DNA of 64,000 nucleotides from assembly GCA_905233895.1 (NCBI GenBank), contig CAJOFL010000016.1:1-64000 (forward strand), read 5' to 3'. Source of the DNA: an uncultured Bacteroidales bacterium (GTDB lineage: Bacteria; Bacteroidota; Bacteroidia; Bacteroidales; P3). The translations under genes were made by a program, and so were the position numbers. Each line of letters begins with the position of its first letter. The first letter of the stretch is position 1. Below, piece by piece: positions 1 through 64,000 of this stretch. The notes beneath the pieces are model-generated. The model worked only from the letters and a program-made list of their open reading frames with translations, was not told where the DNA came from and searched no databases.

Positions 1-1
1 G

Positions 2-127
2 GGCTGGGATGGCCGCCGTGCCGACGGCGTTCCCTGCATCCAGGGGGCCTACGTCTACCGCTACTGGCTCACCGCCACCGACGGACGCTTCGAGAGCGCC
101 ATCGGCTCAGTCACACTACTCCGATAA
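2..127 (+). CDS. C-terminus of a T9SS type B (gliding-motility C-terminal domain) secreted protein, partial
   Basis: Open from the window edge in the frame starting at base 2, ending with TAA at 125-127. The 41 residues include WDGRRADGVPCIQGAYVYRY and end in VTLLR. This is the usual ending of the gliding-motility-associated (CHU_C, type B) sorting domain, where a WDG turn is followed by a GxYVYRxxx strand and a final G(T/S)VTLxR strand. The family is exported by T9SS and attached at, or released from, the cell surface. The rest of the gene lies outside the window, so its function is unknown. It converges on the minus-strand gene ending at 153. Confidence 0.75.
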   Translation, partial: GWDGRRADGVPCIQGAYVYRYWLTATDGRFESAIGSVTLLR

Positions 128-152
128 AAAGAATTCCACCTCGAAGGCGAGC

Positions 153-1409
153 CTACTCCACCTGCAGCATCCGCGAAGCGGTGCCTTTCGGCGTGGTGAT
201 GCGGACTACATACGACCCCGCCGGCAGGCGGCTGATGTCGATTGAGTGTGTTGTGCTCAGTGTTGAGTGTTCAGTTACTTTGCGGCCGGCCATGTCGATA
301 ATCTCGATGGTGGCCTCGCCCTCGATGCCGCCAATGGTCACCGTGCCGCTGGCAGGGTTGGGGGTGAGCGTGAAGTCTGGAACAGTGAGAGTTGGGTTGA
401 TACCATTAGAGGAGTTGCCGTAGCTGAAGCCGTCGCTCCAGTCAGACCACGAGTGGCCGTTGATATCGTCGCAGCGTGAGCGTACACGCACGGTGTAGTG
501 CTGGCCGGGGGCCAGGCCGCAGTACTCCCAGTGGTTTGTGTCGGTCGGCTGCACTATCTCGCTGCCGTCTGGCATGGAGAGGGATACCGTCCACGACGAC
601 TGCAGTTCAGGCCGCTCCCAGTCGGCCGTCAGGCACCCGTCCGTGCCTACCACCACCGTCACCGAATCCACTGGCTCACACGGAAGTTTCAGTATGGCGA
701 AAAGAACTGGAACAAATCTGCTTGTCCTTATGGGAGACCAAATGCTATCAACCCTTACACGGAATGGATTCGCAAAGTGATATGGCTCGCCATGTGTTTC
801 GTACATGTATGCAGGAAGGTGCCCCATGCATGTGCTTGTTTCTGGGTAGAATCCGATATAATATGTTCCATCGAGAACAACCTCCTTGCCGAAGAATTCA
901 TAATATAGGTATGTGAATGCGAAGTTAGTAGGATCCACTCCGGGAGCAATAGGTTCCAATCCTGGGAAAAAGAAATGATGGGCATTGGTGTCTACATAGA
1001 CAGAATCCCAATAATAAGTGTCAAACGTACCCCTGACCGATGCAAGTTCTTCCATTGTAGAGTCGTATAGACTGACTTTTTTAGTCAAATTATATCCATA
1101 TGATTGATAACCTATTGCCAATCCAATCGCGGTTATGGGGGTGTCTGTGTGTTGATACAAGGCGTATTCGCACTCACGTCCACCCAGGGAATTAATGTAA
1201 TTAATCCACCAAGATTGGTCGTCTCCAGAATGAGCAGCGGCCCCAGCTTGACCTATGTAAATGCTGCAATACCCGGAACCATCATGTAGTACTCCCGTTT
1301 CTGGCCAATTGTAATTGTAAAGGAATGGATTTTTGCCGATGGTGTCATACTGTGCATGGACTAATCCGAAAAAAACAATCGCTGTAAATAATGCTAGTAT
1401 CTTTTTTAT
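153..1409 (-). CDS. T9SS type A sorting-domain protein with FN3 domain; no ATG start, apparent ATA
   Basis: The first in-frame ATG is at 1160, but the frame stays open and protein-like upstream. It reads a clean signal peptide (KKILALFTAIVFFGLVHAQ) beginning at an ATA codon at 1409-1407. No ATG, GTG or TTG lies between the in-frame stop upstream and this point. A well-formed promoter lies about 65 bp further upstream. From ATA the protein has 418 residues. The N-terminal 235 or so residues are an unrecognised domain. A fibronectin type III-like domain follows (DSVTVVVGTDGCLTADWERP), then a type A sorting domain (FTLTPNPASGTVTI … ISRLPAGSYVVRI … MLQVE). It may start at ATA, start internally at 1160 without a signal peptide, or be inactivated by an ATG-to-ATA change. 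The N-terminal part is visibly more AT-rich than the C-terminal part. Confidence 0.7.
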   Translation of the reverse strand: MKKILALFTAIVFFGLVHAQYDTIGKNPFLYNYNWPETGVLHDGSGYCSIYIGQAGAAAHSGDDQSWWINYINSLGGRECEYALYQHTDTPITAIGLAIGYQSYGYNLTKKVSLYDSTMEELASVRGTFDTYYWDSVYVDTNAHHFFFPGLEPIAPGVDPTNFAFTYLYYEFFGKEVVLDGTYYIGFYPETSTCMGHLPAYMYETHGEPYHFANPFRVRVDSIWSPIRTSRFVPVLFAILKLPCEPVDSVTVVVGTDGCLTADWERPELQSSWTVSLSMPDGSEIVQPTDTNHWEYCGLAPGQHYTVRVRSRCDDINGHSWSDWSDGFSYGNSSNGINPTLTVPDFTLTPNPASGTVTIGGIEGEATIEIIDMAGRKVTEHSTLSTTHSIDISRLPAGSYVVRITTPKGTASRMLQVE

Positions 1410-1473
1410 ATTATTTGTTCTTGATGGTTGATGTTCAGATTATTCCAATTATTTAGACGGGTGCTTTATCAAT

Positions 1474-1506
1474 GCAAACATACTAATTCCCGAGATATAA
1501 TGCAAA
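1474..1506 (-). promoter_or_regulatory. Bacteroidetes-type promoter for the T9SS gene ending at 153
   Basis: On the minus strand there is a TATGTTTG box (1481-1474), matching TAnnTTTG, with a TTTG element at 1506-1503 about 21 bp upstream. Transcription would begin near 1467, leaving a leader of about 58 bases before the ATA codon. Confidence 0.6.
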
Positions 1507-1541
1507 TTTGATTTTTTGAATGGTCGGTGGAGGTACAAAGT

Positions 1542-1732
1542 AGGCGTTGATCAGGCGTTGGTCAGGCGTTGATCAGGCGAAGGTGGGGTAAACGAATTGA
1601 GAATTAGGGCGTTATAACGCTGTTTTTAAAAACTCGTTAAGATTTGTTAACAAAAAAGTGTTAAGAAATCTTAAATTTAAGACACCTTCGAATGTCGGGG
1701 CGGCGGATATATTTTATATTAAAATGACAGTG
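1542..1732 (+). repeat. Dispersed intergenic repeat, copy 1 (AGGCGTTGATC element, long form)
   Basis: Begins with three tandem units of AGGCGTTG(A/G)TC, then AGGCGAAGGTGGGGT, then about 140 bp of AT-rich sequence. The AT-rich part holds a perfect 12-bp palindrome GCGTTATAACGC (1609-1620) and a dyad around TCTTAAATTTAAGA. The first 119 bp differ from copy 2 (18492 onward) at about two positions and the rest is roughly 80% alike. No coding potential is seen. It lies between the T9SS gene promoter and the DUF1573 gene, and fills most of the 450-bp gap. Confidence 0.85.
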
Positions 1733-1814
1733 GAACGAGGTTCCGATGTGTCTTAAAAAAAATTAAAATTCACTGGATGCAATATTTTTTTCTTTCCATG
1801 TACTAAAAAATTAG

Positions 1815-1822
1815 TAATTTTG
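1815..1822 (+). promoter_or_regulatory. -7 box of the DUF1573 gene promoter
   Basis: TAATTTTG matches the TAnnTTTG consensus and is followed by the GCAG start-site context seen at several other promoters here. The -33 region is only a T-rich run. Distance to the ATG at 1861 is 38 bases. Confidence 0.6.
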
Positions 1823-1860
1823 CAGCCCGATTTGAATGTCAAACTTAAAACAACAATAAC

Positions 1861-2394
1861 ATGAAAAAGCTAGCATTAATCTGCCTGTTCGCCCTTATGG
1901 GTACCATTGCAGGCGCACAGAATGTGCAGACCCAGGAGACTCCCGCCAACGGCGCAAAAATCCGTTTCGAGGAGATGGAACACCAGTACGGCACCATCGC
2001 CAAGGGTAGCGACGGCAACTGCGAGTTCAAGTTCTGGAACGACGGCAACGAGCCCCTTATCCTTCAGAATGTCAAGGCCTCGTGCGGTTGCACCACCCCC
2101 AGCTACACCCAGAAGCCCGTCATGCCCGGCCAGAGCGGCGTCATCTCGGTTCACTACAACACCAACAACGTGGGCGGTTTCTCGAAGACCGTCACCGTTA
2201 CCAGCAATGCCGTTGACAATCCGCGCGTTGTGCTCCGCATCAAGGGTAATGTGAAGGCTGAGGCCGCCCCGACTCAGACCGCTCCCCAGGCCGACAAGCC
2301 CCAGATGAAGCCCGTCGACCCCAAGATGCGTGTCGACACGAAGGAGGTGAAATCCGTCGACGCCAGTGTCGAAGGCCCCAAACCGCTGAAATAA
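1861..2394 (+). CDS. DUF1573 domain-containing exported protein
   Basis: 177 residues with a signal peptide (MKKLALICLFALMGTIAGAQ), so exported to the periplasm or beyond. The core matches the DUF1573 family: F(K)FWNDGNEPLILQNVKASCGCTTP, then a PGQSGVISVHYNT strand and a KTVTVTSNAVDNPRVVLRIKGNV strand. This is an immunoglobulin/ASPM-SPD-2-like β-sandwich with the family's conserved CGC(T) motif. The tail (residues 135-177) is rich in Ala, Pro and Lys and is probably disordered. Its role is unknown, as for the family in general. It has its own TAnnTTTG promoter, and the next gene (aminotransferase) begins 25 bases after the stop, so the two may be co-transcribed. Confidence 0.88.
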   Translation: MKKLALICLFALMGTIAGAQNVQTQETPANGAKIRFEEMEHQYGTIAKGSDGNCEFKFWNDGNEPLILQNVKASCGCTTPSYTQKPVMPGQSGVISVHYNTNNVGGFSKTVTVTSNAVDNPRVVLRIKGNVKAEAAPTQTAPQADKPQMKPVDPKMRVDTKEVKSVDASVEGPKPLK

Positions 2395-2418
2395 ATCCCC
2401 ATTCAACATTAAATAGAG

Positions 2419-3633
2419 ATGCCTCATATTTCGAATAAAGGACTGGAATTGCCGCAGTCGGCAATCCGTAAACTCGTTCCCTTCGCCGACGCCGCCAAGG
2501 AGCGCGGAGTGCATGTGTACCACCTCAATATCGGCCAGCCCGATATCGAGACCCCTAAGGGTGCCCTCAAGGCCCTTGCCGAGAAGGCCTGCACACTGCC
2601 CGATACCAAGGGTGTGCTGGAATACAGCCACTCCGCCGGTATCATGAGTTACCGCCGTGCCCTGTGCAACTACTACCATCGTCACGGTATCGACGTGACA
2701 CCGAACCAGATTATCGTCACCACCGGCGGCAGCGAGGCCCTGCAGATGGCCTTCACCGTTTGCCTCAACCCGGGCGACGAAATCATCATCCCCGAGCCTT
2801 ACTACACGAATTACAATACCTTCGCCAAACTCTGCGACGCCAAGATTGTCACCATCCCCAGCGACATCAAGACCGGTTTCGCCCTGCCTCCCATCGAGGA
2901 CTTTGAGAAGGTGATCACCCCGCGTACCCGCGCCATCATGATTTGCAACCCCAACAACCCCACAGGTTACCTCTATACCAAGGAGGAATTGCTGAAGGTT
3001 GCCGGCTTGGTGAAGAAGTACGACCTCTACCTGTTCGCCGACGAGGTGTATCGCGAGTTCTGCTACGACGGTCATGAGCACTTCAGTGTCATGCAGCTCG
3101 AGGGTTTGGAGCGCAACGTTATCCTGTTCGACTCTGTATCGAAGCGCTACAGTGCCTGCGGTGCCCGTGTGGGCTGTTTGGTGACCCGCAACAGCGATGT
3201 CTATGGCTACGCTATGCGTCTGGCCCAGGCCCGTCTCTCGCCCCCGTCGTTCGGCCAGATTTTCGGCGAGGCCGCCGTCGACACCCCGCAGGAGTATTTC
3301 GACAAGGTGCAGGCCGAGTATGTTGCCCGTCGCAATGTCATCGTCGAGGGTATCAACAAGATTCCTGGCTGCTTCTGCCCGATGCCCAAGGGTGCCTTCT
3401 ATACTGTGATTGACCTGCCGATTGACGATAGCGACCGCTTCTGCCAGTGGCTGCTTACCGACTTCCAGTATAATGGTGCCACCGTGATGCTGGCTCCCGC
3501 CACCGGCTTCTATGCCGATCCCGAGAAGGGCCGCCATCAGGCACGTATCACCTACTGCATCTGCATCGACGACCTCAAGGCCGCCATCAAGTGCCTGGAG
3601 GAGGCTCTTAAAGTTTATCCGGGCCGGAAATGA
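2419..3633 (+). CDS. Pyridoxal-phosphate-dependent aminotransferase, class I/II (aspartate-aminotransferase-like)
   Basis: 404 residues, full length for fold-type I aminotransferases. Visible landmarks are the substrate-side NIGQPDIETP motif near residue 40, the TTGGSEALQMA phosphate-binding segment near 103, the NPNNPTG motif (Asn contacting PLP) near 178, DEVY near 210, and the Schiff-base lysine in DSVSKRYSACGARVG near 240. It transfers an amino group between an amino acid and a 2-oxoacid in the cytoplasm. Aspartate or aromatic substrates are both possible, and the substrate cannot be set from sequence alone. The following gene starts inside its last codons (ATGA overlap), implying translational coupling. 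Confidence 0.88.
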   Translation: MPHISNKGLELPQSAIRKLVPFADAAKERGVHVYHLNIGQPDIETPKGALKALAEKACTLPDTKGVLEYSHSAGIMSYRRALCNYYHRHGIDVTPNQIIVTTGGSEALQMAFTVCLNPGDEIIIPEPYYTNYNTFAKLCDAKIVTIPSDIKTGFALPPIEDFEKVITPRTRAIMICNPNNPTGYLYTKEELLKVAGLVKKYDLYLFADEVYREFCYDGHEHFSVMQLEGLERNVILFDSVSKRYSACGARVGCLVTRNSDVYGYAMRLAQARLSPPSFGQIFGEAAVDTPQEYFDKVQAEYVARRNVIVEGINKIPGCFCPMPKGAFYTVIDLPIDDSDRFCQWLLTDFQYNGATVMLAPATGFYADPEKGRHQARITYCICIDDLKAAIKCLEEALKVYPGRK

Positions 3634-4082
3634 CCCGCGAAGAACGTCGCCAAGAAGTGATATGCTCCTGCATCGAACAGCAGGAGCATATCGCGTCTAT
3701 TGCCAAGCAGGAGATGGACTCGGCACAGCAGCAGAGCAACGACTACGGTGCCAATGTGGACCGTTACGACTCCTACCGCACCAAGATGCTCCGCTCGCGC
3801 GACATGTATGCCCGTCAGTACAGCAATGCCTTGGCCGGCATTCGCGCCTTGAAGGAATTGTTGAAGATGCCTCCGTTCGACGTGGCGGAACACGGCGCCT
3901 GCGTGGTTACCGACTCCAGTCGCTTCCTGCTGGTCATCGGCGCGGGCAAGTTCATGGTTGGGAAGGAGGTGTTCTTCGCCATCTCGGCCCAGACACCCAT
4001 CTTTGCGGCCCTCAAAGGGAAACGGGAGGGTGACAGCATCGTCTTCAACGGCCAAAGCCAGAAGATAAAGGAGATTTTCTGA
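3630..4082 (+). CDS. Small protein with GreA/GreB C-terminal-like domain
   Basis: 150 residues, overlapping the aminotransferase stop by 4 bases. The N-terminal half is helical and Gln/Glu/Arg-rich with a likely coiled coil (residues 1-75). The C-terminal half is β-rich and ends ISAQTPIFAALKGKREGDSI followed by VFNGQSQKIKEIF. That resembles the transcript-cleavage factor C-terminal pattern (SPLGxALLGKxxGDxV … I). The resemblance suggests an RNA-polymerase secondary-channel factor, but the acidic tip of true Gre factors is not evident. Proteins of this type in Bacteroidetes are often mis-named 3-oxoacyl-ACP synthase. Function is inferred and uncertain. Confidence 0.6.
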   Translation: MTREERRQEVICSCIEQQEHIASIAKQEMDSAQQQSNDYGANVDRYDSYRTKMLRSRDMYARQYSNALAGIRALKELLKMPPFDVAEHGACVVTDSSRFLLVIGAGKFMVGKEVFFAISAQTPIFAALKGKREGDSIVFNGQSQKIKEIF

Positions 4083-4160
4083 AGAAATTATAACCACGAT
4101 GTAGACTTTTGCCGAAATAGTGGTTATTTGTATAGTGTAATTAGTAAAAAAAATCCAGAA

Positions 4161-7151
4161 ATGAAGAAGATAATCGTATTGATTCTTGCCGCACTCCCGT
4201 TGATGGCGATTGGGCAGGATGCTGCGAAGTTGCAGAAGAAGGCCGCCGCCGGCGATACGAAGGCGATGATTGACCTGGCCGCCTGCTATGAGGCTGGCCA
4301 CGGTGTGGCCGTCGACTCGGCCAAGGCCCTCGAGCTTTACAGGAAAGCCGCCCAGGCTGGCGATGCCGATGCCAAGTCGGCGTTGAGCTACTATCACCTG
4401 TGGTACAGCGGTATTCCGCGCGACGAGGCTACTGCCCTGCGACTGACGCAGGAGTCGGCTGCTGCCGGTTCGGCCCGCGGTATGGCTCGGTTGGCCATCC
4501 ACTATCAGGACGCCATCGGTGTGTCGCGCAACTACCGTAAGGCCATCGACCTGCTGGAGCAGGCTGCCGCCCGTGGCTCGCAGGCCGCCTATGCCCGTCT
4601 GGCTTGGGGCTACCTCTATGGCGACGATAGTATCGACTACGACCCTCAGCGCGCCTTGCCGTATATCAAGAAGATGGATGAGACGTGCTCCTCGTCGAAG
4701 TTTGCCGCCATGGCAGCCTATTACAGCATGAATAATGACCTGAAGAATGCATGGAAGTGGCTGCAGAAGGGTATTGCCGTCGACAACCAGCGCGCCGCCT
4801 TGAATGCCGTCCGCTACCGCTTCTATGGGGTGGGCTGCGACGAGGACGAGCGTGGTGCCTTCGCCGACCTGGAAGCCCTGAAGGCCAAGTATGGCGCCGG
4901 CAACCACGATATTCTGATGACCGAGTCGGAACTCCGTGCGTCGGCTACCGACAGCACCCTGCGCGACAAGGCTCTCGCCCTCGAGCTTATGCTCCGTGTG
5001 GGCGACGCTCCGTATTATTATAACTACAACGAGGTGGCTACTTCGTATATCTTCGGCACCGTCACTGATGTGGATACTGCCAAGGCCGAGTACTATTGGC
5101 GCAAGGGTATCGCCAAGGGCGACACCAAGAGCATGACCCAGTTGGCCATCCTCAAGCTCAACCAGGGTCAGCCCGACTCGGCACTCTATTACGCCATGAT
5201 GGCCTATGAGCGTCAGGACGACGACGTGTGCAACTTCCTTGGCCGCTGCTATGTGTTTGGCAAGTTCGACGGTGTCGAGAACCATGCGCTGGCCAAGCGC
5301 TATTTCCTCGAGTCGGCCCGCCGCGGCAACCCTGCCGACTTGGTTGATGCTGGCAAGATATGCCTCTGGAACGGCGACACAACCGAAGCCTTCCGTATCT
5401 TCGACCGCGCCATAGAGTTGGGTTATACTGACGCTTACGTTAACAAGGCCTACACCTACCTCGAGAGCGATGTCCGCAAGCCGGGCATGGCCCTCCTCGA
5501 GAAAGGCGCCAAGGCTGGGTCGCGCGAGTGCCTCGTGAGCCTCGGCGACGAATATACTGAGATGGGAAACTACAAGAAGGCCGCCTCCTATTACGAGAAG
5601 AGCGGTCTGCCCGAGGGCGACTACAAGCTGGGCCGCATGTGGCTCTACGGTGCCATAGGCGAGCAGAGCCCGGCCGACATGGAACGCGGCACCGCCCTGT
5701 TGCGCAAGGCTATGGGCGGTGGCAACGATGACGCCGCCATGCTCCTGGCTCTGGCCTATATGGAAGGTGCCGGTGTGCCCGAGCGCCCCGACAGCGCCCG
5801 TATCATCTACCAGCAGCTTTCCGATGCCGGCAACAGCGAGGCGATGATAAAACTGGCATCATACTATGACGACCTCCACGACACGGTGGCCGCCATCGAT
5901 GTGCTGCGTCGCGGCGCCGAAGCCGGCAATGTCGTGGCCATGCTTACCTACGGCGAGAAACTAATCGAGGGTGAGTATCTGCCCGCCGATACCGCTCGCG
6001 GATTGGACTACTACCATCGCGCCGCCGCTATGGAGCCCGACCACTTCGGTGTGCAGATTGCCATGGCGCAGGTCTACCTGCAGGGTCTCGGCACCGCCGT
6101 CGACACCGCCGCCGCCATGCCATACCTGCGCAATGCCGCCGCTCGCGAGAGCGGCTGGGCCCTTGCCGAAATTGGCGACATGCACTACTACGGTCGTGGC
6201 GGCTTGCCCGAGGATTCGGACAGCGCCATGTACTACTACTACGCCGCCTCGCATGAGGATAACCCGCGCGGCGACTATATGATGGGTGTCTACCAGGAGG
6301 CCCGCGGCAACTATGAAGGTGCCCTCAGCTACTATGCCTCCGCCGCCCGAAACGGCAACCACGACGCATATATTGAGGTTGCCCGCGCCCTCCAGAACGG
6401 CAACGCCGTCGACGCCAATCCCGAGCAGGCCTTCAATATGGCCCAGCAGGCCGCCGAGCAGTGGCAGCATCCTGATGCCTATATGATGCTCGGATATGCC
6501 TACCTCAACGGACTCGGCTGCGAGACCGACACGGTGCTCGCCGAGCGCTACACCCGTAAGGCCGCCGAGTTGGGTTCGTCGCAGGGCATGATGAACCTCG
6601 CCGCCATGTACAACTCCGGTGTCGGTGTGGAACAGGATTCGACGCAGGTGCTCTACTGGTATGAGCGCGCCGTCGAGAACGGCTCGGTCACCGCCATGCG
6701 CCGCCTGGCCAACTCCTACCGCGAAGGCAGTGGGGTGCCCAAGGATCCCAAGCGCGCCGCCGAACTCTACCAGATGGCAGCCGACCGTGGCAACCTCGAC
6801 GCCATGTGCCGCCTCGGCCTCTGCTATGAGGAGGGCGAGGGAGTGGTGCTCAACTCCCGCAAGGCCTTCAATCTCTATAGCCAGGCCGCTGAACGCGGCT
6901 CGGCATGGGGCATGCGTCTGGTGGGCTACTGCTACGCCCAGGGTATCTACGTCAAGGAGGATGACGAGCAGGCCGCCAAGTGGTTCCTCCAGGCCGCCGA
7001 GAACGGCGACGTACAGAGCTGCTACATTATCGGCATGTTCTACAGCGATGGTACCGGCGTGAAGAAGAACAAGAAAGAGGCCAAGCGCTGGCTCACCCTT
7101 GCCGCCGAGAACGGCCACCAGGGTGCCGCCGAAGCCCTGCAGAAACTCTGA
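4161..7151 (+). CDS. Exported Sel1-like repeat (SLR/TPR) protein
   Basis: Start placed at ATG 4161, where the protein begins with a signal peptide (MKKIIVLILAALPLMAIGQ). The longer frame from a TTG at 4128 would put eleven extra residues before it. The 996-residue protein is almost entirely about two dozen Sel1-like repeats of 35-38 residues with the pattern A…Y..G.GV..D...A...Y..AA..G...A. Examples are YEAGHGVAVDSAKALELYRK at the N-terminus and GTGVKKNKKEAKRWLTLAAE at the C-terminus. Such α/α solenoids scaffold protein-protein contacts; the partner here is unknown. No enzymatic domain is seen. A strong intrinsic terminator follows 33 bases after the stop. Confidence 0.88.
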   Translation: MKKIIVLILAALPLMAIGQDAAKLQKKAAAGDTKAMIDLAACYEAGHGVAVDSAKALELYRKAAQAGDADAKSALSYYHLWYSGIPRDEATALRLTQESAAAGSARGMARLAIHYQDAIGVSRNYRKAIDLLEQAAARGSQAAYARLAWGYLYGDDSIDYDPQRALPYIKKMDETCSSSKFAAMAAYYSMNNDLKNAWKWLQKGIAVDNQRAALNAVRYRFYGVGCDEDERGAFADLEALKAKYGAGNHDILMTESELRASATDSTLRDKALALELMLRVGDAPYYYNYNEVATSYIFGTVTDVDTAKAEYYWRKGIAKGDTKSMTQLAILKLNQGQPDSALYYAMMAYERQDDDVCNFLGRCYVFGKFDGVENHALAKRYFLESARRGNPADLVDAGKICLWNGDTTEAFRIFDRAIELGYTDAYVNKAYTYLESDVRKPGMALLEKGAKAGSRECLVSLGDEYTEMGNYKKAASYYEKSGLPEGDYKLGRMWLYGAIGEQSPADMERGTALLRKAMGGGNDDAAMLLALAYMEGAGVPERPDSARIIYQQLSDAGNSEAMIKLASYYDDLHDTVAAIDVLRRGAEAGNVVAMLTYGEKLIEGEYLPADTARGLDYYHRAAAMEPDHFGVQIAMAQVYLQGLGTAVDTAAAMPYLRNAAARESGWALAEIGDMHYYGRGGLPEDSDSAMYYYYAASHEDNPRGDYMMGVYQEARGNYEGALSYYASAARNGNHDAYIEVARALQNGNAVDANPEQAFNMAQQAAEQWQHPDAYMMLGYAYLNGLGCETDTVLAERYTRKAAELGSSQGMMNLAAMYNSGVGVEQDSTQVLYWYERAVENGSVTAMRRLANSYREGSGVPKDPKRAAELYQMAADRGNLDAMCRLGLCYEEGEGVVLNSRKAFNLYSQAAERGSAWGMRLVGYCYAQGIYVKEDDEQAAKWFLQAAENGDVQSCYIIGMFYSDGTGVKKNKKEAKRWLTLAAENGHQGAAEALQKL

Positions 7152-7184
7152 CTCGGGTTAAAGGGTTGAGATTTAAAGTTCAAG

Positions 7185-7222
7185 GCAGGCGCGTCGTTGC
7201 GACGCGCCTGCTTTTTTTTTTT
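7185..7222 (+). terminator. Intrinsic terminator after the Sel1-repeat gene
   Basis: Perfect 12-bp stem (GCAGGCGCGTCG / CGACGCGCCTGC) with a TTG loop, followed by eleven T residues. Confidence 0.92.
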
Positions 7223-7286
7223 CTTCCTCAATGTAACAATTCAGTGTTTCTTTGCGTCTATAATGGTAGAAAAAACACGATGCAAA

Positions 7287-10200
7287 ATGAAAAGAATTGT
7301 CCTCCTCCTGCTCTTGTTGCCGCTGTTGCCGATCGAGGCCCAGCACTTATCTGACTACACGTTGAGTGTTGAGGTCAGCACTGCCTACCAGTCAATCGCC
7401 TCTACCGGCACGCCAGTTTCGTTTTCAGCCTGTGCTGCAGGGTCGCAGGCTATTCAGGGCGACCTGCATATCACCATGCCGTTCGACTTCGAGCTTGGCA
7501 CCTTGTTAATCCCGCAGGGGGCGAATATCACCGTCTCGCCTGCCGGGAGAATAGCGTTCAACACGTATAGCGTCTATAGCCAGGGCTATTTCGTGTGGAA
7601 TACGCCGCCTGCCAACGAGCAGAATATATGGCCGTTCCTTTGCGGCGAGCGCGGGCAGATACCCACCGGCAGCGGGTGCTGGTACCAGGTGATGCCCGAC
7701 GACCAAGGGGGGCAGATGCTCGTCATCGAGTGGAAAGGGATGAAGCGCTGGGCTGTTGCCGACGACGATTTCAACCTCCAGCTATGGCTGCACGATAACG
7801 GCGACGTGAGTGCCCACTACGGCAGGATGTATGCCAATCCCACGCACTACGACACCCTTTTCTCGTTCCTTATGGTGGCTGGTAATGCACAGAGTGGCGG
7901 ACACTATATCGACCGCGTGATGCTTGACGGCACGTGGAACGCTCCTGCGATAGTGACCGAGAGTACCTTCCCGCCGTTTGGCTACGTTTTCCAGGGTAAT
8001 TTCGACGCCTACATGAACGGAGTACCCGACAGCGGCCTGCTGCTCACCTACAAGCGGCCGCCGTTGCCGTGTCCGAATCCTATGAATATTGCCGTAAGGG
8101 CCATTGGCGCCGAATGGGCAACCGTCGGATGGGATGCCTCGAACCCTGCCTCCGGCGGCAGCGTGGCCTATGTGGTTGAGTACGACACAGTGCAGTTTAC
8201 CCCAGGAACCGGAGTTCACAACCCCACGGCGGTGGGCGATTCGGTGGTCACACTCAACAGCCTTTTTTCGAACCGCCACTATTATTTTTATGTCAAGGCG
8301 CAGTGCAGCAGCGATTCCAGCCGCTGGCGCGGCATTGAATTCGAGACACCGTGCATGGCAATGAGCCATGCCGACCTGCCCTACGTCTTCCCCACGGGTG
8401 GCAGTACCCTGCCTCCATGCTGGCGCAGTCTGGGCCATGTCAGTGTGTCGACCACCGGCGCCGGCACACAGCTCTATGTGCAGCATGATTCCAACTCGGT
8501 GGCCATCCTGCCGATGATGGACTATGTGAACGACCTGCGCTTGGACTTCGACCACACCTGGAATCCTGTGACTGTGGGTGTGATGACGAATCCAACCGAC
8601 ATCTCAACCTTTATCCCTGTGGCCGAGATTCCTTTAGAGAACACCCAAACCAGCCACACTGTCAGCCTGCGTCGTTACCGTGGTGCAGGTCAGTTTGTCG
8701 CACTGCGCGGCCAAGAGGGCAGTTATGGCTGCAATTTGCGTAATTTAATCCTCTATGCCTACACGGGTTGCCAGCCAGTGGAAGATTTGACGGTGGCTGC
8801 TCTCACTCCTTCGACGGCCGACATCATGTGGAGCGATCCCGACGAAGTGGGCAGCTACCGCGTGGTATGGTGGCTCGACGGCGGCACGAGTGCCGACTCG
8901 GTGACAGTGACCGACACCGTGGTTACACTCACCGGCTTGATGATTGACACCGACTATGTGGCTGTCGTCCGTACCCTCTGTACCGACGGTACGGCGGGTC
9001 CTGCCGACACGGTGTGGTTCCGTCCAGGTTGCGTGCCTCCTTCTAACGTTGTGGCTGACAGCCTTACGGGTTACGCTGCCCGTCTACGCTGGCACGACAA
9101 CTTTGGTGCGGGTACATATATCGTGAACCTCTACAATGCCGACAGCACGTTGATGCAGCACGACACCGTGGTGGGCGACACCGCCGTGTGGATTGCCGGC
9201 CTTGCGCCGCGTACCGCCTATCTGGCAGGCGTGAGCCGCCTGTGTCCTTCGGGATGGACCGACGAAGTATTCGGCAGTTTCATTACCGACTACGCTTGTG
9301 CCGCGCCCGACAGCGTCACTGTTAGCGGCGTGACCGACAGCAATGCCGCAATTGCCATCCACGACTCCACTGGCTTGGGATCCTACGTGCTGCTAATCAC
9401 CGGTGACGGTATTACCGATACACTTTATTTCGACACCACGGTCGTGGTCATTGCAGGCCTCACTGCCTCGTCGCGATATGAGCTGGCTATCGGTACGGTT
9501 TGCGCCGACAGTACGTGGTCGGCTGCGTTGCCGTTGGTACTTGAGACCCCGTGTGCCGTAATACGCCACAGTGACCTGCCCTATGTGCAGACATTCGACC
9601 AGTGTACCAACGGTGACCGCACCACGTTGCCGCCGTGCTGGGAAATCAATACCTTCCTGCCGTCGAACTATGTGCCCGCCTATCGCCCCGACAGCCAGCA
9701 GTATCACGGTGCTTCGGGCTTGAGTCTCTATGTCAAGCCGAGCAGCAATGCCGAGCCGGGCTTCGTGGTGCTGCCCGAGGTGGACAGCCTCGACGACTTG
9801 GTGCTCAACTTCTGGGTCTACTGCACCTGGGCTGGCGACACCCGTGTCGATGTCGGAGTGATGTCCGACCAGACGGACACCGCCACCTTTACCGCGCTCC
9901 AAAGCTACACTCCGATGGTGCGCAACGAGTGGGTGCAGGTCGAAGTGCCGCTGGGCGGATATACCGGCGCAGGGCGTTATCCGGCGCTGCGCTGCGGTGT
10001 GAACGGCACCACTTTCGGTGACCCGCTCTATTTCGACGACATCACCTTGAGGGTGAACCTCGCCTGCGAGCGGCCCGACAGTCTCTATGTTTCCAATCTT
10101 GCGCCCACCTCGGCCACCCTGAATATCGTCCCCTCCGGCCTGGGCGACTCGGCGGCCTCCTACATGGTGGTTCTCTCCTCATACCTCGGTTCCGACACCA

Positions 10201-11357
10201 CGCTCACCACTAGCCACGCATTCCTCGCCGCTGGCCTACATCCGGCCACCGACTATACCGTCACGGTACGTTCCATCTGTGCCGACAGTGGACTCACCCT
10301 GCCCACTACGATGGAGTTTACCACCCCCTGCGGCTCCTACGGCCTGCCGTGGTTCGACGACTTCGAGCATCAGGACTTCTACCAGTTGGCGCGGTGCTGG
10401 GATGTGACGGACAGCGCGTCGGCGACGCCGATAGTGCGGTGGGTGCGCCCCTTGCCCTACAGCGGCGAGAACGAGATGCAGGTGACGTTGAGAGATTCCG
10501 GCTCGTTCAGCAGCTTCGCCACCCCCGAGCTGGCGCCCTATGACGGCCCGGCCAAAATGAGTGTCATGGTCAGGATGTACGATTATGCCTCTTGGACCGA
10601 CACCATGCCGTGCAACCTACATGTCTCGTTGCAGCATGGCGACAGCCTGACATTGCTCCTGACGCTGAAGACCATCTTCGCCGAGTGGACGCCGGTCGAG
10701 GCGGTTGCCCCGGCGGGGATGCTTTCCGGAGGTGGCCGGTTTGTCTTCACCTTCACCCGTACCCGCGACACATCATGGAGTTCGGCGTTCTTGGCGTTGG
10801 ACGATATTATGGTCTCGCCCGCGTGTTTGCCGGTCGAGGGTCTTGAGGTGGTCTCTGTCGACACAATCCCCGAAGGGCTTGAGGCGCATTGGCAACCGCA
10901 GGGGGTGGAGAACCAATGGGAGATTGAGATAATGAACCCGTCGTTCGACACTGTGTTTACGGTTACCTTGCCGATGTGTGCGCTGACGGGTGATGGTCTT
11001 CTGGCAGATTCTACCGGTTATCTGCTTGCCGTGCGTCCCGTATGTGCAGAGGGCGACACCGGCGGATGGAGCGACACGATAGCCTTCCGTACCCCTGACC
11101 CGTTGGGCATCAGTCCGCTGCCCCAGACTCCGCACTTTTCCATATACCCCAACCCCGCCAGCGATAAGGTCACGGTGGTGGTCGGTGGCATCGACGGCGA
11201 GACCACGGTCGAGATACTTGATGTCACCGGCCGTATAGTCGCTAAACATTCAACACACTCCGCAGCTCACATAATCGACATCAGCCGTTTGGGGCCAGGA
11301 ACCTATTTGTTGAAGGTGCAGGGGTATAATGCCGTCGGCAAACTGGTTGTGGAGTAG
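7287..11357 (+). CDS. Large secreted T9SS type A protein with repeated FN3 and MAM-like modules
   Basis: Start set at ATG 7287, giving a signal peptide (MKRIVLLLLLLPLLPIEAQ). The in-frame extension to 7197 would begin inside the upstream terminator. 1356 residues. After an N-terminal β-rich domain (residues 20-250) come about six fibronectin type III-like repeats (for example CPNPMNIAVRAIGAEWATVG and CERPDSLYVSNLAPTSATLN). They alternate with MAM/choice-of-anchor-J-like segments that open with LPYVQTFDQC…LPPCW or LPWFDDFEHQ. The C-terminus is a type A sorting domain (FSIYPNPASDKVTV … ISRLGPGTYLLKV … KLVVE). This architecture is typical of surface adhesins or matrix-binding proteins of Bacteroidetes. 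No catalytic motif is visible. It converges on the next gene with 7 bases between stops. Confidence 0.85.
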   Translation: MKRIVLLLLLLPLLPIEAQHLSDYTLSVEVSTAYQSIASTGTPVSFSACAAGSQAIQGDLHITMPFDFELGTLLIPQGANITVSPAGRIAFNTYSVYSQGYFVWNTPPANEQNIWPFLCGERGQIPTGSGCWYQVMPDDQGGQMLVIEWKGMKRWAVADDDFNLQLWLHDNGDVSAHYGRMYANPTHYDTLFSFLMVAGNAQSGGHYIDRVMLDGTWNAPAIVTESTFPPFGYVFQGNFDAYMNGVPDSGLLLTYKRPPLPCPNPMNIAVRAIGAEWATVGWDASNPASGGSVAYVVEYDTVQFTPGTGVHNPTAVGDSVVTLNSLFSNRHYYFYVKAQCSSDSSRWRGIEFETPCMAMSHADLPYVFPTGGSTLPPCWRSLGHVSVSTTGAGTQLYVQHDSNSVAILPMMDYVNDLRLDFDHTWNPVTVGVMTNPTDISTFIPVAEIPLENTQTSHTVSLRRYRGAGQFVALRGQEGSYGCNLRNLILYAYTGCQPVEDLTVAALTPSTADIMWSDPDEVGSYRVVWWLDGGTSADSVTVTDTVVTLTGLMIDTDYVAVVRTLCTDGTAGPADTVWFRPGCVPPSNVVADSLTGYAARLRWHDNFGAGTYIVNLYNADSTLMQHDTVVGDTAVWIAGLAPRTAYLAGVSRLCPSGWTDEVFGSFITDYACAAPDSVTVSGVTDSNAAIAIHDSTGLGSYVLLITGDGITDTLYFDTTVVVIAGLTASSRYELAIGTVCADSTWSAALPLVLETPCAVIRHSDLPYVQTFDQCTNGDRTTLPPCWEINTFLPSNYVPAYRPDSQQYHGASGLSLYVKPSSNAEPGFVVLPEVDSLDDLVLNFWVYCTWAGDTRVDVGVMSDQTDTATFTALQSYTPMVRNEWVQVEVPLGGYTGAGRYPALRCGVNGTTFGDPLYFDDITLRVNLACERPDSLYVSNLAPTSATLNIVPSGLGDSAASYMVVLSSYLGSDTTLTTSHAFLAAGLHPATDYTVTVRSICADSGLTLPTTMEFTTPCGSYGLPWFDDFEHQDFYQLARCWDVTDSASATPIVRWVRPLPYSGENEMQVTLRDSGSFSSFATPELAPYDGPAKMSVMVRMYDYASWTDTMPCNLHVSLQHGDSLTLLLTLKTIFAEWTPVEAVAPAGMLSGGGRFVFTFTRTRDTSWSSAFLALDDIMVSPACLPVEGLEVVSVDTIPEGLEAHWQPQGVENQWEIEIMNPSFDTVFTVTLPMCALTGDGLLADSTGYLLAVRPVCAEGDTGGWSDTIAFRTPDPLGISPLPQTPHFSIYPNPASDKVTVVVGGIDGETTVEILDVTGRIVAKHSTHSAAHIIDISRLGPGTYLLKVQGYNAVGKLVVE

Positions 11358-11364
11358 GGTAGGG

Positions 11365-12606
11365 CTATCGTTTGATTAGTTTTTTTACGGCTATGCCCAT
11401 GGGGGTATGGATGCGTAAAAGGTAGGCTCCTTGTGGCCAGTGGCTCACATCGAGGGTCAGGGAGAGACGTTTTCCTGGAAGGCTGAAGTCGAACACCCGT
11501 TTGCCGGCAGTGTTGAAAGCCTCGACTCGTAAGATGCCAAAGCTGGACAGGATTTGTGTACTCCCGATGGCTGGGTTGGGTGAGATGCCGGTGAGGTGGC
11601 CCAGCATCCCGCCCGAAGGAATTCCGAGGAGGGTATCGCAGGTGACGATGGTGTCGGTGATCATTATTGTATCGTAAACAATAATCGTGTCGCCCTCGTA
11701 GATGAAGGTGTCGCAGACAATAGAGGTGTTGCAGATGAAAACGGTGTCGTGAACCACAATGGTGTCGCCGAAGGCAATGGTGTCGTCGGTCGATGCCAAG
11801 GTGTCTTGAGATAATGCAATGGTGTCCGAACCGACGGGATTGCTGCCGGGCGGGATGATGATAGGATATACTAGCAATGGATGAAAGAGTGCGTTAACCC
11901 ATAGGGGATTCAATTCAGGTGGCCCGTTACGATGGTAAAAGTGAAAGGTTACGGTATCATTTGGTGGCGCTGTGCCGTTGTTTTTTCGGATATATGCCCC
12001 CAATGGATTGAGATGAGCGTTAATATGCCAGATCTCTTCTTCTCCTGTATCTGGATCGACACGGGTGACTGGTACGGTACTCCTGTCAAAGTATGTTTTT
12101 CCTATGCCAAAAAGCCCGTGAACCTTGGCCGGAGTGTCAAAAATATGCTCAACTACACGTTCCACATAGGTATAACTGTCGATAGGACTTCCATAAAGGT
12201 TCAAATAATAGGCTGTGGGGGAGAGGAACGGGTTGATAAGAAACGTCCTTAGTGGAACAAACGTGTCGCCACTTGATATAAATAGTTTCATTGTGTCGTT
12301 GGCGCTTGCTTCAGTTGTGTCAGCGCAAGGGAAATACTCAAAACTAAAAAATGGTATCTCTTTGGGATTCCCAATAACGGCTGCCACCCCATAGACAATA
12401 AGGGTGTCGTCGGTGTTGAAATTTACTATTAATTCGTAGTTTCCACCATCAGATCTTTGTATTTCCAGAGGGAAGTCGGAACGGTTGATTTGAACTTCAC
12501 GGCGATAGAAATAGTTTTCAAATACGGAGTCGCCGTACACGGTGTCCTGCCCATTGGCCGCAACGGCTGTAGCTAGTAATGCGATAAAAAGGAATGCTTT
12601 TTTCAT
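11365..12606 (-). CDS. T9SS type A sorting-domain protein with D-T-I repeat linker
   Basis: Start at ATG 12606 gives a typical signal peptide (MKKAFLFIALLATAVAANGQ). An in-frame ATG at 12624 is possible and adds six residues. The 413-residue protein has an unrecognised N-terminal domain (to about residue 260). A low-complexity linker follows, rich in repeated DTI/DTL steps (DTIAFGDTIVVHDTVFICNT and onward). A type A sorting domain ends it (GISPNPAIGSTQIL … WPQGAYLLRIHTP … VKKLIKR). The DNA of the N-terminal part is AT-richer than the linker and sorting domain. Function unknown; secreted to the surface through T9SS. Confidence 0.8.
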   Translation of the reverse strand: MKKAFLFIALLATAVAANGQDTVYGDSVFENYFYRREVQINRSDFPLEIQRSDGGNYELIVNFNTDDTLIVYGVAAVIGNPKEIPFFSFEYFPCADTTEASANDTMKLFISSGDTFVPLRTFLINPFLSPTAYYLNLYGSPIDSYTYVERVVEHIFDTPAKVHGLFGIGKTYFDRSTVPVTRVDPDTGEEEIWHINAHLNPLGAYIRKNNGTAPPNDTVTFHFYHRNGPPELNPLWVNALFHPLLVYPIIIPPGSNPVGSDTIALSQDTLASTDDTIAFGDTIVVHDTVFICNTSIVCDTFIYEGDTIIVYDTIMITDTIVTCDTLLGIPSGGMLGHLTGISPNPAIGSTQILSSFGILRVEAFNTAGKRVFDFSLPGKRLSLTLDVSHWPQGAYLLRIHTPMGIAVKKLIKR

Positions 12607-12656
12607 ATTGCTAATTGTTTTCATATTATGATTATTTTAATTGTATTTTTGATTTG

Positions 12657-12688
12657 CAAAAATACATTTATTTTTTTTAATTGGCAAA
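12657..12688 (-). promoter_or_regulatory. Promoter for the T9SS gene ending at 11365
   Basis: Minus-strand TATTTTTG (12664-12657) matches TAnnTTTG. A TTTG element lies 20 bp upstream (12688-12685). The promoter is divergent from the one at 12714-12745. Confidence 0.6.
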
Positions 12689-12713
12689 ATATTAAATAAA
12701 TGTGAAAAAAATA

Positions 12714-12745
12714 TTGTCGTGCATGGGGAAAAAGTAGTATCTTTG
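12714..12745 (+). promoter_or_regulatory. Promoter for the endonuclease/nth/BatA/ABC run
   Basis: TTG at 12714-12716, a 21-bp spacer, then TATCTTTG at 12738-12745. The ATG at 12759 is only 13 bases downstream, so the leader is very short. Confidence 0.65.
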
Positions 12746-12758
12746 CAATCAGAAGGTT

Positions 12759-13829
12759 ATGAAGATAATTCGTACTATACTATTCATAATCAATATGGTA
12801 CTGGCTTTGGGCCTGGTACTCACCACCCTTGCGGGCGCGGTGGCCCCCTCGCGCAGCATACTTCCGTCGCTGCTTGCCTTCGGTTATGTGCCTATGCTGG
12901 CGGCGAATCTGCTTATGATACTTATATGGGTCCTGATGGGCCGTTGGGAATTGCTGCTCTCGGTGGCCGCGATAGCGGCGCGTTGGACTATGGTGCCGTT
13001 GCTGTTGCAGGCGGGCGGCACGTCGAAGGTGCCACCCGTCGAGGAGCATCCGTCGCGTGTGGTGCTGATGACCTACAATGTGCATCAGTTCCAGGGCAAC
13101 GGTAAGGATACGGTGAGTGCCGACAGCATAGCACAGCGGTTCATAGGCCTGGTGCGCAATGAGGCTCCTGACGTGCTCTGTCTGCAGGAGTATGCCGCCG
13201 TGCGCGGTGTGAGTGTCACCGACAGCCTTGCCACGATGGGCTACAACCACTACTTCGGCGCCCATACCGCCCGTACCGGTACACCCTACGGCACAGCGGT
13301 CTTCTCGCGTTTCCCCATCACATTTGTCAAACGGCTCGACAGCGAGAAGGTTCTGGTGGAACTGTTCTGCGAGGGGCAGCGCATGAGGGTGGTCTGTCTG
13401 CACATGGACAGTTACCGCCTTGATGGAAATGAAGAGTTGGGAGTGCGGAATGAAGGGTTGAAGACAGAGGGGATGGCCAAGGTGAAGGAGACTGTCCGTT
13501 GCCATGAGGAGGAGTGGAACAAGACCATAGCGCCGGTAATCGACGAGTGTGCCACGCCCACCATCGTCGCCGGCGACTTGAACGATATTCCCTGGTCGTG
13601 GCTTTACCGCCAGTTCACCCGTCGCCTGACGGATACCTTCACCGAGTGCGGTTCGGGCTTCAGTTCCACCTATCGTATCGGCCTACCCGACATGCCGCGG
13701 GTGCCGTTGGCCTTCCGTATCGATATGGTGTTCCGCAGCGAAGGGCTGCGCACACTCAGTTACAAACGTATCAAAACACCGCTCTCCGACCATTATCCGG
13801 TCCTTGTGAGCGTCGAGTTCGAGATATGA
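12759..13829 (+). CDS. Membrane-anchored endonuclease/exonuclease/phosphatase family protein
   Basis: 356 residues. The first 90 or so form three hydrophobic segments (IIRTILFIINMVLALGLVL, then about 40-65 and 68-90), and the C-terminal domain follows. That domain is an EEP fold with its metal and catalytic motifs: MTYNVHQF (Asn), CLQEY (metal-binding Glu), AGDLNDIP (Asp and Asn), and SDHYPV (terminal Asp-His). The family cleaves phosphodiester bonds in nucleic acids or phosphoinositide-like substrates; the actual substrate here is unknown. An about 20-residue insertion (NEELGVRNEGLKTEGMAKVK, near 225-245) looks like added low-complexity sequence. Its stop overlaps the nth start (ATGA). Confidence 0.85.
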   Translation: MKIIRTILFIINMVLALGLVLTTLAGAVAPSRSILPSLLAFGYVPMLAANLLMILIWVLMGRWELLLSVAAIAARWTMVPLLLQAGGTSKVPPVEEHPSRVVLMTYNVHQFQGNGKDTVSADSIAQRFIGLVRNEAPDVLCLQEYAAVRGVSVTDSLATMGYNHYFGAHTARTGTPYGTAVFSRFPITFVKRLDSEKVLVELFCEGQRMRVVCLHMDSYRLDGNEELGVRNEGLKTEGMAKVKETVRCHEEEWNKTIAPVIDECATPTIVAGDLNDIPWSWLYRQFTRRLTDTFTECGSGFSSTYRIGLPDMPRVPLAFRIDMVFRSEGLRTLSYKRIKTPLSDHYPVLVSVEFEI

Positions 13830-14470
13830 CCAGGAAGGAATTTTATGCCGTGGTGATGGCCCGTTTCCGCGAGGCGATGCCTGCTCCCGAGACGGAGCTG
13901 CACTACGGCAGTCCGTTCCAGTTGCTGGTGGCCGTGATGCTTTCGGCGCAATGCACGGACAAGCGTGTCAACATGGTCACGCCCGCCCTTTTCGAGGCCT
14001 ATCCCACTGCCGAAGCAATGGCCTCGGCTACCGCCGAGGATATTTTCCGATATGTGAAGTCGGTATCGTACCCCAACAGCAAGAGTGCCCACCTGGCCGC
14101 GATGGCGCGGATGCTGGTGGAGGAGATGGGTGGCGTGGTGCCGTCGGATGTCGAGCAGCTCCAACGGCTGCCCGGTGTGGGCCGCAAGACGGCCAACGTG
14201 GTGGTGGCAGTCGAGTTCGGTCAGCCGGCCATGCCGGTCGACACCCATGTGTTTCGTGTGGCCAACCGAATCGGACTTACCCAGAACAGCCGCACTCCGC
14301 TTCAGACCGAGCAGGAACTGGTGAAGCATATCCCCCCCGAGATGTTGCCCGACGCCCACCACTGGCTGATTCTCCACGGCCGCTATGTGTGCCAGGCGCG
14401 CAAGCCCAAGTGCGGCGGGTGCTGCATAGCGGACATCTGTAAGAGAAAGGGGGTGAAGGATGCTGTTTAG
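13826..14470 (+). CDS. nth: Endonuclease III (DNA glycosylase/AP lyase)
   Basis: Start set at ATG 13826, overlapping the previous stop by 4 bases. The frame remains open upstream, but that part does not resemble the family. 214 residues, the usual length. It removes oxidised pyrimidines from DNA and cuts the resulting abasic site. Visible are the helix-hairpin-helix LPGVGRKTANVV with the catalytic lysine, the catalytic aspartate in PVDTHVFRV, and the 4Fe-4S loop C-x6-C-x2-C-x5-C at the C-terminus (CQARKPKCGGCCIADIC). It is in a translationally coupled run: the next gene starts 8 bases before its stop. Confidence 0.93.
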   Translation: MTRKEFYAVVMARFREAMPAPETELHYGSPFQLLVAVMLSAQCTDKRVNMVTPALFEAYPTAEAMASATAEDIFRYVKSVSYPNSKSAHLAAMARMLVEEMGGVVPSDVEQLQRLPGVGRKTANVVVAVEFGQPAMPVDTHVFRVANRIGLTQNSRTPLQTEQELVKHIPPEMLPDAHHWLILHGRYVCQARKPKCGGCCIADICKRKGVKDAV

Positions 14471-16472
14471 CCATCCCGCGATGCTATGGGGCCTGCTGGC
14501 GGTGCTGGTGCCGGTGATAATCCACCTGTTCAACTTCCGCCGCTACCGCAAGGTCTATTTTAGCAATGTCGACGCTCTGAGCGAGCTGCAGAGCGAGAAC
14601 CGTCGGCGCAGTCAGGTGCGCCGGTGGCTGGTGCTGGCCGCCAGGGTGCTGGCAGTGGCTATGCTGGCGCTGGCTTTTGCCGGGCCGGTGATTCCCGGCA
14701 AGGATACCGAGGTGCGCTCGGGTTCCACGGTGGTGAGCGTCTATGTGGACAACACGTTCAGCATGGAGGCCGCATCGAGCGACGGGGCTCAGCTTGTGCG
14801 GGCCTGCGACAAGGCCCGCCAACTGGTGGCTGCCTACGGCGCGGCCGACCGTTACCAGTTGCTGACTGCCGACATGTCGGGGCATCAGATGCGCTGGCTC
14901 AGCCGCGACGAGTTCCTTGCCGCCCTCGACGAGGTGCAGCCGTCGCCGGCGGTATGCCTCCTCTCCGAGGTGGCCGCGCGCCAGCGGTCGTTTATGGCCC
15001 AGAGCGGTGCCGCCAACCGCCATGCCTATATCATCAGCGATTTCCAGCGCAGCACTTCCGACTTCGTCGAGTTGGGAATTGGGAGTGCGGAAAGCGAAGT
15101 TACGCTTGTTCCCTTGACGGGCTCTGTGGCGGACAACCTATATATCGACACAGTGGTTCTCGATGCGCCTGCTTTCTTCGCCGGCGGCAGTGTCGGGGTG
15201 GAGGTGTCGGTGGCCAATTTCGGCTCGCACGATGCCGAGAAGGTGCCGGTACGCCTCTATGTCGACGGGCGCGAGCGAGCCATAGCCACGCTCGACATTC
15301 CGGCCTCCGCCACGGCCAAAGCCGTGATGCCGTTCACTTTGGAGAACGACGGGTGGCACGAAGGATGCGTCAAGATAGAGGATTATCCCGTCACGTTCGA
15401 CGACGACTATTTTTTTGCTGTCTATGCCGGCGGCGATATCGGAGTGGTCGAGGTGGGGCCATCCCCCTCGACTGCGTTGCAACGCCTTTTCGGAGCCGAC
15501 AGCACGGTGCGGTTTGTCCATAGCGACCGCCTCTCGCAGCAGCAGGTGCGCCAGTCGGGCCTTATCATTCTCAACGGGCTGCGCCAGTTGCCTTCCGGCG
15601 ATGCCGACTGGCTGGCCGGATGGGTCGAGGAAGGCGGTTCGCTGCTCGTGGTGCCTGCCGCCGACGCGGTGCCTGCCGAGTTGAACGCCATGCTTGCACG
15701 GCTCAAGGCGCCTACGCTCGACCGCTATGTGGCGCGCCGCAGTACCGCCACCACGCTCGACTATGCCAGCAGCCTCTTCCGAGGGGTGTTCGGCGGACGC
15801 AGCGACGAGATGGAGATGCCGTCGGCTCAGGGGCATTGGCTGCTCGGCGCACAGGCCATCCGCCAGTCGGTGATTACCTTGGCCGACGGCTCCGACCTGC
15901 TGACCCTCACGCCGGCGGGCGAGGGGAGGGTCTATATCTTCGCCGCTCCGCTGGAGCAGACCGACTTCCCCCAGCAGGCCCTTTTCGTTCCGACGTTCTA
16001 CAATATGGCCCTCTACAGCCGTCCGGCTGTGATTCCGTGCCACACGATAGGTGTCACGGAACCGATAGCGATTCGCTCCTCCGTTTCAGCCAACCCTGAA
16101 CTCCGTTCTCCGGACTCTGAACGCTCCTTCCTTCCCGACCTGCGGAGTGTCGGCGGGCGCACCCTCCTGGTGCTGCACGGCGAGATTGCCGAAGCGGGCG
16201 TCTACAGCCTCGGCGACGAACGGCTGGCCTTCAACTACGGCCGGCGCGAGTCGCGCTTGGATTTCTTCTCTGCCTCTGAGGTGGCCGATGCCGTCGAGGG
16301 GATGGAAGGCGTGAGCCTGCTGCAACCCACCGAGCGGCCGCTCGACCAGGTGCTGCGCGAGCGCGACGGCGGACACCGCCTTTGGCGGCTCTGCCTGCTG
16401 CTGGCCCTGCTGGCTTTGGCCGCCGAGACGGTTCTGCTGAAAGTCAAACCTAAAGCCCCCAAGGCCCTTTAG
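14460..16472 (+). CDS. BatA-type aerotolerance N-terminal domain / VWA-like membrane protein
   Basis: 670 residues, overlapping the nth end by 11 bases. The N-terminus MLFSHPAMLWGLLAVLVPVI followed by IHLFNFRRYRKVYFSNV is the hallmark of the BatA N-terminal domain (two membrane segments, residues 5-25 and 55-75). A von Willebrand factor A-like region follows (VVSVYVDNTFSMEA near residue 95). It lacks a full MIDAS DxSxS: the DNTFSM replaces it. A CARDB-like β region (VGVEVSVANFGSHDAEKV) and a GATase-like region come next. A final membrane helix (residues 640-660) ends the protein. Family members are envelope proteins of unknown precise role, often beside MoxR/Bat operons, which are absent here. 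Short Glu/Ser/Leu-rich inserts occur near residues 202-215 and 545-560. Confidence 0.82.
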   Translation: MLFSHPAMLWGLLAVLVPVIIHLFNFRRYRKVYFSNVDALSELQSENRRRSQVRRWLVLAARVLAVAMLALAFAGPVIPGKDTEVRSGSTVVSVYVDNTFSMEAASSDGAQLVRACDKARQLVAAYGAADRYQLLTADMSGHQMRWLSRDEFLAALDEVQPSPAVCLLSEVAARQRSFMAQSGAANRHAYIISDFQRSTSDFVELGIGSAESEVTLVPLTGSVADNLYIDTVVLDAPAFFAGGSVGVEVSVANFGSHDAEKVPVRLYVDGRERAIATLDIPASATAKAVMPFTLENDGWHEGCVKIEDYPVTFDDDYFFAVYAGGDIGVVEVGPSPSTALQRLFGADSTVRFVHSDRLSQQQVRQSGLIILNGLRQLPSGDADWLAGWVEEGGSLLVVPAADAVPAELNAMLARLKAPTLDRYVARRSTATTLDYASSLFRGVFGGRSDEMEMPSAQGHWLLGAQAIRQSVITLADGSDLLTLTPAGEGRVYIFAAPLEQTDFPQQALFVPTFYNMALYSRPAVIPCHTIGVTEPIAIRSSVSANPELRSPDSERSFLPDLRSVGGRTLLVLHGEIAEAGVYSLGDERLAFNYGRRESRLDFFSASEVADAVEGMEGVSLLQPTERPLDQVLRERDGGHRLWRLCLLLALLALAAETVLLKVKPKAPKAL

Positions 16473-16475
16473 CCT

Positions 16476-17084
16476 ATGCTTCAAGTAGAAAATATCACCA
16501 AGTCGTTCGACGGGCGCCGTGTGCTCGACGGTGTGTCGTTCTCTGTGGCTGCCGGCGAGGCACTGGCCCTGCTCGGTGCCAACGGTGCCGGCAAGACCAC
16601 CCTCCTGCGTATCGTCACCACCCTCCTGCCGCCCGACAGCGGACAGGTGCTCTTCGACGGGCACCCCGTGGTGCCGGCCGACCTGGCCCGCATCGGCTAC
16701 CTGCCCGAGGAACGAGGCCTCTACCGCCATGCCGCCGCCGGCCCGCAGGCCGTCTACCTGGCCCGTCTCAAGGGGATGGGCCGCCGCGAGGCCACCGAGG
16801 CAGTGCGTTCGTGGTTCGACCGTCTCGGCATCGCCGACTGGTGGAACCGCCCCGTGCGAAGCCTCAGCAAAGGCATGCAGCAGAAGCTTCAGTTCATCGT
16901 CACCGTGGCCCATGACCCGGCACTGGTAATTCTCGACGAGCCCTTCTCCGGCTTCGACGAGGAGAACAGCGCCATGCTCCGCCGCGAGATTCTCGCCCTC
17001 AAGGGCCGCGGCAAAGCCGTGATATTCTCCACCCACAACCTGCAGGCTGCCTCCGAGCTCTGCGATAAAAACGTCCGTATATGA
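16476..17084 (+). CDS. ABC transporter ATP-binding protein (NatA-like), short
   Basis: 202 residues. Motifs in order: Walker A GANGAGKTTLL (about 34-44), Q-loop segment GYLPEERGLY, signature LSKGMQQ, Walker B LVILDEPF, and H-loop STHN. It would hydrolyse ATP to power the permease encoded next, whose ATG lies inside its stop region (4-base overlap). It ends only about 15 residues after the H-loop, some 30-40 residues shorter than typical NatA-type subunits, so the C-terminal end is trimmed or was changed by a late frameshift. It starts 3 bases after the BatA-like stop. Confidence 0.87.
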   Translation: MLQVENITKSFDGRRVLDGVSFSVAAGEALALLGANGAGKTTLLRIVTTLLPPDSGQVLFDGHPVVPADLARIGYLPEERGLYRHAAAGPQAVYLARLKGMGRREATEAVRSWFDRLGIADWWNRPVRSLSKGMQQKLQFIVTVAHDPALVILDEPFSGFDEENSAMLRREILALKGRGKAVIFSTHNLQAASELCDKNVRI

Positions 17085-18265
17085 AGAAAATGTGGATTAT
17101 CGTATGCCGTGAGGCAGGCGTCCGGTTGAGGAAACCGTCGTTCTGGGTGGTCACCCTACTGGTGCCTGTGGTGCTGGCCGTCCTTTATGCCCTTCCGGTG
17201 GTGGCCGCCACGCGCGCCGTGGAGCCCGCCACGGTGCTCGTCGTCGACGAGACGGGCCTCTTCGCCGGCGGGCTGCAGTCCACCGCCGAGGTGCATTTCC
17301 ACGAGATGCCTTCTATGGAGTTTGCCGACCGCAACCGTGGTGATGGCGACCTCGTCCTCTTTATCCCGCGTCGCGAGACCGCCATGCCGCGCGAGGCCAC
17401 CCTCTACTACCATGGCCTGCGACCGCCAGCACCGCAGGTGCAGGATGCTGTCGACGGGCAGCTGCAGCAGCTGCTCCGCAACGCCATCCTCGAGGATGTC
17501 TACGGCCTCAGCCCCGCCGAGCGCCATTCGGTGGAGAGCAGCCATATCGCCTTCCATACCCGCGACGCCGTCACCGGCCGCGAGGGGCTCACAAAAGTCA
17601 AGACTGCCGTGGCCCTGGTGCTGGCCCTGCTGATGGCCTTGTCGCTCATCCTTTTCGGAGTGCAGGCGATGCGCGCCGTGCAGGAAGAGCGTCAGAACCG
17701 TATCGCCGAGGTGATGGCCACCTCGGTGCGGCCCCTGCAGCTCCTCGGCGGCAAGATTGCCGGCGTGGCGCTCACGGCCCTCGTCCAGCTTATCCTCTGG
17801 AGCCTCCTGACGGCCGCCGCCATTGCCGTCGTACAGGCCGCCGCCCCCGACCTCTTCCAGGCCGTGCGCGAAGGGCACAGGATTCCCGACATCCTTACAG
17901 GCCTGGCTGCCATCAACCTGCCGTTGATTGCCGTGATGTTCATCGTGTGCTTCCTGCTGGGCTTCCTCCTCTACGGAGGGCTGCTGGCTGCGCTGGCCGC
18001 CCGACTCGACCATGAGGCCGACGCGCTCCAGTGGACACTCCTCGTCTGCTCGCCGCTGCTGCTGGTGGCGTTGCTTATGCAGTTCATAATCAGGGGTTCC
18101 AAGTGGCTCCTGCTGCTGCCATTCACCGCTCCGGCGGCCCTGGTGGCATCGCTCCCCTTCGGGGTCGAGGTGCCGCTGGCGCTCCTGGCGCTCCTGCTGC
18201 TGGCCCTGGCCGCTGCCGTCGCGCTCCTCCTCGCCGCCCGCACCTACCGCCGCCATATAATCTAG
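17081..18265 (+). CDS. ABC-2 type transporter permease (NatB-like)
   Basis: 394 residues. One N-terminal membrane helix (FWVVTLLVPVVLAVLYALPV, about 22-42) is followed by a large extracytoplasmic domain (45-180). Five or six further helices run from about 185 to 390, many very rich in Ala and Leu. The motif EERQNRIAEVMATSVRPLQL between helices is typical of NatB/ABC-2 permeases. With the ATPase encoded immediately upstream it forms an exporter; the substrate (sodium, drugs or lipids in known relatives) cannot be told. Very high GC with many CTC/GCC codons, like its upstream neighbours. Confidence 0.87.
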   Translation: MKKMWIIVCREAGVRLRKPSFWVVTLLVPVVLAVLYALPVVAATRAVEPATVLVVDETGLFAGGLQSTAEVHFHEMPSMEFADRNRGDGDLVLFIPRRETAMPREATLYYHGLRPPAPQVQDAVDGQLQQLLRNAILEDVYGLSPAERHSVESSHIAFHTRDAVTGREGLTKVKTAVALVLALLMALSLILFGVQAMRAVQEERQNRIAEVMATSVRPLQLLGGKIAGVALTALVQLILWSLLTAAAIAVVQAAAPDLFQAVREGHRIPDILTGLAAINLPLIAVMFIVCFLLGFLLYGGLLAALAARLDHEADALQWTLLVCSPLLLVALLMQFIIRGSKWLLLLPFTAPAALVASLPFGVEVPLALLALLLLALAAAVALLLAARTYRRHII

Positions 18266-18277
18266 TCAGATGTAATT

Positions 18278-18331
18278 TTACTCCACCTGCAGCATCCGCG
18301 AAGCGGTGCCTTTCGGCGTGTTGAGGCGCAC
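18278..18331 (-). pseudogene. Remnant 3' end of a T9SS type A gene
   Basis: On the minus strand the sequence reads VRLNTPKGTASRMLQVE followed by TAA. Its last 39 coding bases are identical to the end of the T9SS gene at 153-1409 (TTPKGTASRMLQVE). Upstream of VRL the homology stops and no long frame exists. It is therefore an isolated sorting-domain tail left after loss of a gene body, and it sits about 160 bp before repeat copy 2. Confidence 0.7.
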
Positions 18332-18491
18332 ATTTATAAAAATATTATAATGGACGATTATTTCTTTCGGGTTTAAGTTGAACTGCGACGGAGATAAATT
18401 TTTCCTTTTTTGGGCGGTTCGAGGTAGGCAAATATAGGCGTTCGCTCCACTTCGGTCGCGTTCACCTGTCTTCTTAATTTAGGAGAAGAGC

Positions 18492-18675
18492 AGGCGTTGA
18501 TCAGGCGTTGGTCAGGCGTTGATCAGGCGAAGGTGGGGTAAACGAATTGAGAATTAGGGTGTTATAACGCCGTTTTTAAAAACTCGTTAAGATTTGTTAA
18601 CAAAAAAGTATTAAGAAGTGTTAAATTTAACACTTCCCTCAATGGTGGGGCGGCGGATATTTTTAATATTAAATG
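18492..18675 (+). repeat. Dispersed intergenic repeat, copy 2 (AGGCGTTGATC element, long form)
   Basis: Same order as copy 1: three AGGCGTTG(A/G)TC units, AGGCGAAGGTGGGGT, then about 140 bp of AT-rich sequence with CGGCGGATAT near the end. It contains a perfect 20-bp palindrome at 18616-18635 (arms AAGTG/CACTT around TTAAATTTAA). At the innermost arm pair, C-G of copy 1 is replaced by G-C here. It occupies the gap between the ABC permease and the DUF177 gene promoter, with no coding potential. Confidence 0.85.
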
Positions 18676-18730
18676 CACTGCCCGATAGCCTGCCGGATGG
18701 GTGAAAAAAATACAAAAATTACATTTTTTT

Positions 18731-18760
18731 TTGCCAGTATTAAAAAAGTTAGTATCTTTG
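18731..18760 (+). promoter_or_regulatory. Promoter for DUF177-rpmF
   Basis: A T-run ending in TTG (18731-18733), a 19-bp spacer, then TATCTTTG (18753-18760). Confidence 0.75.
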
Positions 18761-18782
18761 CAAACTCAATAGGAGTGTGAAA

Positions 18783-19289
18783 ATGAGCCGAAATGATGAT
18801 ACGACAGTCCGCTTTAGTGGTTTGAAATCAGGACGTTATAGTTATGATTTTGAACTTGGGAAAGACTTCTTCGAACGCTTCGAAAACGAAGAATTGTGCG
18901 ACGGAAAGGTGAAAATTGCGGCTGTTTTGGAGAAAACGGAGAGGGTGATGATGTTCGAGTTCGAACTGAGCGGTGAGGTGACAACCACTTGCGACCGCTG
19001 CCTCGGTGAGGTGAAGATACCGATTGAGGGCCATGAAAGCCTGAATGTGAGGATGAGCGACACCGAGACGAGTGACGACGAGAACGTGGCAATCCTGCCC
19101 GAGGGTGCGTTCGAGATAGACCTGGCTCAGTGGCTGTACGAGTATGTCGCGGTGCGGATACCGATGCAGCACGTACACCCCGAAGGAGAGTGCGACAGCG
19201 AAGTGACCCGGTATATTACCGAGAGTGAGGGCGAAAAGGTTGAGGATGAGGTTGATCCGCGCTGGGAGGCACTGAAGAAGTTGAAATAA
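18783..19289 (+). CDS. DUF177 (YceD-like) protein
   Basis: Start at ATG 18783, preceded by AGGAG at 18771-18775. This Shine-Dalgarno decides between this ATG and a GTG six bases upstream that would be too close. 168 residues. The family signature is visible: an acidic/β N-terminal half, then TTTCDRCLGEVKIPIEG with paired cysteines, and an acidic C-terminus (VDPRWEALKKLK). DUF177 proteins sit directly before rpmF across bacteria and are implicated in 23S rRNA or ribosome maturation. Here rpmF follows 20 bases downstream, so the pair is one transcript. Confidence 0.88.
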   Translation: MSRNDDTTVRFSGLKSGRYSYDFELGKDFFERFENEELCDGKVKIAAVLEKTERVMMFEFELSGEVTTTCDRCLGEVKIPIEGHESLNVRMSDTETSDDENVAILPEGAFEIDLAQWLYEYVAVRIPMQHVHPEGECDSEVTRYITESEGEKVEDEVDPRWEALKKLK

Positions 19290-19309
19290 TAAATAAAAAA
19301 AATAACAAT

Positions 19310-19495
19310 ATGCCACATCCAAAACACAGATTCTCGCAGACCCGTACGGCCAAGAGAAGAACGCATGATGCGTTGGAGACAGCCCAGTTGACCACTTGCA
19401 GCAACTGCGGCGCACAAGTAATGTACCACCACGTTTGCCCCGAGTGCGGCTACTACCGCGGCAAGCTCGCCATCGAGAAAGGCGCCGAGGAGTAA
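19310..19495 (+). CDS. rpmF: 50S ribosomal protein L32
   Basis: 61 residues, normal length. The N-terminus MPHPKHRFSQTRTAKRRTHD is typical. Four cysteines in two CxxC pairs (CSNCG and CPECGYY) form the zinc ribbon, so this is the zinc-binding form. It is co-transcribed with the DUF177 gene and followed by an intrinsic terminator. Confidence 0.96.
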   Translation: MPHPKHRFSQTRTAKRRTHDALETAQLTTCSNCGAQVMYHHVCPECGYYRGKLAIEKGAEE

Positions 19496-19517
19496 GAGGC
19501 TGGTCTTGTGCTAAAGA

Positions 19518-19556
19518 GAAAAGAGGGTGCTTCGCTACGGAGCATCCTCTTTTTTG
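19518..19556 (+). terminator. Terminator after rpmF
   Basis: Stem AAGAGGGTGCT / AGCATCCTCTT around TTCGCTACGG (one G-T pair), then six T. Confidence 0.88.
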
Positions 19557-19572
19557 TGTGTTGAAAACTTGT

Positions 19573-19604
19573 TTTTGCGGGTTGCGAAAAAAGTCGTACC
19601 TTTG
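19573..19604 (+). promoter_or_regulatory. Promoter for mutS
   Basis: TTTTTG ending at 19577, a 19-bp spacer, and TACCTTTG at 19597-19604. The ATG is 17 bases further on. Confidence 0.75.
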
Positions 19605-19621
19605 CAGCCGTTTAGAAAAAG

Positions 19622-22267
19622 ATGCCGATGGCCAAGAAAACTGACAACGAGTCGCCTTTGATGCGCCAGCATGCCGAACTGAAGAAAAAGTTCCCGGATG
19701 CCATGCTGCTGTTCCGTGTAGGCGATTTCTACGAGACCTTCGACGACGACGCCCGCAAGGCAAGTCAGATTCTCGGCATCACGCTGACCCGCAAAGCATC
19801 GGGCAACCATACGTACGCCGACCTGGCCGGTATACCGTACCATGCTCTGGAACAGTATCTTCCGCGCCTGGTTCGTGCCGGTATGAGGGTGGCTATCTGC
19901 GAGCAGTTGGAGGATCCCAAGACCACAAAAGGCCTCGTGAAACGCGGCATCACCGAGCTGGTGACCCCAGGTGTGGCCTACAACGACATGGTGCTTGAGG
20001 TGAAGGAGAACAACTTCCTCTGCGGATTGCACCTGACGGACAAGGTCCATGGCATCAGTTTCCTCGATGTGTCAACGGGCGAATTCTTTGTGGCTCAGGG
20101 CGATATGGCATATATCGACAAACTGCTCACCAACTTCCATCCCTCGGAGGTGGTGCTGCAGCGCAAGAAACTGCACTGGTTCCAGGAGCATTTCCCCGAG
20201 AAGTATTATTGCAATACCTTCGACGACTGGGTTTTCGCCACCGATTTTGCACATGAATTGCTTCAGAAACAGTTTGGTACAGCCTCGCTGAAAGGCTTCG
20301 GTGTGGAGGATCTCGACATGGGTGTCATTGCCGCCGGTGCTGTTTTGCACTATATGCAGGAGACGCAGCATAGTCAGACGGCCAATATATGTAGCCTAAG
20401 TCGCGTGGAGCAAGACCGTTACGTCTGGCTCGACCGCTTCACGATACGCAACCTCGAGATGGTCTCGTCGGCCAATGAGAATGCCAGAACCCTGCTCGAT
20501 GTTGTTGATCAGACGCTTACTCCGATGGGGTCGCGTCTTATGCGTCGGTGGGTTGTTATGCCGCTGAAGGAGGTGGCTCCCATTGAGGAACGCCTCGTGG
20601 TGGTCGATGCGCTGGTGCGCGATGCCGAGTTGCGAGAGCGGTTGGGGCAGCAAATCAAGCTTGTAGGTGACTTGGAACGCCTCGTTACGAAAGCCGCCGT
20701 TGGACGCATCAATCCCCGTGAGATGCAGCAGTTGCGTCGTTCGTTGGAGGCTGTCGGCCAGTTGCGTACCATCTGTGCCGATTCGCAATGCCAGGCATTG
20801 CGGGATGTGGCAGGACGAATCAACCCGTGTGCTACACTTGTTGAGCGGATTTTGCGTGAACTTGTTGAAGATCCACCCGCAAAAGTCGAGAAGGGTGGCG
20901 TTATCGCTGCCGGCGTAAACCCGGAACTCGACGAGTTGCGTTCGATGTCGGGCTCTGGTAAAGAGTATCTTATGGCTCTGCAGCAACGTGAGAGCGAGGC
21001 CACGGGCATCACTTCTTTGCGTGTCGGTTTCAACAACGTATATGGTTATTATTTCGAGGTTTACAATACTCACAAGGACAAGGTTCCATCCGAATGGGTT
21101 CGTCGTCAGACGCTTACCAACGCCGAACGCTATATTACGCCAGAGTTGAAGGAGTATGAGGAAAAGATTCTCGGGGCCGAAGGTCGTATTCAAGTGCTCG
21201 AGGCGCAGTTGTTCAATCAGCTGATGGCTGCAGTCACCGAGTATGTCCAGCCAATCCAATATGCTGCCCAGCAGGTGGCACGAATCGACTGTTTGCGCAG
21301 TTTCGCCGAGGTGGCGCTTGGTGGAAACTATTGTAGGCCTCAACTCAATGAGGGCGACCGCATTGAAATTGTGGAAGGTCGCCATCCTGTTATTGAAACA
21401 CAGATGCCTCCAGGCGAGCAGTATGTCAGCAATGATGTCACCCTCGATCGGGATAACGTTCAGATACTCATAATCACTGGCCCCAATATGAGCGGTAAGT
21501 CGGCGCTCTTGCGCCAGACGGCTTTGATAGTGCTTATGGCCCAGATGGGGTGCTATTGCCCTGCGAAGAGTGCTTCTATTGGGTTGGTTGACAAGGTGTT
21601 CACCCGCGTCGGTGCAAGCGATAATATCTCCAGTGGCGAATCGACCTTCATGGTTGAAATGAACGAAACGGCCAGTATTCTTAACAATGTCAGTGACCGT
21701 TCGTTGGTGCTCCTCGACGAGATTGGCCGCGGAACCTCGACATATGACGGTATTTCAATTGCATGGGCAATCACGGAATACCTCCACGAGAACCGCAAGG
21801 CGCGTCCGAAAGTGCTTTTTGCCACTCATTACCATGAACTTATCGAGATGGAGGAGCAGTTCGCCCGTATAAAAAATGTGCATGTCAGCGTGAAGGAAAT
21901 CGACGGGCGTGTCATATTCCTCCGCAAGTTGGCACCTGGCGGAAGCGAGCATAGTTTCGGTATCCATGTGGCTCGTCTGGCCGGTATGCCGCCCCAGGTT
22001 CTAAACCGTGCCGACGCGATGCTCAGGCAGTTAGAAGAAAAAAGCGCAAAAGTGCAATCTGAGGCCGATGCAAAAGGTGCAAAAACGCAAAAAAACACCA
22101 TTGAGGAACCTGTTTCGTCAGGCTATCAGCTAAGTTTTATCCAGTTGGACGACCCGACGTTGCTGGAAATACGAGATACGATATTGGATATTGATATTGA
22201 TACACTTACGCCGATTGAGGCTTTATTGAAACTCAACGAAATCAAAAAAATAGTTGGCAAAAAATAA
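19622..22267 (+). CDS. mutS: DNA mismatch repair protein MutS
   Basis: 881 residues, full length. MutS binds mispaired bases and recruits MutL. The mismatch-reading Phe-x-Glu is in FRVGDFYETF (near residue 35). The ATPase domain has Walker A GPNMSGKS (near 621), the DNSSGESTFMVEM-type helix (here DNISSGESTFMVEM), Walker B LVLLDEIGRGTSTYDG, and the ATHYHEL switch. An ATG at 19628 is an alternative start. The C-terminal tail (PIEALLKLNEIKKIVGKK) is the usual end of MutS1. It is transcribed alone, and the tRNA promoter begins 7 bases after its stop. Confidence 0.97.
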   Translation: MPMAKKTDNESPLMRQHAELKKKFPDAMLLFRVGDFYETFDDDARKASQILGITLTRKASGNHTYADLAGIPYHALEQYLPRLVRAGMRVAICEQLEDPKTTKGLVKRGITELVTPGVAYNDMVLEVKENNFLCGLHLTDKVHGISFLDVSTGEFFVAQGDMAYIDKLLTNFHPSEVVLQRKKLHWFQEHFPEKYYCNTFDDWVFATDFAHELLQKQFGTASLKGFGVEDLDMGVIAAGAVLHYMQETQHSQTANICSLSRVEQDRYVWLDRFTIRNLEMVSSANENARTLLDVVDQTLTPMGSRLMRRWVVMPLKEVAPIEERLVVVDALVRDAELRERLGQQIKLVGDLERLVTKAAVGRINPREMQQLRRSLEAVGQLRTICADSQCQALRDVAGRINPCATLVERILRELVEDPPAKVEKGGVIAAGVNPELDELRSMSGSGKEYLMALQQRESEATGITSLRVGFNNVYGYYFEVYNTHKDKVPSEWVRRQTLTNAERYITPELKEYEEKILGAEGRIQVLEAQLFNQLMAAVTEYVQPIQYAAQQVARIDCLRSFAEVALGGNYCRPQLNEGDRIEIVEGRHPVIETQMPPGEQYVSNDVTLDRDNVQILIITGPNMSGKSALLRQTALIVLMAQMGCYCPAKSASIGLVDKVFTRVGASDNISSGESTFMVEMNETASILNNVSDRSLVLLDEIGRGTSTYDGISIAWAITEYLHENRKARPKVLFATHYHELIEMEEQFARIKNVHVSVKEIDGRVIFLRKLAPGGSEHSFGIHVARLAGMPPQVLNRADAMLRQLEEKSAKVQSEADAKGAKTQKNTIEEPVSSGYQLSFIQLDDPTLLEIRDTILDIDIDTLTPIEALLKLNEIKKIVGKK

Positions 22268-22273
22268 AAATTA

Positions 22274-22305
22274 TTTTGCCAGTTCCAAAAAAGTTTGTAC
22301 TTTTG
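22274..22305 (+). promoter_or_regulatory. Promoter of the tRNA cluster
   Basis: TTTTG (22274-22278), a 19-bp spacer, then TACTTTTG (22298-22305), about 80 bases before the first tRNA. Confidence 0.75.
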
Positions 22306-22385
22306 CACCCGCTTTCGAGAGAAAAAGTGCTGCTGAATAGTACGGTGCATTTTGTTGGTTTGCTCAACAAGTTTGCACACCAAAT

Positions 22386-22458
<73 letters not shown>

Positions 22459-22486
22459 CAAGAGAAGCTCCAAGCTAGAGTGAAAT

Positions 22487-22569
22487 GCTCTGGTGGTGGA
22501 ATGGTAGACACGAGGGACTTAAAATCCCTTGCCCGCAAGGGCGTGTGGGTTCAAGTCCCACCCGGAGTA
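22487..22569 (+). tRNA. tRNA-Leu (TAA)
   Basis: 83 nt with a long variable arm (TGCCCGCAAGGGCGT), anticodon loop ACTTAAAAT giving TAA, T-loop GGTTCAAGTCC, and acceptor GCTCTGG/CCGGAGT. Confidence 0.92.
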
Positions 22570-22582
22570 CAAAGAGAGAAAT

Positions 22583-22655
<73 letters not shown>

Positions 22656-22769
22656 CCAAAAAAAGAGATCATTGATATTATGAGGGCAATCCTACAAGTC
22701 CATGTCAAATGTCTCCCGATGGTATGAGGAGGCCGAAAGTAGAATTGCAGAGGAAACCAAAAGAAACAT

Positions 22770-22842
22770 GTCTCGGTAGCTCAGCTGGTAGAGCAATTGA
22801 CTCTTAATCAATGGGTCCAGGGTTCGAATCCCTGCCGGGACA
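22770..22842 (+). tRNA. tRNA-Lys (CTT)
   Basis: 73 nt; D-arm GCTCAGCTGGTAGAGC, anticodon stem ATTGA/TCAAT with loop CTCTTAA (anticodon CTT), T-arm GGTTCGAATCC, acceptor GTCTCGG/CCGGGAC. The 114 bp before it hold nothing recognisable. Confidence 0.93.
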
Positions 22843-22848
22843 CTTTCA

Positions 22849-22922
22849 CGGGGTGTAGCGCAGTTGGCTAGCGCGCCACGTTCGGGACGTGGAGGCCGGA
22901 AGTTCGAGTCTTCTCACCCCGA
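22849..22922 (+). tRNA. tRNA-Pro (CGG)
   Basis: 74 nt; acceptor CGGGGTG/CACCCCG, anticodon stem CCACG/CGTGG with loop TTCGGGA (CGG), T-loop GTTCGAGTC. Confidence 0.93.
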
Positions 22923-22944
22923 CAAGAGACACTCCACGGAAACC

Positions 22945-23017
<73 letters not shown>

Positions 23018-23034
23018 CAAAACGAAAAGAATGA

Positions 23035-23065
23035 AAGCAGGACATGGATGCCCTGCTTTTTTTAT
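23035..23065 (+). terminator. Terminator of the tRNA cluster
   Basis: Stem AAGCAGG / CCTGCTT around ACATGGATGC, followed by a T-run. Confidence 0.8.
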
Positions 23066-23098
23066 TTATAACAATTAACAAACAAAAACAAACAAGTA

Positions 23099-23467
23099 AT
23101 GGTAAAACAGTACGAAACCGTTTTCATTGCAACTCCCGTTTTGTCTGAAGAACAGATGAAGGAAACGGTAAAGAAGTACGTCGACCTGCTGACCTCGAAG
23201 GGCGCAGAGATCGTGTACGAGAACAACTGGGGTATGCGCAAGCTTGCCTATCCTATCCGTAAGAAGACCACCGGATTCTATTACCTGATAGAGTTCCGTG
23301 CCGAGGGCAGTGTCATCAATGACCTCGAGGTTGCCTACAAGCGCGACGAGCGCCTGCTCCGCTTCCTCACCGTCAGCCTTGACAAGCATGCCGTTGCCTA
23401 CAACGAGAAGAAGCGCAACGCCAAGAAGGCCGCCGTCGAAACCGCCGAAGCTCCCGCCGAGGCCTAA
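23099..23467 (+). CDS. rpsF: 30S ribosomal protein S6
   Basis: 122 residues. It has the typical N-terminus YETVFIATPVLSEEQMKETV, the WGMRKLAYPIRKKTTGFYYL core and the RDERLLRFLTV strand, plus an Ala/Pro/Glu tail. It binds 16S rRNA in the platform with S18, encoded next. First gene of rpsF-rpsR-rplI. The start is preceded by an A-rich stretch without a Shine-Dalgarno. Confidence 0.97.
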   Translation: MVKQYETVFIATPVLSEEQMKETVKKYVDLLTSKGAEIVYENNWGMRKLAYPIRKKTTGFYYLIEFRAEGSVINDLEVAYKRDERLLRFLTVSLDKHAVAYNEKKRNAKKAAVETAEAPAEA

Positions 23468-23495
23468 GTCTAACCATGTAAAAAAGTATTAGAAA

Positions 23496-23762
23496 ATGGC
23501 TAACGAAAGCGAAATCAAATATTTGACCCCCATAGCTGTTGAAACCCAGCGCAAGAAATATTGCCGTTTCAAAAAGCTCGGTATTAAGTATATCGATTAT
23601 AAGGATGCCGACTTCCTGCTGAAGTTCGTCAACGAGCAGGGCAAGATTCTGCCCCGTCGCATCACCGGCACCTCGAACAAGTATCAGAAGAAGGTCTCGC
23701 AGGCTATCAAGCGCGCCCGTCACATCGCCCTGATGCCCTACGTCGCCGATTGTCTCAAATAA
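23496..23762 (+). CDS. rpsR: 30S ribosomal protein S18
   Basis: 88 residues. The conserved [20 protein letters not shown] and [20 protein letters not shown] segments are clear, ending in [12 protein letters not shown]. It forms a heterodimer with S6 in the 30S platform. Middle gene of the ribosomal triplet, 28 bases after rpsF. Confidence 0.97.
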
Positions 23763-23781
23763 TCAATAGGAGGAAGAATAG

Positions 23782-24225
23782 ATGGAAATCATACTTAAGC
23801 AAGATGTGGCCAACTTGGGCTACAAGGACGAAATCGTCAAGGTGAAGAACGGCTACGCCAACAACTATCTTCTTCCGAAGGGCATGGCTATCATCGCCAC
23901 TCCCGTTGCCAAGAAGATCCACGCCGAGAACCTGCGTCAGCGCGCCCACAAGGAGGAAGCCCTCCGCAAGAACGCTGAGACCCAGCAGGCAGCTCTCAAC
24001 GGCAAGACCGTGAAGCTCATCGTCAAGGTTGGCGAGAACGGCCAGCTCTTCGGCGGTGTCAACAACATCATGGTTGCCGAGGCTCTGAAGGAGCAGCACA
24101 ACTACGACATTGATCGCAAGCAGATCACCGTCGACGCTATCAAGACCGTCGGTACCTATACCGCCAAGGTCAACGTCTACAAGGAGATCAAGGCTGAACT
24201 GAATCTCGAGGTTGTTGCCGAATAA
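23782..24225 (+). CDS. rplI: 50S ribosomal protein L9
   Basis: 147 residues, normal length. The N-terminal RNA-binding domain has MEIILKQDVANLGYKDEIVK and NGYANNYLLPKGMA. A long connecting helix (about 42-75) and a C-terminal domain (LFGGVNNIMVAEAL … INVYKEIKAELNL-like end) follow. It binds 23S rRNA at L1. Preceded by AGGAGG at 23768-23773, one of the few strong Shine-Dalgarno sites here. Confidence 0.96.
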   Translation: MEIILKQDVANLGYKDEIVKVKNGYANNYLLPKGMAIIATPVAKKIHAENLRQRAHKEEALRKNAETQQAALNGKTVKLIVKVGENGQLFGGVNNIMVAEALKEQHNYDIDRKQITVDAIKTVGTYTAKVNVYKEIKAELNLEVVAE

Positions 24226-24240
24226 GTCTTATAGACAAAT

Positions 24241-24282
24241 AAAAAGAGAGGGAGATGAGTAATCATCTCCCTCTCTCTTTTT
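24241..24282 (+). terminator. Bidirectional terminator between rplI and the barrel-protein gene
   Basis: Stem AGAGAGGGAGATGA / TCATCTCCCTCTCT with a GTAA loop, flanked by A5 upstream and T5 downstream, so it can work on both strands for the converging genes. Confidence 0.92.
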
Positions 24283-24297
24283 GTTATCCCTGTCGGT

Positions 24298-25080
24298 TTA
24301 GAAGTGATAGTTGAAACCGAGGCGGAAGAGGCCGAGGTGGGCGTTCAGATTCTGAGCGTCGGCATTGGCGGTCAGGTAGAAGAAGCTGGTGGTACGGGTG
24401 GTCTCATTGGTGAGGGTGGTGCCACCGGCACTCATGTCGACGAAGGTGTTGGCGCTCCTGTAGTAGTAACCAAGACCGAGGAGGTCGATATAGAGGTCGG
24501 CCGAGAAGTTGTCGCTGATCTTATAGTTCAGGCCGGGGGTGATGGTGAAGTTGACGACGGTGGCCTTGGTGTTGCCCTTGAAGGTGGTGTCGACGGCAGT
24601 CAAGCCGGCATAGGCGGTGGCATGCTCGGTGTACTTGGGCTTGCCGCTGAAGGTCAGGCCAAGCTGAGCCTCGCAGAAGAGGGTGAGCTTCTCGGTGAAG
24701 TTGACAAGGGTGTAGCGGAAGTAGGGCGCCAGCACAATGTCGGTGTTGCTGGTGATTGTCCAGTCTTCAGCGTCGTTGACCATGCCAGTGTAAGCGCCAC
24801 CGTATACGGTGTTGAACTCCTTGGCGTAGTTGTAGTTGAGGCCGAAGCTCAAGCCAACCTGCATCTTGTCGTTGAGATTGTAGCCAATCTTGGGCAGGAG
24901 GGTGAGGGTGCTGTAGATGTCGGTGGGAACATCCCATGCGGTGGTGGTGCCGCCGGCGACAGTTTCATTGGCGGTGTTGCCGCCGTTGGTGTTGTAGCCA
25001 ATCTGGCCACCGACGACGAACTGGGCATTGGCTGCGAAAGCGAATGCAACGAGGGCGAGGGTAAATAAAACTTTCTTCAT
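24298..25080 (-). CDS. Outer-membrane β-barrel protein
   Basis: 260 residues with a signal peptide (MKKVLFTLALVAFAFAANAQ). The mature part is alternating amphipathic β-strands rich in Gly, Tyr and Asn (FVVGGQIGYNT, LPKIGYNLNDKMQVGLSFGL, YFRYTLVNFTEKLTLFCEAQ). It ends in a strand with a terminal aromatic residue, HLGLFRLGFNYHF, as needed for BAM-dependent insertion. It resembles the small OmpW/PorT-like barrels of Bacteroidetes; no ligand can be assigned. It has its own promoter, whose -33 box lies in the U-tract of the hydG terminator. Confidence 0.8.
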   Translation of the reverse strand: MKKVLFTLALVAFAFAANAQFVVGGQIGYNTNGGNTANETVAGGTTTAWDVPTDIYSTLTLLPKIGYNLNDKMQVGLSFGLNYNYAKEFNTVYGGAYTGMVNDAEDWTITSNTDIVLAPYFRYTLVNFTEKLTLFCEAQLGLTFSGKPKYTEHATAYAGLTAVDTTFKGNTKATVVNFTITPGLNYKISDNFSADLYIDLLGLGYYYRSANTFVDMSAGGTTLTNETTRTTSFFYLTANADAQNLNAHLGLFRLGFNYHF

Positions 25081-25123
25081 TTTTGTGTTGTTTTTGGTTA
25101 ATAAAATGTGTTATTTGATTTTG

Positions 25124-25155
25124 CAAAGTTACGCACTTTTTCCGACACAGCAAAA
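25124..25155 (-). promoter_or_regulatory. Promoter for the β-barrel gene
   Basis: Minus strand: TTTTG (25155-25151), a 19-bp spacer, TAACTTTG (25131-25124). The -33 TTTTG overlaps the T-run that ends the hydG terminator. Confidence 0.75.
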
Positions 25156-25178
25156 AAAAAGTGCACCGAGGTGCACTT
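25151..25178 (-). terminator. Terminator after hydG
   Basis: Palindromic stem AAAAGTGCACC / GGTGCACTTTT with a two-base loop, followed on the minus strand by nine T. Confidence 0.88.
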
Positions 25179-25196
25179 TTTAACATTTCGCGAGGC

Positions 25197-26627
25197 CTAG
25201 AAGTAGAGGTCTCGCTCGCCGTCGCCAATCTTGCAGAGGTTGCCTTCGACGCGACGTTTAAGTTCCTCTTTGCTAAAGGTTTGTGTCAATTCCTTGAGCA
25301 GGCGCAGGCCTTTCTCCTTGGTGGCGGGAGAGGCGTAATCCTCGAGGTACTCGCGGAAGGTGAACATGGCGTTGGGCTTGCAGTATTCTTTAATCAATCC
25401 GGGCTTGGCGAGGTCCATAAAGTCGGCTCCAACGCGGCCTTTGCGGTAGCATCCGGTGCAGAAACTGGGTATGTAGCCGCCGTCGATCATCATGCTGATG
25501 ACCTCGTCGAGAGAGCGGTGGTCGCCGAGGGTGAACTGGGCGCCCGTGTTGCCGGTCTTCTCGTAGGGGTTTGCCTGGGTGTTGTCGCTGCCCTCGTCGT
25601 AGCCGCCGGGGTTGGTTTCCGATGCGGCGCTTATCTGGCTCACGCCGTATTTGACCAGCTTGTCACGCATCTCGGGGCGCTCGCGGGTGCTGATAATGAT
25701 GCCGGTATAGGGCATGGCGATGCGGATGATGGCGATAATCTTCATGAAGTCCTTGTCGCTGACGGGGTGGGGGATATTCTCAGGCAACGAGAAGGGGGTG
25801 CCTTCGGCGGGTTCGATACGCGGGAAGCTGACGGTGTGAGGGCCGCAGCCGTAATCCTCCTCGAGGTGGCGGGCATGCTCCATCATGGCCAGGATTTCGA
25901 AGCGGTAGTCGACCAAGCCGAACAGTACGCCGATACCCACGTCGTTGATGCCGCCTTCCTGGGCACGATCCATACAGGTGAGGCGCCAGAGGTAGTCGGC
26001 CTTCGGGGTGCCGGCGGGGTGGAACTTGGCGTACTCGATGGGGTCGTAGGTCTCCTGGAAGCAGACGTAGGTGCCTATCTTCTCGGCCTTGAGCTTGGCG
26101 TAATCCTCAACGCTCATGGGTGCCAGCTCGACGTTGATGCGGCGGATGGTACTGCCCTTCTCGTCCTTGGCGGCATAGGTGCGGCGGATGGCCTCCACCA
26201 TGTAGTTGGCGTCGTTCCTCGGGCTTTCGCCGCAGATGAGCAGGGCGCGCTTGTGGCCCATGCGCAGCAGTTGGAGGGTTTCGGCCTCAATCTCGTCGAG
26301 GGTCAGCACCTTGCGCTTCAGCGCTTTGTTGTCGCGACGGAAACCGCAGTAGACGCAATTGTTCACGCAGGCGTTGCCGGTATAGATGGGTGCGAAAAGC
26401 ACCAGGCGGCGGCCGTAGATCTCGTCCTTGCAGTACTCGGCGGTGTCCAGTATCTTCTGGATACCGGCCTCGTCCTCCACGCTGAGGAGCTTGGCCACGT
26501 CCTCAAGGTTGAGGCCCTTGAGCTTGCGGGCTTTGTTGAGTATGTCGTTCAGCTGGCTCTCGCTGGGGGCGTTGTTTTCCAGCATGCCGTAGAGCTTGTC
26601 GCGGTCGATGAAATTCTGGTGTTTCAT
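25197..26627 (-). CDS. hydG: [FeFe]-hydrogenase H-cluster maturase HydG (radical SAM tyrosine lyase)
   Basis: 476 residues, full length. HydG cleaves tyrosine by radical SAM chemistry to give the CO and CN ligands of the [FeFe]-hydrogenase H-cluster. The radical-SAM cluster motif CVNNCVYCGF (C-x3-C-x2-C) is near residue 92. The C-terminal second-cluster region carries FCTGCYRKGRVGADFMD. Other family landmarks are LICGESPRND, YVCFQETYDP, GIGVLFGLVDYRFE and SAASETNPGGY. It lies 32 bases after a TM1266-type gene, the common partner in hydrogenase clusters. HydE, HydF and the hydrogenase itself are not in the window. Confidence 0.95.
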   Translation of the reverse strand: MKHQNFIDRDKLYGMLENNAPSESQLNDILNKARKLKGLNLEDVAKLLSVEDEAGIQKILDTAEYCKDEIYGRRLVLFAPIYTGNACVNNCVYCGFRRDNKALKRKVLTLDEIEAETLQLLRMGHKRALLICGESPRNDANYMVEAIRRTYAAKDEKGSTIRRINVELAPMSVEDYAKLKAEKIGTYVCFQETYDPIEYAKFHPAGTPKADYLWRLTCMDRAQEGGINDVGIGVLFGLVDYRFEILAMMEHARHLEEDYGCGPHTVSFPRIEPAEGTPFSLPENIPHPVSDKDFMKIIAIIRIAMPYTGIIISTRERPEMRDKLVKYGVSQISAASETNPGGYDEGSDNTQANPYEKTGNTGAQFTLGDHRSLDEVISMMIDGGYIPSFCTGCYRKGRVGADFMDLAKPGLIKEYCKPNAMFTFREYLEDYASPATKEKGLRLLKELTQTFSKEELKRRVEGNLCKIGDGERDLYF

Positions 26628-26659
26628 GATGTTTATTGTTTTTGGATTAATATTCTTAC

Positions 26660-26902
26660 TTAACTGGCCAGGACGGCCTTGCAGGTCACTCCCTGCAGGC
26701 GGCCGAGGGGGCCGGTGAGGGCGTTCACCTCGTTCGAGGTGCCTTCCACAATGAGCGACATGACGGCCACAGGCCTGTCGTGGAAAGGCAATCCCTGCCG
26801 ACAGAGGATAATCGACGAATGCTCAGAGAGGATCTGGTTGACGGAAGGGGCCGCTTCGCGGCCGCGAATGAGTATGGTTATTGTTCCTATTCTCTTCTCC
26901 AT
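26660..26902 (-). CDS. TM1266-type iron-only hydrogenase system putative regulator (ACT-like)
   Basis: 80 residues, the normal length for this small family. The fold is ferredoxin/ACT-like: KRIGTITILIRGRE strand, a helix with NQILSEHSSIILCRQGLPF, then VAVMSLIVEGTSNEVNALTG and a helix ending GVTCKAVL. The family occurs almost only beside hydE/hydF/hydG and [FeFe]-hydrogenase genes and is thought to regulate or assist maturation. Direct co-transcription with hydG from the promoter at 26943-26974 supports the same job here. Confidence 0.85.
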   Translation of the reverse strand: MEKRIGTITILIRGREAAPSVNQILSEHSSIILCRQGLPFHDRPVAVMSLIVEGTSNEVNALTGPLGRLQGVTCKAVLAS

Positions 26903-26942
26903 CAGGTGTTAGGCTTTTGGATTAGACATTGGTTTACGGCTG

Positions 26943-26974
26943 CAAAGATACAAATTTTTCTGATACCAGCAAAA
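26943..26974 (-). promoter_or_regulatory. Promoter for the TM1266-type gene and hydG
   Basis: Minus strand: TTTTG (26974-26970), 19-bp spacer, TATCTTTG (26950-26943). The -33 box is again the end of an upstream terminator's T-run. Confidence 0.78.
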
Positions 26975-27003
26975 AAAAAAGCGCCCCGAAGGACGCTTTT
27001 TTC
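26970..27003 (-). terminator. Terminator after the gene remnant at 27013
   Basis: Stem AAAGCGTCC / GGGCGCTTT around TTCG (one mismatch), then a long T-run on the minus strand. It sits 10 bases after the remnant's stop codon, as expected for its original gene. Confidence 0.75.
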
Positions 27004-27012
27004 TTTTCATCC

Positions 27013-27183
27013 TCAGCAGACCTCTCCGCTACCGCAGTAGAGGGTGTTGGAGCACTGGCGGGTGCGGCTGTTGGGGTCGCACATGCCGAAGGCGTAGACG
27101 TAGACCTCCATGCCATCCCACGAGGCGGGAACGTTGACGCTCACCTTCTCGGCCGAGCGCACGATGTAATTGCAGGAGCGAAA
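27013..27183 (-). pseudogene. C-terminal remnant of a secreted-type protein (possibly DUF6266-like)
   Basis: About 56 codons are open and protein-like on the minus strand: RSCNYIVRSAEKVSVNVPAS, then WDGMEVYVYAFGMCDPNS, ending CGSGEVC and TGA. The pattern of a SVNVPxSWxGxxVxVYxF strand pair followed by a short Cys-rich end resembles the C-terminus of DUF6266-type proteins. No start codon or N-terminal part exists: uvrB begins 30 bases upstream on the other strand. The terminator behind it is intact. Read as a truncated gene left after rearrangement next to uvrB. Family assignment is tentative. Confidence 0.5.
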
Positions 27184-27212
27184 TAATAAACGGCGGGATT
27201 CTGCGTTAGTAT

Positions 27213-29306
27213 ATGGCTATGAAGTTTGAACTGAAGTCGGATTTCGCCCCGATGGGCGACCAGCCGGAGGCTATACGCCAACTGGTCGAGGGGGTGCGTG
27301 CCGGCCAGAGGGCTCAGGTGCTGCAGGGGGTTACGGGAAGCGGCAAGACGTTTACCGTGGCCAATGTCATCCAGCAGCTCCAGCGGCCTACCCTGGTGTT
27401 GAGCCACAACAAGACCCTTGCTGCCCAGCTCTACGGCGAGTTCCGCCAGTTTTTCCCCAACAACGCGGTGGAGTATTTCGTCAGTTACTACGACTACTAC
27501 CAACCCGAGGCCTATATCGCCGCCACAAACACTTACATTGAGAAGGACCTCCAAATCAACGACGAGCTCGACAAACTGCGCCTCCGTGCGTCGAGTGCCC
27601 TGCTGAGCGGCCGGAGAGATGTGATTGTGGTCAGTTCGGTGAGTTGCATTTACGGTATCGGGAACCCCGAAGAGTTCAAGCGAGGTACGGTGACGCTGCG
27701 CGTGGGCGACCGCCTTCAGCGCGACCAGTTGCTGATGATGTTGCTGGAAGGGCAGTATGTGCGTAATGAAATCGAGTTCATTAACGGGCGTTTCAGGGTG
27801 AAGGGCGACACGGTGGACATCTACCCGTCGTTTGCCGATTTCTGCTATCGTGTGTCGTTTTGGGATGACGAGATAGAGAGTCTTGAGAGTTTCGACCCCA
27901 TAAGCGGCCAGCGGCTCGACCGGTTTGACGAGGTGGTCATCTATCCCGCCAGCAACTTCCTCACCAGCAAGGAGCACATGGCCGAGGCGTTGCTGCAGAT
28001 TCAGCGCGACATGTTCGAACGGCGCGACTACCTTATCTCTATTGAGAAGCATCTGGAAGCCAAGCGGCTCGAGGAGCGGGTGAACTACGACCTGGAGATG
28101 ATTCGGGAGCTTGGCTATTGTTCGGGTATCGAGAATTATAGCCGTTACTTCGACGGCCGGCAGCCAGGCAGCCGTCCGTTCTGCCTGATTGACTATTTCC
28201 CAGACGATTTCCTGCTGGTGGTTGACGAAAGTCACGTCACGGTGCCGCAGATCGGTGCCATGTACGGTGGCGACCGTAGTCGCAAGACTTCACTGGTGGA
28301 ATACGGTTTCCGCCTGCCGTCGGCCTTGGACAACCGTCCGTTGACATACGATGAATTCTATGCCCTTACGGGGCAGACAATCTATATTTCAGCCACACCG
28401 GCCGACTACGAACTGTCGGAGGCCGAGGGCGTGGTGGTGGAGCAGGTGATACGGCCAACGGGATTGCTCGACCCGGTGGTCGAGGTGCGCCCGGCGGTGA
28501 ATCAGGTCGACGACCTCCTTGACGAGATTGAAAACACCGTCGACAAGGGCGAGCGGGTGCTCGTCACCACCCTCACCAAGCGTATGGCCGAGGAGTTGAC
28601 CTCCTACCTCACCAATCTGGGCATCCGCAGCAAGTATATCCACAGCGACGTGGACACATTGGAGCGTGTTGAAATCATGCGCGACCTGCGTATGGGGGTG
28701 TTCGATGTGCTGGTCGGTGTGAACCTCTTGCGCGAGGGGTTGGACCTGCCGGAGGTGTCGTTGGTGGCCATACTGGATGCCGACAAGGAGGGTTTCCTGC
28801 GCAGTGACCGCGCGTTGATTCAAACCATCGGCCGTGCCGCCCGCAATGTACACAGTAAAGCCATCCTGTATGGTGATACCATAACTGGTTCGATGCAACG
28901 AGCCATTGACCTCACCAACCGTCACCGCGACAAGCAAATCCGTTTCAATATGGAGCACGGTATCGTACCGCGCCAGATTGTGAAGACCACGGAATCGATT
29001 CTTGGCACCACCAGTGTCATCGAGCGTGCTGCCGAGGAGCGTGTTGAAAGAGGGAGAATGAAGGAGGGAAGCGGACGGTTGAAGGCTGCCGAGGATGACT
29101 TCGAGTACGGGAAGCCAAAAGAAACAGAACGTCCGACGTTGGACACCAAGCAATTCATGGCTATGACCAAGGAGCAGCTTCGCAAGGAAATCCGTGAGCG
29201 TCAGCGCAAGATGCAATTGTCAGCAAAGGAACTCGATTTCATGGCTGCTGCACGTTTCCGTGACGAAATCAAGGCGTTGCAGCAACTGCTCGAGTCGGCT
29301 CGCTAA
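27213..29306 (+). CDS. uvrB: Excinuclease ABC subunit UvrB
   Basis: 697 residues, full length. UvrB is the damage-verifying helicase of nucleotide excision repair. Visible are Walker [11 protein letters not shown] (near 43), the β-hairpin segment [12 protein letters not shown] that clamps DNA, DESHVT (Walker B, near 340), and the helicase motifs [16 protein letters not shown]. The C-terminal UVR domain for UvrC binding contains [17 protein letters not shown]. Start is ATG 27213; ATG 27219 is an alternative. A local stretch near residues 612-630 ([14 protein letters not shown]) resembles inserted low-complexity sequence. Confidence 0.97.
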
Positions 29307-29312
29307 TTCGAA

Positions 29313-29352
29313 TAAAAAAAAGAAGCCTCCCAATCGGGAGGCTTCTTCTTTA
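29313..29352 (+). terminator. Bidirectional terminator between uvrB and the OmpA-family gene
   Basis: Stem AAGAAGCCTCCC / GGGAGGCTTCTT with loop AATC, A-run before and T-rich after, so it serves both converging genes. Confidence 0.9.
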
Positions 29353-29367
29353 TCGTGTAATCAAATA

Positions 29368-31767
29368 TTATTTGAGGGTGATTACAGCGCGGCGGTTCTG
29401 ATAGCGGTGCTCGTCGGTGTCGTTGGGCACGATGGGCTCGCTCTCGCCCTTGCTCTCAGTGGAGATGTTGGCAGCGGGAGCGCCGCGGTTCACCATGAGT
29501 TCCTTGAGCATCTCAGCGCGACGCTTGCCGAAGCGCATGTTGACTTCATCGCTTCCGATGTCGTCGGTATGGCCGGTGATGACAATCTTTATGCTCTTGT
29601 CAGCAGCCATGGCCGAGCAGATGGTGTTGATAGCCTTGTCGGTCTTGGCATCGAACAGCGGGTCAGTACCGTTGAAGTCGAAGTTGACGGTGGCACCGAT
29701 ACCTGCGAGTTGCTTCTTGGCATCGTCGCGGCTGGTTGCGGGCTTGTTGTCGGTGGGCTCGCTGTTGGCCATGTTGCAGGCGCGATAGGCAGCTTCGCGG
29801 GCGTTGACTGCGGCACGGTAGGCAGCGGCGGTGTTGCCCATACGGGCGGCTTCGGCAGCCTCGGTGGCGTAGCGCTGGGCTTCGGCGGCAGCAGCTTTGG
29901 CCTCGGCATTGTTCGACTTGGCGGCGCAAGTGGAGGCCGAGTTGGCGAACGACTTGGCGCTGGCGGCATAGGATTCGGGCAGGTTGCCGCGATAGGCCTT
30001 GCCGGAAGCATCCTTGGCGTTGGTGACGCCGGGCTTCGAACCTACCTCGTTGGCCATGTTCAGGGCCTGCTGCGAGAGGCTTTCGGCTAGATTGGGATCA
30101 GTGTAGTCGGGGCCGTTGTTGTAGCCTTCGCCCTTGGCGATGTTCGAATTAATCTTGGCGTTACGAGTCGAAGCCATGGCGCAGTCGAGGGCGCACTTGT
30201 GGGCGGCATCGGCATAGAGGGCAGCGTCGTCGGCAGCCTTGCTGCAGTCTTCGCAGTTGCCCTTCTTGTTAGCGTTGGCAGCGGCGGTGTTGGCATAGCT
30301 GTCGGCAATGTCACCGTAGGCATCGGTCAGCATGTCGTAGGCGCGACCATAGTTGCCGTTCTTCATTGCCTGCTTTGCATCGTTAGCTTTGGCTTTGGCG
30401 TCGGCGACCTTGGCTTTGGCCTCTTCGCTACCGCTCTCGTTGGCGGCCTGCTCAGCTTCGGCGAGGTCAGCATCGATGGCGTCAAGGGCTTCCTGGAGTG
30501 CGGGGTCGTTCATGCGGCGGGCATTGTAACGGGCTTCGGCTGCTGCAGATGCTTCGGCATCTTCGCCACCATCGTTGCCATAGTACTGGCCAACATTGTT
30601 GTTATTGTTGCCGTTCGGGTCGTTGTTGTTGCCGTTCTGGCCGTTGTTGTTACCGTTCTGGCCGTTATTGTTACCGTTCTGACCGTTGTTGCCAGCATTG
30701 TTGTTGCCGTTCGGGTCGTTGGTGTTGTCGTTACCGTCTTTACCGTTCTTACCGTCCTTACCGTTCTTGTCTTTCTTACCTTTGTTCTTGTCTTTCTTGC
30801 CTTTGGTCTTACCGTTCTGGCCATTGTCGCCGGCATTGTTACCGTCGTTGTTGTCGTAGGAGACGAGTTCGTCGTCGCCATTGCCACCCTTGCTGGCGTT
30901 GCTGCCGTGGCAATCCCAACCGAAGTTGATGCCGAGTTTGACACCGGCGCTGATGAGGTTGAAGGCGTTGATGCGGCTCGAGGCGATGGTGCTGTTGTAG
31001 TCAATCTTGGTGACGTCGTTCTGGTCGATGGTGAGGAGGGCGTTGCCGGCGTTCACGGTGTCGTAGAGGTTGGTGAAGCCGTAGCTGCCGTAGATACCCA
31101 TGTAGAGGCCCCAGTGGTTGCCGAGGGCAACGTTGAAGCCGAGGTCGGCGATGAGGCTCACACCCCAAGGCTTGATATCTTCAACCTTGCCTTCGGGGCG
31201 GTCGTTGTAGACGTGGAAACCGTAGTCGGGCAGGTTGCGGTAGGTGACGTTGGTCACGGGGAAGTAACCCTGGGTCTCGTAGGCACCGTCGATAACAGCG
31301 TATTTACCACCCATGGTCTTGTCGAACTGGGCACCCAAGCCAAGCAGGAAGGCCCACTTGTCGCCCATCGGGGCGCGGAAGTAGAGCTCGACGGGTACGC
31401 TCAGGGTGCTGACCATCTGACGCTCGGTGAGGTTGTCGTAGACGTTGACGGGATAGTAGTTCCAGTTGTTGCTGGGATGGTTGACGAGAGTGTTTCCCTG
31501 CAAGGTTGCGTTATACTTGGCATAGGCGTGGTACACTCCGTACTGAGCTCCGAAGCCGAAGCCGAAGTATTTGCCAAAGAAGTGCATGTACTGGATGCCC
31601 ACCTGGCCGCCAAGACCCGGACGGAACGAGCCGCTGTCGGGGGTGTACAGGAGGCTGTTCATGCCAGCACCGCAATAGAGTCCGATATAATTGCTGTGTT
31701 GGTTGCTCTGTGCCTGCGCACCGGTGGCGAGGAGCGCGGCGGCAATCAAAATGAAAATACGTTTCAT
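29368..31767 (-). CDS. OmpA-family outer-membrane protein with low-complexity linker
   Basis: 799 residues. It has a signal peptide (MKRIFILIAAALLATGAQAQ) and a β-barrel-like N-terminal domain (about 20-285) rich in aromatic-Gly strands (YIGLYCGAGMNSLL, YGFHVYNDRPEG). A charged collagen-like linker follows (KGKKDKNKGKKDKNGKDGKN). Then come NGNN/GQNGNN repeats (about 305-395), a long Ala/Lys/Asn helical region (400-650), and a C-terminal OmpA peptidoglycan-binding domain. That domain has VNFDFNGTDPLFDA, IVITGHTDDIGSDEVNMRFG and KRRAEMLKELMVNRG. It probably links the outer membrane to peptidoglycan. It follows the T9SS gene upstream by 20 bases and is likely co-transcribed. Confidence 0.88.
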   Translation of the reverse strand: MKRIFILIAAALLATGAQAQSNQHSNYIGLYCGAGMNSLLYTPDSGSFRPGLGGQVGIQYMHFFGKYFGFGFGAQYGVYHAYAKYNATLQGNTLVNHPSNNWNYYPVNVYDNLTERQMVSTLSVPVELYFRAPMGDKWAFLLGLGAQFDKTMGGKYAVIDGAYETQGYFPVTNVTYRNLPDYGFHVYNDRPEGKVEDIKPWGVSLIADLGFNVALGNHWGLYMGIYGSYGFTNLYDTVNAGNALLTIDQNDVTKIDYNSTIASSRINAFNLISAGVKLGINFGWDCHGSNASKGGNGDDELVSYDNNDGNNAGDNGQNGKTKGKKDKNKGKKDKNGKDGKNGKDGNDNTNDPNGNNNAGNNGQNGNNNGQNGNNNGQNGNNNDPNGNNNNNVGQYYGNDGGEDAEASAAAEARYNARRMNDPALQEALDAIDADLAEAEQAANESGSEEAKAKVADAKAKANDAKQAMKNGNYGRAYDMLTDAYGDIADSYANTAAANANKKGNCEDCSKAADDAALYADAAHKCALDCAMASTRNAKINSNIAKGEGYNNGPDYTDPNLAESLSQQALNMANEVGSKPGVTNAKDASGKAYRGNLPESYAASAKSFANSASTCAAKSNNAEAKAAAAEAQRYATEAAEAARMGNTAAAYRAAVNAREAAYRACNMANSEPTDNKPATSRDDAKKQLAGIGATVNFDFNGTDPLFDAKTDKAINTICSAMAADKSIKIVITGHTDDIGSDEVNMRFGKRRAEMLKELMVNRGAPAANISTESKGESEPIVPNDTDEHRYQNRRAVITLK
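30590..30830 (-). repeat. Low-complexity in-gene repeat (Asn/Gly/Gln/Lys codons)
   Basis: Short near-tandem DNA repeats of about 15-24 bp (GTTGTTGCCGTTCTG-type on the plus strand) encode the NGNNNGQ and GKDGKN linker of the OmpA-family protein. Such tracts can change in length by slippage. Confidence 0.8.
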
Positions 31768-31787
31768 ATTTTATACTTGTTTATTCA

Positions 31788-34745
31788 TTATTTTTTAATA
31801 ACACGAACGGTGGCTCCGTCGACGGTGACGGTGTAGGTGCCGTTGGCATAACCGTTGAGGTCGAGGTCGTAGTTTTCGCCCTCAAACTTGGTCGTGAAGA
31901 CCACCTGACCCATGACGTTCATCACGCGAAGGGTGTGGATGGCCTTGCCATTGGTGACCTGCACAGTTGCCTTGCTGGTGGTGGGGTTGGGGTAGGTGCT
32001 GAGATAGACGCTGTCCTCGGTGAGTACGTCGACGAAGGACTGCGGGCAGGTACGGACGGTGGCGCCGGTGGTGCTGTTGGTCAGCTGCACGTAGTAGTAG
32101 TTGCTGCTGCTAAGACCGTTGGGATCTTGGTAGTACTGGCCGTACTGACCCATCTCTACTCCGTTGCAGAACCAGTTGTACTGGTCGTATTCGGCCACTT
32201 CGCCCTTGTTAACGATGGTCAGAACATCGCCGAAGATGGCGGTGACATAATCCTTGTTCATGCCGACGGTGAATTTGATGGTGATGGTGTCGCCAGTATA
32301 GGTCGGGTAGGCGCTGTTGCGGAGAACCAGTTTGGTGGTGTAATCGCCGGCCTTGGCGGTGTCGGGGATGATGAACTGGATGGTGGTGTCGTTGACGGTG
32401 CTGGTGTAAGCGGTTACATCAGCGAAGCCTTCGGCTTTGGCAGCGGCGTTGAAGAAGAGGGTGTACTCGTCGACCACGGCGGAAACACCGTTAATCTTGG
32501 CAAGTTTGAAGGTGATGGTGGCGGTGTCGGTGCAATAGCCGCGGAAACCTGCGTAGGCAGGATCATAGCTGTTCTGGTATCCGCCGCCGTCGCTACCATA
32601 GGCAGTGTTCGGGGTGATGGGGGCGAGGATGGTGGCGCTGTTCGAGTCGCCGACGATGGCATAGGCGGTGTCGAGTTTGTAGCTGGAGGCGTCGGTACCA
32701 CTGATGGTGTAGTGGGCCACGATGGTCTTGCCCTCACCGGGATACTGGTCGGTGAAGAGGGCGGTAGTGGTCAGCGTGACATTGTCGCTGCCATAGACGG
32801 TATTGAGGGTACCGGGGTTGGTAACCACTGCGTCGCGGGTATTGTCGTAGAATTTAACCATCTCGGCGGTAGTACCGGTTACGGTCAGCGTGGCGGGCAC
32901 AATGACAATGGTGCGGATGGTGTCTTCGTTGAAGTGGTAGTTGGGGTTGGGCGACGAGGCAATGACGCTGTAGGAACCGACGGCGCTGATGCTGTTGACG
33001 GTGTTGCCGAGGGGATCGATGTAGCGCAGGTCGGCGTTGATGATGTTGCCGTTATCGTCGGTAAAGGTGGCCGACACGGTGGTGATGGGGGCGCCGATGT
33101 AGGGGGTTGTTCCACCCACGCCGCTCCAGGTGAGGCCGTAGAGGCGGTTGTTGTACTGGGCATTGAGGGTCAGGTCGAAGGCGGGCATAGTGGTATAGAA
33201 TGCAGGCAGCCACGAATTGAAGATATGGCCCTCGAGAACCGGAACGTGGGTAAAGTCGATGGGAGCGCCCCAACGCAGCACCTGCGTCTCGGCGAAGCCG
33301 TCGGTGAAGGCGCCACCGCCAAGGTTCCAGGTGAGCAGGAAGGTGTCACGCTCGTAGTTGATGGCGACAACGGTGTCGTTGCCGGTGAAGGTTATGGTGA
33401 CGACGGTGTCGGTTTGGTTGTTGCAGAAGTAGTTGCGGATGTCGCGGACAGGTTCGCTCACGCTGTTGCCAATGACGTCGTAGTAGATGACGGTGTCACT
33501 GGTGGCCACGTTATTGTCGGCATCCAGAAGGTTGTGGGCGAAACGGACGCGCACGGTGCCGGGGGCGGGAGCTGCCCAGCGGACGTAGATGTTGGTGTCC
33601 TGGCTGAGGGTGTCGACAAGCATTTCCCAGCTATTGGTGAAGGCGGCATCGGTAAACCAGCCATTAATCACAGTGTCGCAGGTGGCAGGGAAGGGCGATG
33701 CCAGAACCGGACGAATTTTGTTGTCGGGCTGGTCGTAGTAGATGGTGGTGTCGTTGTTGGCGAAATCCCAGTTATGCCAGGTGACGGCGTAGCCGGGAAC
33801 AATGGTGTAGGGGAAAGAGGCAGCGTTGGCACCGGGGTTGGGTCCAAAGTGGAAACGGTTGGCGGTGTAAGCTGAGTATTCGGCACCGAAGCATCCACCG
33901 TTTATCAGGATGTTGGCTCCGCTGGCGGGGGTGATGAGTGCGTAGTTGCCGCTCTCGATGGTGGTGGCATGCTGGCCGGGGGTGAAGGAACCGAGCGAGT
34001 CGATGGCCTTCATGACGACGGCAGCCGCATCGGCCGAACCGGTAATCATGTTGAGCTTGCCGCCCATGACGGTAAGGGTGCCGGTGGTATGTGCGAGGTG
34101 GATGGCTCCGTTGACGGTATCGCCAGCGAAGTTGAGTACGACGGGGGCGAAGACGGTGTCGAGTAGGCCGGCAGGGCTGTTGTAGTTGAGGCGGATAGTG
34201 TCACCAGCGATGGCGTTGACGGTGGCATATTTGAGGGCGCTGTAGAAACTGTTGCGATAGGTAATCATGGGCAACTCGGAGAGCATGCTGCCGGCGGCTC
34301 CCACGGCGCTGGCGCCGGTGAGGTCGAGGCCGGTGGTGGTGCCGATGAAGAGGCTGGAGGCCTGGAAGACACCGTTCATGCGGTTGGAGACATTGCCCAG
34401 GACATAGGTCTTGCCGTTGACGTCGCGGAAGACAATCATCGAGCGGCTGAACTCAGTGCTGTCAACACTGCCGCTGGCGGTGTTGCCGCTGACGGTGAGG
34501 GTGTCGATGTAGGGGAGGGTGTCCACCTTCACGAGGTCGCCGGTGTAGCCGGCAGCCAGGAGGGCGGAGTCGACGAAGTAGGTGCGTCCGCTCACGGTGT
34601 CACCGTAGATGACGGCGCTGGCCAATGCGGCGTTGTCAAGGGTGAGGACTTCAACCTGCACGGTCTTGACCTGGGCCATGGCGTTGCCCACGGGCAGCAT
34701 TGCTGCAAGCAACGCGCCCATCAAGAGGGATAGTGTTTTCTTCAT
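31788..34745 (-). CDS. Secreted T9SS type A protein with Ig/YDG-like domains
   Basis: Start set at ATG 34745, where the signal peptide begins (MKKTLSLLMGALLAAMLPVG). The open frame extends 36 codons upstream through the intergenic hairpin and is not protein-like there. 985 residues. The N-terminal half resembles a right-handed repeat/β-rich region (NGGCFGAEYSAYTANRFHF). Then come InlB-like and FN-like β segments (TFLLTWNLGGGAFTDG), and an MBG/YDG-type domain (VKFYDNTRDAVVTNPGTLNT … VYGSDNVTLTTTALFTDQYP). The type A sorting domain is at the end (LSTYPNPTTSKATV … NGYANGTYTVTVDG). Likely surface adhesin or matrix protein. It is probably the first gene of an operon with the OmpA-family gene. Confidence 0.85.
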   Translation of the reverse strand: MKKTLSLLMGALLAAMLPVGNAMAQVKTVQVEVLTLDNAALASAVIYGDTVSGRTYFVDSALLAAGYTGDLVKVDTLPYIDTLTVSGNTASGSVDSTEFSRSMIVFRDVNGKTYVLGNVSNRMNGVFQASSLFIGTTTGLDLTGASAVGAAGSMLSELPMITYRNSFYSALKYATVNAIAGDTIRLNYNSPAGLLDTVFAPVVLNFAGDTVNGAIHLAHTTGTLTVMGGKLNMITGSADAAAVVMKAIDSLGSFTPGQHATTIESGNYALITPASGANILINGGCFGAEYSAYTANRFHFGPNPGANAASFPYTIVPGYAVTWHNWDFANNDTTIYYDQPDNKIRPVLASPFPATCDTVINGWFTDAAFTNSWEMLVDTLSQDTNIYVRWAAPAPGTVRVRFAHNLLDADNNVATSDTVIYYDVIGNSVSEPVRDIRNYFCNNQTDTVVTITFTGNDTVVAINYERDTFLLTWNLGGGAFTDGFAETQVLRWGAPIDFTHVPVLEGHIFNSWLPAFYTTMPAFDLTLNAQYNNRLYGLTWSGVGGTTPYIGAPITTVSATFTDDNGNIINADLRYIDPLGNTVNSISAVGSYSVIASSPNPNYHFNEDTIRTIVIVPATLTVTGTTAEMVKFYDNTRDAVVTNPGTLNTVYGSDNVTLTTTALFTDQYPGEGKTIVAHYTISGTDASSYKLDTAYAIVGDSNSATILAPITPNTAYGSDGGGYQNSYDPAYAGFRGYCTDTATITFKLAKINGVSAVVDEYTLFFNAAAKAEGFADVTAYTSTVNDTTIQFIIPDTAKAGDYTTKLVLRNSAYPTYTGDTITIKFTVGMNKDYVTAIFGDVLTIVNKGEVAEYDQYNWFCNGVEMGQYGQYYQDPNGLSSSNYYYVQLTNSTTGATVRTCPQSFVDVLTEDSVYLSTYPNPTTSKATVQVTNGKAIHTLRVMNVMGQVVFTTKFEGENYDLDLNGYANGTYTVTVDGATVRVIKK

Positions 34746-34786
34746 GTGTGTTAGTTTTATTTTATTTATTTTATTTTCTTCAAACC

Positions 34787-34867
34787 GGTGTTGCCTTTTC
34801 TCGGCAACCCTCAAGCGGCGGCCATGGGCATTGACGCTTGTGCGCATAGCCATGGCAGCCGCTTGAG
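34787..34867 (-). other. Two tandem hairpins between the coiled-coil lipoprotein and T9SS genes
   Basis: Outer hairpin: 18-bp arms CTCAAGCGGCGGCCATGG (34810-34827) and CCATGGCAGCCGCTTGAG (34850-34867) with one mismatch. A second stem, GTTGCC/GGCAAC, lies at about 34788-34809. On the minus-strand transcript they lie 22 bases after the lipoprotein stop and before the T9SS start. There is no T-run, so they may be processing, stabilising or attenuating structures rather than a full terminator. Confidence 0.7.
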
Positions 34868-34888
34868 GCGGGTATGCTTTCCGACGAC

Positions 34889-35761
34889 TTATTTGGTCGA
34901 AATGACCAGGTAGTCGGTGTATTTCCAGAACTGGGTGGGGTTGAGGATGCGGATGTAAGCGGTGACGCTGGCGTCCTCCTCATCGGCCACGAGTTCGTAG
35001 CTGTTTTCAGGATGCTGCGAGATGAGCTGAGGTTTCTTCTTGTTGACGGTGATGGTGGTCACCTTGGTGCGGTCGATCTCGGTGAAGAGCTCGGTGCTCA
35101 TGTCGGCCACGGTGCCCTGCTTGCGGCCGATGCCGATGAATCCGCCGGTCTTGTTGACGATACCGGCAGCCTTGAGTTCGCTGTAGCTTCCCACGACATA
35201 GTAGGCGCGGTTGGCGTCGGCCATCTGCTGGGCGATGTACTCGTCCTTCTGCTGGTTCGAGGCTGTCAGTTCGCTGACATTCTTGTTGAGGCCCTTGATG
35301 ACGACCTTGTTGTTCTCAAGCTCGGTGAGGAGCTCGGCAATCTGGTTCTCTTGAGCCTGGCTGCGCTCCTCGAGGCGAGTGATGTAGGCCTGGAGGTCGG
35401 CGTTCTTCTTGCTCAGTGAGTTGACGCGGGCGTTGAGGTTGGCGATTTTCTGCTTGTTGTCGGCCATCATGGATTCGATGGACTTCATCTGCGAGGCAAT
35501 CTCGTTCTTGTGGTTGTACGAGCCCTCGGTGTTGTTGCGGCGCATTTCCTGCACGGTGCTGTACTTGCTGTTGATGGCCGACATGTTCTCTTCTATGTCA
35601 TTGAGCATGTCGAAGAGATCGTTAATCTCGGTGTCTTTGGCTTCAACGACTGCCTGAAGCGAGTCGATGGTTGCCTTCTGATTGTCCAATTCCTTCTGGT
35701 TGCAGGCCACAAAAGCGGTCGAAACCAGGGCGAGGCTGAGAGCCAATAGGATTTTCTTCAT
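34889..35761 (-). CDS. Coiled-coil lipoprotein
   Basis: Start set at ATG 35761, giving a lipoprotein signal peptide (MKKILLALSLALVSTAFVAC, lipobox before Cys20). An upstream in-frame ATG adds an 18-residue basic stretch that would mask the signal. 290 residues. Residues 20-185 form long heptad-rich coiled coils (NQKATIDSLQAVVEAKDTEI, KQKIANLNARVNSLSKKNAD). The C-terminal part (190-290) is a small α/β domain with RAYYVVGSYSELKAAGIVNK and GGFIGIGRKQG. Similar lipoproteins are common in Bacteroidales and of unknown function. Anchored in a membrane facing the periplasm or surface. Confidence 0.8.
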   Translation of the reverse strand: MKKILLALSLALVSTAFVACNQKELDNQKATIDSLQAVVEAKDTEINDLFDMLNDIEENMSAINSKYSTVQEMRRNNTEGSYNHKNEIASQMKSIESMMADNKQKIANLNARVNSLSKKNADLQAYITRLEERSQAQENQIAELLTELENNKVVIKGLNKNVSELTASNQQKDEYIAQQMADANRAYYVVGSYSELKAAGIVNKTGGFIGIGRKQGTVADMSTELFTEIDRTKVTTITVNKKKPQLISQHPENSYELVADEEDASVTAYIRILNPTQFWKYTDYLVISTK

Positions 35762-35921
35762 AGTTTTTTTGATTTTTATTATTTTTGTTTTCTTTCTAAT
35801 CGTTAACCTTTTCACCCTAAAAGGGTTGCTTATTTAACGCCGTCTTTTTTCAATTATTGTATGTATATATATAAATTTTTGTTAAAAAATATTAAAAAAT
35901 GTATTTTTCGCCTGCGAAGGG

Positions 35922-35957
35922 GTAGGCGTTATATAGGCGTTGATAAGGCGTTGATAA
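35922..35957 (+). repeat. Dispersed intergenic repeat, copy 4 (degenerate short form)
   Basis: TAGGCGTTATA, TAGGCGTTGATA and AGGCGTTGATAAG units in tandem: the same GGCGTTGAT core as the other copies, without the AGGCGAAGGTGGGGT end. A CGCCTGCGAAGG stretch lies just before it. The surrounding 35762-36055 gap otherwise holds AT-rich sequence and the terminator below. Confidence 0.65.
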
Positions 35958-35983
35958 GTAGAAAAGCCTACAAGATATTGAAA

Positions 35984-36016
35984 AATAGGAGGTTAATGTA
36001 GAATTAACCTCCTATT
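35984..36016 (-). terminator. Terminator after the riboswitch-controlled T9SS gene
   Basis: Perfect 14-bp stem AATAGGAGGTTAAT / ATTAACCTCCTATT with a five-base loop, followed by T5 on the minus strand. Confidence 0.9.
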
Positions 36017-36055
36017 GCATTGATAATTAGAGAAAAAGCGTTTTGTAGCGCTTGG

Positions 36056-37162
36056 TCAGAGTTTGACAATCTTTTTCACGTTACCGTCCACGGAGAGCAT
36101 ATAGATGCCGGCGGGGAGGCTGGCGATGCTAAATGTATTGTTACCAGCGTGGAGGGTAAGTGTGGCCACGGTGCTTCCGTTGATGTCCATCAGGCGGGCT
36201 TCGCTGGCACTGGCGACGCTGATATTCAGGCGGTCAGCGGTGGGGTTGGGCCAGAAGGAGACCTCGGCCTCGTCGGCTTCGTTGATGGCGTTGGTGTTCT
36301 GGTTGATTACTGCCACGCCGTCAAGGTCGAAGCCTGAACTGTAGCTGTTGGTGGGCCAGGGGTCGTTCACCATGTGGCCGAAGGCATCGTAGGTGGCATA
36401 CAACGGGTTGATGCTGCCGACAACGTCGACGACACGCACGTGGGTGATGTTGTTGATATCGATACCGGTGCTGTCGCGGAGTTCCTCAAGGTCGAACGGG
36501 GTGCCGTAGCCCATCTTGTATTTTCCGGCGAGGTTGTTGATGAAGGTGGGGTCGACGCTGCTGGTGACCTGGCGAACTGTCTGTGTGAGGCTGGTGGCGG
36601 GGAAGCGGACGAAGCGCACACCGTCGGAACTTACCTCTACGAAGGCCAGTTCGAGGAAGTAGTCGTTGAACGAGTTCTCGAACACTGCGAAGTCGGGGCC
36701 TTCACCGTTCATGATGGGAAGGTCGAAAGTGACAGTGGCCGAGCCGCCGTCGCCGAGGGCAACAACGGAGAGGTTATCGTTCATCGTGCAGGGGCCAATG
36801 GCGTCCTGGGCGGAATGGTAGGAGACGAGGGGAGAGCCTTCGACACTGATGTTTTCAGGTCCGAGCTCGACAGTGCAGGCGGTAGCCCAGCCCTTGATGG
36901 CGGTGGAGTTGGCGGGGATGGCGGTGCAGCCTTCAGTACCCACGATGCCGCAGAAGGGGCCTGCGCCGAGAGGTTGGCTGGCGGCGTGGATGGTCATGGG
37001 GTAGACGTAGGTGTACCACCAATAGTTGTAGGTGTTATCGTAGGTGCTGTCGACGATGACGCCTGCGGCGGGGTCGGCCCATTTCTCAAAGTCGCCGTCG
37101 CTTAAGGTCTGGCCAAGGCCCATGTCCATGATGCCATTGTTGGTGCTGCCCCACGACGGCGA
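36056..37162 (-). CDS. C-terminal part of the B12-riboswitch-controlled T9SS surface protein (after frameshift)
   Basis: Continues the product of 37086-38294 in the next frame: WGSTNNGIMDMGLGQTLSDG picks up exactly where the upstream fragment loses its frame. It then carries a surface domain with GSATVTFDLPIMNGEGPDFA, VFENSFNDYFLELAFVEVSS and DGVRFVRFPA. The same domain has ITHVRVVDVVG and a PWPTNSYSSGFDLDGVAVIN end. This domain is widespread in secreted 'cell surface' proteins. The C-terminus is a type A sorting domain (VSFWPNPTADRLNI … SLPAGIYMLSVDG … KKIVKL). Exact N-terminal boundary is arbitrary because no start codon of its own is expected. With one base removed near 37160 the whole gene would encode 745 residues. 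Confidence 0.75.
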   Translation of the reverse strand, partial: SPSWGSTNNGIMDMGLGQTLSDGDFEKWADPAAGVIVDSTYDNTYNYWWYTYVYPMTIHAASQPLGAGPFCGIVGTEGCTAIPANSTAIKGWATACTVELGPENISVEGSPLVSYHSAQDAIGPCTMNDNLSVVALGDGGSATVTFDLPIMNGEGPDFAVFENSFNDYFLELAFVEVSSDGVRFVRFPATSLTQTVRQVTSSVDPTFINNLAGKYKMGYGTPFDLEELRDSTGIDINNITHVRVVDVVGSINPLYATYDAFGHMVNDPWPTNSYSSGFDLDGVAVINQNTNAINEADEAEVSFWPNPTADRLNISVASASEARLMDINGSTVATLTLHAGNNTFSIASLPAGIYMLSVDGNVKKIVKL

Positions 37163-37760
37163 GGCTGACGGTGCCGTCATTGAAGAGGATGTCGTTGAGC
37201 ATGCCAGTGCCGGTGTAGCTGAAGCGTGGGTCGGCGGCTGCGATGGCATCCATCATGTCGGCGACGGTGGCACTGTTGTTCCAGCGGAAGCCCCAAGCCA
37301 GTGCGGTGTCGGCCCAGTTGACTGCAAGTACGGCTTCGTTCGAGCCTTCGCCAATCCAGTATTCAATCAGGTTAAAGTCGATGGTGGCCTCGACGAGGTT
37401 GGTGTCGGGATTGGTAGAGGGCACACTGACGGGGTGGATGGTCATGGGATAGACGTAGGTGTACCACCAATAGTTGTAGGTGTTATCGTAGGTGCTGTCA
37501 ACAATGACGCCTGCGGCGGGGTCGGCCCATTTCTCAAAGTCGCCGTCGCTTAAGGTCTGGCCAAGGCCCATGTCCATGATGCCATTGTTGGTGCTGCCCC
37601 ACTTGAAGAGGATGTCGTTGAGCATGCCAGTGCCGGTGTAGCTGAAGCGCGGGTCAGCGGCGGCGATACCATCCATCATGTCGGCGACGGTGGCGGTGCC
37701 ATTCCAGCGGTAGCCCCATGCGAGGGCGGTGTCGGCCCAGTTGACGGCGAGGACGGCCTC
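37003..37760 (-). repeat. Tandem in-gene duplication (two copies, about 420-450 bp)
   Basis: 37003-37162 matches 37451-37603 almost perfectly (I count two differences). Beyond it 37182-37320 matches 37605-37745 less well. The two halves are offset by 448 and 423 bases; the 25-base difference is an indel at 37157-37181. Each copy encodes one WVG(T/E)GSNEAVLAVNWADTAL domain. Confidence 0.85.
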
Positions 37761-38294
37761 GTTAGAGCCGGTGCCGACCCAGTAGACGATGTCGCTGAAG
37801 GCGATGGTGGCCTCGACGGGAGTGGAGCCGGCGTTTGGGTCGGTGGCAGCGGTGGCGGTGGTGAGGGTGAAGTTGCAACTGCTGCTGATTTCCATCAAAT
37901 CGTCGTTGGTCATGGCCTGGCTGCCGTAGGCGCCGGCATAACCACCATTGATGGTGTAGCACCAGTAGCTTAGCGAGGAGCCGGAGACGAGTGTGCCGTC
38001 GTTGTAGCCGATGCTGGTCACGAAGCCGGAGCTGATGGCGTAGGCCACGCGAGAGTCATAAGTGGCGATTGTGTCGAGCATGTTGGCGGCTGTTGCCGAG
38101 CCGTTCCAGCGAACACCCCATGCCAGGGCGAAGTTATTGCCGCTGGGATTGTCATCCCATCCGATGACCACGACAGCCTGGTTGCTGCCAGTACCCACCC
38201 AGTACTGCACACTGGATGCAGGGAATGTGATTGTGGCCATGGCACCGAAAGAGAGCACCAAGCCTAATGCTAACGTAAGTACTTTTTTTACCAT
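37086..38294 (-). CDS. N-terminal part of a B12-riboswitch-controlled T9SS surface protein, frameshifted
   Basis: Start at ATG 38294 gives a signal peptide (MVKKVLTLALGLVLSFGAMA). An upstream ATG at 38333 would add 13 residues before it. Three copies of one domain follow, each opening YW(V/I)GxGSNxAVxVxxWxD and A(L)AWGxRWNxxATxAxMxDxI. The third loses frame at about 37160: after NDGTVSLAV the codons read VGQHQQWHHG, whereas removing one G gives AVWGSTNNG in the C-terminal frame. Copy 2 has a 24-base in-frame deletion at the same point. A cobalamin riboswitch lies upstream, so B12 should repress expression. The role is inferred to be capture or use of a corrinoid at the surface; an adhesin role is the alternative. 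Confidence 0.75.
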   Translation of the reverse strand: MVKKVLTLALGLVLSFGAMATITFPASSVQYWVGTGSNQAVVVIGWDDNPSGNNFALAWGVRWNGSATAANMLDTIATYDSRVAYAISSGFVTSIGYNDGTLVSGSSLSYWCYTINGGYAGAYGSQAMTNDDLMEISSSCNFTLTTATAATDPNAGSTPVEATIAFSDIVYWVGTGSNEAVLAVNWADTALAWGYRWNGTATVADMMDGIAAADPRFSYTGTGMLNDILFKWGSTNNGIMDMGLGQTLSDGDFEKWADPAAGVIVDSTYDNTYNYWWYTYVYPMTIHPVSVPSTNPDTNLVEATIDFNLIEYWIGEGSNEAVLAVNWADTALAWGFRWNNSATVADMMDAIAAADPRFSYTGTGMLNDILFNDGTVSLAVVGQHQQWHHGHGPWPDLKRRRL

Positions 38295-38428
38295 ATTGAT
38301 ATTGTTTTTGTTAGTTAATACTTTCAATGTCAATATCGGTAACGGAAAATTTCGGGGGAAAAGACCTGCAAGTGGCGCAAACCTTCTGTCACCGGATGCT
38401 TTTTCCTCGAAAGCGGTACCGATTAATC

Positions 38429-38602
38429 TAGTTTGGCAGGTCTTCTGGCTTGCTCTTTCAGGCCCTGTCTTCCCATACGGCTATGGCGTCGTACAGTGAC
38501 ATAAATGATTGGGCTTCAATTCGTGAGCTTACAGCAGCGGGACTGCGCCGGACTCTCACCGGCTTCCCTCTTGGCGCCCTCATCGGGCGACCAAACTGGG
38601 TG
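38429..38602 (-). promoter_or_regulatory. Cobalamin (AdoCbl-type) riboswitch
   Basis: Minus strand, in order: P1 arm AGTTTGG, GCCGGTGAGAGTCCGGC, the core GCGCAGTCCCGCTGCTGT, and the B12 box AGCCAGAAGACCTGCC near the 3' end. The closing P1 arm is CCAAACT. These are all canonical. The 3' end is about 135 bases before the T9SS gene's ATG at 38294. Binding of adenosylcobalamin to this class usually lowers expression. It is transcribed from its own promoter at 38603-38634. Confidence 0.96.
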
Positions 38603-38634
38603 CAAAAGTACAAATAAAAAACGAAGTGGCAAAA
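38603..38634 (-). promoter_or_regulatory. Promoter of the cobalamin riboswitch transcript
   Basis: Minus strand: TTTTG (38634-38630), 19-bp spacer, TACTTTTG (38610-38603). It abuts the last codon of the upstream T9SS gene (stop at 38635). Confidence 0.8.
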
Positions 38635-41600
38635 TTATTTTTTTAGTTCACGAAGCACTTCTATAATGCCAGTATGCTTCACGACGCCGTAAGGACCTTG
38701 GGCCAAGAATCGGTAATAATAGGTGCCGTCGGGGCTATTGGTTATATTGGGATACCAGAAATCGGCGTCTGTGCGTATGTTGCTTACATGAAATACTTCG
38801 GCGCCCCATTGGTTGTATATCCAGAGCTCGTTGATGGGGTAGTTGCTGTATTCGACAAGATTAACCACCTTCCAGAAGTCGTTCGTGTTATCGCCGTTTG
38901 GGGTGACAAGGTTCGGGAACTGGAGGTAGTCGTTGGTAATGGTGACTGGGTGGAAGGCTGTGTCAATACAGGTGTGTTGTATAGTGGTATCGGCTGCTGT
39001 CTGGAACCAGTATGCGATGAGTTGAACTTCGTAGTCGCCTTGCATGTAGTCGCCGGGTTGGCCCCAGTGATAGAATGGGTTGACTTCGGTGGTGGTATAA
39101 TAGTCGAGTGAGCCAGCTTGTGTTGGTATGCGCCAGAGGTAGTCAAGCGAGTCGATAGGTTCCGAGCGGTTTGTGAACTGCACTTCTGGCCGTTCAATTG
39201 GAGGGTTGATACCAGGGCCTCCGGTGTATTGCCAATCGAACTCGGCCAGGGGGGTGCGGAAGATATAGATTGGGTATCCGACTGTATCCATGCAGCCGTC
39301 AATGGCGGATTGGGCAATCAGTTGGAATGAGGCAGTCTCGGCGTATGTCGGCAGCGGAAGCATGGCTTCGTTTGTGGTCGAGGTGAGTGTGTCGTCATTT
39401 GCAGTTAGAGTCCAGAGCCATGTCATAGAACTGGGCGTGGTGTCGCGCAGGAAAAGAGTGTCTGGTGCGCAGCCGAAGAGAATGGTATCTGCGGGATGCC
39501 ATACAGCACTGTCAAGTCTGTAAATGGGATAGAGCCTGTAGCCTGTGTCACGTGGGGTGAGCGTCACATGCACAAGGCTGTCGCATCCGAATTGGTTGTG
39601 TAACATGGTGTCGAAACTGCATGGCGGCGTCATGCCGTTCTCCATGAAGCGCCAAGGCTGGTTTGGGCAAACAATGATAGAGTCGGTCGTTTCATGTTTA
39701 GGATTGATTGTAAGATGTAGCCTGTGGATACTGTCACAGCCTGCCATATTGGTGTAGGTGAAGTCGCATACGGTGTCGGTCAGGAACCATTCACCGCGAT
39801 AGTTCAGGTGCTCACAGGTTGTGGCCATAGTGTCGATTATTGCCGTGTCGAGCAAAATTAGTTTGAGTAACTGTATAGTGTCGCAGTTCTGGTGTAAAGT
39901 GTAAATGCCTGCCGTGCTGTACAGACTGTCGTATAAAAGAAGTGATTGGTTTTCACAGATAGCAGTGTCGATAGTGTCGAATGGCAGTGTGAGATGCAAT
40001 GTGGCGAAAGCTGTGTCGTTGCAGTCGCCGCCTGGCATGGAGGCGATGAGCATTACTGTGTAGGTGCCGGTGTCGTAGTAATAAACAGTTGGATAACGCA
40101 GGGTTGAGGTACCATGCGGCCCGAAGTTCCACCTCACCGACTCGCATGTGGTGACGGTGTCGCCCACATGATGGCTGTGGTCTTGGAAATCAACACGGAA
40201 ACGGCAGTTTTCACGTGTTACGGTGTAGGAAAAATCAGCTTCGGGCCATACCAGTCGCGAGAGGACATTCAATGTCACCGAGCAGGTAGGGTCGCCGATA
40301 AATCCCATATCGCAGTAGTAATAGTGTCCATCTACGGGAATCCTTGCAGTCCGCTCGGTCGATATGGTTGCATTATTGTCATCGCGGTACCAGCGGTAAT
40401 TGAACCCTTCAGGGGCGCTAATTATATTGCTGTCGCTTTCGGAGCAAAAGGAGAACTGTAGGGTCTTTTTAGCGCACGATATGTTGTAGTAGGCGTAGCC
40501 GAAGTGGGCACCAGCGCTGCAGTCGTAAGTGGTCAGACGCAGACGAACAGACTGCCCGTGATAGTCTGACAGGTTGATACCCACGATGGTCCAGTCTTTC
40601 CATAGCACCGTGGTGCCAACCCAAATAAATGATCTCCATCCCAATTCTGAACTTGATACAAAGTCGTAGGAGTTACAGGCCGCAGGTTCGATTAGTTTGC
40701 CGTCCGCATCAAGCATCTCAATGCGGAAACGTGGTTGGCTGGAGGAGTCGTGGTCTGGATCCTGCATGACGGCGGCATATTTGAGGATGAGCATATCGAA
40801 GTCGGTGGTGTCGACATCAATGTTATACTCCATAGCCTCGGCCTGTGCTCCTGTCTGCCAGTTGCCCAGTCTTATGGAGTAAGACTCTCCGGGTGGAACA
40901 ATGTACAGGTGCGACCCGGATGCTGCGACTATTGGGTCGGTCATCGGGGTATTGTGGCATATCAGATGACGACTTGTGGGATCTTGTGGGTTATTGCTGG
41001 TTGTGATATAGCCAACATGTTGGTAGGGCTTGGCATAGGTGCCATAATATGGTGTACATTTGTTTGAAAAGAGTGATGCTAGGTTGACGCAGGGTGTCGA
41101 GTCGCAAGGTATGTTCGAGACGGTTACGATGACTGATTCCGTATCTGTCATAATGCATGCGTTAGCGGCTCCCGAGAATCCGCTCCAGCGGAAGTTGTAG
41201 TAGCCAGGGGGCAAGTAGAGGTCTAGCGAGTTTCCTGTCTGGCTTGGATTGTTGTATAAAGTGTCTTCGAGGTTGGTGGTTACGGTTATAGAGAATGGCT
41301 GGTTGGCATACGTATCCCATGCCAGGTGTACGGTGTCTCCATTGCATTCGCCGTTGTATATACTCCAGGCCCACGAATTGTTGAGATTGGCACTAATGTC
41401 GCAAACGGCATGCTCAATCCTGAAATTGCCAGCAAAACCTAGGCTTGATGAGATGGAAAGGTTGTCGATGTAGCAATCGGTCGAGCTTTTTTTGACGTGG
41501 AAGCAGATATGACGATGGGAGGGGTTGGCCGACGAAAGGTCCACAATATAGCGATGCCAGTTATCTCCATAGTCTTCGAATTCACTTATTGGGCTAAAAC

Positions 41601-41928
41601 TTTGCCAGTCTTGCATATTTGGCATTGTTCCCACTTCGAGGATGGCGGCATTTTTTGCGTAGAACTGGATGGCGAGGCTGTCTGAAAAGTCGGCTCCGAT
41701 ATAGGGCAGTACGAGGTAGGAGTCACACAGGCGGGTTGAGAACCTGAATGAGTGGGCATAGACAGCTGCTTGCTGCAATATACTGCCCCCGTCGGTATGG
41801 TGAACCACCCAACCCGAAGGCCATACCTGGTTGTTGAAATCGTAGCAAATGTCAACTTGTGCTGCTCCCTGCATGGGTGCAATGAGCAGGGATAGTGCGA
41901 CAAGCATCCATTTGACCCAACTATTCAT
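38635..41928 (-). CDS. Large T9SS type B (gliding-motility C-terminal domain) secreted protein
   Basis: 1097 residues with a signal peptide (MNSWVKWMLVALSLLIAPMQ). A MAM-like N-terminal region (to 170) and a DUF-type β domain come first. A lectin-like segment follows (RLGNWQTGAQAEAMEYNIDV … WKDWTIVGINLSDYHGQSVR). A PKD domain comes next (WPEADFSYTVTRENCRFRVD … GTYTVMLIAS), then several CDTI-type repeats. The type B sorting domain has FPNLVTPNGDNTNDFWKVVN … LWIYNQWGAEVFHVSN … DGTYYYRF. The C-terminal 800 residues are paralogous to the giant gene just upstream, 11 bases away, implying an operon that arose by duplication. Probably a surface adhesin or motility-associated protein; no enzyme motif seen. 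Confidence 0.86.
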   Translation of the reverse strand: MNSWVKWMLVALSLLIAPMQGAAQVDICYDFNNQVWPSGWVVHHTDGGSILQQAAVYAHSFRFSTRLCDSYLVLPYIGADFSDSLAIQFYAKNAAILEVGTMPNMQDWQSFSPISEFEDYGDNWHRYIVDLSSANPSHRHICFHVKKSSTDCYIDNLSISSSLGFAGNFRIEHAVCDISANLNNSWAWSIYNGECNGDTVHLAWDTYANQPFSITVTTNLEDTLYNNPSQTGNSLDLYLPPGYYNFRWSGFSGAANACIMTDTESVIVTVSNIPCDSTPCVNLASLFSNKCTPYYGTYAKPYQHVGYITTSNNPQDPTSRHLICHNTPMTDPIVAASGSHLYIVPPGESYSIRLGNWQTGAQAEAMEYNIDVDTTDFDMLILKYAAVMQDPDHDSSSQPRFRIEMLDADGKLIEPAACNSYDFVSSSELGWRSFIWVGTTVLWKDWTIVGINLSDYHGQSVRLRLTTYDCSAGAHFGYAYYNISCAKKTLQFSFCSESDSNIISAPEGFNYRWYRDDNNATISTERTARIPVDGHYYYCDMGFIGDPTCSVTLNVLSRLVWPEADFSYTVTRENCRFRVDFQDHSHHVGDTVTTCESVRWNFGPHGTSTLRYPTVYYYDTGTYTVMLIASMPGGDCNDTAFATLHLTLPFDTIDTAICENQSLLLYDSLYSTAGIYTLHQNCDTIQLLKLILLDTAIIDTMATTCEHLNYRGEWFLTDTVCDFTYTNMAGCDSIHRLHLTINPKHETTDSIIVCPNQPWRFMENGMTPPCSFDTMLHNQFGCDSLVHVTLTPRDTGYRLYPIYRLDSAVWHPADTILFGCAPDTLFLRDTTPSSMTWLWTLTANDDTLTSTTNEAMLPLPTYAETASFQLIAQSAIDGCMDTVGYPIYIFRTPLAEFDWQYTGGPGINPPIERPEVQFTNRSEPIDSLDYLWRIPTQAGSLDYYTTTEVNPFYHWGQPGDYMQGDYEVQLIAYWFQTAADTTIQHTCIDTAFHPVTITNDYLQFPNLVTPNGDNTNDFWKVVNLVEYSNYPINELWIYNQWGAEVFHVSNIRTDADFWYPNITNSPDGTYYYRFLAQGPYGVVKHTGIIEVLRELKK

Positions 41929-41939
41929 GCCGTTGTGTT

Positions 41940-42960
41940 TTATTTTCTCAGCACTTCAATAATGCCGTTTTGTTTCACAATACCGTAGGGGCCACGGGCC
42001 GAAAAGCGGAAGTAGTAGGTGCCGTCGGGGCTGTTGGTGGCGTTGGGATCCCAGAAGTCGCTATCTTCGTGGATGTCGCGCACGTGGTAGACTTCGACAC
42101 CCCACTGGTTGAAGATCCAGAGTTCATTGGTTGGGAAGTTTCCAAACTCGACAAGGTTCACCACTTTCCAGATGTCGTTGTTGCCGTCGCCGTTGGGAGT
42201 GACGAGGTTGGGGAACTGGAGGAAGTCGTTGGTGATTGTGACAGTATGCGTGGTGGTGTCGGTACAGACGTGGTGGATGGTTGTATCGGTGGCGGTCTGG
42301 AACCAGTACGCAATGAGTTGTACGTCATAATCGCCTTCCATGTTGTCGCCGTCTTGGCCCCAGTGGTAGAAGGGATTGACTTCGGAGGTCGTGTCGTAGT
42401 CTAAGGAGCCAGCCTGCGGCGGTATGCGCCAGAGGTAGGTGAGCGAGTCGAATGGCGAGGAGGTGTTATGGAAAGTAACCTCGGGATTGTCGAGAGCCGG
42501 TACAGGCGGGTTCCAGTCAAACTCGGCATTGGGTGTGCGGAAGATATAGACCGGCTGGCTTATGGTGTCGATACAGGTAACTCCGTCGATGGCCGAAGTG
42601 ACGGCTACGCTTAGCAGTGTCGTGGGTGCAATGAGCATTGAGTCGAATTCGATGCTCCAGTTTTTGTTGTAGGAGGTGAGTACGGTATCGTAGACAGAAG
42701 CTGTCCATGTCCATGCGGTGGCACCGCGAGTTGAGTCACTAAGGTAGAGGGTGTCTGGTGCACAGCCGAAGACAATGGTGTCGAACGGGAGCCAGGTGCT
42801 TCCGTCGAAGCTGTAGATTGGCTCGAGGCGGAAGGTGGTGTCGCGCGGGATGAGTACCACATGCACCATGCTGTCGCAGCCGAAAACGGAGAGGTGAGGG
42901 ATGCAGAAAGGGTTATGAACTGTGTGTCCTGGCGCGAAGCTAGCAATAATGGAACACTTA
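41940..42960 (-). CDS. C-terminal part of the giant T9SS type B protein (after frameshift)
   Basis: Carries the missing end of the protein encoded at 42611-51052: VFGCDSMVHVVLIPRDTTFR, a PKD-like region (NAEFDWNPPVPALDNPEVTF), and the type B sorting domain. That domain has FPNLVTPNGDGNNDIWKVVN … LWIFNQWGVEVYHVRD … DGTYYFRFSARG, ending IIEVLRK. It is closely similar to the C-terminus of the gene at 38635-41928. The open frame runs to 43109 but is not protein-like upstream of about 42960, and no signal peptide is present. It is therefore read as the second piece of one gene of about 3037 residues. Confidence 0.78.
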
Positions 42961-45900
42961 GTGTGTCGGCAACGTCGTAGGTGGGATTGACAGTGAGGGT
43001 TAGAGTTAGGGTGCTGTCGGCACCATGTGATGTGGCAAGCACGGTGTCGAGAGTGGCGGCTTGGGTGAAGGTCAGTCCTTCCCAGGTTAGCGGCAACAGG
43101 TCGTCGCATACGGTGCTGTCAAGCAGGGTCTGCCGATTCCAGTAGACTAAGAGGGAATAGCCGATGGTGCTGTCGCAACCCACCGCGTTGGGAATGACGG
43201 CTGCGGTGTCTAGAGTCCGTATTTCAGAGTTCAAGGGTATAAGATGCTCGGCAGTAAGGGTGAGTCCGTTCCAGTTCCAAGGCAGTTGGTTCTGTACGAG
43301 GGTGTCGCCGTCGGTGGAGGTACTGTTGAGTAGCAGGTGCAGTTGCATGGTGACCACCGAGTCGGCCCCTTGAGAGCTGATAAGGGTGGCTTGTTGCGTT
43401 ATGAGTTGGTTGGCAGCTGGGTTGGAGGTGTTGAATGTCACCCCGTTCCATACAAGCGGTAGCATGCCTTCGCAAACTGTGCTGTCGACCAAGGTGTCGC
43501 TATTGAGGTAGACGGTCAGAGCGAAGACTATGGTACTGTCACAGCCCGCGGCATTGGTGGTGTGGTATACGCAACCGGAGGTGTCGCCGGTGAAACTGAG
43601 TCCGTTCCACGGATAGGGTAATTGGTTCTCGACGATGTAGTGGTGTATGGCGGTGTCGGTGGAATGGCGGAGTGTGAGGCCAAGTGTTACGGTACTATCG
43701 CACAATACGGAGTTTTGCAACAGCCGCTGCATGGTGGTGTCGACGGTCGAAGTGACACCGTACCAGGTAAACTGGTCGCACTCGTTGGCCAAGGTGTCGG
43801 TGTGCGATGTGGGTCTCACGTCGAGCAGCAAGGTGTGAATACTGTCGCAGAAGCCCGAGGCGTCGAGGTGGACGTTGATGTGAGTTCCTTGGTCGGTGTA
43901 AGCGCTGTCGAAGAAGGTATAGCTCTGGTTGTCGCATATCGAGGCGCTGACGGTGTCGATAGTGGTGCCGTTGCCGGTATCGCTGACGGAGAGCCAGAGA
44001 TGGTAACTGCTGTCGCAGCCGAAAATACTCTGCACATCGTAGTCATAGCGGGCGCTTTCGGTGCCGGGGCCGAACACGGTGTCGGCATAGCTGAAGGGCA
44101 GCATGGGCGAGCAGATGCGCAGGGTGTCCATGTGGCGGTAGATTGGGTTGATATGCAGGTTATGGCTTGCCACTGGCGAGCATCCGTAGACGTCGGTGGT
44201 TACCAGAGTGTAGAGGTTTTCGCCAACGGTGTAGTTGTCGGGAGAGAGGGGCAGTATCCATTCGCCGCCCACTGACTGCCATTCGCCGCTTGAGGCTGGC
44301 ACGACATCGTGCAGGTGCAAGGTATCGAGTATGCCGTAGCATAGTGTGTCGGGGCCAGTGATGGAGGCGTGTGTGGGGAAGTCAATTACAAGTGGCCAGA
44401 GGAGGGTGTCCTTGCAGGCGTCGCCAGCAATACCGCTCACAAGCATGACGGTGTAGGTACCGGGTTGAGTATAGACCGTCGAGGCGTGGTACGTGGTGGC
44501 GGTCTGGCCGTTGCCGAAATTCCAGAAGGCGCTTTCGCACTCCTCGCCGGGAATTGGGGTGACGCCATCGGCACTTACGGTACTGGTGTTGGTGAAATTG
44601 ACGTGGAACTGGCAGCCGCTTATGGTCATTGATGTGTCGGCTGCTGCCATGGGGAAGCGGGTGCCACCATAGGCGCTGAGGGTGAAACTGCAGTTGGCGT
44701 TGTCCAACTTGGTGAGGTCGCAGTAGAAGGTTATGTCCTCGGCACCGCGGGTGATGCTTTGCGCTGTGGAGATGGTGGCGTTCGACTGGCTAGTGTACCA
44801 GCGGTAGTTGAAGCCAGATGGGGCGGTGAAGGTGTTACTCTCGATAGCGCCGCAGGCGGTTGTTGCAAATGCTTTGCGCATACATTCGAGGGTGAAGTAG
44901 GCGTAGCCGTAGTGAGAACCTTCGTTACAATCGAAGGTGGTCAGTCGGATGTAGACCTGCTGGTCGGCGTAGGCGGAGAGGTCGATGCCGACAGCAGTCC
45001 AGTCTTTCCACAGCACACTGTTGGGAGCCACGTTCCAACCCAGCGATGCGTCGGCTATGAAGTCGGCCGAGGTGCAGTTGGGGTCGATGGCGTTGAACGA
45101 GGAATCGAGCACTTCGATACGGAACCGAGGCTGGTCCTCGACGGCGTGTAACGGGTCTTGCAGCACTGCTGCATAGCGCAGGAGGATGAGTTGGAAGTCG
45201 TTGGTGTCGACCGTTAGACTGTAGATAACGCCTTCGGCCTCGGGTGCGTAGCTGTTGGTTCCCCAGTTGCCCAAACGGAGGCTGGTGGTCTGTCCTTCAG
45301 GCACGGCGCGCAGCAGGCCGCCAGTGCGCGGGTCGCGGTAGGCGGTGTCGTAGCATACTGTGTGGCGGCTCTCTTCGCTGGCGATGCCATAATCAATGGC
45401 ACCGGCCACGGCATAGGGGTTGTTGTAGGTTCCGCTGAAGAAGGTGGCCTGGGGAGAATAGAGGTCGGTTGGGTTGATGCAGCCGCCGCCTTCCGACGTT
45501 GCCACAATGGTGGCGCTGTCGATATAGGCCGAAGTGCAGTAGGTTCCGGTGTCGCTGCAGTCGGCACTGAATCGGATGGTATAGGGGTTCAGCGGGTTGA
45601 GTCCGCTGACAACGGTGGGCGAAGAGGTGGGATGCAGCGTCTGCACCACCGTGCCGCCAGATTCGATGTTGATAGTTATTGAGGGAGTTCCCGCTTGATG
45701 CCATTCGACAGTGAACTCAGTGGGGTTCACATTGCTCAAGCGCATGTCGCTGGCAGCGCAGGGGGTCATATGCAGGTCGTCGACGTAGATGCTGCGGCCC
45801 GCCGCCGAGGTGGTACTGCGAGCCCTCAGTCCGATGTAGTGTGCGTCGAGAGGCGCGCCTTCGAGAATCACGATATGACGCTGCCACACTCCTGAATGCC

Positions 45901-48900
45901 GGTTGGTGAGGGTGCGTATGGTGTGGAATGATGAAAGGTCAACGGGGTTGGTCATAGCTCCAACCTCGATATAATCACTGGGGTCGGTGGCATAGGTCCA
46001 GACAGTCAGGGCCACGGTATTGAGGGTGTCGGTTGCTATGTCGCCTGTGACCACATAGGACTGCGAGGCGATGGGCATGGCCAGGCTGTGACTGCCGCTG
46101 GCAGAGTAGGTGTTGACTGTTTGTATCCCGCTGTTATGGCGCGTCCACGAGGGGGGCAGGTTGCCGAGTGTGACATCCTCGAAGTCGATGCACGACGGAA
46201 CATCGAGCGGTGTGCCGAGAGTGGTGACTTCCTGTATCGGACGGCAGGTGCCGTTGGCGGTACTGTCGCAGCGGAAGTAGAAATCGTATTTCGTGTCGCC
46301 GGGCAGTGTGAGTGTGGTGGGCACGGTGTCGATGTAGGTGATGGTGTAGTCGCTGTAGCCCTGCCGGTTGTAGATGGCGTAGAAACCGCCTATGCCTGAG
46401 GGATTGTCGATTTGTACGGTATTCCAGCGTACCAGTTTGGCAGTGGCGCCAGTGGCGTAGCAACTGTCTATGCAGAAGTCAGCTATGTAGCTGTAGTCGT
46501 AGCAATATGACGGGCAGTAGGCCGGATTATAGCGGAAAGCCACCCAGCGGCCATTGCCGGTGTAGTTGCCAAGGTTGAGTTGATAATCAATCCAACTGGT
46601 GTCGTTAGACTGGTAGTAGACAGTCTCGACGGGAGTGAAGGTGGTGGTGTCGAAGGCATCGGTCATCACGCCCACTTCGAACATCTGTGTGTCTGTGGCC
46701 GACGAGGCCAGTGAGAATTTTATGTTGAGTTTGTAGAGTGAATCCACTACCATCTCAGGCAACACGATTACCTGATTGTGGCTTGAACTGCGCGGACCAT
46801 AGAACATAGTGCAGCTCTTTCCCTTCATGTTGGTGTAACTGTAGGTGTTGTAGTTCCTGAAATGGGAGAAATATGTTTCACTGGTCCAGCACCAGGGGAG
46901 GTTGTTGGTGTAGCTCAACTGATACGAGGTGTTTTCGTTGCGGCAGGCGTTGCCCAGCGAGTCGTCCACCTGTTGGATGTAGACATAGCCCGGATTCCAG
47001 TCTTGAGAGAGGTCGAAGAGATAGTAGGTGCTGTCAACGAATATGATACTGTCGAATCCGTAATCGTGCCAGGCATGCACATAATAGTTGCCATGGCTGT
47101 TGATGAATTCCAGTTTGCCTGCCGCCGGACGGCGCACGGTCATCGGCGAGTAGGGGTGGATAAACAGCCGGTATACGTCGAATTCGTTGCTGTTGTCGCG
47201 TATGGCTATGCGCTGGCCAGCATGTCCGCTGAGGTCGACTTGCGGGTAGAAGTAGCTGCTGCCATACGGGGCGCTCCAGAGGCTGAGGAACGACGAGGTG
47301 TCACTTTCGTTGGTGAGCACTCCAATCTCGAGGTGGTAGTTGACGTTGCTCGAGCTGTTGCGCCACATATAGCCTTCGAGGGTGGCTACTGTCGCGTTGG
47401 TGTCGAGTTTCGGTAGCAGCAGGAATGACTGGGTGAAGTGGTTGTAGTACCATACGCCGCTTGAGGCGTCGTAGCGGTAGGCGGTAGGCGAGGGGCTTAT
47501 GAACTCCCAGGCGTTGGCGTCTTCAAGCGGTGTTCCGTTCTGGAAGTCGATGCAGTAAGGTACAGTCAGATAGTTGTCGGTATGCAGGACTTTGTGTGGA
47601 CGGCAGGTCTCGTCGTCGTAGGCGCACTGCCAAGAAAAGTCGTATTCCCAGCCGGGCATCAGTCCGTTGACGGTATATGACGGAACGTTGATGAGGAACA
47701 TGCGCTCGCTGCCGGTGGTGTCGGCCACGAAGAGGTAGTAGAGTGGCGAGGGATTGTCGGTGGTGCATATGGCGGTATTGCCATCGATGGTGATGTCAAT
47801 ATGCTGGCAGAGGCTGACGCCGATATGGTCAAGCATTATGGTGTCGCCCGCGGTGTTGACGCGCAAACCCACAAGCAGTGTGTCGGAAGGCATATCGGGC
47901 AGGCGGAGGGTATATCGCACGGTGTCGCCGGCAGTTACAGTGACGGTGTCGAAGGGGAGGAATGTGTTGAAGAGGGTATCGGCGTAGCCGAGTTCCATCG
48001 AGCCGTGGCCCACGGCCAGGAAACTGAGGGTGCGGCCGCTGATATTGCCGTATTGCGGCATACAGAGGTTGGCGCCGACGGAGCCGTAGAGGTGGAGGTA
48101 GCCGGTGTCGATGGAATGGCTTAGCGGGTTGGTGGATGTCCATCCGTAGGGCAGTTCGTAGGAGAGTTCATGGTTGAAGGAATGGCAGTAACTGACTCCC
48201 ATGGCGGCACCGCAAGAGGTGACGAAGTAGGTGGCGTAGGAGGGGCAGACAGAGGTGTCGGGCGGGATGAGAGGACGCACGTAGACCTTGTATTCGGTGC
48301 AGTGGGAGAGGCCTGTGAAGCGGGCGGTATCTGAAGCGCCTATGGTGTCGATGCCGACAAGGAGGTCAATCTCGTTGCGCAGGGTAACCTCGAATACGGT
48401 GTCTGTGGCTGTGTAAGGGGTGACCACAATGGAGGCGCTGCTGCTGTCGACCATGACCACTGAGGCGTTGAGGTAAGCGGCATGGGTAATCTGCACCTCG
48501 TCGATATAGACAGAGAAGTTGAGGTATTCGTTGTTGTGGTAGTAAGCCATGTAGATGCGGCCGTCGAAGGTGCTGTCGCCTGCAGGGAGCGGTACCACGT
48601 AGTGCTGGCGGATGCCATAGCCGGCCAGCTGGATGGTGTCGAAAATGCGCAGTTCGGGATCGCCATATGAGGTCTTGAGGTAGAAGTTGCCGAGCAGGAT
48701 TTCGCCCGATGGGGCCATGTTGGTGGCGTAGAAGGAGAGGACACTTCCGCTGTCGAGCGGCACGTCGGGTATTACCGCGGCCGAGTAGTAGTTGTTGGAA
48801 AAACCGTAGGATGCCATGCGGAGAGCCATGCCGGCGCCCCAGTAATATGGGTGCTCCACTGTGTTGGGGCTATTGTCGTAGTTGTAGTAGCGAGTCCAGT

Positions 48901-51052
48901 GGCCGTAACCCCAGTCATCCCAGTAGTAGATGTCTGAGAAGTCGTGGCAGAAAGGCTGCGGGTTGTCGGCATAGGCGGTGTTGGTACGGATGCGCGAGTC
49001 GGAACAGCCGCTGCCGCTGCAGGGGCGGCTGACGATGAAATCGTAGCCGTAGTTGCTCATCTGGAGGCCGTCGATGGTGAGTCGGCGCTGGCCCACGAAG
49101 GTGCGCACGGTTCCGGTGCCCTGCTCGAAGCCTTGGGGGCCGTATTCAACCAAGATGGTGTCGTTCGGGCCGTTGGAGGCCACGCCGAGCACGATGGAAG
49201 TTCCGCGACGGTGGACTACACGCAGGCTGTCGACCAGACAGTCGCCTATCTCCATACGGTGGATGTAATAGTAGAGGTCGCCGTGGCGCAGAGCTACGAA
49301 AGTGGCGGTGGAGGTGTCGGGAATGGTGGCAAAGAGGTAGCGGGTCTGGAAGTAGTCGGTGTAGCAGGAGGCGAGGGGGGTGAAGGAGGCGGTGTCGTTG
49401 CGGCTGCGCATGAGTCCGAGGGTGACGTTGGCGTAGTAGCCGTCGAGACGGACGGCGACCTGCTTGCCGGCCAGACCGTTGAATTCGGGGCTTATCACGT
49501 AGCAGGGGCGCTGGTTGCCCAAGGTGTTGACGTCGATGTGATCGCCGCTTATCGAGGCGGTTGCGTTGACCAGGGTGAGCGAGTTGAGCATTGCGTTGTT
49601 GCTGTACCATCCGATGCACCAGTGGTCGACGGTGATGGCGCTGTCGGCGGTGACGGCATGTAGGGTGACCGAGGTGCCGCACTGGGTAGAGAGGATGACG
49701 GTGTAGTTGGTCGAAGCGTTGAGTCCTGTGAGGGTGATGGGCGAGGTGGCGGAGGTGATGGTCTGGATATCGCCGTTGTTTCCGGCCGAGCGAAGGTGGA
49801 GGGTGACGTCGGCGGCGCCGTAGGTTGTCCAGGACACGGTCATGGCGTCGCTCTCGACGTCGGAGATTGCGGCCGTGGTGATGCCGCAGGCGTTGATGCC
49901 GATGTCGTCGATATAGATACGGCGGTTGGGTCCGCCCTGCATCGACTGGAGCATGTAGAAGGCGAGGCTGCGTCCGGTGGCTATGGTGCGGCTGGGCAGG
50001 GCGACATTCTGCCATGAGGCGTCGACATAGACGGTGTCGGTCGGGATGAAGTCGTAGAGGGTGGTGTAACTGCTGTCAAGGTTGCAGGTGCCGACCACAA
50101 GGCAGGTGCTGTTGTGCGAGGCTCGGGCATTGAATTGGATGAATCCCGACGCTCCTAGGTCGAGTCTTGGGCCGAGGGCAAGTCCAAAGTGGCCGCCCGT
50201 GTAGTTGTTGCCGCAACTCAGCATGAGGCTCTGGCTGCCGGAGGTGGAGTAGTTGTTCACCACTCGCGGCTGGGTATACTCGTCGTCGAAGTTGCTCAGC
50301 ACCGTCCAGCATATGGGCACGGTGTCGAGGGGCATATCCTCGAAATTCTCCGTCCAAGGCATGTGTACCGTGTCGCAGGTGGTGCGGAACATGGCGACGG
50401 CGCGGCAGCAGATGGATGTCTCGCTGCTGGCCATGACGGTGACGTTATGCTGTGAGGCGGGGTTGAGGCCGGTGAGGAGGTGAGTGGTGGAGTTGGCGGT
50501 AGTGGTGTCGCCGTCGCAGATGACGGTGAAGGGTCCTGCGGGGTTGGTGGCGTTCCAGTTGAGGGTGGCCGAGGTGGTGCCGATGCCGGTGACGCTGAGG
50601 TTGCTGACGCTGTTGGCGCAGCCTGAGCTTCCGCTCACAGTCCAAGTCAGCAGGAATCCATCGTAGGTTACCGAGTAGTCGGTGTGGAAAGTTATGGTAA
50701 GGGTGCCGGTCGAGGTGGAGTAGTTGCAGTTGCCGGTGCCGGTCAGCTGTGTGCTCGAGGTGCCGTCGTCGAGGGTCAGACGGTCGTAGCCGCTCTCCAA
50801 GGAATAATTGCCTTGCAGGGTGAGGAGGATGCCGGCATCCCAGGTGAGCACCACCGAGCCGTCGAAGTAGTTGGAATACGAGCCGTTGGTGCCGCCGTCG
50901 TCCACTATACCGTCCACCGAGCCGTCGCAGGCCGAGATGTTGACAGTGGCGCCATTGACAAACCGTGCGTAGTTCTGTGCTTCGGCACGGGCGGGCATAA
51001 GGCATGTGAGTACAAGTGCCAGAAATGCTATGAGGAGTCTGTATCGGGTCAT
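42611..51052 (-). CDS. Giant T9SS-type surface protein, N-terminal piece of a frameshifted gene
   Basis: 2813 residues from ATG 51052 with a signal peptide (MTRYRLLIAFLALVLTCLMP … AEAQ). A CUB-like domain (VNISACDGSVDGIVDDGG … CNYSTSTGTLTITFHTD) is followed by many alternating FN3-like and MAM/choice-of-anchor-J-like modules. A lectin-like module comes later (RLGNWGTNSYAPEAEGVIYS), then a PKD domain (CQFHVNFTNTSTVSADGVTP). CDSTI/CDS-type short repeats finish it (QLPYPWNGLSFTGDTSGCVY and similar). After DVADTLSVPLLLAS the frame turns into non-protein-like sequence, and the real ending lies in the next frame (41940-42960). 41940-51052 is 9113 bases, so one base is missing or two are extra. It would be among the longest proteins of such genomes, probably a SprB-like adhesin. 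Confidence 0.8.
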   Translation of the reverse strand: MTRYRLLIAFLALVLTCLMPARAEAQNYARFVNGATVNISACDGSVDGIVDDGGTNGSYSNYFDGSVVLTWDAGILLTLQGNYSLESGYDRLTLDDGTSSTQLTGTGNCNYSTSTGTLTITFHTDYSVTYDGFLLTWTVSGSSGCANSVSNLSVTGIGTTSATLNWNATNPAGPFTVICDGDTTTANSTTHLLTGLNPASQHNVTVMASSETSICCRAVAMFRTTCDTVHMPWTENFEDMPLDTVPICWTVLSNFDDEYTQPRVVNNYSTSGSQSLMLSCGNNYTGGHFGLALGPRLDLGASGFIQFNARASHNSTCLVVGTCNLDSSYTTLYDFIPTDTVYVDASWQNVALPSRTIATGRSLAFYMLQSMQGGPNRRIYIDDIGINACGITTAAISDVESDAMTVSWTTYGAADVTLHLRSAGNNGDIQTITSATSPITLTGLNASTNYTVILSTQCGTSVTLHAVTADSAITVDHWCIGWYSNNAMLNSLTLVNATASISGDHIDVNTLGNQRPCYVISPEFNGLAGKQVAVRLDGYYANVTLGLMRSRNDTASFTPLASCYTDYFQTRYLFATIPDTSTATFVALRHGDLYYYIHRMEIGDCLVDSLRVVHRRGTSIVLGVASNGPNDTILVEYGPQGFEQGTGTVRTFVGQRRLTIDGLQMSNYGYDFIVSRPCSGSGCSDSRIRTNTAYADNPQPFCHDFSDIYYWDDWGYGHWTRYYNYDNSPNTVEHPYYWGAGMALRMASYGFSNNYYSAAVIPDVPLDSGSVLSFYATNMAPSGEILLGNFYLKTSYGDPELRIFDTIQLAGYGIRQHYVVPLPAGDSTFDGRIYMAYYHNNEYLNFSVYIDEVQITHAAYLNASVVMVDSSSASIVVTPYTATDTVFEVTLRNEIDLLVGIDTIGASDTARFTGLSHCTEYKVYVRPLIPPDTSVCPSYATYFVTSCGAAMGVSYCHSFNHELSYELPYGWTSTNPLSHSIDTGYLHLYGSVGANLCMPQYGNISGRTLSFLAVGHGSMELGYADTLFNTFLPFDTVTVTAGDTVRYTLRLPDMPSDTLLVGLRVNTAGDTIMLDHIGVSLCQHIDITIDGNTAICTTDNPSPLYYLFVADTTGSERMFLINVPSYTVNGLMPGWEYDFSWQCAYDDETCRPHKVLHTDNYLTVPYCIDFQNGTPLEDANAWEFISPSPTAYRYDASSGVWYYNHFTQSFLLLPKLDTNATVATLEGYMWRNSSSNVNYHLEIGVLTNESDTSSFLSLWSAPYGSSYFYPQVDLSGHAGQRIAIRDNSNEFDVYRLFIHPYSPMTVRRPAAGKLEFINSHGNYYVHAWHDYGFDSIIFVDSTYYLFDLSQDWNPGYVYIQQVDDSLGNACRNENTSYQLSYTNNLPWCWTSETYFSHFRNYNTYSYTNMKGKSCTMFYGPRSSSHNQVIVLPEMVVDSLYKLNIKFSLASSATDTQMFEVGVMTDAFDTTTFTPVETVYYQSNDTSWIDYQLNLGNYTGNGRWVAFRYNPAYCPSYCYDYSYIADFCIDSCYATGATAKLVRWNTVQIDNPSGIGGFYAIYNRQGYSDYTITYIDTVPTTLTLPGDTKYDFYFRCDSTANGTCRPIQEVTTLGTPLDVPSCIDFEDVTLGNLPPSWTRHNSGIQTVNTYSASGSHSLAMPIASQSYVVTGDIATDTLNTVALTVWTYATDPSDYIEVGAMTNPVDLSSFHTIRTLTNRHSGVWQRHIVILEGAPLDAHYIGLRARSTTSAAGRSIYVDDLHMTPCAASDMRLSNVNPTEFTVEWHQAGTPSITINIESGGTVVQTLHPTSSPTVVSGLNPLNPYTIRFSADCSDTGTYCTSAYIDSATIVATSEGGGCINPTDLYSPQATFFSGTYNNPYAVAGAIDYGIASEESRHTVCYDTAYRDPRTGGLLRAVPEGQTTSLRLGNWGTNSYAPEAEGVIYSLTVDTNDFQLILLRYAAVLQDPLHAVEDQPRFRIEVLDSSFNAIDPNCTSADFIADASLGWNVAPNSVLWKDWTAVGIDLSAYADQQVYIRLTTFDCNEGSHYGYAYFTLECMRKAFATTACGAIESNTFTAPSGFNYRWYTSQSNATISTAQSITRGAEDITFYCDLTKLDNANCSFTLSAYGGTRFPMAAADTSMTISGCQFHVNFTNTSTVSADGVTPIPGEECESAFWNFGNGQTATTYHASTVYTQPGTYTVMLVSGIAGDACKDTLLWPLVIDFPTHASITGPDTLCYGILDTLHLHDVVPASSGEWQSVGGEWILPLSPDNYTVGENLYTLVTTDVYGCSPVASHNLHINPIYRHMDTLRICSPMLPFSYADTVFGPGTESARYDYDVQSIFGCDSSYHLWLSVSDTGNGTTIDTVSASICDNQSYTFFDSAYTDQGTHINVHLDASGFCDSIHTLLLDVRPTSHTDTLANECDQFTWYGVTSTVDTTMQRLLQNSVLCDSTVTLGLTLRHSTDTAIHHYIVENQLPYPWNGLSFTGDTSGCVYHTTNAAGCDSTIVFALTVYLNSDTLVDSTVCEGMLPLVWNGVTFNTSNPAANQLITQQATLISSQGADSVVTMQLHLLLNSTSTDGDTLVQNQLPWNWNGLTLTAEHLIPLNSEIRTLDTAAVIPNAVGCDSTIGYSLLVYWNRQTLLDSTVCDDLLPLTWEGLTFTQAATLDTVLATSHGADSTLTLTLTVNPTYDVADTLSVPLLLASRQDTQFITLSASLTSPFSAATAWCMWYSSRATPPSASSQSTASTEAPGSRSTPLSSAVHQTPSTLVTQLAVPPHGHGQLLSTIPYSPPTTKTGASNSTQCSLHPRHC

Positions 51053-51084
51053 CGTTTGATTGGTTTGTTTCAGTTTTTTACTAT

Positions 51085-51108
51085 GTTGTCGTTATATAAT
51101 ATGACAAC
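51085..51108 (-). other. Imperfect palindrome in the leader of the giant gene
   Basis: GTTGTC and GACAAC arms flank GTTATATAATAT. It sits 32 bases upstream of the ATG in the transcribed leader, and could be a hairpin or a protein-binding dyad. Confidence 0.4.
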
Positions 51109-51162
51109 AACACACAGATAGCCAAGCAGTTGCCCTTGGCATCGGTATGGGATGTCATAGTG

Positions 51163-51170
51163 CAAATATA
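51163..51170 (-). promoter_or_regulatory. -7 box of the giant T9SS operon promoter
   Basis: TATATTTG on the minus strand matches TAnnTTTG. A good -33 TTG is not evident. Leader of about 105 bases. Confidence 0.5.
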
Positions 51171-51232
51171 CACTTTTTTTTGGATTTTCACCAGTCGGTC
51201 ATTTTTTATCGCCAAAAGGGGTAGTATAGGGT

Positions 51233-51281
51233 AGGCGTTGATCAGGCGTTGATCAGGCGTTGATCAGGCGAAGGTGGGGTT
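51233..51281 (+). repeat. Dispersed intergenic repeat, copy 3 (short form)
   Basis: Three perfect AGGCGTTGATC units followed by AGGCGAAGGTGGGGTTAA; after that the sequence differs from copies 1 and 2. It lies between the giant gene promoter and the FAD dehydrogenase promoter. The remainder of the 345-bp gap shows nothing else beyond the promoters noted. Confidence 0.85.
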
Positions 51282-51351
51282 AAAAGGTTGGCGTTCTTGT
51301 AGTTATGTGAATTTTAACATTATATAACACTGATAGTCAATTAGTTGATTG

Positions 51352-51387
51352 TTTTTGGAATTTGTCAGAAATTTTTTCGTAATTTTG
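51352..51387 (+). promoter_or_regulatory. Promoter for the FAD-dependent dehydrogenase
   Basis: TTTTTG (51352-51357), a 22-bp spacer, TAATTTTG (51380-51387), 10 bases before the ATG at 51398, so the transcript would be nearly leaderless. Confidence 0.6.
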
Positions 51388-51397
51388 CAGCGCGAAA

Positions 51398-52939
51398 ATG
51401 GAAAACCGAACCGTACAGATTGACCTCAGCCCCGAGCAGTTGGCCGACTCCGCTGCGGTGCGCCGCGCTGCCGGTGCCGCCGAAGGAGAGGCGTGTCGCC
51501 TTGTGCGCCGCTCGATCGACTGCCGTCGACGCCAGGTGGTGTACCACTGCACGGTTGAGGTTGGTTCTGCTCCTAGCCCTGCTGGTCCTGTTAGCCCTGC
51601 TTGTTTGAATGACGATGCCCCTTCGTTGGTTATCGTTGGTGCCGGACCTGCCGGGTTATTCGCTGCCATTCGTGCCATTGAACTGGGTATGAGGCCCATA
51701 ATCGTCGAGCGCGGCAAGCCTGTCGAGCAGCGTCGCCGCGACGTTGCTTCGTTGGCCCGTACCGGATTGGTCAATCCAGACAGCAATTGGTGCTTCGGTG
51801 AGGGCGGCGCAGGCACTTTCAGTGACGGCAAACTCTACACCCGTTCCACCAAGCGCGGCGATGTTTCCTATGTGCTTCAACGCTTTGTTGACCATGGTGC
51901 TGACCCCGATATAATGGTTGATGTGCATGCTCATATCGGCACTGATTGTCTGGGCGGTATTATCGCCAATATGCGCCGTACCATTGAGGCCGCCGGTGGG
52001 GAGTACCATTTTGGTTCGCGTGTGACGGATTTTGTTATAAAAGAGGGTCGGGTAGTCGGCGTCGTTACTGCCGATGGTGCGCAGTATGAGGGTGTTGCGG
52101 TTGTTCTCGCCACCGGTCATTCCGCCCGTGATATCTACCGTCTCTTCGCTGAGCGTGGTTGGGCCCTCGAGGCAAAGCCGTTCGCCATGGGCGTTCGTGT
52201 GGAGCACCCACAAGAGCTTATAAACCAGATACAATACCATGGCCCCGGTTATTCGCCGTTGTTGCCAGCCGCTACCTATAGTCTTACCACCCAGGCTGCC
52301 GGTCACGGCGTTTTCTCGTTCTGTATGTGCCCTGGTGGAGTGATAGTTCCCGCCGCCACTGCTTCTGGCGAGCAGGTGGTTAATGGAATGAGTAACAGTC
52401 GACGCAACTCGCCGTGGGCCAACAGTGGCATCGCCGTTACAGTTGGAATAGAAGATGTGGTTGGCGAAGGACCTCTGTCGTTGCTTGATTTCCAGCAGTC
52501 GGTGGAATGTCGTTGTTTTGCCGCGGCAGGCAACCGTATTGCTGCTCCCTCACAACGACTCGTTGATTTTATGCGTCGTCGTGAAAGCCGTTCACTGCCG
52601 CGTTCGGGCTACCTTGGCGATACAGTGTCGCATCCGCTCCATGAGTTACTGCCGCCGTTCGTGGTAGATAGCCTTATTCAGGGATTCAAGGATTTCGACC
52701 GCAAGATGCACGGCTTTATCTCGCAGGATGCGCTTTTGCTGGCCGTCGAGAGCCGCACTTCGTCACCAGTGCGTATTCCTAGAGACAAAGAAACTCTGCA
52801 ACATGTGCAGTTGCAGGGTCTGTATCCTTGTGGTGAGGGTGCCGGATATGCCGGCGGAATAGTCTCTTCCGCCCTCGACGGCATCCGCTGTGTGGAAGCC
52901 GTTTATGCTATCCTCGGCAGTTTGTGTTCGCGAAAATAG
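51398..52939 (+). CDS. FAD-dependent dehydrogenase (COG2509-type)
   Basis: 513 residues. A ferredoxin-like N-terminal region (1-65) precedes the dinucleotide-binding motif IVGAGPAGLFAAIRAIELGM (near 78), ending with the acidic Glu of IIVERGKPVEQR. NWCFGEGGAGTFSDGKLYTR and HIGTDCLGGIIANMRRTIEA are strongly conserved in this uncharacterised dehydrogenase family. The second FAD contact is VVLATGHSARDIYRL. The C-terminal GLYPCGEGAGYAGGIVSSAL closes the FAD site. The reaction is unknown. Its 3' end overlaps the convergent PHP gene by 37 bases. Confidence 0.85.
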   Translation: MENRTVQIDLSPEQLADSAAVRRAAGAAEGEACRLVRRSIDCRRRQVVYHCTVEVGSAPSPAGPVSPACLNDDAPSLVIVGAGPAGLFAAIRAIELGMRPIIVERGKPVEQRRRDVASLARTGLVNPDSNWCFGEGGAGTFSDGKLYTRSTKRGDVSYVLQRFVDHGADPDIMVDVHAHIGTDCLGGIIANMRRTIEAAGGEYHFGSRVTDFVIKEGRVVGVVTADGAQYEGVAVVLATGHSARDIYRLFAERGWALEAKPFAMGVRVEHPQELINQIQYHGPGYSPLLPAATYSLTTQAAGHGVFSFCMCPGGVIVPAATASGEQVVNGMSNSRRNSPWANSGIAVTVGIEDVVGEGPLSLLDFQQSVECRCFAAAGNRIAAPSQRLVDFMRRRESRSLPRSGYLGDTVSHPLHELLPPFVVDSLIQGFKDFDRKMHGFISQDALLLAVESRTSSPVRIPRDKETLQHVQLQGLYPCGEGAGYAGGIVSSALDGIRCVEAVYAILGSLCSRK

Positions 52940-53679
52940 TCGGTGTCGATATACCGACCTTCTTCGCCGCGCAGGGCCATGGCGAACTCGTTAAAGGTGC
53001 GGTGCTCCATATAGATAAGGTTGTAGACGTCGCCGACATTGTCGATGAAGTGCGCGTCGCTGTCGGTGATGAAGTTGAAGCGCTTGAGGTAGGCGAACTT
53101 CTTGAGTATCTCTGCCTTGGTGGTTCGGAAGTTTATCTCCAGCCCGTCTGCCCGTAGGTCTGGCGGAACGAAGCCCAGTTGGCTCATGAGGCTTGTGGTG
53201 CCTTTGTTGATATGGGCCGGAACGAAAAGGCCGCCGATGCGGTGCACCTCGTCGTAGATGCCGTCAATGTCGACGTCAATTGCGTTGAGCAGGTGGTACT
53301 CCTCCTCGCCCACTATCTCGTCGTTCTCGTCGACAATGAGCTGGTAGCCGAAACGGTCCTCGTCGTTGGGGATGGGTGGCAGGTGAGCATCGAGAAATTC
53401 CTGAAAGGCGTCGAGTTGTGCATCGTCGCGGAAGTAGCACAAGCAGTGCGTCTCCTCCTGCGACGTAACCTCCACGCCGCCCAGCACGAAGAGACCCTTC
53501 TCGCGGCCCACCTTCTGCACCACCTTCACCTGTCGGGTGGTGTTGTGGTCGCTGATGGCGATCATGTCGAGACCGCGGGCAAGGGCACGCTCCACGATAG
53601 CCGTGGGCGACATTTCCAAGTCGCCGCACGGCGAAAGCACCGTGTGGATGTGCAGGTCTGCCTTGAACGCGTTAAGCAT
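52903..53679 (-). CDS. PHP-domain metal-dependent phosphoesterase
   Basis: 258 residues, TrpH/YciV-like. Metal-binding motifs: DLHIHTVLSPCGD (N-terminus), ISDHNTTRQ, GGVEVTSQEETHCLCYF, VPAHINKG and TDSDAHFID. Such proteins hydrolyse phosphate esters, often nucleotides such as pAp or short RNAs. It starts within the last codons of the DRTGG gene upstream (8-base overlap), so the two are translated together. PHP and DRTGG genes as a pair are frequent in [FeFe]-hydrogenase clusters of anaerobes, although the hydrogenase genes are not adjacent here. Confidence 0.87.
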   Translation of the reverse strand: MLNAFKADLHIHTVLSPCGDLEMSPTAIVERALARGLDMIAISDHNTTRQVKVVQKVGREKGLFVLGGVEVTSQEETHCLCYFRDDAQLDAFQEFLDAHLPPIPNDEDRFGYQLIVDENDEIVGEEEYHLLNAIDVDIDGIYDEVHRIGGLFVPAHINKGTTSLMSQLGFVPPDLRADGLEINFRTTKAEILKKFAYLKRFNFITDSDAHFIDNVGDVYNLIYMEHRTFNEFAMALRGEEGRYIDTDYFREHKLPRIA

Positions 53680-54007
53680 TCAGCAGTTGGTAAATCTTGC
53701 CTACGGTCTCGTAGGTCTGCATCGAGGTGGAGAGGAAAGGTATACCCTCTTCGTTGCTTTGATCCTTGGTGTCGTCGCTGGCGTCGAGGTCTTTCACCAG
53801 AATGACGCAGGCGAGTTCTTTAAGCGAGGCGATAGCCATCACGTTCTTGTGTGTCTGCAGGGTGACCCACACGTTGCCCATCTCTGCGTTGCCCATCACG
53901 TCGCTCAGTAGATCGCTGACGTAGCATCCGTCAATGTCGCGGTCAAGTCCGCTCTCCCCAGAGAGTACTTTAAGATTCAGTTTTTCTACTAATTCTCTTA
54001 CTTTCAT
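53672..54007 (-). CDS. DRTGG-domain protein
   Basis: 111 residues: MKVRELVEKLNLKVLSGESG opens the DRTGG fold. Then YVSDLLSDVMGNAEMGNVWV, TLQTHKNVMAIASLKELACV and a C-terminal helix ETVGKIYQLLNA follow. This matches stand-alone DRTGG proteins related to the N-terminal part of HPr-kinase and phosphotransacetylase regulators, where the domain is thought to bind a nucleotide. First gene of a two-gene operon with the PHP protein. Confidence 0.82.
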   Translation of the reverse strand: MKVRELVEKLNLKVLSGESGLDRDIDGCYVSDLLSDVMGNAEMGNVWVTLQTHKNVMAIASLKELACVILVKDLDASDDTKDQSNEEGIPFLSTSMQTYETVGKIYQLLNA

Positions 54008-54035
54008 ATCGGTTTATTGTTTGATTTTCTGACTG

Positions 54036-54067
54036 CAAAGATACACAATAAATTCAATCTGGCAAAA
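54036..54067 (-). promoter_or_regulatory. Promoter for the DRTGG-PHP operon
   Basis: Minus strand: TTTTG (54067-54063), 19-bp spacer, TATCTTTG (54043-54036). The -33 box adjoins the T-rich end of the nitroreductase terminator. Confidence 0.78.
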
Positions 54068-54105
54068 TAATAATAATAAAGCCCCGCTTGTTGGCGGAGC
54101 TTATG
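54066..54105 (-). terminator. Terminator after the nitroreductase gene
   Basis: Minus strand stem AAGCTCCGC / GCGGGGCTT around CAACAA (one mismatch), then the T-rich run TATTATTATTATTTT. Confidence 0.75.
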
Positions 54106-54110
54106 TGCGT

Positions 54111-54863
54111 TCAAAAGTTCCACATTCCACTGTCGCGGAGGAACTGCAGCAGGTCGTTCGAGACGGCCTCGTTCATGCTTCGCGGGTAGCGTTTGGTGGT
54201 GAATATCTCGCAGTAGTTGCGGGTGCCGTTCTCGCGGACCATCTGCTGGTTGAAGGGGTGCTCGTCGCGGACGCGGTGGGTACGGACGATATCGTCGTCG
54301 GTCGGGTCGTGGTAGACCTCGCTGTGTATCACAGCATCTTGTCCAAGTCGCTCGCTCATACGAGGATACTCTGCGGGATGACCCATGGCTATCGTTATTA
54401 CCGGAACAACCCCTTTGGGGCATTTGAGCAGCTCGGCAATCTGGCGGGTGTTGTAGTTTACGGTGCCGAGGTAACAGAAGCCCAGCCCTTTCTCTTCGGC
54501 GGCGACACAGATGTTCTGCGCGCAGAGGCTGGCGTCAACCAGTGCGGAAATGAACCACAGCAGGTTGCCGTAAGGCTCGTCGCAGTCGTTTACCCGACAG
54601 TAATGATGGTAGCGGTTCACGTCAGTGCAGATGGTGAGCCATAGCGGGGCGGTGGCACACTGGCCGAAGTGCAGCTTGCACAGATCCGAGCGCAGAGGTT
54701 CCTCTTGGGTGACAATAATGCTGTAGAGTTGCATGTTGCCTGTGTTCGAGGCCCGCAGGCCGCATTCCAATGTCTCACTCAAAAGAGCCCTGTCGACTTT
54801 TTCGTCGGTGAATTTTCTTATCGACCGGTGATTCATCATCACCTCAAAAGCATCCTTCTCCAT
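54111..54863 (-). CDS. Nitroreductase family protein (NfsA/FRP-like)
   Basis: 250 residues. The FMN-binding opening MMNHRSIRKFTDEKVDRALL and GLRASNTGNMQLYSIIVT are typical, as are ALVDASLCAQNICVAAEEKG and the GLGFCYLGTVNYNTRQIAEL segment. The C-terminal arm (RNYCEIFTTKRYPRSMNEAV) matches the NADPH-dependent NfsA/FRP group. It reduces nitro, quinone or flavin substrates with NAD(P)H in the cytoplasm; the natural substrate is not evident. Own promoter and terminator, so monocistronic. Confidence 0.9.
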   Translation of the reverse strand: MEKDAFEVMMNHRSIRKFTDEKVDRALLSETLECGLRASNTGNMQLYSIIVTQEEPLRSDLCKLHFGQCATAPLWLTICTDVNRYHHYCRVNDCDEPYGNLLWFISALVDASLCAQNICVAAEEKGLGFCYLGTVNYNTRQIAELLKCPKGVVPVITIAMGHPAEYPRMSERLGQDAVIHSEVYHDPTDDDIVRTHRVRDEHPFNQQMVRENGTRNYCEIFTTKRYPRSMNEAVSNDLLQFLRDSGMWNF

Positions 54864-54911
54864 ATTCTTTAGATGTTCTTTTTATTTGATTGAGACTAAT
54901 TATTAAAAATG

Positions 54912-54943
54912 CAAAAATACAAAGAAAAAACCATTCTGCAAAA
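54912..54943 (-). promoter_or_regulatory. Promoter for the nitroreductase gene
   Basis: Minus strand: TTTTG (54943-54939), 19-bp spacer, TATTTTTG (54919-54912). Confidence 0.75.
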
Positions 54944-55031
54944 AAAATGTTAAAATCTACCCCCTTCTGTCAGATTTAATCCGATTTTTGGGTATTATAT
55001 TATTAGTAAGGAACATCAATAACATAAAGAC

Positions 55032-56507
55032 ATGAAACAGACAAAAACACTCTTTGCGCTCATCGCGGTGCTGACCCTAACGACTGCAACACAGGCGCAG
55101 GCAAGTTACGATTTCCAGTCCGTCACCCCGCAGGGCGACACGCTGCTCTACACCATTGTCGACTCGACGGCGCACCACGTCAGTGTGCGCGGCGACGCTT
55201 GGTCGTATAACACGCATTACATTCACTACAACGCCGACCTTGTGCTGCCCGACAGTGTGGAACATGGGGGCGTGAGATACGCTGTCACGGAAGTGGCCGA
55301 GGAAGCCTTTCAAAGCCATTTGGAGATTGAGACGATAACCGTCCCCGATGGGGTTACGGTCATTGGTGACAAGGCTTTCTCGCTGGTTCCCAATGTTATC
55401 TATCACGGCACTGCCACCGGAAGCCCCTGGGGCGCCAATACGATAAACGGCTATGAGGAGGATAGCCTTTTCTATCTCGACAGCAGTAAGACCCACCTCA
55501 CCGCCAGCCGTCACATCACTTCGGTAGTGGTGCCAGCCACGGTCCGGGTTATTGGAACGCGTGCCTTCTACTATAAATCATCGCTGACCTCCATCACGCT
55601 CCCCGAAGGTTTGGACACTATCGGCAAACAGGCTTTCGGCGTATGCGAGGCACTGGAGGGCATCACCATTCCGTCGACGGTGAAACAAATTGGAGAAAGA
55701 GCCTTCTATTCGGCATTCCGGCCTACAGCCACGATAATCATCAATGACGCGGCTGCAACCATAGGCAACGGTGCTTTCTACTATAGCAACATGAAGAAGA
55801 TAGACCTTGGCAGCCGCATAACCCGCATCGAAAACGGTGCATTCTCCACCTGCGACAATCTTGATTCTATCATTGTACCCAACTCGGTGCAATATATCGG
55901 GCGTATGGCTTTCTGCTATAACTATTCCGGCAGCATCAAGAAGATACACCTCCCCGATGGTATCGACACCATCCGTTACCAGACCTTCTTCGGCTGCACA
56001 GGTTTGGAAGAGGTCAATGTCCCCTCCACGGTGGTTTATATCGACTCTGGGGCGTTCCACGAATGCTGGGAGCTGATGAAGCTCACGCTGCCCGCAGGAC
56101 TTACCCATATTGCCGACTATGCCTTCTTTCAGTGCCGCAACATCGACACCCTTGTCTCCCTTGCCCCGGTGCCGCCCGTGGCCTTCGCCAACACCTTCAC
56201 CCAGATGAACAGCAACCTTGTCCTCATCGTTCCCTGCCATAGTGACTCGCTCTACGCCGCAGCCCCCTACTGGAGCCAATTCCATAACATTCATGCCGAC
56301 TGCGGCGCAGGGATTGACGGTGTCGAAGAAGACGGCGTTAGCATCTATTCCGTTGGAGGACACATCGTTGTTGAAGGTGCCGAGGGCGAGGCGGTCCGCA
56401 TCTTTGATATCACAGGCCGCAGCATCCGCAATGAGGCATTGCACACAGGAGTCTATATCGTGAAGGTCGGCGACCGTCTGGCACGGAAAGTCTTCGTAAT
56501 GAAGTAA
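55032..56507 (+). CDS. Secreted leucine-rich-repeat (BspA-like LRR_5) protein with T9SS-type C-terminus
   Basis: 491 residues with a signal peptide (MKQTKTLFALIAVLTLTTAT … QAQ). Residues 85-395 are a series of BspA/LRR_5 repeats with the pattern ITLPEGLDTIGKQAFGVCEA and ITIPSTVKQIGERAFYSAFR. The C-terminal 70 residues form a short sorting-type domain (GVSIYSVGGHIVVEGAEGEA … VRIFDITGRSIRNEALHTGV … YIVKVGD). The usual YPNP is replaced by YSVGG. BspA-like proteins bind host or matrix components. The preceding 168 bp hold only AT-rich sequence and the nitroreductase promoter. Confidence 0.87.
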   Translation: MKQTKTLFALIAVLTLTTATQAQASYDFQSVTPQGDTLLYTIVDSTAHHVSVRGDAWSYNTHYIHYNADLVLPDSVEHGGVRYAVTEVAEEAFQSHLEIETITVPDGVTVIGDKAFSLVPNVIYHGTATGSPWGANTINGYEEDSLFYLDSSKTHLTASRHITSVVVPATVRVIGTRAFYYKSSLTSITLPEGLDTIGKQAFGVCEALEGITIPSTVKQIGERAFYSAFRPTATIIINDAAATIGNGAFYYSNMKKIDLGSRITRIENGAFSTCDNLDSIIVPNSVQYIGRMAFCYNYSGSIKKIHLPDGIDTIRYQTFFGCTGLEEVNVPSTVVYIDSGAFHECWELMKLTLPAGLTHIADYAFFQCRNIDTLVSLAPVPPVAFANTFTQMNSNLVLIVPCHSDSLYAAAPYWSQFHNIHADCGAGIDGVEEDGVSIYSVGGHIVVEGAEGEAVRIFDITGRSIRNEALHTGVYIVKVGDRLARKVFVMK

Positions 56508-56587
56508 ATAATCTTTTTTTTCAACAATCTGTAAGATTTGACCCCCTTTGTGCGACTATTATATATGGAACTACAATAACGGAACTT

Positions 56588-57337
56588 ATGCAAAGAACAA
56601 AACTGACAATCGTAATGCTGGCCGCCGTGCTGTTGTTTTCAGGCTGCATGATGGAGAAGCCTACGGTGAAGAATTACCGCAGGGTATCCGCGATGCCGGA
56701 ACTCACCCCTGTCACGGTGGAGCAGTTGCGGCAGCTGATATCCGCCGACACCACGCACTACAAAGTGGTGGTGCTCACTAGTCCGTGCTGCGGCTACTGT
56801 GTGCTGAGTATGCGCGACGTATATCCGCGAAAGATGGTCGAGTGTGACACCAGCCTAGTGCGCTGGTACTTCGTGGTGGAGAGCTACAGCACGGCGCAGT
56901 ATGCTGACGAGCTCTACCGCACCTACCACATTGACTCGCCCCGCTACTGGATCGATGACACCCTGCCGCAGTACCGACACCTGATGGTGAAGAACATGTG
57001 GACGGTGGTGTGGAACCTCTTCTGGCACTACGGACAGTCCTACGAGGAGGTGGGCTACGAAATGGCTGACGACCGCCTGAACAATATCGTCAACGCCATC
57101 GCCCCACAGCCACAGCTTATTACCAGCGTCGACGGAATTCCCACCACCTTGCTGCTCGACCCGCGGGGTCGCATGAAATGCACCTATACCATCAGGGAAG
57201 ACGGTGCCGCCACCTTCGGTCCCACCGACATTCGCGACATCACTGTTCCTGTGACGGAACTGGATTATTATAGAGTGGATACAATCTCCTGTGTTCCTGC
57301 TCCCAAGGTATGCACCTCAGACGGGAAATGCAATTAA
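56588..57337 (+). CDS. Thioredoxin-like lipoprotein
   Basis: 249 residues. The lipoprotein signal MQRTKLTIVMLAAVLLFSGC places the lipid-bearing cysteine at residue 20. The core has a VVVLTSPCCGYCVLSMRDVY segment: a β-strand followed by CGYC in the position of the thioredoxin CxxC. Later GIPTTLLLDPRGRMK is the cis-Pro-like strand. It is thus probably a periplasm-facing thiol-disulfide protein of the TlpA/thioredoxin-like group, though overall similarity is weak. The C-terminus carries two further cysteines (SCVPAPKVCTSDGKC). It is followed 19 bases later by three small lipoproteins in the same direction. Confidence 0.65.
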   Translation: MQRTKLTIVMLAAVLLFSGCMMEKPTVKNYRRVSAMPELTPVTVEQLRQLISADTTHYKVVVLTSPCCGYCVLSMRDVYPRKMVECDTSLVRWYFVVESYSTAQYADELYRTYHIDSPRYWIDDTLPQYRHLMVKNMWTVVWNLFWHYGQSYEEVGYEMADDRLNNIVNAIAPQPQLITSVDGIPTTLLLDPRGRMKCTYTIREDGAATFGPTDIRDITVPVTELDYYRVDTISCVPAPKVCTSDGKCN

Positions 57338-57356
57338 TCATCAAAAAATATCCAAT

Positions 57357-57800
57357 ATGCAACACCACATCATCAAATTCCTCACCGCTATCGTCATGGG
57401 CGCAATGCTGCTGACGGGATGCGTCAAAGACAATGAAACCAATCAGAGTGATCCCCCTATTTCGGACTCCGTGTCCGAGATTGCGCCCCAATCAGTTTCA
57501 CTAACTGGAACCACTTGGGAAAGCGTGCTTAATGAAGATGGCTACACGGACAAATCAGTACTTCACTTTATTACCGATAGCACTGGTACAGAATATATAT
57601 ATCTTGGCTGGAACAACCAAACCGTTACGGAAGGTATCTCTGATATTGTTTATTATTTTGATAGCTTAACAATGAATGGATCATATTATGCCATTACGCC
57701 ATACGGGAACGGAGAACCCTGGTATTTTATATATAATCCCAATGATACCACACTAACAATTTCGGGAAATAATCGCATATATCACTTAACAGATGAATAA
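57357..57800 (+). CDS. Small lipoprotein, paralog 1 of 3
   Basis: Start at ATG 57357, giving MQHHIIKFLTAIVMGAMLLT then GC: a lipobox with Cys22. The open frame extends 22 codons upstream into the previous gene without a signal. 147 residues; mature part is β-rich: SLTGTTWESVLNEDGYTDKS, LHFITDSTGTEYIYLGW, TLTISGNNRIYHL. It shares the layout GT.W … F.TDSTG … Y.FD … T … T(I/L)T with the next two genes. A small lipocalin-like or META-like barrel is possible. Function unknown. Confidence 0.7.
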   Translation: MQHHIIKFLTAIVMGAMLLTGCVKDNETNQSDPPISDSVSEIAPQSVSLTGTTWESVLNEDGYTDKSVLHFITDSTGTEYIYLGWNNQTVTEGISDIVYYFDSLTMNGSYYAITPYGNGEPWYFIYNPNDTTLTISGNNRIYHLTDE

Positions 57801-57813
57801 TTGAAAAAAAATC

Positions 57814-58305
57814 ATGAAAAGTATTAATCTTATCATTAGCTTCTTCGCCGCCTTTGCAATGGGCGCGATGCTGCTAGTCTCCTGCAGCAAAGAAGAACCA
57901 AACGAAGGCCCCGTCAACCCCACTCCCGAACAAGAGACCGTCTCATTCGTCGGGACACACTGGGAGGCTCATCTAGACTTCAACGACATTATCGCAGGTT
58001 CTGAAATGCACTTTGTCTATAACATGACAATGGAGTTCTTTACGGATTCCACTGGTCGAACGATGCAAACAATGCTTGAACCCTATAGTTTTGACCCCGC
58101 TTCATTCGACTTTGTCTATCAGTTCGATGGTGAGACTTCCGGAAGTATGACAGAATTCAACATGTATGGCGAACAATTGGAAACCCTGCGCATAACTTAC
58201 GATAAAGTGAGCGAAACCATTACCGTTAGCAATGACGACTACACCCCAGAGCAACACGCCAAGTTCGACAGAGTTTTCCACAAGGTCAATAATAATGTAG
58301 AGTAA
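57814..58305 (+). CDS. Small lipoprotein, paralog 2 of 3
   Basis: 163 residues. Lipoprotein signal MKSINLIISFFAAFAMGAML then LVSC (Cys24). Mature part: SFVGTHWEAHLDFNDIIAGS, MEFFTDSTGRTMQTMLEP, FVYQFDGETSG and ITYDKVSETITVSNDDY. It is similar in layout to its neighbours but more divergent. It starts 13 bases after paralog 1. Confidence 0.7.
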   Translation: MKSINLIISFFAAFAMGAMLLVSCSKEEPNEGPVNPTPEQETVSFVGTHWEAHLDFNDIIAGSEMHFVYNMTMEFFTDSTGRTMQTMLEPYSFDPASFDFVYQFDGETSGSMTEFNMYGEQLETLRITYDKVSETITVSNDDYTPEQHAKFDRVFHKVNNNVE

Positions 58306-58318
58306 AAACGCATCCAAT

Positions 58319-58786
58319 ATGCAACACCACATCATCAAATCCCTCGCTGCCCTCGCCCTGTGCGCGATGCTGATGGTCGCTTGCGACCCCGACGACATGT
58401 TCGACATTAATGATACTATCCCCACAACACCTACCGACACCGTGCCGCAACCACCCGAAGCCGGACCGTTCTCACTCTCCGGTACGGCTTGGATAACAGT
58501 CATCGACGAATGGTGGACTTCGTCAATGCACGTCGTTGACACCAGCATCTGGCGGTTTATGACCGACAGCACTGGCACCATCTATGAGCATCGTATCTAC
58601 AATGGCGATGACCCTTACGGTGGCAATACCTACCCAATGACCTACACATTCGACACCGCCACAATGAAAGGCGTCCTCATTGGTTATACCGACCCGGTGG
58701 AGTTTACCTACCATCCCGAAGACTCAACCATCACCTATGGCACAGAGGGAACCTACACCTACCACCCATTGCCTCACAATGGATAG
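58319..58786 (+). CDS. Small lipoprotein, paralog 3 of 3
   Basis: 155 residues. The signal MQHHIIKSLAALALCAMLMV then AC repeats the MQHHIIK start of paralog 1 nearly exactly at DNA level (CCAATATGCAACACCACATC). Mature part: SLSGTAWITVIDEWWTSSMH, WRFMTDSTGTIYEHRIYNGD, YTFDTATMKGVLIGYTDPVE and FTYHPEDSTITYG. It starts 13 bases after paralog 2. The three genes form a tandem family, presumably surface or periplasmic. Confidence 0.7.
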   Translation: MQHHIIKSLAALALCAMLMVACDPDDMFDINDTIPTTPTDTVPQPPEAGPFSLSGTAWITVIDEWWTSSMHVVDTSIWRFMTDSTGTIYEHRIYNGDDPYGGNTYPMTYTFDTATMKGVLIGYTDPVEFTYHPEDSTITYGTEGTYTYHPLPHNG

Positions 58787-58794
58787 CTAGAACA

Positions 58795-58828
58795 AAAATG
58801 GGTGTCTACTAAATGTAGGCTCCCATTT
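58795..58828 (-). terminator. Terminator of the fab operon
   Basis: Minus strand stem AAATGGG-GCCTAC / GTAGAC-CCCATTT with loop ATTTA, then T5. Confidence 0.75.
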
Positions 58829-58848
58829 AAGTATTGCGTTTTTTTGTG

Positions 58849-59595
58849 TTACAGCGACACGCCGCCGTCGACGCAAATCACCTGGCCGGTGATATACTCG
58901 GAGAGGTCGGAGGCCAGGAACATAGAGGTGCGGGCGATGTCTAGGTCGGTGCCGCCACGACGCAGAGGGATCTCGGCGAGCCACTTGTCGTGTGCTTCCT
59001 TGGGCATTGCCTGCGTCATGGCCGACTCGATAAGGCCGGGGGCGATGGCGTTGCAGCGGATGCCGCGCGAGCCGATTTCCTTGGCGAGACTCTTTGAGAA
59101 GCCGATGATACCGGCCTTGGAGGCCGAGTAGTTGCACTGGCCGGCGTTACCGTTGACGCCCACCACCGAGGCGGTGTTGATGATGGAGCCGCTGCGCTGC
59201 TTCAACATCATGGGAACGAAGGCCTTGCAGTAGTTGAACACCGATCGGAGGTTCACCTCAAGCACGAGGTCCCAGTCCTGCGGGCTCATGCGGAGCAGCA
59301 GGTTGTCGCGGGTGATGCCGGCGTTATTTACGAGTGCGTCGAGACGGCCGTATTCTTTCTGCACCTGCTCGGCTACGGCCATGGTCTGGTCGTAGTCGGC
59401 GGCATTGCTGGCGATAAAGCAGCTCTTGGGGCTGTGCTGCTGTAGTTCGGCAAGGAGTTCGCGACTGGCGTCGTTCTCCTGCAAGTCGGTGAAAATTACG
59501 GTGGCTCCGTTCTCGGCGAAAAGCTGGGCGGTGCGTTTGCCGATGCCGCGCGAGGCACCGGTGACGAGGGTTATCTTGTTCTCTAAAAGTTTCAT
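58849..59595 (-). CDS. fabG: 3-oxoacyl-[ACP] reductase
   Basis: 248 residues, short-chain dehydrogenase. NADPH-binding TGASRGIGKRTAQLF at the N-terminus, NNAGITRDNLLLRM, and the catalytic Ser-Tyr-Lys in TASVVGVNGNAGQCNYSASKAG. The C-terminus GQVICVDGGVSL is typical. It reduces 3-ketoacyl-ACP in each cycle of type II fatty-acid synthesis. Its ATG overlaps the fabZ stop (TAATG), so it is the last gene of fabH-fabF-fabZ-fabG. Confidence 0.92.
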   Translation of the reverse strand: MKLLENKITLVTGASRGIGKRTAQLFAENGATVIFTDLQENDASRELLAELQQHSPKSCFIASNAADYDQTMAVAEQVQKEYGRLDALVNNAGITRDNLLLRMSPQDWDLVLEVNLRSVFNYCKAFVPMMLKQRSGSIINTASVVGVNGNAGQCNYSASKAGIIGFSKSLAKEIGSRGIRCNAIAPGLIESAMTQAMPKEAHDKWLAEIPLRRGGTDLDIARTSMFLASDLSEYITGQVICVDGGVSL

Positions 59596-60026
59596 TATTT
59601 TGTTGGATTATCAATTAGTGCAAATGTAAGTTCTCCTTGGCAGCAGACCTTTCCGTTCACGCTGGCTTTGGCGTCGACGAAGAATATCATGCCGCGGCGG
59701 CTGGTGATGTGGGCGTGGATTTCCATGGTGTCGCCGGGACGTACGGGCTGGCGGAAGCGCACGTTGTTGATACCGCTGTAGAGAGGGGTGCGGCCTATCA
59801 GTTCGTCGCGCACCAGGATGCAGCTCGACTGCGCCATTATCTCGCACTGGATCACGCCAGGCACTACGGGGTTGCCGGGGAAGTGGCCCTGAAGGAAGAA
59901 CTCGTCACCGCGCACATGGTAGTGGGCGATGGCCTCCTCGCCTTCCATCACCACGTCGTCGATGAGCAGCATCGGCTCGCGGTGCGGCAGGAAGGTCTTG
60001 ATTTCGTCACGGTTAAGTACGTTCAT
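59595..60026 (-). CDS. fabZ: 3-hydroxyacyl-[ACP] dehydratase, FabZ-type
   Basis: 143 residues, hot-dog fold. LPHREPMLLIDDVV at the N-terminus, the catalytic His in GHFPGNPVVPGVIQCEIMAQ and the acidic Glu in the same segment. It removes water from 3-hydroxyacyl-ACP. It sits between fabF and fabG with overlap to the latter. The size fits the single-domain FabZ rather than the LpxC-FabZ fusion common in Bacteroidetes, so a second FabZ may exist elsewhere. Confidence 0.85.
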   Translation of the reverse strand: MNVLNRDEIKTFLPHREPMLLIDDVVMEGEEAIAHYHVRGDEFFLQGHFPGNPVVPGVIQCEIMAQSSCILVRDELIGRTPLYSGINNVRFRQPVRPGDTMEIHAHITSRRGMIFFVDAKASVNGKVCCQGELTFALIDNPTK

Positions 60027-60040
60027 ATTGTTTGTTATTT

Positions 60041-61279
60041 TTAGATTCTACGGAGTGCCACGGTTGCATTGTTGCCACCGAAGCCGAAGGTGTTACTAAT
60101 GGCCACTTCGGGCTGCCACTGGCGGGCGGTATGGGGCGTGTAGTCAAGGTCGCACTCGGGGTCGGGGCAGTCGAGGTGTATGGTTGGCGGGATGATGCCG
60201 TTCTTCAGTACCAGCGCGCTAATAATCAGCTCTACTGCACCGGTGGCACCGAGCATGTGGCCGTGCATCGACTTGGTGCTGCTAATCATCGCCTTGCGGG
60301 CACCATCTTCACCGAGGGCGGCCTTGATGCCCTTGGTCTCGCCCTTGTCGTTGAGGGGAGTACCGGTTCCGTGGGCGTTGATGTACAGATGTTCGTCACT
60401 CTTGAAACCGGCCTCTTCCAGTGCCAGGCGCATCGATTGGGCGCCGCCACGGCATTCGGGGTGGGGGGCGGTGTAGTGGTGTGCGTCACAGGTGTTGCCG
60501 TAGCCGGCCACCTCAGCATATATCTTTGCGCCGCGGCGCTTGGCAAGTTCCTCGCTCTCAAGGATGAGAATACCGGCGCCTTCGCCGAGCACGAAGCCTT
60601 TGCGGCGGGCATCGAAGGGGAGCGAAGCGGCCATCGGGTCGTCGCTGGTGGTGAGTGCTTTCATGTTGTTGAAACCACCCACGGCCATTTCGCATATTGC
60701 GGCTTCTGTACCGCCAGTGATGACGGCGTCAGCACGGCCTTCATGGATGAGACGGTAGGCTTCGCCTACTGAGTGGGTACCGGTGGCACAGGCTGTTACC
60801 ACGGGGATGTTCGGGCCTTGGGCGTTGTAGGTGATGGCTACGTTGCCGCCGGCTATGTTGCTTATCATCTCGGGGATGAAGAGGGGCGAAATCCGGCGCA
60901 GGCCGTACTCCAGTTTGTTGGCATGTTCGCGCTCGAAGGTCTTGATGCCGCCGATGCCGCTTCCAATGGCGGTGCCAAAACGGACGGGGTCGATATCCTC
61001 ACCCACGCGCAATCCGCTGTCGGCCATTGCCTGTGCGGCTGCTGCAAGGGCAAATAGGGCGAAACGGTCGTTGTGGCGGATCATTGTCTTGTCGATACCG
61101 AAGTCCTCGGGGGCGAAGCCCTTTACCTCGGCGGCAATTTTCACCGGCAGGTTCTCACGGTCGATTTGCTGGATGAAATCGATACCGCACACTCCGTTTA
61201 TGACGCTGTTCCACAGGTCGTTGATATTGTTTCCAAGTGGGGTTATACAGCCCACGCCTGTAATGACTACTCTGTTCAT
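60041..61279 (-). CDS. fabF: 3-oxoacyl-[ACP] synthase II
   Basis: 412 residues. N-terminus RVVITGVGCITPLGNN-type (here VVITGVGCITPLGNNINDLW). The active-site Cys is in VVTACATGTHSVGEAY. The two His are in NAHGTGTPLND and STKSMHGHMLGATGAVE, and the NTFGFGGNNATVALRR ending is typical. It condenses malonyl-ACP with acyl-ACP. It begins 29 bases after fabH and precedes fabZ by 14. Confidence 0.95.
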   Translation of the reverse strand: MNRVVITGVGCITPLGNNINDLWNSVINGVCGIDFIQQIDRENLPVKIAAEVKGFAPEDFGIDKTMIRHNDRFALFALAAAAQAMADSGLRVGEDIDPVRFGTAIGSGIGGIKTFEREHANKLEYGLRRISPLFIPEMISNIAGGNVAITYNAQGPNIPVVTACATGTHSVGEAYRLIHEGRADAVITGGTEAAICEMAVGGFNNMKALTTSDDPMAASLPFDARRKGFVLGEGAGILILESEELAKRRGAKIYAEVAGYGNTCDAHHYTAPHPECRGGAQSMRLALEEAGFKSDEHLYINAHGTGTPLNDKGETKGIKAALGEDGARKAMISSTKSMHGHMLGATGAVELIISALVLKNGIIPPTIHLDCPDPECDLDYTPHTARQWQPEVAISNTFGFGGNNATVALRRI

Positions 61280-61308
61280 AGTATTTATATTGTAATTGTA
61301 ACATTAAT

Positions 61309-62271
61309 TTAATAACGAACTACCGCTGCCGAAGTGACGAATCCGGCGCCGAATCCGTTGAACACCATGAGGTCGCCGCGATGGATGCGGCCTTCGCGGA
61401 TTTCCTCGTCGAGCAACACGGGGATGCTGGCCGAACTGGTGTTGCCGCGTTTGTGGATGTTCGAGTGGAACCGCTCGGGCGGCAGGTCGAAGTTCTGCTT
61501 GATAGCGTCAATGATGCGCTGGTTGGCTTGATGCAGGAGGAAATGGTCGATGTCTTCCAACTGGAAGCCTGCTTTGGCAACTACGTCCTTGATGTCGCGC
61601 TGGGCCGAGGTGACGGCCATGCGGAATACCTCTCGGCCTTTAAGCTGCATGGGCATGTGTGTGTCGATTCCTTCGCCGCGCTCAAAGGGCGTGGGCTCGC
61701 AGGGGAGACGGTAGTAAATGACTTCGGGCATCGGCGTGGAGGTCAGCTTGCTGGCCAAATAGCCGTCGCCCTTGCCGAGTACCATGGCTCCGGCGGCATC
61801 GCCGAAGAGGACGCATGTCTCGCGCTGGGTCCAGTCGACCATGCGGGTCACTTCCTCGGCGCAGATGTAGAGGATGTGGTTGGCGCGACCTGTTTCAAGG
61901 AAGGCGTCGCAGATGTCCAGTCCATAGACGAATCCGGCACAGGCCGAGTTGAGGTCCATCGTTGGGCAGTTGGGCCCCTTGATGCCCAACTGGTGCTGCA
62001 CAAGTGCTGCAAGCGAGGGAGTTACATATACGTTGCAGACGTTGTGGCAGATGATGAAGTCGATGTCGTCTGGCACCATGCCAGCCGCCTCAATGGCGCG
62101 TTGGCCGGCCAACGCCGCCAACTCCTCGAAGCGTTCATCGGTGATGATTTGTCGTGATTTGATTCCAGTGCGTGTGGTAATCCATTCGTCGCTTGTCTCG
62201 ACATAGTCGGAAAGCATGTCGTTGGTGACGGTGTGGCGTGGTACAGCACTTCCGGTTCCGAGTATCTTCAT
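61309..62271 (-). CDS. fabH: 3-oxoacyl-[ACP] synthase III
   Basis: 320 residues. ILGTGSAVPRHTVTNDMLSD at the N-terminus, RTGIKSRQ, and the catalytic Cys in DLNSACAGFVYGL. His and Asn are in LLHQANQRIIDAIK and KRGNTSSASIPVLL, and FNGFGAGFVTSAAVV ends it. It starts fatty-acid chains from acetyl- or branched acyl-CoA. First gene of the fab operon. The 213-bp gap to the divergent LytTR gene presumably holds its promoter, but no convincing TAnnTTTG was found on this strand. Confidence 0.94.
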   Translation of the reverse strand: MKILGTGSAVPRHTVTNDMLSDYVETSDEWITTRTGIKSRQIITDERFEELAALAGQRAIEAAGMVPDDIDFIICHNVCNVYVTPSLAALVQHQLGIKGPNCPTMDLNSACAGFVYGLDICDAFLETGRANHILYICAEEVTRMVDWTQRETCVLFGDAAGAMVLGKGDGYLASKLTSTPMPEVIYYRLPCEPTPFERGEGIDTHMPMQLKGREVFRMAVTSAQRDIKDVVAKAGFQLEDIDHFLLHQANQRIIDAIKQNFDLPPERFHSNIHKRGNTSSASIPVLLDEEIREGRIHRGDLMVFNGFGAGFVTSAAVVRY

Positions 62272-62432
62272 GTTATAGTTTTTGTGGGCCGATAGTGTGC
62301 TTGCTTCTATCGTGGTTGCCCGTGTTATTGTTCGTTTTATTTAAGAATTATTATCTTAAATTTTATTAAAAAGCGGTGCAAAGAAACGACATTCCTTAAA
62401 AATATAAAAGTTAAATACGGCAAATTGCACAA

Positions 62433-62440
62433 TATGTTTG
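62433..62440 (+). promoter_or_regulatory. -7 box of the LytTR gene promoter
   Basis: TATGTTTG matches TAnnTTTG, 45 bases before the ATG at 62485; no clear -33 box. A second match, TATTTTTG (62473-62480), is too close to the start. Confidence 0.45.
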
Positions 62441-62484
62441 GTTAAATTGCGTTATTTTGGGTGAAATTATATTATTTTTGGCGA

Positions 62485-63396
62485 ATGACTAACGATGTAT
62501 ACATTGACCAACCGCTTAATATTGGCTCTATTAGGCGTTTTTTGACGCGTCAAGAGTCTATTTTGCTATTCCTTGCCATTACTGGTGCGCTGGCGGTTTT
62601 GATGGTTGTTTTTGGCCAGCCGACCTCCCTTGTCGAGTTCACCGAGCAGCATACGTCGCTAAGCCCGTTGGGTCAGATAGCGATATGTTTCGTTTCGGGC
62701 TATGGGAGTCTGATTCTCAGCCGTGAGTTGTTGTATTTTTTCAACCGTTGGCGCGAAATGCAGCCCGTGGCATGCGGTATCTGGCTGATTCTCGAGGTGT
62801 TGTTGTGTGTTACGGTCATGGGTTTGGTGTTCTGGGCCGTGAGTGGCGCGGGCAAGGTGCAGTTGGCGCAGCTGGTGGGCGACCTGGTGCTTGGATTTAT
62901 CAGTCTGCAGGTGATACCATACGTCATCACGTACCTTCTTTTTCGTCTGCGCGAAACGCGCACTGAGGTAGAGCGACTGCGCCAAGTGGTTGACCGTTAC
63001 GAGTCTGCGTTGCTTCCGCCTGCCGACACTAAAGTGAATTTCTATGCCAAGGGCGGCCGCCTGGCTTTCTCTACCAAGATGAGCAACCTACTATATGTCG
63101 AAGCGGCTGACAATTATGTAAATATTCACTATCTCAATGACGGCAAGGAGGATACGTTCATCCTCCACAATTCGCTGAAGGAGATAGAGAAACGTTTTGT
63201 CGGAAGCAGCCTTATTCGATGTCACCGCGGCTATATGGTCAATGTTGGTAATGTGAAGCTTATGCGCAAGGAAAGTACCGGCCTTATACTGGAGTTGGGC
63301 CAGGGTACGAAGGTTATACCCGTCTCGAAGAGTTTCGCCGCACCGGTCATCCAATACTTTGCCAGCAACACCGACCTGGCTCTCCCGACAGAATAA
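62485..63396 (+). CDS. Membrane-bound LytTR DNA-binding regulator
   Basis: Start at ATG 62485 (MTNDVYIDQPLNIG); a GTG at 62461 would add eight residues. 303 residues. Four membrane helices lie at about 25-45, 62-82, 95-120 and 130-155. A short coiled linker (RETRTEVERLRQVVDRYESA) leads to a C-terminal LytTR domain (about 195-285) with LLYVEAADNYVNIHYLNDGK, HNSLKEIEKRFVGSSLIRCH and RGYMVNVGNVKLM. Such membrane-embedded LytTR proteins are one-component or partnered regulators in Bacteroidetes. The signal and targets are unknown. Divergent from the fab operon. Confidence 0.87.
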   Translation: MTNDVYIDQPLNIGSIRRFLTRQESILLFLAITGALAVLMVVFGQPTSLVEFTEQHTSLSPLGQIAICFVSGYGSLILSRELLYFFNRWREMQPVACGIWLILEVLLCVTVMGLVFWAVSGAGKVQLAQLVGDLVLGFISLQVIPYVITYLLFRLRETRTEVERLRQVVDRYESALLPPADTKVNFYAKGGRLAFSTKMSNLLYVEAADNYVNIHYLNDGKEDTFILHNSLKEIEKRFVGSSLIRCHRGYMVNVGNVKLMRKESTGLILELGQGTKVIPVSKSFAAPVIQYFASNTDLALPTE

Positions 63397-63436
63397 TTCG
63401 TATCAACACATTGACATTTCAACGTATAAACGTATT

Positions 63437-63850
63437 ATGGAACTCAGACTTACATATCAAGAAATTAGCAACCTTATCGAGCAGAAGGCGGGCCGTGCCC
63501 TACCGCTCACCTATGGTGGACCGCATACGGTGCGTGTCAGTTATGAGGTCAATATGTTCATCAAGGCTGCCAGCGTTGGCATTGACCTAACGGTGGAGCG
63601 TATCGAAGGTGCTGACATCTACATCGCCTACAGTGGCGGTGTAGGCATCGATTTCATGGTGCGTCAGGCGATTGGCATGGCCAAGAACCGTCCTGGCGGC
63701 GACCTGATCGAGCCTCTTGACGGCAACCGTATCCTTCTTTGCCTCAGTAAGAACGCCCAGGCAGGCACCATCTTTGACCACGTAACTCTCGAGGACATCC
63801 GCTTCGACGAACAGTACGCTATCATCCAGTTTACGCCCAAGGCTTTCTAG
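63437..63850 (+). CDS. Conserved small protein of unknown function
   Basis: Start at ATG 63437; the open frame before it overlaps the LytTR gene and is not protein-like. 137 residues without signal or membrane helix. Helix ELRLTYQEISNLIEQKAGRA is followed by β-rich HTVRVSYEVNMFIKAASVGI and DIYIAYSGGVGIDFMVRQAI, ending YAIIQFTPKAF. I do not recognise the family with certainty; it looks like a compact cytoplasmic α/β domain. It is followed by an intrinsic terminator and may be read with the LytTR gene (40-bp gap). Confidence 0.7.
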   Translation: MELRLTYQEISNLIEQKAGRALPLTYGGPHTVRVSYEVNMFIKAASVGIDLTVERIEGADIYIAYSGGVGIDFMVRQAIGMAKNRPGGDLIEPLDGNRILLCLSKNAQAGTIFDHVTLEDIRFDEQYAIIQFTPKAF

Positions 63851-63892
63851 GGTAATCTAGGTGCTCCGTTTAAATAAAACAAATAGAACCCT

Positions 63893-63927
63893 CCGGCCAC
63901 CCCGCATGGAAGGGCGGCCGTTTTTTA
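63893..63927 (+). terminator. Terminator after the small conserved gene
   Basis: Stem CGGCCACCC / GGGCGGCCG (one mismatch) with loop CGCATGGAA, then six T. Confidence 0.85.
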
Positions 63928-63949
63928 TTATGTAAATTTCAAATTTTTG

Positions 63950-63957
63950 TATATTTG
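63950..63957 (+). promoter_or_regulatory. -7 box for the gene starting at 63985
   Basis: TATATTTG followed by GCAG, as at the other promoters here. 27 bases before the ATG. Confidence 0.55.
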
Positions 63958-63984
63958 CAGTAATGAAATAAAAAATGTTGTGAT

Positions 63985-64000
63985 ATGAAACGTATTGTTT
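63985..64000 (+). CDS. Start of a gene cut by the window end
   Basis: ATG at 63985 reads MKRIV before the window ends, the usual opening of an exported-protein signal peptide. It is placed behind a promoter and an A-rich stretch. Product unknown. Confidence 0.45.

Follow-up and report, generated by a model that had tools for sequence, protein, structure and literature searches.

Regulatory region and gene architecture

The window, which is the whole stretch of 64,000 nt analysed here (uncultured Bacteroidales bacterium of lineage P3, assembly GCA_905233895.1, contig CAJOFL010000016.1, positions 1-64,000), carries on its minus strand a gene headed by a cobalamin riboswitch. The aptamer (RF00174, 38418..38610 (-), 113 bits versus a gathering threshold of 31.5, E 1.6e-27) covers positions 1-189 of the 189 in the covariance model and is one of three such matches in its own genome (2.34 Mb). 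Bacteroidota promoters have the consensus TTTG/TAnnTTTG, and a promoter-like site of this type, TTTG-N19-TACTTTTG (38603..38633 (-), pattern match), lies directly upstream, its downstream element overlapped by the first Rfam positions of the aptamer. The leader between aptamer and ATG (38295..38417 (-)) is predicted by folding to form a hairpin in which the region of the start codon is paired, possibly a translational switch; the fold is not significant (z -1.23, with 23 of 200 shuffles folding equally well), and pairing of the ATG in many of the 48 folded leaders of relatives was judged by eye, without a control.

The gene begins with a signal-peptide-like hydrophobic N terminus (38235..38294 (-), including the ATG, read by eye), followed by three copies of a repeat resembling DUF4430 and the transcobalamin β-domain: repeat 1 (37869..38222 (-)), repeat 2 (37395..37823 (-), without part of the middle strand region) and repeat 3 (36980..37379 (-), divided between two frames). 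Next come a 'cell-surface' jelly-roll domain (36290..36964 (-), E 1.6e-120 to its family profile) and a T9SS type A C-terminal sorting domain (36062..36253 (-); residues 333-395 of P0002 as Por_Secre_tail, Pfam E 5.2e-10) that exceeds the cut-offs of both TIGR04183 (34.3 bits versus 23) and PF18962 (39.9 versus 27), and finally the stop codon (36056..36058 (-)). The first open frame (P0001, 402 aa, 37086-38294 (-)) goes out of frame inside copy 3, and the remainder of the gene is read in another frame (P0002, 36056-37249 (-)). A canonical B12 riboswitch with its own promoter, ahead of a T9SS cargo built of repeated domains, a cell-surface domain and a T9SS tail, is what the preliminary description had noted, and these elements are confirmed; the break in the reading frame was not part of that description.

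Riboswitch linkage and operon partners in relatives

Genes with the same repeat are generally linked to cobalamin riboswitches. RF00174 was found on the same strand, 123-968 nt upstream of the match, at the best locus of all 30 top genomes, and in 36 of 39 larger regions, 21 of which overlap the 30 top-genome loci. In a scan of named genomes that kept 78 loci, scored with our own nucleotide profile, a same-strand riboswitch lies upstream of the gene at 74 of the 74 assessable loci (within 800 nt in 57 and within 4 kb in 17; the other 4 had too little upstream DNA). Among other genomes of the order, RF00174 is present at 21 of 24 loci and absent from three (G378, G519 and G621, the last two from one genus). 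Three large proteins with a single repeat copy (L070-L072) had no riboswitch in the DNA retrieved around them. The preliminary description had regarded the link to B12 as local should homologs of the repeat generally escape B12 regulation and the model offer no corrinoid site; the linkage is instead general, and the first fold matched by the repeat is that of transcobalamin (below).

The repeat gene also recurs in operons with genes for B12 uptake. The order riboswitch-btuB-btuG-repeat gene was read in L076 and L079, and the spacing is the same in L077 and L080; riboswitch-btuG-repeat gene occurs in L090, L096, L105, L116 and L126, and riboswitch-btuB-repeat gene in L107 and L137. Three loci (L245, L246, L247) combine the repeat gene with btuB-, btuG- and btuH-like genes, and one (L250) combines it with btuB and btuH. 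The BtuG of L076 exceeds the DUF5074 cut-off (42.2 versus 27.2); for the BtuB-like genes of L076 and L137, the top-scoring family is TIGR01779, at scores far under its cut-off. In the genome of the window, btuG and two pieces of btuB, the latter at contig ends, lie apart from the window gene, and no riboswitch was found at them; of the two remaining riboswitches, one lies ahead of nrdD and one ahead of a CoA-transferase gene (both named from their translations).

A transcobalamin-like repeat

The repeat family is related to DUF4430 (PF14478), which 37 of 55 relatives match (best E 1e-9), the 281-aa segment of the window being among the 18 that do not. P0001 scores 14.6 bits, in repeat 1, under the curated cut-off of 23.8, which four of the five full repeat proteins scanned pass (L080, L096, L113 and L063, with 44.8, 51.7, 69.1 and 62.6 bits) and the fifth, L137, just misses (22.5). 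Nothing was found by PF14478 in the window's own genome, three repeat proteins of other families (L203, L215, L234) do not match it at E 0.01, and across 296 genomes of the phylum it gave one match, a 124-aa open frame without a riboswitch in its locus (L161); because the Pfam model misses the greater part of the repeat family, no distribution is drawn from it.

The model of the repeat (pLDDT 89.9) comprises strands 19-27 and 36-44, a helix (50-60), a hairpin (64-69/72-79) and strands 92-96 and 113-119, that is, a β-grasp core with a β-hairpin inserted after the helix, the feature that defines the transcobalamin-like group in PMC1796856. The first PDB matches in Foldseek are transcobalamin chains, although the best E is only 0.0099, and lower ranks include intrinsic factor (2pmv) and 5np4, a transcobalamin β-domain on its own with B12 bound. 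The SLBB superfamily has two conserved glycines; in the repeat, the glycine that follows strand 2 (Gly46) hardly varies. Searches of PDB sequences with the repeat profiles (A1, A2) gave no transcobalamin match; the link rests on PF14478 and the fold comparison. By these the repeat is apparently a diverged member of DUF4430/SLBB, the family to which the β-domain of transcobalamin and of intrinsic factor belongs. The repeat was also considered as a possible BtuK; a lipoprotein-like protein that carries it (L207) had no convincing PDB relative.

According to the treatment of this clade in Burroughs et al. 2007 (PMC1796856), the transcobalamin β-domain contacts B12, and scavenging of the vitamin by exported transcobalamin-like domains was predicted for other bacteria; that treatment gives Gram-positives, planctomycetes and euryarchaea as members, not Bacteroidota. 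The prediction qualifies the suggestion of a different class in the preliminary description. Compared with transcobalamin and intrinsic factor, the window protein has tandem copies of the domain on a T9SS cargo, and Pfam scans of P0001, P0002 and the five full repeat proteins showed no α/α-toroid partner family. The window copy differs from the named clade also in lying under the Pfam cut-off, which other members of its subfamily pass.

The cell-surface domain

The cell-surface domain is modelled as a jelly roll (pLDDT 93.7) that matches 7biz (BtuH2, BT_1956) and 8blw (a BtuG1 chain with a BtuH domain), each with probability 0.99; among the 50 matches listed, their query TM-scores of 0.44 and 0.41 rank first and joint second. 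The rmsd of the BtuH matches is large, and other jelly rolls, including carbohydrate-binding and F5/8 modules, are matched as well. In riboswitch-btuB-btuG operons of other Bacteroidales the domain fills the slot of BtuH.

In sequence, the resemblance to BtuH covers a short stretch and lacks specificity. A profile of the domain matches BtuH-like L222, L223 and L225 (E 5.8e-8, 3.1e-7 and 2.3e-6), of which L222 is BtuH by its match to 7biz (5.2e-101), and it matches proteins outside B12 loci equally well (L224, L226; E 2.9e-7, 5.3e-6 and 9.3e-6), so that the bridge through L222 does not establish the domain as BtuH. Alignment by hhalign gave a probability of 88% over 36 columns with BtuH, 93% over 72 columns with the domain of the large proteins outside B12 loci, and 0.1% with the DUF4465 control, and the profile (A3) found no BtuH match among PDB sequences. 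Of eight B12 contacts of BtuH2 (Gln333, Asn399, Phe401, His476, Tyr510, Trp511, Trp577, Leu578), only Asn399 and Phe401 align with conserved residues (N in 57 of 57 sequences, F in 44 of 57), within the short non-specific stretch and with the N shared by one outside protein; the other six are not conserved or not alignable. The domain is best described as BtuH-like by modelled fold and operon place. BtuH2 is a lipoprotein in which PKD domains at the N terminus precede a single binding domain at the C terminus (PMC8941943), whereas the window domain follows transcobalamin-like repeats and is succeeded by a T9SS tail, and the Pfam scan of the window proteins found no PKD domain.

Proposed function and alternatives

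The locus probably encodes a corrinoid-capture protein, B12-repressed and exported by the T9SS, whose tandem transcobalamin-like repeats would feed the BtuBG importer. When cobalamin is scarce, the riboswitch would leave the leader in its ON state and the protein would be made, then exported by Sec and the T9SS, with the type A tail serving to retain it on the cell surface or to release it. There the tandem DUF4430/SLBB modules, and possibly the BtuH-like jelly roll, would bind corrinoids for transfer to BtuG-BtuB, the importer in the outer membrane. The imported cobalamin would serve methylmalonyl-CoA mutase and the class II ribonucleotide reductase NrdJ (551 bits versus a cut-off of 400), both encoded in the genome, in whose assembly no CbiC was found. 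The suggestion in the preliminary description of a different class of secreted corrinoid-binding protein thus gains support for the capture role from riboswitch linkage, operons and the transcobalamin-like fold, but the cell-surface domain may be no new class, given its BtuH-like fold and operon place; of the two proteins with which comparison had been proposed, BtuH is matched in fold by the cell-surface domain, and the BtuG propeller is missing.

The repeats themselves might instead be stalks that lift a corrinoid-binding jelly roll off the surface, like the PKD domains of BtuH2. Their number, 1 to 8 among relatives, and the degeneracy of window repeats 2 and 3 would suit spacers; this is nevertheless unlikely, as separate riboswitch-linked genes (L203, L231, L215, L196-L199) encode the repeat with no jelly roll in the same protein, the fold that the repeat matches is the one contacting B12 in transcobalamin, and the jelly roll's own tie to BtuH lacks specificity at the sequence level. 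Nor need B12 control mean B12 uptake, because a riboswitch of the same genome precedes a metabolic CoA-transferase gene, and the protein could be an adhesin or substrate-binding protein that a B12-starved cell deploys on changing its niche or diet. The carbohydrate-binding and F5/8 matches of the jelly roll, its sequence relatives outside B12 loci and the presence of some repeat copies within very large proteins fit such a role, which the recurrence, across several families, of operons with btuB-, btuG- and btuH-like genes and the kinship of the repeat with the transcobalamin β-domain make quite improbable.

Another question is whether the window copy is functional. It may be a dead gene yielding no full-length product in this strain while the family remains a working capture protein, a possibility to be taken seriously even if not the favoured one. 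The break, near 37,154, falls where copies 2 and 3 enter their near-identical second halves, and copy 2 lacks 25 nt at the matching point; the genes of a few relatives (L110, L118) likewise appear interrupted, and others are intact, among them L129, whose 922 aa comprise four copies and the cell-surface domain. The cause may be misassembly across the repeats or a real lesion. Near-identical repeats are places of unreliable short-read assembly, assembly error is also suggested by another apparent frame break in the window, in its 42-51 kb gene, and promoter, riboswitch, signal-like N terminus and the remainder of both frames are all clean.

Extending the capture reading, we tentatively suggest a class of T9SS-exported, multivalent 'bacterial intrinsic factors', in which several transcobalamin-type β-grasp sites per chain might turn the surface of B12-starved Bacteroidales into a sponge for corrinoids, loading BtuBG in competition with the host and neighbouring cells. 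By analogy with the α- and β-domains of transcobalamin, adjacent repeats, or a repeat and the jelly roll, could clamp one corrinoid between them.

Relation to known capture proteins

There is competition for B12 among gut bacteria; in the literature consulted, the capture proteins BtuG, BtuH, BtuJ and BtuK1 are lipoproteins of Bacteroides thetaiotaomicron. Searches of the open-licence PMC literature listed no paper evidently joining a T9SS cargo, a cobalamin riboswitch and transcobalamin-like repeats in Bacteroidota. In animal guts, an uncultured lineage of Bacteroidales appears to use the T9SS in place of lipoproteins, with a repeated fold of the animal B12 carriers, which offers a testable protein family for B12 acquisition by the B12-scavenging Bacteroidales of rumen and hindgut. 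The transcobalamin-like clade, the proposed bacterial source of the animal β-domain, would thereby extend to Bacteroidota.

BtuG, a DUF5074 β-propeller lipoprotein, is an operon partner in relatives and belongs to the same proposed pathway. The window gene differs from it in having no lipoprotein signal (by eye) and no match to DUF5074 or a YncE-type propeller in the Pfam scan of P0001 and P0002, and the BtuG-like gene of the genome is on another contig (C49). BtuJ (DUF4465, IPR027828) is unrelated to the window gene by Pfam, which gave no PF14717 match. DUF4465 is present in other loci, where it has a similar operon position in some other Bacteroidales (L233, L236) and a T9SS tail over the cut-off (L230, L232, L233, L237). 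In the recurring operons of riboswitch, capture gene, BtuH-like gene, btuB and btuG, one slot can apparently be occupied by either DUF4465 or the transcobalamin-like repeats.

Cobalamin riboswitch linked to a gene for a T9SS cargo protein

On the minus strand of the window, a cobalamin riboswitch (RF00174, 38418-38610, 113 bits, whole model covered) follows a promoter-like TTTG-N19-TACTTTTG match (38633-38603) and precedes an ATG start codon (38294). The coding region has an N terminus judged by eye to be signal-like, and encodes three copies of a repeat domain (motif YWVGxGSNxAV...ALAWGYRW), a cell-surface domain of about 225 amino acids and a Por_Secre_tail, which bears out the preliminary description of a B12 riboswitch with its own promoter ahead of a T9SS cargo gene. 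The gene is split: its N-terminal frame (P0001) goes out of frame within copy 3, and a second frame (P0002) carries on. Copies 2 and 3 have near-identical 3' halves, and copy 2 lacks 25 nt precisely where these begin; the frame break may thus stem from a misassembly or from a recombination lesion. A second very long gene of T9SS type in appearance (41940-43109 and 42611-51052, minus strand) seems to be split over two overlapping frames, and frame errors may therefore be common in the assembly. Six tRNA genes are clustered on the plus strand (22386-23017).

Conservation of the riboswitch among relatives

Of 149 genomes in the family, 94 gave a match to P0001. When the best-matching locus from each of the 30 leading genomes, the window's among them, was scanned with Rfam, every one had RF00174 on the same strand, 123-968 nt upstream of the match. 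Among 39 larger regions, 21 of which overlap these 30 loci, our own nucleotide profile detected a same-strand riboswitch upstream of the repeat gene in 36, at 2.3-3.3 kb in four of them (L061, L062, L075 and one of two L067 genes); the three with no riboswitch in the fetched DNA (L070:4998-18269, L071:5577-11327 and L072:6382-11139) have a single repeat copy in proteins of 1586 to 4424 amino acids. The named genome scan yielded 252 relatives, and the top 80 were retained as 78 loci (labelled Bacteroidales, Bacteroidetes, Bacteroidia, a Paludibacteraceae and a Candidatus Colimorpha, many from ruminant forestomach, rectum or horse faeces). A riboswitch lies at most 800 nt from the 5' end of the frame in 57 of these loci, and in 17 more it is upstream on the same strand at no more than 4 kb; it was absent from none with at least 4 kb examined, and four had too little upstream DNA. 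Across the order, the repeat profile A1 matched 25 of 198 genomes; leaving the window's own aside, 21 of the remaining 24 had RF00174 in the examined locus, the exceptions being G378, G519 and G621; despite this, the G378 copy is a lipoprotein-like gene inside a btuB-btuG-btuH-like operon. Sources found with A1 and with the cell-surface domain profile A3, scanned with Rfam, contained RF00174 in 26 of 34 cases (10/14 and 16/20 in two scans). Thus the pairing, which the preliminary description had allowed might prove local, recurs generally among homologs (30/30, 36/39, 74/74 with enough upstream DNA, and 21/24), these counts not being independent trials because the sets share records and the genomes are related. 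Giant riboswitch-linked versions of 2239-2557 amino acids (L055, L056, L057, L068 and L074) have their first repeat separated from the others by a stretch of over 1000 residues.

Operon neighbours

In several relatives the repeat gene is linked in an operon with genes that resemble those for B12 uptake, identified from their translations and, for some of them, also scanned with profiles. The order riboswitch-btuB-btuG-repeat gene occurs in L076 and L079, with equal spacing in L077 and L080; riboswitch-btuG-repeat gene in L090, L096, L105, L116 and L126; and riboswitch-btuB-repeat gene in L107 and L137. The L076 BtuG exceeds the DUF5074 cut-off (42.2 versus 27.2), and in L076 and L137 the BtuB-like genes have their best match in TIGR01779, far under its cut-off. 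In other families the repeat gene lies beside btuB-, btuG- and btuH-like genes (L234, L245-L247 and L250).

The cell-surface domain was matched by A3 in 62 of 198 genomes of the order, five weakly, and adjoins a btuB- and/or btuG-like gene in 10 of 15 strongly matching annotated regions (L227-L241), no such neighbour being found in L229, L230, L231, L237 and L240. A gene for DUF4465, the BtuJ domain, occupies the operon slot of the repeat gene in L233 and L236, and DUF4465 shares one frame with the cell-surface domain in L232 and L237. Whereas BtuJ of Bacteroides thetaiotaomicron is described as a lipoprotein, DUF4465 domains of other Bacteroidales carry T9SS tails over the cut-off (L230, L232, L233 and L237; below it in L236).

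Relationship of the repeat to transcobalamin

The repeat family is related to DUF4430 (PF14478), which matched 37 of 55 tandem repeat segments at E ≤0.1 (best 1e-9). The other 18, with no match at that threshold, include the window's own segment. P0001 as a whole falls below the PF14478 cut-off (14.6 bits versus 23.8), a scan of five complete repeat proteins put four above it, and three repeat proteins of other families had no match at E 0.01. An AlphaFold2 model of 37395-38237 (mean pLDDT 89.9) has a β-grasp fold in which the helix is followed by a hairpin, a feature held to mark the transcobalamin-like SLBB clade (PMC1796856). The structure prediction proposed in the preliminary description points to a transcobalamin-like fold: the top four PDB matches in Foldseek are chains of transcobalamin:CD320 entries, at modest E-values (best 0.0099) and with some ubiquitin-like proteins interspersed, followed further down by 3u7z (a small bacterial protein), 5np4 (transcobalamin β-domain with cyanocobalamin) and 2pmv (intrinsic factor).

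Probable relationship of the cell-surface domain to BtuH

The model of the cell-surface domain (pLDDT 93.7) finds its matches among jelly-roll modules at large; of the 50 matches listed, BtuH2 (7biz) has the highest query TM-score and BtuH-bearing BtuG1 (8blw) the joint second, each with a Foldseek probability of 0.99. The A3 family profile matches BtuH-like proteins at 5.8e-8 to 2.3e-6 (L222 is BtuH by its 7biz match at 5.2e-101), and also large proteins outside B12 loci (L224:4364-10362 and L226:4510-6819) at 2.9e-7 to 9.3e-6, so the domain may be one member of a broader T9SS-associated jelly-roll family. Profile-profile comparison gave 88% over 36 columns for BtuH versus 93% over 72 for non-B12 controls, and 0.1% for DUF4465; kinship with BtuH is therefore likely by fold and operon place, and not proven by sequence, where the match lacks specificity. 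BtuH2 residues Asn399 and Phe401 contact the phosphate and lower base of B12 (PMC8941943); within the same short matched stretch, and with the numbering offset derived from the printed chain, these positions are N in 57/57 and F in 44/57 rows. The remaining contacts named for BtuH2 either lack conservation or could not be aligned.

Predicted corrinoid capture

BtuG, BtuH, BtuJ and BtuK1 are established surface B12-binding proteins of B. thetaiotaomicron (PMC12751083, PMC8941943, PMC6143338, PMC13398666). A 2007 study predicted B12 scavenging by transcobalamin-like SLBB proteins of Gram-positives, planctomycetes and some archaea (PMC1796856), fish transcobalamin-like proteins have DUF4430 in the C-terminal region (PMC4350170), and a flavobacterial study lists a TonB-dependent transporter preceded by a cobalamin riboswitch (PMC9723704). 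In the literature searched, no paper was found that describes transcobalamin-like proteins of Bacteroidota as T9SS cargo under riboswitch control. The family-level case for a B12-linked capture protein is strong, its biochemistry being predicted from sequences and models. The analysis shows the riboswitch, the kinship of the repeat family with DUF4430 and the linkage in operons; we infer repression by B12, a surface location, corrinoid binding and hand-over to BtuG and BtuB: at low cobalamin the leader would open, conceivably by release of a start-codon hairpin (a weak, uncontrolled indication), and the protein would be produced and exported via T9SS; the repeats, perhaps also the jelly-roll domain, would bind corrinoid and pass it on, as proposed for BtuH in B. 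thetaiotaomicron (PMC10404256).

B12 physiology of the host genome

The host genome encodes methylmalonyl-CoA mutase and a class II NrdJ that passes its cut-off, CbiC and the Met_synt_B12 activation domain were not found in it, and it has a BtuG on contig C49, just under the DUF5074 cut-off (25.1 versus 27.2). Fragments of a BtuB-like gene lie at the ends of C2 and C49, and no riboswitch was detected with either gene. On this gene content, the organism appears to use B12 and to obtain it by scavenging. Its other two RF00174 riboswitches precede genes named from translations. One (L002/L035, C48:4662-4852) lies before an acetyl-CoA hydrolase/CoA-transferase-like gene, by which B12 supply may be tied to propionate or acetate output; a similar riboswitch and CoA-transferase-like pair (L118:7137-7305, minus strand) is divergent to a riboswitch-repeat gene that is itself interrupted. 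The other (L003/L034, C46:15303-15488) lies before nrdD/nrdG, which reads as an anaerobic (class III) ribonucleotide reductase, and together with the B12-dependent class II enzyme on C24 forms an apparent B12-controlled isozyme switch.
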